Part shown: in pieces, positions 1-16,709 of the stretch
Position numbering within the stretch: the stretch's first letter is position 1
Layout of the letters: every line of letters starts with the position of its first letter
Source of the DNA: Candidatus Cloacimonadota bacterium
GTDB lineage: Bacteria; Cloacimonadota; Cloacimonadia; Cloacimonadales; Cloacimonadaceae
DNA length: 16,709 nucleotides
Reading direction: 5' to 3'
Assembly (NCBI GenBank): GCA_028681035.1
Contig: JAQUJJ010000080.1
Coordinates: forward strand, 1 to 16,709
Translations under genes and position numbers: made by a program
Notes under the pieces: generated by a model
What the model was told of the DNA's origin: nothing
The model's database searches: none
What the model saw: the letters and a program-made list of their open reading frames with translations, nothing else

Positions 1-93
1 CACTTTAAAGATATATGAATTCTGGCTCTGAACCTGAGCTCCGCTCTTTTCAGTGATTATCGGGCTTATTAAGATATTACGCATGTGTATCAT
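1..93 (-). CDS. rplW: Ribosomal protein L23 (uL23), N-terminal part, cut by window edge
   Basis: Translating the minus strand from 93 gives 31 codons that run off the window. They begin MIHMRNILISPIITEKS and end in SYIFKV, the typical N-terminus of bacterial L23 (the ILxPxITEKS motif, then YxFxV). L23 binds 23S rRNA near the exit tunnel and docks trigger factor and SRP. The ATG overlaps the rplD stop (ATGA), as expected for coupled translation in the S10 operon. An AGGAGG at 104-109 lies 10 nt before this ATG and 19 nt before the alternative ATG at 84, which favours 93. The rest of the gene lies outside the window. Confidence 0.9.
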   Translation of the reverse strand, partial: MIHMRNILISPIITEKSGAQVQSQNSYIFKV

Positions 94-725
94 GAGCTGA
101 ATACCTCCTCCACTTTTTTCAGGGCATCCCCCGTCATGATGATATAGCTGCTTTTCAGTATTTCGTAGGCGAAAAGGCTGTCTGCACGGTCTGTCATCAC
201 ATCTGGAAGGTTGGTGAAACTTTTCACTGTGGGAAGGTGATGTCCGTCTGTAACCACAAGTTTACGTCCCCTTTCAGGAACAATCTTGCCCAACAGTTCT
301 TTGGCAAACTTTGTATCAGGTTTGTCCATTACCAGGCTGTCCACAATAAAGATTCTACCATCGCGAGCACGGTCTGTAAGGGCTACTTTCAGTGCCATCC
401 GTTTCTTTGTGTGAGGAATGGTTTTATACCAATTCTTGGGGTAAATTGCAAATGCCCTACCACCATGAACGCGTATTGGTGAACGACGAGTACCCACACG
501 TGCGTTACCGGTTCCTTTCTGCTTAAAAAGCTTCTTGGTGCTACCGGCTGTCATGCTGCGGTTCTTCTTTTGCACTGTACCTTGGCGTTGATTGCCCATG
601 TACATGGTAATCACTTCGTGCAGGAGAACCTTGGGTGAATTTACGTCAATATCGAACACACTGGCAGGAAGATTAACTTCGCCGATAAGTTCGCCATTGG
701 CATTATATTTTTTAGCTGTTACCAT
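90..725 (-). CDS. rplD: Ribosomal protein L4 (uL4)
   Basis: The 211-residue protein has L4 hallmarks: an N-terminal globular part, the RQGT / STKKLFKQKGTGNARVG loop (about residues 47-80) with the RSPIRVHGGRAF segment that enters the exit tunnel, and the C-terminal NLPDVMTDRADSLFAYEIL region. Length is normal for the family. L4 is an early 50S assembly protein. In E. coli it also represses its own operon through the S10 leader; whether that holds here is unknown. It starts 10 nt after rplC with an AGGTGG ribosome binding site, and its stop overlaps the rplW start. Nothing is truncated. Confidence 0.97.
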   Translation of the reverse strand: MVTAKKYNANGELIGEVNLPASVFDIDVNSPKVLLHEVITMYMGNQRQGTVQKKNRSMTAGSTKKLFKQKGTGNARVGTRRSPIRVHGGRAFAIYPKNWYKTIPHTKKRMALKVALTDRARDGRIFIVDSLVMDKPDTKFAKELLGKIVPERGRKLVVTDGHHLPTVKSFTNLPDVMTDRADSLFAYEILKSSYIIMTGDALKKVEEVFSS

Positions 726-735
726 CTAATACCAC

Positions 736-1368
736 CTATTGTTCCTTATGAATGGTGACCAGGGAATTGCGGTGACCGGGAATTGCACCTTTAACCATGA
801 TCAGTCCGTTTTCTGTATCTACTTTCACAACGGTGAGGTGACGCACCGTTACTCTGGCGTTACCATGCTGTCCAGCCATTTTCACGCCTTTAAAAACGCG
901 GGAAGGCTGAGCGCATTGACCTATGGAGCCACCACCACGGAAGGATTCGTGGCTACCATGTGATGCGATAAATCCGGCAAAGCCGTAACGTTTCATCACA
1001 CCGGTAAAACCTCTACCCTTGGATTTGGAAGAGATGCTTACAGGATCGTTTTCTTCAAACATATCGGCGTTTAGTATATCACCGATGTTGATTTCTGTAA
1101 TCTCTTGACCGTATGAGGGGCGGAACTCTCTGATGTAGCGATATAAACCGCTACTGTACTTTTTGAAGTGACCGAGCAGCGGCTTGCTAACCTTGCGTTC
1201 GGGTATTTCTTCATAACCCAGTTGCAAGGCTTCGTAGCCGTTTTCGGCTGCTGTACGTTTGCAGATTACTTTGCAGGGTCCGGCTTTGATAACCGTAACG
1301 GGGATAACTTTGCCGTTGCTGTCAAATATCTGCGTCATACCTATTTTCTTTCCGATTAATCCGATCAT
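736..1368 (-). CDS. rplC: Ribosomal protein L3 (uL3)
   Basis: The 210-residue protein begins [16 protein letters not shown], the standard bacterial L3 N-terminus. It contains [17 protein letters not shown] and the [24 protein letters not shown] segment, the long extension that reaches the peptidyl transferase centre. The Gln in that loop is the site methylated by PrmB in E. coli. L3 is a primary binder of the 23S rRNA 3' domain. The gene lies 2 nt after rpsJ with AAGGAG 6 nt before its ATG, inside the rpsJ-rplC-rplD-rplW operon. It looks intact. Confidence 0.97.
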
Positions 1369-1370
1369 GC

Positions 1371-1697
1371 CTAGCTCCTTGTATTAGCCTTAATCTCTAC
1401 GTGCACACCTGCGGGCAAACTAAGCTTTTTGAGGGCATTAGTTGTCTGCTGGGTGGGATTCACGATATCAATTAAACGCTTATGAACCAGCATTTGGAAT
1501 TGATCTTGGCTTTTCTTATCTGCATGGGGCGAACGCAAAATCGTATAAACAGTACGATCGGTTGGCAAAGGAATAGGACCTATTACTTTGGCACCGGTGT
1601 TGCGAGTAGATTTCACGATCTCCGCTACAGATTGATCCAAGAGACGATGGTCGTATGCTTTAAGCTTGATCCGAATACGATTGTCGTGGTTACTCAC
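1371..1697 (-). CDS. rpsJ: Ribosomal protein S10 (uS10) / NusE
   Basis: The product has [20 protein letters not shown] at the N-terminus, the [24 protein letters not shown] loop and ends VEIKANTRS, all diagnostic of S10. S10 is a 30S head protein and, as NusE, a transcription antitermination partner of NusB. The frame is open to an ATG at 1736, giving 121 aa. I prefer the GTG at 1695-1697 (108 aa): a GGAGG sits a few bases before it and the protein then matches the usual 100-108 aa. It is the first gene of the operon. Its start codon overlaps the end of a leader reading frame (1690-1872). The tuf/fus/rps genes often found upstream are absent and replaced by repeats. Confidence 0.95.
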
Positions 1698-1872
1698 TGG
1701 AACCTCCACTTGTTGTGGCAATATGCTCCCCAGCATGGCTCAGGCTAAAGCGTAAAGCTCCGCCCACCAAGCAGAAAATCAAACTGCTGTAAATTTGTTT
1801 AAGTTTAGTGGCTGGGATAAATCCCAAGCCACAGCGATACTCATTACAAGTATCCCTGTTAAAGGATAACAT
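1690..1872 (-). CDS. Putative leader ORF overlapping the rpsJ start (60 codons)
   Basis: This 60-codon frame begins [18 protein letters not shown]. Its ATG at 1870-1872 is preceded 4 nt upstream by a perfect AGGAGG (1877-1882), the strongest ribosome binding site in the leader. Its last codons read AGT GAG TAA and contain the GTG of rpsJ in another frame, so a ribosome finishing here would end on the rpsJ start. Codons 13-21 encode a strong hairpin (1808-1832). I recognise no family; residues around 27-37 are hydrophobic but short for a membrane span. It could be a regulatory leader peptide or a chance frame behind an old start site. Only the ribosome binding site and the stop-start overlap support it. 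Confidence 0.35.
1808..1832 (-). promoter_or_regulatory. Stable hairpin in the S10 operon leader
   Basis: In the transcript sense the stem is GTGGC/GCCAC continued by TGGGA/TCCCA, with one bulged T and a TTTA loop. It lies about 110 nt before the rpsJ GTG and about 40 nt after the leader-ORF start. No T-tract follows, so it is not a standard terminator. A leader structure for autoregulation by a ribosomal protein is a reasonable guess, by analogy with the E. coli S10 leader bound by L4. No sequence match to that leader is claimed. Confidence 0.45.
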
Positions 1873-1953
1873 TGTTCCTCCTAAAGAACTATAAGCCCCT
1901 GCAAAATATGGAGCTTGTGCTATACGTTGTTCACGTATTTACATCGTTGGGTC

Positions 1954-1982
1954 AGTAGATTTTAACTGCCCGATTTTGTCAA
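1954..1982 (-). promoter_or_regulatory. Probable sigma-70-type promoter of the S10 operon
   Basis: On the minus strand a perfect TTGACA (1977-1982) is followed after exactly 17 nt by TCTACT (1954-1959), which matches four of six bases of TATAAT. This would give a leader of about 250 nt before rpsJ. It is the only good candidate between the repeats at 2007 and the ribosomal genes, so the operon appears to have its own promoter here. Confidence 0.5.
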
Positions 1983-2006
1983 TTGGTTTCTTATACTGAT
2001 ATCGTA

Positions 2007-2100
2007 TTTTGGAGTTCATGTGGCTGCGTGTTTTGGAGTTCATGTGGCTGAAACAAATAACCACTTGTTACTATTTATACTAGCCACATGGATTTCAAAG
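2007..2100. repeat. RAYT-type hairpin element, unit 1 (5' arm duplicated)
   Basis: The left arm TTTTGGAGTTCATGTGGCTG occurs twice, at 2007-2026 and 2031-2050. The right arm AGCCACATGGATTTCAAAG is at 2082-2100. From the second left arm to the end the unit is 70 bp, the same size as units 2-5. The arms are imperfect inverted repeats separated by an AT-rich loop. Confidence 0.75.
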
Positions 2101-2118
2101 CCGGGATTGTTATCTAGT

Positions 2119-2186
2119 CTTGGAGTTCAAAGAGCCATCTTTATCTTTATATTTACCAATAACATACAGGCTCTTTGGACTTCAAG
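2119..2186. repeat. RAYT-type hairpin element, unit 2
   Basis: The arms are CTTGGAGTTCAAAGAGCC (2119-2136) and GGCTCTTTGGACTTCAAG (2169-2186). On the plus strand all 18 positions pair if two G-T wobbles are allowed; on the minus strand the same two positions are A-C mismatches. The AT-rich loop resembles the loop of unit 4 (TCTTTATC, TACCAATA). Confidence 0.85.
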
Positions 2187-2213
2187 ATACAAGCGGCAGT
2201 GTCGCAGGTGACC

Positions 2214-2283
2214 GCTTGAAGTCCGAGCCGGATCAGAATTAAAGCTAAGCTCAAAGATAGTACTTCCGGCTCGAACTCCAAAC
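2214..2283. repeat. RAYT-type hairpin element, unit 3 (inverted orientation)
   Basis: The arms are GCTTGAAGTCCGAGCCGGA (2214-2232) and TCCGGCTCGAACTCCAAAC (2265-2283). The GAAGTCC arm comes first, so the unit is inverted relative to units 1, 2 and 4. It ends 5 bp before the transposase stop codon. Confidence 0.8.
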
Positions 2284-2288
2284 TAACA

Positions 2289-2855
2289 TCAATCCAGCAT
2301 ATAGCTCTTGATCTGTTTTTCTGATGCTATCACATCCATCATTTCACTGTAGCTGGATTCATCATCGTAGTAGCTGCGAATAATCTCGAAATCGCAGAGC
2401 TGAGCGTCCCGTAATCCTACCCATTCCAGATAATTAGACCATTCCCATTGTTCAGGTGAGCTTACTAATTCAGCAGTTACGGGATTCTGATGAATATATG
2501 CAGGCAACCGCAAAAGATAAGCATCCTTATCCACATGCTTGTGTTGGGTTTTCCCTGCAAAAATGCTACCCTTACCTCCATACTTCCTATTGTAATATTT
2601 AGAATAGCTAAACCATATCTTGTTCATGATCATATAAATAGGGCATTCTCCATTCTGATGCATGAAAAAGTGATAGTGGTTCGGCATCAGGCAGAACGCA
2701 ACCATAGAGAAATCTGGGCTATCCATATATCTATTCATCAGGCTTAGGCATTTTTGGTAATCTTCGGCATTTTTAAACAGTAACAAGCTTTGGGCTGCAC
2801 GATTGTAAATATGGTAATAGTTAGCTGGAATAAAGTCCGTAGATTTGATTCTCAT
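2289..2855 (-). CDS. REP-associated tyrosine transposase (RAYT, Y1_Tnp / IS200-like)
   Basis: The 188-residue protein has all core motifs of the Y1_Tnp HUH family: YYHIYNRAAQ near the start, CLMPNHYHFFM with the HUH pair His60-Tyr61-His62, the SYSKYYNRKYGGKGSIFAGK block (83-102) that should carry the catalytic tyrosine, and the PAYIHQNPVTAELV motif (119-131) with WSNYLEW after it. Family members nick and join single-stranded DNA at hairpins, and RAYTs are linked to REP palindromes. The frame opens at a TTG (2879), but AAGGA lies 6 nt before the ATG at 2853-2855, which I take as the start. Units 3 and 4 of the 68-70 bp hairpin repeats flank it within 5 and 34 bp, so these are its likely substrate. 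It looks intact. Confidence 0.9.
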   Translation of the reverse strand: MRIKSTDFIPANYYHIYNRAAQSLLLFKNAEDYQKCLSLMNRYMDSPDFSMVAFCLMPNHYHFFMHQNGECPIYMIMNKIWFSYSKYYNRKYGGKGSIFAGKTQHKHVDKDAYLLRLPAYIHQNPVTAELVSSPEQWEWSNYLEWVGLRDAQLCDFEIIRSYYDDESSYSEMMDVIASEKQIKSYMLD

Positions 2856-2888
2856 AACCATTCCTTTTTTGCTAAACAAATATTGCAG

Positions 2889-2958
2889 TTTTGGAGTTCA
2901 AAGAGCCTTCTTTATCGTACTGCTTACCAATATCTTACAGGCTCTTTGGACTTCAAAG
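2889..2958. repeat. RAYT-type hairpin element, unit 4
   Basis: The arms are TTTTGGAGTTCAAAGAGCC (2889-2907) and GGCTCTTTGGACTTCAAAG (2940-2958). On the plus strand the pairing is complete with G-T wobbles. It has the same orientation as unit 2 and lies 33 bp upstream of the transposase start. Confidence 0.85.
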
Positions 2959-3083
2959 CCGAGTTCCTATGGTAGTTAGCGAACCTACTTCAGAGAATTT
3001 CATACATGCAAATGTGTAATAACCATGACACTGTTGAACTTGACTGAAAACCTTTCTTTCGCGACCAGCAATGCAGCCAAGAA

Positions 3084-3178
3084 TCTTGAAGTCCAAAATG
3101 CCGCTAAGATATAGGTAAATACAAAGATAGCAGAGGCACTTTGAACTCCAAGACACTGAGGCACTTTGAACTCCAAGA
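3084..3178. repeat. RAYT-type hairpin element, unit 5 (inverted, outer arm duplicated)
   Basis: The left arm TCTTGAAGTCCAAAATGCC (3084-3102) pairs with GGCACTTTGAACTCCAAGA, present twice (3135-3153 and 3160-3178). From 3084 to 3153 the unit is 70 bp. The duplicated arm is the GGAGTTC-type arm, as in unit 1. The element ends 7 bp before the stop of the LVIVD gene. Confidence 0.8.
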
Positions 3179-3185
3179 CTTTACA

Positions 3186-5315
3186 TCACCAGCGAGCAAT
3201 CTTCTTTGCAAAGGATTTGCTTCCGTAGCTAATCTTGGCAAGATAGATACCAACAGGTACATCTCTGCCACTTCTGTCCTTACCATCCCAGCTTAGGGTG
3301 TTGCTGCCTGCTTGCTTATTCTCGTCGCAAAGCTCTCGCACTAATTGCCCCTTGATGTTATAAAGGCACAGCTTTACGTGTTCGCTCTTGGGCAAGGTAA
3401 ACTCTAAGCTCGTGCCAGAGTGGAAGGGATTGGGATAGCTGCTAAGCACAGGCTCTGGAGCAGGGACAAGCACAGCGTCCTCAATATCAACCCATTGCAG
3501 GCTGTGAATACCTAAACCATAGCCTTCATTTGCCATATATAGATTGTCCCCCTCAACCCACATTTCAGAAGTGCTCAGATTCCAGACAATGTTTTCAACA
3601 AGTTCAGGGGAATTCGGGTTACTGATATCATAACAACTGATTTCATTCCAATTGATATCGGAGAAGTATAGCATATTCGACTTTACGAAACAGGTTTTAA
3701 TATGGCTTGTCAGATGAGGCAGAATCCGCCCTAAATAGGTGGGATTCTGGGGATTGGAGATATCCAATATCTTAAGTCCAGCCTTACCATCAGCTAGATA
3801 GGCTATGTTTCCCACCACTGTAACTGAGCATGAGCAACCATCGCTATGGTATTCACCTACCAAAGTAGGGTTCTGAGGATTGGCGACATCTATGATCTGC
3901 AGACCTGCATAGTTATCTGCCACGTATGCTGTGTTCCCGATAACCGTGACGAATTGTGCAGGCCCAGGTGTATTGTAAGAACCTAACAGAGTAGGGTTCT
4001 GGGGATTGGTAACATTGATTATCTGCAGACCTGCATTCCAATCTGCCACATAGGCTGTGTTTCCAACCACCGATACTGAGTGGGCATATCCTGGCGTATA
4101 GCAATAACCAATAAGGATAGGGTTTTGGGGATTGGCGACATTTATTATCTGCAATCCATCGCTAAGATCTGCCACATAAGCACGATTCCCGTCCACAAAG
4201 ACAGAGAATGCAAAGCCTGCTGTATCGTAAAAGCCTAACAGAGTAGGGTTCTGGGGATCGGTTATATTGATGATCTGCAGCCCTTCTAAACAATCCGCCA
4301 CATAGGCTGTGTTCTCGACTACAAAAATTGAAATAGCTTCCCCGGGAGTATCATAGGAACCTATCAGAGGAGAGCTCTGGGGATTGGCGACATTAATGAT
4401 CTGCAGACCCGAATAACCATCTGCTACGTATGCTGTGTTACCGATCACCGTTACTGACCAAGCTTCCCCGGGAGTATCATAGGAACCTATCAGAGTAGGG
4501 TTCTGGGGATTTGTTACATCTATGATCTGCAGTCCTGCTTCATAATCTGCCACATACGCTTTATTTCCGACAACGGTCATCGAGGTAGCTTCCCCGGGAG
4601 TATCATAGGAACCTATCAGAGTAGGGTTCTGGGGATTTGTTACATCTATGATTTGCAGACCTGCATTCCAATCTGCCTCGTATGCTGTGTTCCCGATAAC
4701 CGTGACGAATTTTGCATACCCGGGCGTATCGTAGGAACCTAACAGAGTGGGGTTTTGAGGATTGGTGATATTGATGATCTGCAGCCCTGCATCACCATCT
4801 GCTACATAAGCTGTGTTCCCCACTACTGCTATTGAAGAAACATAATCAGATAAATTGTAGAAAGCCAACAGAGCTGGGTTCTGGGGACTTGTTACATCAA
4901 TGATCATCAGCCCAAAATGAACAATAACCACGTAGGCAACGTTATCGACTACAGTAACTGTAACAGCATCTCCTGGAGTAGAGTAGTAACCTAATAGAGT
5001 AGGGTTCTGTGGATCGGTTATATTGATGATCTGCAGACCAGAATAACCATCTGCCACATAGGCTGTGTTCCCGACAATGTTTATAGAGCGAGCACTTCCG
5101 GGTGTATCGTAGTAACCAAGCAGGGTAGGGTTCTGGGGATTTGCAACACTAATAATTTTCAATCCTTCATTATCATCTGCCACATAGGCTATGTTTCCGA
5201 CAAGCGTGACTGACCAAGCACTTCCGGACGTATCGTATTCTCCAAGTTTATAATACACTGCCCCTAAGGCAAGGTACATACAACAAACGCTAATAATTAA
5301 AATCATCCTTTTCAT
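3186..5315 (-). CDS. Secreted LVIVD-repeat beta-propeller protein with C-terminal sorting tail
   Basis: The 709-residue protein starts with a signal peptide (MKRMILIISVCCMYLALGA). It then has 12 regular 42-residue repeats of the form TPGxAxxVxVxGNTAYVAD..GLQIINVxNPQNPTLLGSYD (about 25-530) and a divergent 13th. These are LVIVD repeats, predicted to form beta-propeller blades. The last 88 residues (YPNPF, then VKLCLYNIKGQLV, DGKDRSGRDVPVGIYLAKI) form a FlgD-like/Por-type sorting tail of secreted FCB-group proteins, so it is probably exported and surface-attached. Its ligand is unknown. The frame is open back to 5471, but AAGGAG 8 nt before the ATG at 5313-5315 and the signal peptide fix the start. 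Neighbouring repeats are nearly identical in DNA around 4335-4660, so they expanded recently. Confidence 0.9.
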   Translation of the reverse strand: MKRMILIISVCCMYLALGAVYYKLGEYDTSGSAWSVTLVGNIAYVADDNEGLKIISVANPQNPTLLGYYDTPGSARSINIVGNTAYVADGYSGLQIINITDPQNPTLLGYYSTPGDAVTVTVVDNVAYVVIVHFGLMIIDVTSPQNPALLAFYNLSDYVSSIAVVGNTAYVADGDAGLQIINITNPQNPTLLGSYDTPGYAKFVTVIGNTAYEADWNAGLQIIDVTNPQNPTLIGSYDTPGEATSMTVVGNKAYVADYEAGLQIIDVTNPQNPTLIGSYDTPGEAWSVTVIGNTAYVADGYSGLQIINVANPQSSPLIGSYDTPGEAISIFVVENTAYVADCLEGLQIINITDPQNPTLLGFYDTAGFAFSVFVDGNRAYVADLSDGLQIINVANPQNPILIGYCYTPGYAHSVSVVGNTAYVADWNAGLQIINVTNPQNPTLLGSYNTPGPAQFVTVIGNTAYVADNYAGLQIIDVANPQNPTLVGEYHSDGCSCSVTVVGNIAYLADGKAGLKILDISNPQNPTYLGRILPHLTSHIKTCFVKSNMLYFSDINWNEISCYDISNPNSPELVENIVWNLSTSEMWVEGDNLYMANEGYGLGIHSLQWVDIEDAVLVPAPEPVLSSYPNPFHSGTSLEFTLPKSEHVKLCLYNIKGQLVRELCDENKQAGSNTLSWDGKDRSGRDVPVGIYLAKISYGSKSFAKKIARW

Positions 5316-5373
5316 GGCTTTTTCTCCTTTTTTTGGATGTGGCTTACAACAAAATGCTTCGTCAGGTTTTGGG

Positions 5374-5455
5374 GTGGCAAATTCCTCTTTGCCACAGCAT
5401 CTAGAAGATGCTTCTCTAACATCTCTGCTGCTACTGCCAATTCGGAGATTGGCAG
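5374..5455. repeat. Three tandem hairpins in the leader of the LVIVD gene
   Basis: Three inverted repeats follow each other: GTGGCAAA/TTTGCCAC (5374-5395), AGCATCT/AGATGCT with an AGA loop (5396-5412), and CTGCCAAT/ATTGGCAG (5434-5455). The first two are directly adjacent. The middle one has the same AGA loop as a hairpin in the arrays at 13635 and 15638. The block lies between the gene start (5315) and a TTGACA on the minus strand at 5551-5556, so it is probably transcribed as 5' leader; I saw no convincing -10 box. Confidence 0.7.
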
Positions 5456-5586
5456 CCACGTCAGCTTGCATTCAGCTACTACACACTATATTCCGTATTG
5501 TTACGGCTCTTTATTCAGTCGAATTTATAAGATCCATAATCCATCATATCTGTCAACATCTTTCTTGCACATATAAAAATCTTAGT

Positions 5587-5605
5587 TTTTGGAGTTCAAA
5601 GAGCC
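5587..5605. repeat. Solitary arm of the RAYT-type hairpin element
   Basis: TTTTGGAGTTCAAAGAGCC is identical to the left arm of unit 4. The loop-like sequence that follows stops after about 10 bp, where another dispersed repeat (5614-5638) begins. No right arm is seen, so the unit is truncated. Confidence 0.75.
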
Positions 5606-5613
5606 ATTTCTAT

Positions 5614-5638
5614 CTTAATGCTAACCTGGGGTTTCGCT
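5614..5638. repeat. 25 bp dispersed repeat shared with the 16490-16514 hairpin
   Basis: The reverse complement of 16490-16514 matches this stretch at 24 of 25 positions (CTTAATGCT, one mismatch, then ACCTGGGGTTTCGCT). At 16490 the same bases form one arm of a hairpin inside the TIR-bounded element. Here only that arm is present. Confidence 0.75.
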
Positions 5639-5641
5639 GTG

Positions 5642-5733
5642 CTTCCTTTGCAAGCATTGCCTTATCATTGTCCACCCATTGTCCATGTGGAGGGCATTGG
5701 GTGGGCAATGATAGGGCAATGTTTGCAAGGAAG
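5642..5733. repeat. 92 bp long hairpin element
   Basis: The two arms (5642-5684 and 5693-5733) are imperfect inverted repeats of about 42 bp around an 8 bp loop. Both begin with CTTCCTT and share CATTGCC, TATCATTG and CCACCCA in the same order. A few single-base differences and indels interrupt the stem. No coding role is apparent. It looks like a miniature inverted-repeat element. Confidence 0.75.
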
Positions 5734-5811
5734 AACTACAAAAGATAGCAACCAACAAAGGAACAAGTGCTCCTAACACCGCATACTTAAAGCTGGAATC
5801 TACCATTTTGA

Positions 5812-5878
5812 CTTACAATTACGCTGCGAAGAGTTTCAGTAATAATCCTTCGTGCTATCACACAGCGTAATTGTGAGT
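5812..5878. repeat. 67 bp inverted repeat
   Basis: The arms ACTTACAATTACGCTG (5812-5827) and CAGCGTAATTGTGAGT (5863-5878) match at 15 of 16 positions, with a 35 bp loop. Inner CGAAG and CTTCG sequences extend the pairing. Size and layout resemble the RAYT-type units, but the arm sequence differs. Confidence 0.65.
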
Positions 5879-5885
5879 TAAAAAA

Positions 5886-5985
5886 CTTTCCGGAAAGAGC
5901 AAGATTCTTTGTTTAGCTCATAAATCGGCGATACGTAGTTAAGTGCCCTTACAGCCAAAGATACAGTCGCCGATTATAGAAATCA
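5886..5985. repeat. 12 bp palindrome and 53 bp inverted repeat
   Basis: CTTTCCGGAAAG (5886-5897) is a perfect palindrome. AATCGGCGA (5933-5941) and TCGCCGATT (5977-5985) are perfect inverted repeats around a 35 bp loop. They belong to the repeat-filled gap between the LVIVD gene and the TfoX-like gene. The remaining 59 bp to 6044 show nothing recognisable. Confidence 0.55.
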
Positions 5986-6044
5986 AGCTTAAGAAATCCG
6001 TCAATTTTTGCATAGGGGGTGTTTATCACATCGATTGCACAATA

Positions 6045-6386
6045 TTAGGTAGGTAATCCCTTTTTCCTTTTCTTCGGTTTTGGCAATGGCACTTCGGGCG
6101 TAGTTACCAGAATAAGCTGCGTAAGCCACTCTGGTTCATCCCAGTTATCCTCGGAGATATAGAACCAGTTCTTAGCTCCAGGATATGGAGGAGCTTCTTC
6201 CACAGTGCCAAGAAATGCTCTTCCCGCCTCAGTGGGCTTTATGTATAGCTGGTCATCCGCCACTAAAGCTACTATCTTATCATCACAATATACGCTATAT
6301 TCGCCAAACATCTTTTTGGCATACACATTCCCCGCTGCCTCTATCCGGCTGAGGATATAATCCACTGTCTCTTGTTTTGAAGCCAT
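6045..6386 (-). CDS. TfoX N-terminal domain protein
   Basis: The 113-residue protein matches the TfoX_N family: ILSRIEAAGNVYAKKMFGEYSVYCDDKIVALVADDQLYIKP (residues 11-51), then PPYPGAKNWFYISED and a WLTQLI helix. TfoX of Haemophilus is a competence regulator, but stand-alone TfoX_N proteins of this length are widespread and their function is mostly unknown, so I assign none. The C-terminus is basic (PKPKKRKKG). AAGGAG 5 nt before the ATG gives a clear start. It lies 25 nt after the metallopeptidase-like gene on the same strand and is probably co-transcribed with it. Confidence 0.85.
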   Translation of the reverse strand: MASKQETVDYILSRIEAAGNVYAKKMFGEYSVYCDDKIVALVADDQLYIKPTEAGRAFLGTVEEAPPYPGAKNWFYISEDNWDEPEWLTQLILVTTPEVPLPKPKKRKKGLPT

Positions 6387-6411
6387 GGTAACTCCTTTTT
6401 ATAGCTTGTCT

Positions 6412-7101
6412 TTACTTCTTTCCGTTCAATTCCCGCCTTCTTTGTCGCCAATCGGGAATAAACTTGTCCATATAGGCTTTGAAAACTTCATTATGCGATG
6501 CCTCCAGCAGATGGGCTAGTTCATGCACAATCAGGTATTCCAGAAGACGGTCAGGTTTCTTGGCAAGCTCCGTGTTTATCCAGATGCGTTTTGCCTTGGT
6601 GTTACAGCTTCCCCAACGGCTTTTCATCTTTTTAATACCCCATTCATTTAGCTGCACGTTCATCACTTTTTGCCAGTAAGTAATTAGGGGATTAACTTTC
6701 TGCTCCAATCTTGCCCGATACCAATTATACATCTGCGTTTCACGCTTTGCGGCTGTAGCTCCGGCAATGGTGCGCATCTCTATCGTAGCATTACCTTTTA
6801 TGCTGATTTTATTTATAGCAGAGTTCTCTATCAAGCATAGCTGATATTCCTTACCCTCCAAGAAGTGGGTCTCGCCGTTGATGTATTTCTTTGTTGTAAA
6901 AGTAGTGGGTTTTACGGCAACAGTATGCTTTTCAAGCCAAGCTAATTTGCTTTCGACAAAATGCCTTATCTGCTGTTCACTGATGTGAAAAGGCGCAGAA
7001 ATCCTTATCTGCCCCGTACTGGCATTTATCGCTAAACGGATGCTTTTCATTTTCTTGTGAACCACGTTTATGATGTATTTATCCACAACTATCTGCTGCA
7101 T
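6412..7101 (-). CDS. YgjP-like (DUF45) zinc metallopeptidase-domain protein
   Basis: The 229-residue protein shows the YgjP/DUF45 pattern: an N-terminal beta region (KSIRLAINASTGQIRISAP), central WYRARLEQK, then KMKSRWGSCN and the metal site VHELAHLLEASH (His193, Glu194, His197, with His203 as likely third ligand). Family members resemble SprT/WLM minimal metallopeptidases. Substrates are unknown, though some are encoded beside type I restriction systems. The frame extends to a GTG at 7167, which has no ribosome binding site. The ATG at 7099-7101 starts the conserved region and has a weak GGAA, so I prefer it. The TfoX_N gene follows in the same direction. Confidence 0.85.
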   Translation of the reverse strand: MQQIVVDKYIINVVHKKMKSIRLAINASTGQIRISAPFHISEQQIRHFVESKLAWLEKHTVAVKPTTFTTKKYINGETHFLEGKEYQLCLIENSAINKISIKGNATIEMRTIAGATAAKRETQMYNWYRARLEQKVNPLITYWQKVMNVQLNEWGIKKMKSRWGSCNTKAKRIWINTELAKKPDRLLEYLIVHELAHLLEASHNEVFKAYMDKFIPDWRQRRRELNGKK

Positions 7102-7181
7102 ACTTCCGTTCCTAAAGGTGTTATATTGTCTCTCTGTATCATTCTTGTTTTTTGAAACAGCTCTCACTTTTAAATTAGCAT

Positions 7182-7210
7182 AAAAAAAGAGGAAAGCCGT
7201 AGCCTTCCCC
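7182..7210 (-). terminator. Intrinsic terminator after the pseudokinase-FGE gene
   Basis: In the transcript sense, GGGGAAGGC pairs with GCTTTCCTC around a TACG loop (nine pairs including two G-T), followed at once by seven Ts (7182-7188). It lies 14 bp past the stop codon at 7224 and ends the ileS-side transcription unit. Confidence 0.85.
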
Positions 7211-7223
7211 TGTAAAACATCTA

Positions 7224-9056
7224 TTAGTTACTTCTAACCAGACGGAAACCAATGTACTGATAACCTCGGTTGGGATCGCCTTTCTCGCGCCACAGGATGT
7301 TTAGGTTGCGTCCTTCGCCGTTACTTATGTTGCCTCCGCGGATTGTCTTCAATGTGCCTGTTTGTGGCCCGCTGGGGTTAATAAAAGTAGGCAAAGAACG
7401 TATGTAATTGGCGTCATACCAATCCCAGCACCATTCAGCTACGTTACCGGTCATGTCATATATTCCCCAGTTATTGGGGCTTTTTGTCGCAGGAGCATGT
7501 ATCTTACCGGCGCAGTTATCCCTTGTCCATGCAATTTCATCTGGTTCATCAGAACCGCTGTAGTTAAATAGTTGTCCCGCTTTTGCAGCCATCTCCCACT
7601 CAGCTTCAGATGGCAAGCGATAGCCATTGGCTCTAATATCGCAGGTAACTACTGTGGAAGCTCCCACACCTCTTATTTTATATGCGGGAACAAGACCTTC
7701 CACTTCGCTGCGTCCATTGCAATAAATTGCAATATCATTCCAGCTTACGTTGTCCACGGGTAAATTATCTCCAAATGTAGAGCAGTTTGCTGGTTTCATT
7801 AAGCGATTCCATTCAGCTTGGGTAACTTCCTTGGGGCTGATATAAAATGGTGAAAGAGACACATTATGATGTAAGTTTTCAGTTAGTCTGCCAAATCCAA
7901 GGGTGTTCGCCTCTATGTAAACCATGTTAACCGGACGCTTTGGCTTGGATGCTTGAGGTGTAGAAGTAACATTATTTGCTGGAGGATAAATGTTAGACCT
8001 ACGTGTATCAGGGCGGTTTGTTCCCGCTCCGCTTTTCAAATCTCCATAGGCTGTTCTTAAAGGATTACCAGATCGCTCTATGTTATTCACTGTGTCTGCA
8101 TTTACACTATCACGTGAATCAGCACGGTTGATAATACCTACATAGTGCAAGGTCTCGCCCTTACCACCAAAAAGAACGCTGAATATGTTTGTTGTAAACA
8201 GCACGCTCAACAAGGCAATTATCAGGATAATAATAAACCAAAACCCGAATTCAATGCGTGTTTTGGGCTTTTCCACACTATTTACTGCTTCCATCTGGGC
8301 AAGACTAGTCGATTCTTGCACCTTCCATATTTCATTATCAGTAATGGGAGGTAAGGCTTCAATTGCAGCAAGGAAATCCTCTAGCGTTAAGTAACGTTGA
8401 AGAATGTTTCGGTGCAGGCATTCTCCTAACACCTTGTTTAATGACGCACTAACCCCAGAAATGTAAACAAACTTCTGGGAATTGGTTCTATCTGTACTGT
8501 AAATAGTCTTATAGAGGCTGTTATGTGATAGAGCTTGGGCTAACAATGCCCCAAGCACAAAAAGGTCTTCTTGCTCGTCCCGATTTTCGAATGTGATACC
8601 AGAAGAAAGTATGATTGCATCGTTTTTGTCATCAATCATTATTCCGGTGAGGGTAAGATTAATTAAAGTTAGTTCCTGCCTACGGATGCTTATGGCAGTC
8701 CTGATAAGCTGAGGGGCTATTTGACGGACAAACTCCTCATTTAGCCTTTCTGGGTCATGCTGCTTAATATGCAAAAGAGATACACCGTGGACATACTCTG
8801 CAATCATATAAGCAGGATCGTGGTGGGGATTTACTTCCACAACTTTAGCGGTATGTTTATCTTTAAGATGGTTTAGCTTTTTAAGCCTCATCTGTAAGCT
8901 AAAAAGGGAATCCATATTGTGCAAGCTGGACTTGAAGAATATTTTAAGGACGTACTGTTTATCACCTTTCTGAGCAATGTACTTTATCCCCTCCGTTTCC
9001 TTGTTCATCATGCGAATAATCTGGTATCCCTTAAATTCGCTCCCCGGTTCAAGCAT
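7224..9056 (-). CDS. Membrane protein: protein kinase-like (pseudokinase) domain, TM helix, FGE/SUMF1 domain
   Basis: From the ATG at 9056 the protein has 610 residues. Residues 8-235 follow a protein kinase fold: VLKIFF with Lys38, then MIAEYVHG. The catalytic loop reads LINLTLTGIMI where HRDLKPxNIL is expected, so Asp, Lys and Asn are all lost (Asn133 replaces the Asp). The DFG position reads SSG (151-153). It is therefore probably catalytically dead. One transmembrane helix follows (272-298), then a low-complexity linker and an FGE-sulfatase/SUMF1 domain (about 376-610) with FYISPKEVTQAEWNRLM, PVDNVSWNDI, YRLPSEAEWE, GNVAEWCWDW, IRGGN and GFRLVRS. The paired Cys of true formylglycine enzymes are absent (NLNILWREK), suggesting a structural or binding role. 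Neither start-proximal Shine-Dalgarno nor start context supports this ATG; see 9057-9242. The gene lies just after ileS and ends at an intrinsic terminator. Confidence 0.85.
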   Translation of the reverse strand: MLEPGSEFKGYQIIRMMNKETEGIKYIAQKGDKQYVLKIFFKSSLHNMDSLFSLQMRLKKLNHLKDKHTAKVVEVNPHHDPAYMIAEYVHGVSLLHIKQHDPERLNEEFVRQIAPQLIRTAISIRRQELTLINLTLTGIMIDDKNDAIILSSGITFENRDEQEDLFVLGALLAQALSHNSLYKTIYSTDRTNSQKFVYISGVSASLNKVLGECLHRNILQRYLTLEDFLAAIEALPPITDNEIWKVQESTSLAQMEAVNSVEKPKTRIEFGFWFIIILIIALLSVLFTTNIFSVLFGGKGETLHYVGIINRADSRDSVNADTVNNIERSGNPLRTAYGDLKSGAGTNRPDTRRSNIYPPANNVTSTPQASKPKRPVNMVYIEANTLGFGRLTENLHHNVSLSPFYISPKEVTQAEWNRLMKPANCSTFGDNLPVDNVSWNDIAIYCNGRSEVEGLVPAYKIRGVGASTVVTCDIRANGYRLPSEAEWEMAAKAGQLFNYSGSDEPDEIAWTRDNCAGKIHAPATKSPNNWGIYDMTGNVAEWCWDWYDANYIRSLPTFINPSGPQTGTLKTIRGGNISNGEGRNLNILWREKGDPNRGYQYIGFRLVRSN

Positions 9057-9242
9057 TTTATAATATTGAGTAGTTGTATGGGGATGGATGGGTTCTGCAA
9101 TTGCTTTTTCATGCTTAGTATCTGTCTTGTCCTGAGGTACTTTTATCTCAACTTCAGATAGCTGAATGTTCTCTCCACAAAATGGACAGAACTTGGATAT
9201 CTCAGGAACTGACTTTCCGCAGTTCTGACAATAGCGAGCTAT
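9057..9242 (-). other. In-frame zinc-ribbon extension of the pseudokinase-FGE gene, with likely ATA start
   Basis: Reading upstream from the ATG at 9056, the frame stays open for 62 codons and encodes IARYCQNCGKSVPEISKFC followed by PFCGENIQLSE. This is a CxxC-x(n)-CxxC zinc ribbon, the usual N-terminus of such membrane proteins. No ATG, GTG or TTG lies in frame between the upstream stop and 9056. A GGGAGGG stands just before GTT ATA GCT (9237-9245), well placed for initiation at ATA (9240-9242), whereas 9056 has no ribosome binding site. The full protein would then be 672 aa. An ATA start or a local sequence error (ATG read as GTT or ATA) both fit. Confidence 0.6.
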
Positions 9243-9269
9243 AACGCCCTCCCTTTACCAGTTTCTGTA

Positions 9270-12200
9270 TTAAACATCCGTCTTCCTTATTCCCAAATAC
9301 ACTTCATGACCGTTGATATCTACTTGCTGCATGGTATCAACCTTATCGTTAGTTACGGAGTAGCTGTTACACAATGTTTCACTTAGAATATAATCACTAT
9401 GCTGCCGCATGGCACTTACTATTTCATCATCAGCTACTAAGTGTAGCTCTATATTATCCATAATCTCCAGTCCCAGTTCTTTACGGGTATGCTGGATTTT
9501 GTTTATCAGCTCTCTGGCATAGCCTTCGTTGATAAGAGCATCGGTCATACGAGTGTCCAACGCTACAAATATATCTTTCTGGTTGGCGAATACATAACCT
9601 TCACGAGGTAGGATATGAACAACAAGGTCTTCTGGAAGCAAGTTCAGGCTTTCGCCTTCAAGCTCCAAAGTAAAACTACCCTTGGTTTGGAAATCCTGCA
9701 ATGCTACAGCACCAGAGATATGGCTTAAGGCTGCGCCTATGGCTTTCATCAGCTTACCGTACTTGGGCCCCATTACCTTGAAATCTGGCTTTAGCTCATA
9801 TTGAACAAAGCCATCTTCTTCACGTACAAAGCTGATTTTGTGGATGTTTACTTCTTCCTTCACCAGCTCTATCATATCGGCTAATGCTGGCTCCAGCTTG
9901 GCGGGAACAAACATCTCACCCAAGGGTTGCCGGGTCTTTATCTGGCAATCGTTACGTGCAGCCCGTCCCAAAGATACCACGTCTATCACACTCTGCATCT
10001 TGTTCTCAAGCTGCTCATCGATGTATTTGCTATCTGCCTCAGGGAACATCTCCAGATGCACGCTTTCACCCTTGCACAGGTTCAAATAAAGCTCTTCGGC
10101 AAGGTGCGGAGTATAGGGAGCGATTAGCTTAGCTGTTTCCAGAAGCACCTGATACAATGTTCGATATGCAGCTATCTTATCTTCTGTAAGCTCAAAAGCC
10201 CAGAATCTGCGTCTGCTGCGGCGCACATACCAATTAGAAACTTCGTCTATTACAAAGCCTTGAATAGCCCTAACTGCTTTCGTGAATTCGTAAACATCAG
10301 TCCAGGCGCGCACATCTCTTATCAAGCTATGCAGCCGTGAGATTATCCAGCGGTCTATTTCTGCGCTGCGTTCCCAATCGTAGGGATACTTAGCTGCATC
10401 GAAACTATCTATATTAGCATAGGTAGCATAAAAGGAATACACGTTTTTAAGGGTTCCCACGAACTTACCCAGTATCTCTTTAACGCCTTCCACATCAAAG
10501 CGGGTAGGCACCCAAGGTGGGCTAACTTCCAGCAAATACCAGCGGATGGCGTCGGCACCGAAATCGTGCATCAAAGCGATGGGTTCCACAGAGTTGCCTT
10601 TGCTTTTGCTCATCTTCTGCCCGTTTTTATCCAGAATCATGTCGTTCACCAAACAGCTTTTATAGCTGGAAACGCCCTTAAACAGGGTAGAAATAGTGAG
10701 CATGGAATAGAACCAACCACGGGTTTGGTCTATACCTTCGGAGATAAAATCGGCAGGGAACAGTTCGTCATCAAATCGTTCTGCATTTTCAAAGGGATAG
10801 TGCCACTGCGCAAAAGGCATAGAGCCGCTATCGAACCAGCAGTCTATTACTTCCGGAGTGCGGTTCATAGTTCCGCTACAGGTGCAGCTTAGCTTTATGT
10901 CATCTATGTAAGGTCTGTGAAGCTCTATGTCATCCGGAACAGGGCTGCCATCGGCTTGTTTCCCTTCGGCTTTAAGCTGTTCGATGCTGCCAATGGAGCG
11001 TTTCTCTCCGCAGCTTTCACATAGCCAGATGTTTAGAGGGGTTCCCCAAAAACGGTCTCGGGAGAGTGCCCAGTCCACATTGTTTTCCAGCCATTCGCCA
11101 AAGCGTTTTTCGCCCACGAAGGACGGATACCAGGCAATCTTGGCGTTGTTCTCTATAAGTTGTTGTTTAAAATCTGAGGTGCGGATATACCAGCTTTCAC
11201 GTGCATAATAAATAAGAGGGCTGCTGCAACGCCAGCAATGTGGGTAGCTGTGTTTCACCTGCTCGCGCCGATAAAGATTGCCGCTCTCTTTCAGGTGGCG
11301 GATAATATCCTTGTCCGCTGCTTTTACAAATATCTCCGCCCAGGGAGTTACTGCCTCGCTAAACTTACCTTCGGCATCCACAGGCTGAATAAAGGGAAGG
11401 TCATACTTGCGCCCCAGGCTATAGTCATCCTGACCAAATGCAGGCGCAGTGTGTACTATTCCAGTGCCATCGCTCATGCTCACATAATCTGCCATGCAGA
11501 TATACCACGCAGGTTTATCCGCTTCCACAAAGGTAAATAGGGGTTGATAAGCGCGGCGTTCCAAATCTTTGCCCAGGTATTCGCCTATGATCTCCACATC
11601 TTCTCCCAATACAGATAGACGTGCTTTTGCCAGGATAAGCTGCTGTTCTTGGTGTAAAACTTTCACATATTGCTCGTTGGGATTCACCGCCAGAGCAACA
11701 TTGGAAATCAGCGTCCACGGTGTGGTAGTCCAGGCAAGATAATAGGTGTTCGCCTCGTCCAAAGCCTTAAACTTCACATACACAGACGGGTCTTCCACGT
11801 CTTTATAGCCTTGCGCCACTTCATGCGAAGATAGAGGCGTTCCGCAGCTTGGGCAATAGGGGACAATCTTGTGAGCTTTATAGATCAAGCCACGGTTAAA
11901 AAAGTCGTTCAGAATCCACCAGACGGATTCGATATAGTTGTTAGACAAGGTTATGTAGGGATCGTCCAAATCAATCCAATAGCCCATCAGTTCGGTCATT
12001 TCACGCCATAGCTTCTCATAGCTAAACACGGACTCTTTGCATTTCTTGCAGAATTCTTCCACGCCATATTCTTCAATACCGCGCTTATCTTCCAAGCCCA
12101 ACAGCTTTTCCACTTCAATTTCCACTGGTAAACCGTGGGTATCCCAACCGGCTTTGCGCTTCACCTGAAAGCCATTCATGGTTTTGTATCTGCACACCAC

Positions 12201-12398
12201 GTCTTTGAGGGTGCGAGCCATTACGTGATGAATGCCCGGTTTGCCATTCGCAGTAGGCGGTCCTTCGTAGAACACAAACTGCGGTTTTCCTTCGCGGATA
12301 TCAACGCTTTTCTGTGCCAAATTGTGTTTGTTCCAATACTCGCGGATGCGCTGCTCCAGATGGCGGGGGCTTTCTTTCAAGTCTATTGTTTTATACAT
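9270..12398 (-). CDS. ileS: Isoleucyl-tRNA synthetase, type 2 (eukaryote/archaea-like)
   Basis: The 1042-residue class I synthetase charges tRNA-Ile. The HIGH-type site is ANGKPGIHHVMARTLKD (residues 50-66) and the second site is KMSKSKGN (Lys595 onward). The editing domain has AWTTTPWTLISNVALAVNP, and the anticodon-binding region has DEVSNWYVRRSRRRFW and APYTPHLAEELY. The PGIHH form and the length place it in the IleRS2 class, known from other bacteria to be naturally less sensitive to mupirocin; that property is family knowledge, not visible here. The start ATG has only a weak AGGA. The pseudokinase-FGE gene begins 27 nt after its stop. No T-box motif was recognised upstream. Confidence 0.97.
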   Translation of the reverse strand: MYKTIDLKESPRHLEQRIREYWNKHNLAQKSVDIREGKPQFVFYEGPPTANGKPGIHHVMARTLKDVVCRYKTMNGFQVKRKAGWDTHGLPVEIEVEKLLGLEDKRGIEEYGVEEFCKKCKESVFSYEKLWREMTELMGYWIDLDDPYITLSNNYIESVWWILNDFFNRGLIYKAHKIVPYCPSCGTPLSSHEVAQGYKDVEDPSVYVKFKALDEANTYYLAWTTTPWTLISNVALAVNPNEQYVKVLHQEQQLILAKARLSVLGEDVEIIGEYLGKDLERRAYQPLFTFVEADKPAWYICMADYVSMSDGTGIVHTAPAFGQDDYSLGRKYDLPFIQPVDAEGKFSEAVTPWAEIFVKAADKDIIRHLKESGNLYRREQVKHSYPHCWRCSSPLIYYARESWYIRTSDFKQQLIENNAKIAWYPSFVGEKRFGEWLENNVDWALSRDRFWGTPLNIWLCESCGEKRSIGSIEQLKAEGKQADGSPVPDDIELHRPYIDDIKLSCTCSGTMNRTPEVIDCWFDSGSMPFAQWHYPFENAERFDDELFPADFISEGIDQTRGWFYSMLTISTLFKGVSSYKSCLVNDMILDKNGQKMSKSKGNSVEPIALMHDFGADAIRWYLLEVSPPWVPTRFDVEGVKEILGKFVGTLKNVYSFYATYANIDSFDAAKYPYDWERSAEIDRWIISRLHSLIRDVRAWTDVYEFTKAVRAIQGFVIDEVSNWYVRRSRRRFWAFELTEDKIAAYRTLYQVLLETAKLIAPYTPHLAEELYLNLCKGESVHLEMFPEADSKYIDEQLENKMQSVIDVVSLGRAARNDCQIKTRQPLGEMFVPAKLEPALADMIELVKEEVNIHKISFVREEDGFVQYELKPDFKVMGPKYGKLMKAIGAALSHISGAVALQDFQTKGSFTLELEGESLNLLPEDLVVHILPREGYVFANQKDIFVALDTRMTDALINEGYARELINKIQHTRKELGLEIMDNIELHLVADDEIVSAMRQHSDYILSETLCNSYSVTNDKVDTMQQVDINGHEVYLGIRKTDV

Positions 12399-12425
12399 AT
12401 CCTGTTTTCTCTTCTGTTAGCTATT

Positions 12426-12474
12426 TATGCTACTGTGCATAAGGACAGCGGTACATAAGTGCCTTCTTAGGCAC
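12426..12474 (-). promoter_or_regulatory. Two small hairpins in the gap upstream of ileS
   Basis: GTGCCT/AGGCAC with a four-base loop (12459-12474) and TATGC/GCATA with a six-base loop (12426-12441) lie between the small upstream gene and ileS. Neither is followed by a T-tract, so termination is doubtful. They may slow or protect the transcript. No promoter was recognised. Confidence 0.35.
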
Positions 12475-12498
12475 ATCTTACCCTGTCTTACTGGGTTG

Positions 12499-12864
12499 TT
12501 AGCCTATTTTCTTTGTGTGTCCCTGGCGTCTGTTGCCGGGAGTAAAGCCTTTCTGCATTTTGGGATTAGCTTTTTGGTGCTCATGCGAGGGAGCTACAGG
12601 TACCGTTTCTGTGGTTTCTTCTACGGGCTTTTCTTCAAACAATTCACTGAAGTGTTCTTTCAAATCTTCGTGATCTGTTACGTAGGCTTTCCACGCATCC
12701 ATAGCTGCATCCATATCCACACAACGAGTACATAGAACCAACAAGTTCTGCTCAGAAACGCCTATCCAGCCGCGGTCATAACAGCTATCGCAACTTTTCT
12801 TGTGGCGATGTGTCTTGGCTATCTGTTGAGCGGCTTCCAAATGTTTTTCGTCCAGCTTAAACAT
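12499..12864 (-). CDS. Unknown small protein with CxxC/CxxC zinc-binding motif
   Basis: The 121-residue product (MFKLDEKHLEAAQQIAKTHR...) has an N-terminal helix, then CDSCYDRGW (Cys25, Cys28) and LLVLCTRCVDM (Cys45, Cys48). This is a compact zinc-ribbon-like pair whose first half resembles a DnaJ-type CxxCxxxG knuckle. The second half is a charged, Glu-rich and then basic tail (PGNRRQGHTKKIG), probably disordered. I recognise no family. An ATG at 12888 is in frame, but AAGGAG lies 5 nt before the ATG at 12862-12864. It is on the ileS strand, 100 nt upstream, and may belong to the same transcript. Confidence 0.7.
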   Translation of the reverse strand: MFKLDEKHLEAAQQIAKTHRHKKSCDSCYDRGWIGVSEQNLLVLCTRCVDMDAAMDAWKAYVTDHEDLKEHFSELFEEKPVEETTETVPVAPSHEHQKANPKMQKGFTPGNRRQGHTKKIG

Positions 12865-12897
12865 AATATCTCCTTGTATCAGGCACATTTTTAGTGT

Positions 12898-12914
12898 TTG
12901 GCATAGTTTGCCAA
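12898..12914. repeat. 17 bp perfect hairpin between the two small unknown genes
   Basis: TTGGCA/TGCCAA flank a five-base loop. There is no T-tract after it on either strand. It lies between the 170 aa gene and the 121 aa gene. Confidence 0.5.
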
Positions 12915-12976
12915 TTCATGCATTTGATGCCATTATTTTCAAGTGCATGATTCTGAAAAGGTTTTTTTCTCCCCAG

Positions 12977-13489
12977 TTAGGCTTGTACCTTTTTGTCTTT
13001 CTTGGTTTTGCCTTTAGGCTTTTCCAGTGGCAAGGCGGTAATCTCCTCGATCGGCTCTGCTTCCGCTGCCTTGGGTTCGCTGAATTGCATGGGCACTGTT
13101 ATCACCGTCTTTTTAAGCTCTACTTTCACGATAGGCTCTAAACGGTGGGTTACTACAAATAAGCTTTTCTGGCGGGATAAAGCAAGCTTTTCTTCCGCAC
13201 TCATCGCTTCGATTTCTTTCAGATTAACCACCCGCTCGGTTTTGCCGGTGGTCATGTCCACGATCTGGACAAAGGTTTGTTTCTCTGCCATGAAGTGAAC
13301 CTCCATTTCATATTTATCTGGGAATTTCTTACAGATTTCTAGGATAAAGTTTAGGTATTCTTTAGCATGAAAGTGGTGCCAGGCACGGAAGCTCTTGCAT
13401 TTGAAGATACGGGGACACACGGCACACAAAGGAGGTGCCGGTTCGCGGTAACGCTTCAGTTCGCAGGAGAAAAGTCTGGCTTTTTTCAT
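12977..13489 (-). CDS. Unknown 170 aa protein with N-terminal cysteine cluster
   Basis: The protein starts MKKARLFSCELKRYREPAPP and carries Cys9, Cys22, Cys25 and Cys31 (CAVCPRIFKC) within its first 31 residues, a spacing that could bind zinc or an iron-sulfur cluster. The middle (FVQIVDMTTGKTERVVNLKEI, FVVTHRLEPIVKVELKKTV) looks folded and beta-rich. The end is rich in Glu, Pro and Lys (PKGKTKKDKK) and probably disordered. I recognise no family. The start has AAGGAA about 6 nt upstream. It heads the minus-strand run that continues into the CxxC protein and ileS. The general plan (Cys cluster, then charged tail) is shared with that neighbour, although the sequences differ. Confidence 0.7.
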   Translation of the reverse strand: MKKARLFSCELKRYREPAPPLCAVCPRIFKCKSFRAWHHFHAKEYLNFILEICKKFPDKYEMEVHFMAEKQTFVQIVDMTTGKTERVVNLKEIEAMSAEEKLALSRQKSLFVVTHRLEPIVKVELKKTVITVPMQFSEPKAAEAEPIEEITALPLEKPKGKTKKDKKVQA

Positions 13490-13634
13490 AACTATTCCTT
13501 ATCTTTTATCGGCTTGTAACTGTCAAGCAAAGAGTTAAGCGTGCGCTGCCATACCCAGCTCTCAATGTGATTATTCTGAATTGGCTACAGGCTGTGAAAC
13601 TGCTATTGAAGTGCCATCACGATGAAGCTGGAAC

Positions 13635-13730
13635 TACAGGCGTCTCGCCTGTACTGGAAATGCAAGCGTCTCGCTTGCAAGTTTCGGCAGGCAAGATGCC
13701 TGCTGCTCCGGTATAGGCGGGACGCCTATA
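13635..13730. repeat. Array of four tandem hairpins, copy A
   Basis: Four near-perfect stems follow each other: TACAGGCG-TCT-CGCCTGTA (13635-13653), TGCAAGCG-TCT-CGCTTGCA (13661-13679), GCAGGCA-AGA-TGCCTGC (13687-13703) and TATAGGCG-GGA-CGCCTATA (13712-13730). Stems are 7-8 bp with three-base loops. Linkers are short and carry CTGG, TTCGG or CTCCGG. Confidence 0.85.
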
Positions 13731-13740
13731 GCTCCGGAAG

Positions 13741-13808
13741 TGTGGAGTCGATTTGGCTGCTGCTTATTTTTTGCTTATTCCATTTTACATAGCCAAATGG
13801 ACTACACA
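13741..13808. repeat. RAYT-type hairpin within direct repeat A
   Basis: The arms TGTGGAGTCGATTTGGCT (13741-13758) and AGCCAAATGGACTACACA (13791-13808) match as inverted repeats at 16 of 18 positions. The unit is 68 bp, the same length as unit 2 near the transposase, with GGAGT in one arm and TGGACT in the other. Outside this core the arm sequence differs from units 1-5. Confidence 0.65.
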
Positions 13809-14023
13809 TTAATAAAGCTCGCTACTTTCGTAGGAACAGCGTCCCTCGATCGAGCCGAGGGCAGGCTCTGCGCTACCCTAGCACACCAATACTCACCACC
13901 GAGAACACCGAAAGCACAGAGACACATACACACCTAGCTCTCGACCCTCCAACACGCCAGCACTCCAACACATATACACATAAACACTCTATACACTCAT
14001 CAAAGAACTATTAGCTCCTATAA

Positions 14024-14067
14024 TGTAAGGGGGACAAATCTGAGAATTTGGGACAGAATTGAGATTT
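14024..14067. repeat. Possible insertion-sequence end with tandem GGGACA repeats (copy A)
   Basis: After TGTAAGG, two related 18-19 bp repeats follow in tandem: GGGACAAATCTGAGAATTT (14031-14049) and GGGACAGAATTGAGATTT (14050-14067). Copy B keeps both. Tandem binding-site repeats after a TG terminus are common at IS21- and IS481-like ends. No transposase is present, so this is inference. Confidence 0.35.
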
Positions 14068-14206
14068 ATTTTTCTAAAAACACGGTTAGTTTAGTTTAAA
14101 AGCGGCATTGGAAGCATGTAACTTGATGTATGACATGTATCTACGGAGTTACTCGTTTAATTGCTTAGCATTTTACTCTTGACGTCTCCTTAAACTTTAA
14201 TAATGT

Positions 14207-14587
14207 TTGCAGATATTAAAGGTAATGTGGCGAAACTTTAATAACGACCTCAGCCAATGGTTCAAGTTCTTTCTGGTGGGAGTGGAAACCACCTGCCAAA
14301 AAGCCATTAGCGGCATTCAAACCATCGTTGCCCTGCAAAAGCAGTACCGTGAGATGATTTCCCAGCTTATGGGAAAAAGAACAAGAGTAGCAAACATCTT
14401 GTTGGACTATCTGTTTGTTCATCCGATTGTTGGGGCTGTACAAGTAAGTGAAGCCACTTCCCTGTCTCTTGTATCGGCTTATGCCCTCATTACAGAATTC
14501 GAGAAGCTGGAGATATTAACCAAAATTGCAGGGGATAAACGGGATAGAATATATAAATTTGCCGCCTACTTTAAAGTGTTTGAGTAG
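14207..14587 (+). pseudogene. C-terminal fragment of a Fic-family protein
   Basis: The 126-codon frame (TTG start, or ATG at 14225) contains NNDLSQWFKFFLVGVETT, then KRTRVANILLDYLFVHPIV and a winged-helix segment VSEATSLSLVSAYALITEFEKLEIL ending GDKRDRIYKFAAYFKVFE. This is the standard C-terminal end of bacterial Fic/Fido adenylyltransferases of the Fic-plus-wHTH type. The catalytic HPFxxGNGR region and everything before it are missing, and an in-frame stop lies directly upstream. The fragment begins about 37 bp after the end of direct repeat A, so insertion or recombination at that repeat probably removed the 5' part. It is on the plus strand, unlike the genes before it. Confidence 0.75.
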
Positions 14588-14705
14588 ATATCAGAGCTGA
14601 TGATAACAACGGTGGAGAACAAGATTTATTGACACAACAAACACGCCAGTTACCGTACTGATAATTGAGCAGTCTCTTAAAAAACGGGGGGTGTGAAAAA
14701 TTGTT

Positions 14706-14738
14706 TCTCTTGACATTTTAAGAGAGTTTGCTTAACTT
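14706..14738 (+). promoter_or_regulatory. Candidate promoter and operator for the mntA-hepT pair
   Basis: TTGACA (14710-14715) is followed after 17 nt by TAACTT (14733-14738), a weak -10. The -35 box sits inside an inverted repeat TCTCTT-N8-AAGAGA (14706-14725), which could serve as an operator for autoregulation. The -10 match is poor, so confidence is low. Confidence 0.3.
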
Positions 14739-14794
14739 AACATAGTGCTGTTTCAGAAGCCAATATTATACTAAATTAGGAGATAGAAAACTTT

Positions 14795-15103
14795 ATGCTT
14801 AAAACTGCAAACCCTCGCTTCAAGCTTATTTATGAAGCGTTCAAACCGTTTATCGATGAATATGGAATTCGCAATATTGCCGTTTTTGGATCTTATGCCA
14901 ATGGCACTGAAAAGGCTGGTAGTGATATCGATATAATCGTTGAAATGTCTAAGCAGTTTGGTTTGTTTAAATACATAGGTTTGAAGCAAGATATTGAGAA
15001 GCAGCTTGGCATGGCAATAGATTTGGTAGAAAGACAATGCTTAGAACCGTTGTTGAAAGACAGCATTCTGGCAAGTGCGGTAACGATATATGAACAGAGA
15101 TAA
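14795..15103 (+). CDS. mntA: MNT-domain nucleotidyltransferase antitoxin (MntA-like)
   Basis: The 102-residue protein has the minimal nucleotidyltransferase signature GSYANGTEKAGSDIDIIVE (Gly32-Ser33, then Asp44 and Asp46), as in MntA antitoxins. In characterised pairs MntA neutralises HepT by adding AMP groups to a tyrosine next to the HEPN active site. The GSx10DxD residues are intact here. The length is typical. The gene ends 14 nt inside hepT, showing a two-gene operon. An AGGAG lies 12 nt before the ATG, which is rather far. The pair sits in an island between two 500 bp direct repeats, on the opposite strand from the housekeeping genes. Confidence 0.88.
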   Translation: MLKTANPRFKLIYEAFKPFIDEYGIRNIAVFGSYANGTEKAGSDIDIIVEMSKQFGLFKYIGLKQDIEKQLGMAIDLVERQCLEPLLKDSILASAVTIYEQR

Positions 15104-15416
15104 AACCCTTCTCCTGATTATTGTCCGTGAGATAGATATTATTATTGGCATCATAGCCAATTTGGATGAGGCTACGTTCCTGTCTTCAGAGATAGCACAA
15201 CGAGCTGCAGTGATGACCCTGATCAATATAGGCGAAAAAGTTAAGGATTTATCGGTAGATTTCAAAGCAGGGCACTCAGACATTCCATGGAAACAAATCT
15301 CCGGTATCAGAGACATGGCAGCTCATACTTATTTAAAGCTTAATTTTAGCCGAATATGGGAAACGATTACAGTAGATTTACCAGACCTGAAGATTAAAAT
15401 ATCTGCTATCATTTAA
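15090..15416 (+). CDS. hepT: HEPN-domain (DUF86) RNase toxin, HepT-like
   Basis: The 108-residue protein is a DUF86/HEPN toxin: an alpha-helical start (LLLIIVREIDIIIGIIANL), INIGEKVKDLS, and IPWKQISGIRDMAAHTYLKL with the RX4HXY catalytic motif intact (Arg74, His79, Tyr81). HepT toxins cut RNA (tRNA in the well-studied case). Tyr81 is the residue expected to be AMPylated by MntA. The start overlaps the mntA stop by 14 nt and has no clear ribosome binding site, fitting translational coupling that keeps antitoxin ahead of toxin. Full length, no disruption seen. Confidence 0.88.
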   Translation: MNRDKTLLLIIVREIDIIIGIIANLDEATFLSSEIAQRAAVMTLINIGEKVKDLSVDFKAGHSDIPWKQISGIRDMAAHTYLKLNFSRIWETITVDLPDLKIKISAII

Positions 15417-15636
15417 TCGACTTGATTGACAATTCACGACTGTCCATAGAAGGCTGGCTCAATTATTATTCCCTGTTTCTATATCGCTATCAACGCAGTG
15501 GTCGGACGATATCACCTCTAGTATGATTCATTTAGGGGTGGAACCTCAAATTATTAGCTGGCAAGAGTCTATCTATCAAACTGTTGTGAAATGGATGAAC
15601 TTGTAGGGTTGCTCTCTTCTTAACCCTAAACAGGAG
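15417..15636. other. Gap between hepT and direct repeat B, no recognised feature
   Basis: The 220 bp contain only very short frames, such as 24 codons from the ATG at 15533. I see no conserved motif, terminator or strong hairpin. It may be a leftover of degraded sequence from the island. Confidence 0.4.
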
Positions 15637-15637
15637 C

Positions 15638-15733
15638 TACAGGTGTCTCGCCTGTACTGGAAATGCAAGCGTCTCGCTTGCAAGTTTCGGCAGGCAAGAT
15701 GCCTGCTGCTCCGGTATAGGCGGGACGCCTATA
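15638..15733. repeat. Array of four tandem hairpins, copy B
   Basis: It is the same as the array at 13635-13730, apart from one change in the first stem (ACAGGTG for ACAGGCG). That change turns a C-G pair into a T-G wobble and so keeps the stem. Confidence 0.85.
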
Positions 15734-15743
15734 GCTCCGGAAG

Positions 15744-15812
15744 TGTGGAGTCGATTTGGCTGCTGCTTATTTTACGCTTATCTCAATTTTACATAGCCAA
15801 ATGGACTACACA
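15744..15812. repeat. RAYT-type hairpin within direct repeat B
   Basis: The arms at 15744-15761 and 15795-15812 are identical to those of the unit at 13741-13808. The loop differs by small changes, giving 69 bp. Confidence 0.65.
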
Positions 15813-16157
15813 TTAATAAAGCTCGCTACTTTCGTAGGAACTGCGTCCCTCGATCGAGCCGAGGGCAGTCTCTGCGCTACGCCAACCCCATCACTTCATC
15901 ACTTTATTACCTCATCACTTCTCGATTTCTCGACCTTCCAACACATATACACTCTATACACTCATCAAAGAACTATTAGCTTCTATAATGTAAGGGGGAC
16001 AAATCTGGGATTTTGGGACAGAAGTGGGGATTATTTTTCTAAAAACACGGTTAGTTTAATTTTAAAGCGGCATTGGAAGCATGTAACTTGATGTATAATA
16101 TGTATCTACGAAGTTACTTGTTTAATTGCTTAGCAATTGGCACTTGTTAAGCAATTC

Positions 16158-16274
16158 TTAAATAACTGAATCTAGTTCCGATTCTCCTTCTTCAAACATG
16201 TTTCTGAAATGGATGTTGACCTTAGCTTCAGTGGTATGACTGCTTACGTATCTGCTATCAGCTTCTTGCGAAGC
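16158..16274 (-). pseudogene. Possible RhuM-family gene remnant
   Basis: On the minus strand 38 codons are open from a TGA (16275-16277) to a TAA (16158-16160). They include SSHTTEAKVNIHFRNMFEEG followed by ESELDSVI. The IxxHxRNxFEEGELDxxSV pattern resembles the early part of virulence RhuM-family proteins, where a winged-helix-like region is followed by this motif. No start codon with a ribosome binding site is seen and nothing downstream continues the protein, so at most it is a fragment. The match is short and rests on memory of the family. Confidence 0.35.
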
Positions 16275-16427
16275 TCACCAGCAATGAAGACCCGAGATAA
16301 AAAAGCCTTACCAAAAGACCTAGCCAAAAAACATACCCAAAAACCCTTGCCAAAAGACATACCCATAAAGTCCCATTGTTACTCTTTTAGATAGCAAATG
16401 CATATAAAAGATGAACCTAATTCCCAG
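16275..16427. other. A-rich stretch with short CCAAAAGAC-type repeats
   Basis: Between 16310 and 16365 the motifs CCAAAAGACCTA, GCCAAAAAACATACCC and GCCAAAAGACATACCC follow one another with a period near 18-20 bp. A plus-strand frame (16209-16394) crosses it, but its Lys/Pro-rich product is explained by the repeat and is not called as a gene. Confidence 0.4.
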
Positions 16428-16683
16428 CGGGACGCAAGCTGTTGACAAAGTCCCGCAGGGACGAAATATATTAGCCTGGGGTGTAGCGAAGCGAAACCCC
16501 AGGTCAGCATTAAGAGAGACATAAAGCCCTTTTAGGGCGACATATAAAGCAATATTGCAATGTGTTACCAGTTATTGTGTCACCCCCATGGGGTTTGTTT
16601 GATACTCCTATTCATACCTGAGGTTCACACCTCAGGCTAAAGTATTCCACCTCTCTCGAGGTTTGTCAACAGCATGCGTCCCG
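16428..16683. mobile_element. 256 bp miniature element with 22 bp terminal inverted repeats and internal hairpins
   Basis: The ends 16428-16449 and 16662-16683 are inverted repeats matching at 21 of 22 positions (CGGGACGCAAGCTGTTGACA at the left start). Inside are seven inverted repeats: GTCCC/GGGAC (16450-16462), CCTGGGGT/ACCCCAGG (16475-16503), GCCCT/AGGGC (16526-16538), GCAATATTGC (16549-16558), CCCCATGGGG (16585-16594), CCTGAGGT/ACCTCAGG (16617-16636) and ACCTC/GAGGT (16649-16662). There is no coding frame of note. A T-run follows the right end, so the last stems could terminate transcription. No clear target-site duplication was found. Confidence 0.65.
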
Positions 16684-16709
16684 TTTTTTTAATGAGTTCT
16701 TCTGAGCAT

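What the first reader, a model, noticed from the sequence alone, without database searches (positions are those of the whole stretch)
2007..3178. RAYT transposase embedded in five 68-70 bp hairpin elements with strand-specific wobble pairing
Each unit has one GGAGTTC arm and one GAAGTCC-type arm (reverse complement GGACTTC). The two differing positions make G-T wobbles when the hairpin forms on one strand and A-C mismatches on the other. The hairpin is therefore stable mainly on one strand, which gives the unit polarity. Units 1, 2 and 4 point one way, units 3 and 5 the other, and two of them bracket the transposase gene. HUH enzymes act on single-stranded hairpins, so this asymmetry could be what marks the strand to be recognised. 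RAYT-REP pairs are known, mainly from gammaproteobacteria. This sequence family and the wobble code do not match any REP that I know.
Basis: partly seen in the sequence, partly recalled or inferred. Interest (0 to 1): 0.75.

Follow-up and report, generated by a model that had tools for sequence, protein, structure and literature searches.

The report
Strand-marked hairpin repeats with their transposase
An uncultured bacterium (Candidatus Cloacimonadota by its relatives) carries a transposase gene bracketed by 62-base DNA hairpins whose feet pair through G-T wobbles on one strand only, and the same code recurs in hundreds of copies in related genomes, so it looks like a new class of mobile hairpin repeat.

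Summary
Five units (62 nt, 66 with TT...AA) surround a 188-aa RAYT/TnpA-REP gene at 2289-2855(-). Each is GGAGTTC, 8-nt stem, 32-nt loop, complementary stem, GGACTTC. The window's own genome is not held, so relatives were tested. In 49 genomes of one family the exact wobble form occurs 397 times (reversed-pattern control 60). In the 12 REP-richest genomes other than G002, hits that are not the two-wobble form (52 of 370) do not exceed chance in sum (69), though in G026 they do (10 against 1). Stems covary strongly; neighbours sit tail to tail in 36 of 39 cases. A second RAYT lineage has other feet, TTGACTTA...TGAGTTAA, with both G.T pairs kept while neighbouring pairs changed compensatorily: 38 of 43 copies keep both wobbles, 5 keep one, none is fully paired. 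Both feet carry the core GASTT in the same orientation. Against a strict code: in G002 25 of 40 stem-forming units keep only one wobble; the energy bias is small (about 1.4 kcal/mol); 10 REP-rich genomes show no RAYT of this clade. Verdict: a new variant of REP/REPtron, without 5' GTAG, with a 30-34 nt loop and a dyad-symmetric wobble foot. The mechanism is inferred.

The parts
2289..2855 (-). RAYT / TnpA-REP, 188 aa, HUH motif N-H60-Y-H62, catalytic-Tyr motif Y120-I-H-Q-N-P
   Evidence: Pfam Y1_Tnp 34.1 bits over cut-off 23; 71% identical to the RAYT of HGW-Cloacimonetes-3; AlphaFold model pLDDT 85, best solved match 4er8. The catalytic Tyr assignment rests on the Y---NP motif of the literature.
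2003..2050 (+). 24-bp tandem duplication of the 5' (GGAGTTC) arm of unit 1, outer left edge
   Evidence: D3 (96% identical copies)
2035..2096 (+). unit 1: GGAGTTC-ATGTGGCT-32-AGCCACAT-GGATTTC
2122..2183 (+). unit 2: GGAGTTC-AAAGAGCC-32-GGCTCTTT-GGACTTC
2218..2279 (-). unit 3: GGAGTTC-GAGCCGGA-32-TCCGGCTC-GGACTTC; tail-to-tail with unit 2
2893..2954 (+). unit 4: GGAGTTC-AAAGAGCC-32-GGCTCTTT-GGACTTC
3088..3149 (-). unit 5: GGAGTTC-AAAGTGCC-32-GGCATTTT-GGACTTC; tail-to-tail with unit 4 (133 nt apart)
3133..3179 (-). 25-bp tandem duplication of the 5' arm of unit 5, outer right edge
   Evidence: D2
5586..5626 (+). half unit: 5' arm and loop start of a GGAGTTC unit, broken off
5808..5881 (+). unit of the second foot family: TTGACTTA ... 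TGAGTTAA, two G.T wobbles
13744..13805 (+). unit with a third foot type, GGAGTCG-ATTTGGCT-32-AGCCAAAT-GGACTAC (GTAGTCC on the other strand)
15747..15809 (+). second copy of the third foot type, inside the same longer repeat

Best explanation
This is a REPtron of a new REP type: a domesticated HUH-Y1 transposase (RAYT) with its cognate non-autonomous hairpin repeats, mostly arranged as inverted tail-to-tail pairs (REPIN-like) between genes. Proposed mechanism: when the locus is single-stranded, for example at a replication fork, a unit folds. The 8-nt stem, whose sequence is free as long as it pairs, and the foot form a duplex. Because both feet carry GASTT in the same orientation, with G opposite C in the centre and G.T wobbles either side, the folded foot is a dyad-symmetric duplex that exists only on the GGAGTTC->GGACTTC strand. 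On the other strand the same positions are A.C mismatches. The RAYT recognises this foot, in place of the GTAG motif of known REPs, and cleaves and joins next to it, spreading units. Shown: anatomy, conservation of the wobbles, stem covariation, flanking of RAYTs, pairing arrangement, location outside long open frames, RAYT fold. Inferred: single-strand recognition, dyad reading, cleavage and mobility.
Against: In G002, whose two RAYTs are distant relatives (47% for L002), 25 of 40 stem-forming units keep one wobble, 14 two and 1 none. G026 has 10 non-two-wobble hits against a control of 1. Of ten REP-rich genomes, G014, G020, G034, G040, G048 and G052 have no match to this RAYT at E <= 1e-5, and G022, G026, G043 and G050 only partial ones of 41-57 bits; contigs are often short there, so this is inconclusive. 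The energy bias between strands is only about 1.4 kcal/mol and is reversed or nil in 13 of 78 units. A fully paired GGAGTTC...GAACTCT unit lies beside another Y1 gene in G001 (L190). No clean empty site was found, so mobility is not shown. The RAYT is below NCBIfam's equivalog cut-off (54.7 against 80 bits).
Confidence: 0.6

Rival explanations
1. The wobble is a by-product. What matters is that both ends carry the same cleavage or guide motif (GASTY) in the same orientation on the same strand, as two cut sites; since the two ends must also pair, G.T follows automatically.
For: Feet are near-direct repeats in three families: TTGGASTTCAA, TTTGASTTAAA and, in G015, ATGASTCCT with T.C instead of G.T. 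In G002 one wobble is dispensable.
Against: The dyad-symmetric pairing and the central G/C complementarity are kept as well, which two independent cut sites would not need. The two readings overlap and sequence alone cannot separate them.
Confidence: 0.35
2. RNA-level elements: intergenic hairpins act in transcripts as 3'-end or stabilising structures, with G.U allowed in RNA; the RAYT is a bystander.
For: All 81 units examined are outside long open frames; REPs are thought to act as RNA elements too (PMC3733652 abstract). Tail-to-tail pairs put one good hairpin on each strand.
Against: Units flank RAYTs of two lineages with lineage-matched feet. Free drift to perfect pairing in RNA would be expected, yet non-two-wobble hits do not exceed chance in sum in 12 genomes (52 against 69; G026 is an exception).
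Confidence: 0.12
3. Short double-stranded elements with 15-bp terminal inverted repeats (MITE- or TIRtron-like), read as duplex DNA by some transposase.
For: TIR-flanked Y1 genes are described (PMC3733652 section 16); there are paired 15-nt arms and a spacer of nearly constant length.
Against: The inner 8 nt of the arms differ from unit to unit and covary, which a duplex-reading enzyme would not need; the arms are not complementary at the wobble positions.
Confidence: 0.08
4. The wobbles are a frozen accident, conserved only by recent common descent of the copies.
For: Copies within a genome are related; shuffles do not remove relatedness.
Against: Stems have turned over (42 distinct among 66 units) while feet stayed, and REP-bearing genomes are as far from the window as 73% (G043), 71% (G052) and 69% (G034) identity in the ribosomal region; in the second family the neighbouring pairs changed but the wobbles did not.
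Confidence: 0.08

Closest known systems
E. coli REP / TnpA-REP (RAYT) REPtron, structure 4er8
   Same: Y1 HUH transposase fold, intergenic multi-copy hairpins, inverted pairs, conserved irregularities in the stem (in E. coli an AA-GC bulge needed for activity; PMC8266576: introduction, first part of the discussion and found passages seen).
   Different: 5' GTAG foot absent and its contact residues replaced; loop 30-34 nt instead of 2-20 nt (PMC3733652 Table 1, passage seen); foot on both sides, dyad-symmetric, G.T wobbles instead of a bulge.
TnpAY1 subclass 2.6 (Bacteroidetes; 'atypical secondary structures' without GTAG)
   Same: Y motif YIH[QN]NP, similar length, repeats without GTAG found by manual inspection (PMC6006769 sections 12 and 15 read).
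   Different: NHYH rather than NH[LIV]H and FA rather than WQ; their repeat sequences are in a supplement that could not be read here.
'Double-foot' REPs of subclass 2.4
   Same: A conserved foot at both ends of the hairpin.
   Different: GT[AG]G...C[TC]AC feet are reverse complements (PMC6006769 section 12); here the feet are same-orientation GASTT with wobbles.
IS200/IS605 (IS608, ISDra2)
   Same: HUH-Y1 enzyme, single-strand hairpin recognition, strand specificity (from PMC8266576 introduction).
Integron attC sites
   Same: Recalled: stem sequence is free, structure and strand-specific irregularities are conserved.
   Different: Tyrosine recombinase, extrahelical bases, unrelated enzyme (recalled).

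Membership tests
RAYT / TnpA-REP (TnpAY1 class 2) | HUH motif followed by Y---NP motif | tested here: met
   NHYH at 59-62 invariant and YIHQNP at 120-125 (Y120 and N124 invariant, P125 nearly so) in 18 aligned relatives; motif definition from PMC6006769
RAYT / TnpA-REP (TnpAY1 class 2) | Fold of TnpA-REP | tested here: met
RAYT / TnpA-REP (TnpAY1 class 2) | W[QE] motif and GTAG-contacting residues | tested here: not met
   W94, Q95, E100, H101, R104 of E. coli align with F99, A100, H105, K106, D109 (one weak alignment). The literature itself says that these are not conserved in subclass 2.6 and differ in 2.1 and 2.3, so this excludes the GTAG-reading subclasses, not the class.
RAYT / TnpA-REP (TnpAY1 class 2) | NCBIfam equivalog REP_Tyr_transpos cut-off | tested here: not met
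   54.7 bits against cut-off 80
Canonical GTAG REP | 5' GTAG tetranucleotide at the foot | tested here: not met
   Feet are GGAG...CTTC; of the units found in the window only the two at 13744 and 15747 have GTAG on one strand
Canonical GTAG REP | Loop of 2-20 nt, total 20-50 nt | tested here: not met
   Loop 30-34 nt, total 60-64 nt; known ranges
Canonical GTAG REP | Multi-copy, intergenic, often inverted pairs, near a RAYT | tested here: met
Canonical GTAG REP | Single-strand, strand-specific binding and cleavage by the cognate RAYT | not testable with these tools
   needs protein
IS200/IS605 | Y---Q motif | tested here: not met
   Y---NP
TIRtron / TIRYT | GGGGWSAS motif in flanking TIRs | not tested
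   definition seen in PMC3733652; not searched
TnpAY1 subclass 2.6 | NH[LIV]H, WQ, YIH[QN]NP, atypical hairpins | tested here: inconclusive
   only the Y motif and the atypical hairpins fit

The most novel reading that the evidence does not exclude
The folded hairpin creates a dyad-symmetric recognition site (GASTT/GASTT) that does not exist in the duplex genome and exists on one strand only because its symmetry is closed by G.T wobbles. A RAYT dimer reads this fold-only palindrome. Wobble pairs are thus a heritable strand mark, kept while the pairs around them are free to change in compensation.
Probability: 0.3. Interest if true: 0.75.

Novelty: new variant of a known kind. Interest (0 to 1): 0.58.

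Why it matters
How TnpA-REP enzymes recognise REPs whose palindrome is near perfect was put as an open question in the one biochemical study read here (PMC8266576, introduction). Here nature supplies a large series in which stems vary freely while G.T pairs are kept, in two foot families with their own enzymes. This makes strand discrimination directly testable with a few oligonucleotides, and it extends REPtrons to a phylum for which the paper searches listed no description (the one paper that held both words matched only an author's surname).

Tried and rejected
Own-genome test: no genome is held for the window, so relatives were used. Empty site at the ribosomal-protein locus: homology to G001, G012, G015 and G016 stops at 1989-1993, and no homology to window 1996-6100 was found in the eight loci compared (flanks up to 1.5 kb), so there is no clean junction. 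A second try with a G001 REP cluster gave only partial synteny. Structured loop: loop energies are no lower than shuffles (mean z 0.24, 8 of 78 below -1), and loops have only a weak consensus. More distant RAYTs: hairpins near the gene were listed for 50 of the 80 loci; many show compact 33-35 nt hairpins, but L040 (Chloroflexi) has three 61-nt hairpins with 33-nt loops and other, wobble-free feet, so a long loop alone is not unique to this clade. A scan for GASTY feet with a stem in all 80 loci found L001 and L002, which belong to the clade, and three fully or nearly paired places in L014, L046 and L048. PDB search with the RAYT profile alone: no match. Scan of viral contigs with the wobble pattern: lengths scattered between 54 and 80, taken as chance matches and not used. 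Literature: searches listed nothing on such repeats in this phylum or on wobble feet of REPs; apart from PMC13248872 (two words looked up) the papers listed there and not named elsewhere were not opened. The library lacks most subscription journals.

Rows dropped and biases: of 438 homologous proteins, of which 120 were listed, 20 were aligned (A1) and 18 used (A2) after leaving out P0015, which looks like a chimera, and P0022. The stretches of G001 and G014 used were fetched because they hold wobble-form units, so the finding that all 74 hits without foot mismatch elsewhere have both wobbles is not independent; the unbiased count is that. Of 92 scanned units, 82 passed the filter (feet mismatch 0, or 1 with at least 6 foot pairs and loop up to 34). 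One of these, the fully paired unit L190 beside another Y1 gene in G001, was also left out (81 units, 77 distinct) but kept (78 distinct). G002 is left out of the 12-genome sum because most of its units have one wobble; it is reported separately.

Full report
What is there. The window comes from a relative of Candidatus Cloacimonadota: its RAYT is 71% identical to that of HGW-Cloacimonetes-3 and its ribosomal-protein region is 88% identical to G001, the genome in which that locus lies. Five hairpin units lie at 2035-3149 around a 188-aa gene of the Y1 HUH family. Each reads GGAGTTC, 8-nt stem, 32-nt loop, complementary stem, GGACTTC; unit 1 ends in GGATTTC. Flanks add TT before and AA after (mostly so in relatives as well), which also pair.

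Is it more than chance. GGASTTC: 12 in the window, mean 3.02 in shuffles. Genome-wide, GGAGTTC-N40..66-GGACTTC gives 397 hits in 49 genomes of the family against 60 for the reversed pattern; G014 has 54, G043 40, G040 34, G001 26. With the wobble positions left free (R/Y) the same genomes give 570 against 299 in the control. In the 12 richest genomes other than G002 (G001, G014, G015, G022, G023, G026, G034, G040, G043, G048, G050, G052) 318 of 370 free hits are the two-wobble form, and the remaining 52 are fewer than the 69 control hits. By genome the remainder is at or near the control, except in G026, where it is 10 against 1; those ten sequences were not listed and may be one-wobble or paired feet. 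In the fetched stretches of G001 and G014 and in the window, a scan that fixes only the other five positions of each foot found 74 hits without mismatch, all with both wobbles; as the stretches were chosen for holding such units, this is a check, not an independent test.

Structure. Selecting units by exact feet alone, 66 distinct sequences in the fetched G001 and G014 stretches have 6-8 of 8 stem pairs. Mean Watson-Crick pairing is 94.9% against at most 68.0% when 3' arms are dealt anew, and 92.0% against at most 64.9% for the 42 distinct stems. This is strong covariation, though shuffles do not remove relatedness. The 66 are 60-64 nt long. Loops are not structured. Units within 150 nt of each other are tail-to-tail in 36 of 39 cases, with a gap of 19-52 nt in 32 of the 36, and none of 81 lies inside an open frame of 150 codons or more. 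In other genomes head-to-head pairs occur: 16-17 nt apart in G026, 12 nt beside a G002 RAYT and 27 nt elsewhere in G002.

A second foot family. Another RAYT in G001 (contig 28, 217296-217844) and one in G019 are flanked by units with feet TTGACTTA...TGAGTTAA. These also occur in G020 and G015, and once in this window at 5808-5881. With the wobble positions left free, 43 hits in five genomes (control 0) split into 38 with both wobbles, 5 with one (one of them also with an A.C mismatch) and none fully paired (counted by eye). Aligned on the core, family 1 is TTG-GAGTT-CAA / TTG-GACTT-CAA and family 2 is TTT-GACTT-AAA / TTT-GAGTT-AAA. The outer pair changed from G-C to T-A and the centre from G-C to C-G, both compensatory, while G.T and T.G stayed. 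A third RAYT (G015 contig 50) has feet ATGAGTCCT...ATGACTCCT, where the same places hold G-C pairs and the adjacent place a T.C mismatch. In all three the two feet are near-direct repeats differing at the central S, so the folded foot has a two-fold axis.

Results against a strict code. In G002 (43 hits) 14 units have two wobbles, 25 one (24 of them the outer G.T), 1 none and 3 have no stem (counted by eye from the list). Energies favour the wobble strand in 65 of 78 units, by 1.4 kcal/mol on average, so the asymmetry cannot be a simple matter of one strand folding and the other not; if it matters, it is as a mark that a protein reads. Of ten REP-rich genomes, six show no match to this RAYT at E <= 1e-5 and four only partial matches of 41-57 bits, where clade members score 166-331. 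Many of these assemblies are in short contigs and repeat-flanked genes are easily lost, but orphan repeats are possible too. The second-family genome G020, with 24 units and contigs of over 300 kb, also lacks one.

How it most likely works. By analogy with TnpA-REP, which binds one single strand of a REP and cuts beside it (PMC8266576, introduction and first part of the discussion read), the RAYT should bind the folded unit. The stem only has to pair; the foot is the signal. The symmetric GASTT foot suggests reading by a dimer or by two symmetric contacts, and the wobbles make this site exist on one strand only. This last step is inference; that the feet are simply two same-orientation cut sites is a close rival.

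Compared with what is known. Loops of 2-20 nt and a GTAG or CGTC tag mark the REP families sorted in PMC3733652 (abstract, section 16 and found passages seen). The TnpAY1 survey names subclasses with 'atypical' repeats whose sequences were not readable here (PMC6006769: abstract, sections 12 and 15, found passages). None of the passages seen describes a 30-34 nt loop or a wobble foot. I therefore call it a new variant of REP/REPtron. Other papers named in searches were seen as listings only, save two looked-up words in PMC13248872.

Noticed in passing
window 13630-14170 and 15633-16135: A repeat of about 500 bp (93-97% identical in two pieces) that contains a chain of small palindromes (such as CAGGCGTCTCGCCTG) and one unit of the third foot type with a GTAG end.
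   Followed up: partly
window 16449-16503(-) and 5606-5638: Rfam Acido-Lenti-1 RNA (49.4 bits, cut-off 37); a stretch of about 30 bases of it recurs beside the half REP unit at 5586-5626.
   Followed up: no
window 2003-2050 and 3133-3179: Tandem 24-25 bp copies of the 5' arm at both outer edges; upstream 5'-arm copies also occur at 2 G001 units (4 of 81 units in all), perhaps a trace of insertion or slippage at the foot.
   Followed up: partly
window 3186-5471(-): 761-aa LVIVD-repeat beta-propeller protein with a C-terminal sorting domain; its repeats dominate self-similarity of the window.
   Followed up: no
window 14795-15416(+): Nucleotidyltransferase / HepT-like pair, a probable toxin-antitoxin module.
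   Followed up: no
L003, L004, L007, L014 and other Chloroflexi and Latescibacterota loci near the RAYT: Compact 33-35 nt hairpins, some with arms that are themselves near-palindromes (AACCT...AGGTT in L003), that is, symmetric arms without wobbles.
   Followed up: partly
L040 5786-5846, 6835-6895, 6970-7030: Three near-identical 61-nt hairpins with 33-nt loops near a Chloroflexi RAYT, with other feet.
   Followed up: partly
G001:C12:14850-15438 (L092, L181): A RAYT copy found in two overlapping pieces with a stop in the second, so apparently broken, still flanked by wobble units.
   Followed up: no
P0015: Database protein whose C-terminal part is identical to the window RAYT while the N-terminal part is very different; probably an assembly chimera.
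   Followed up: no
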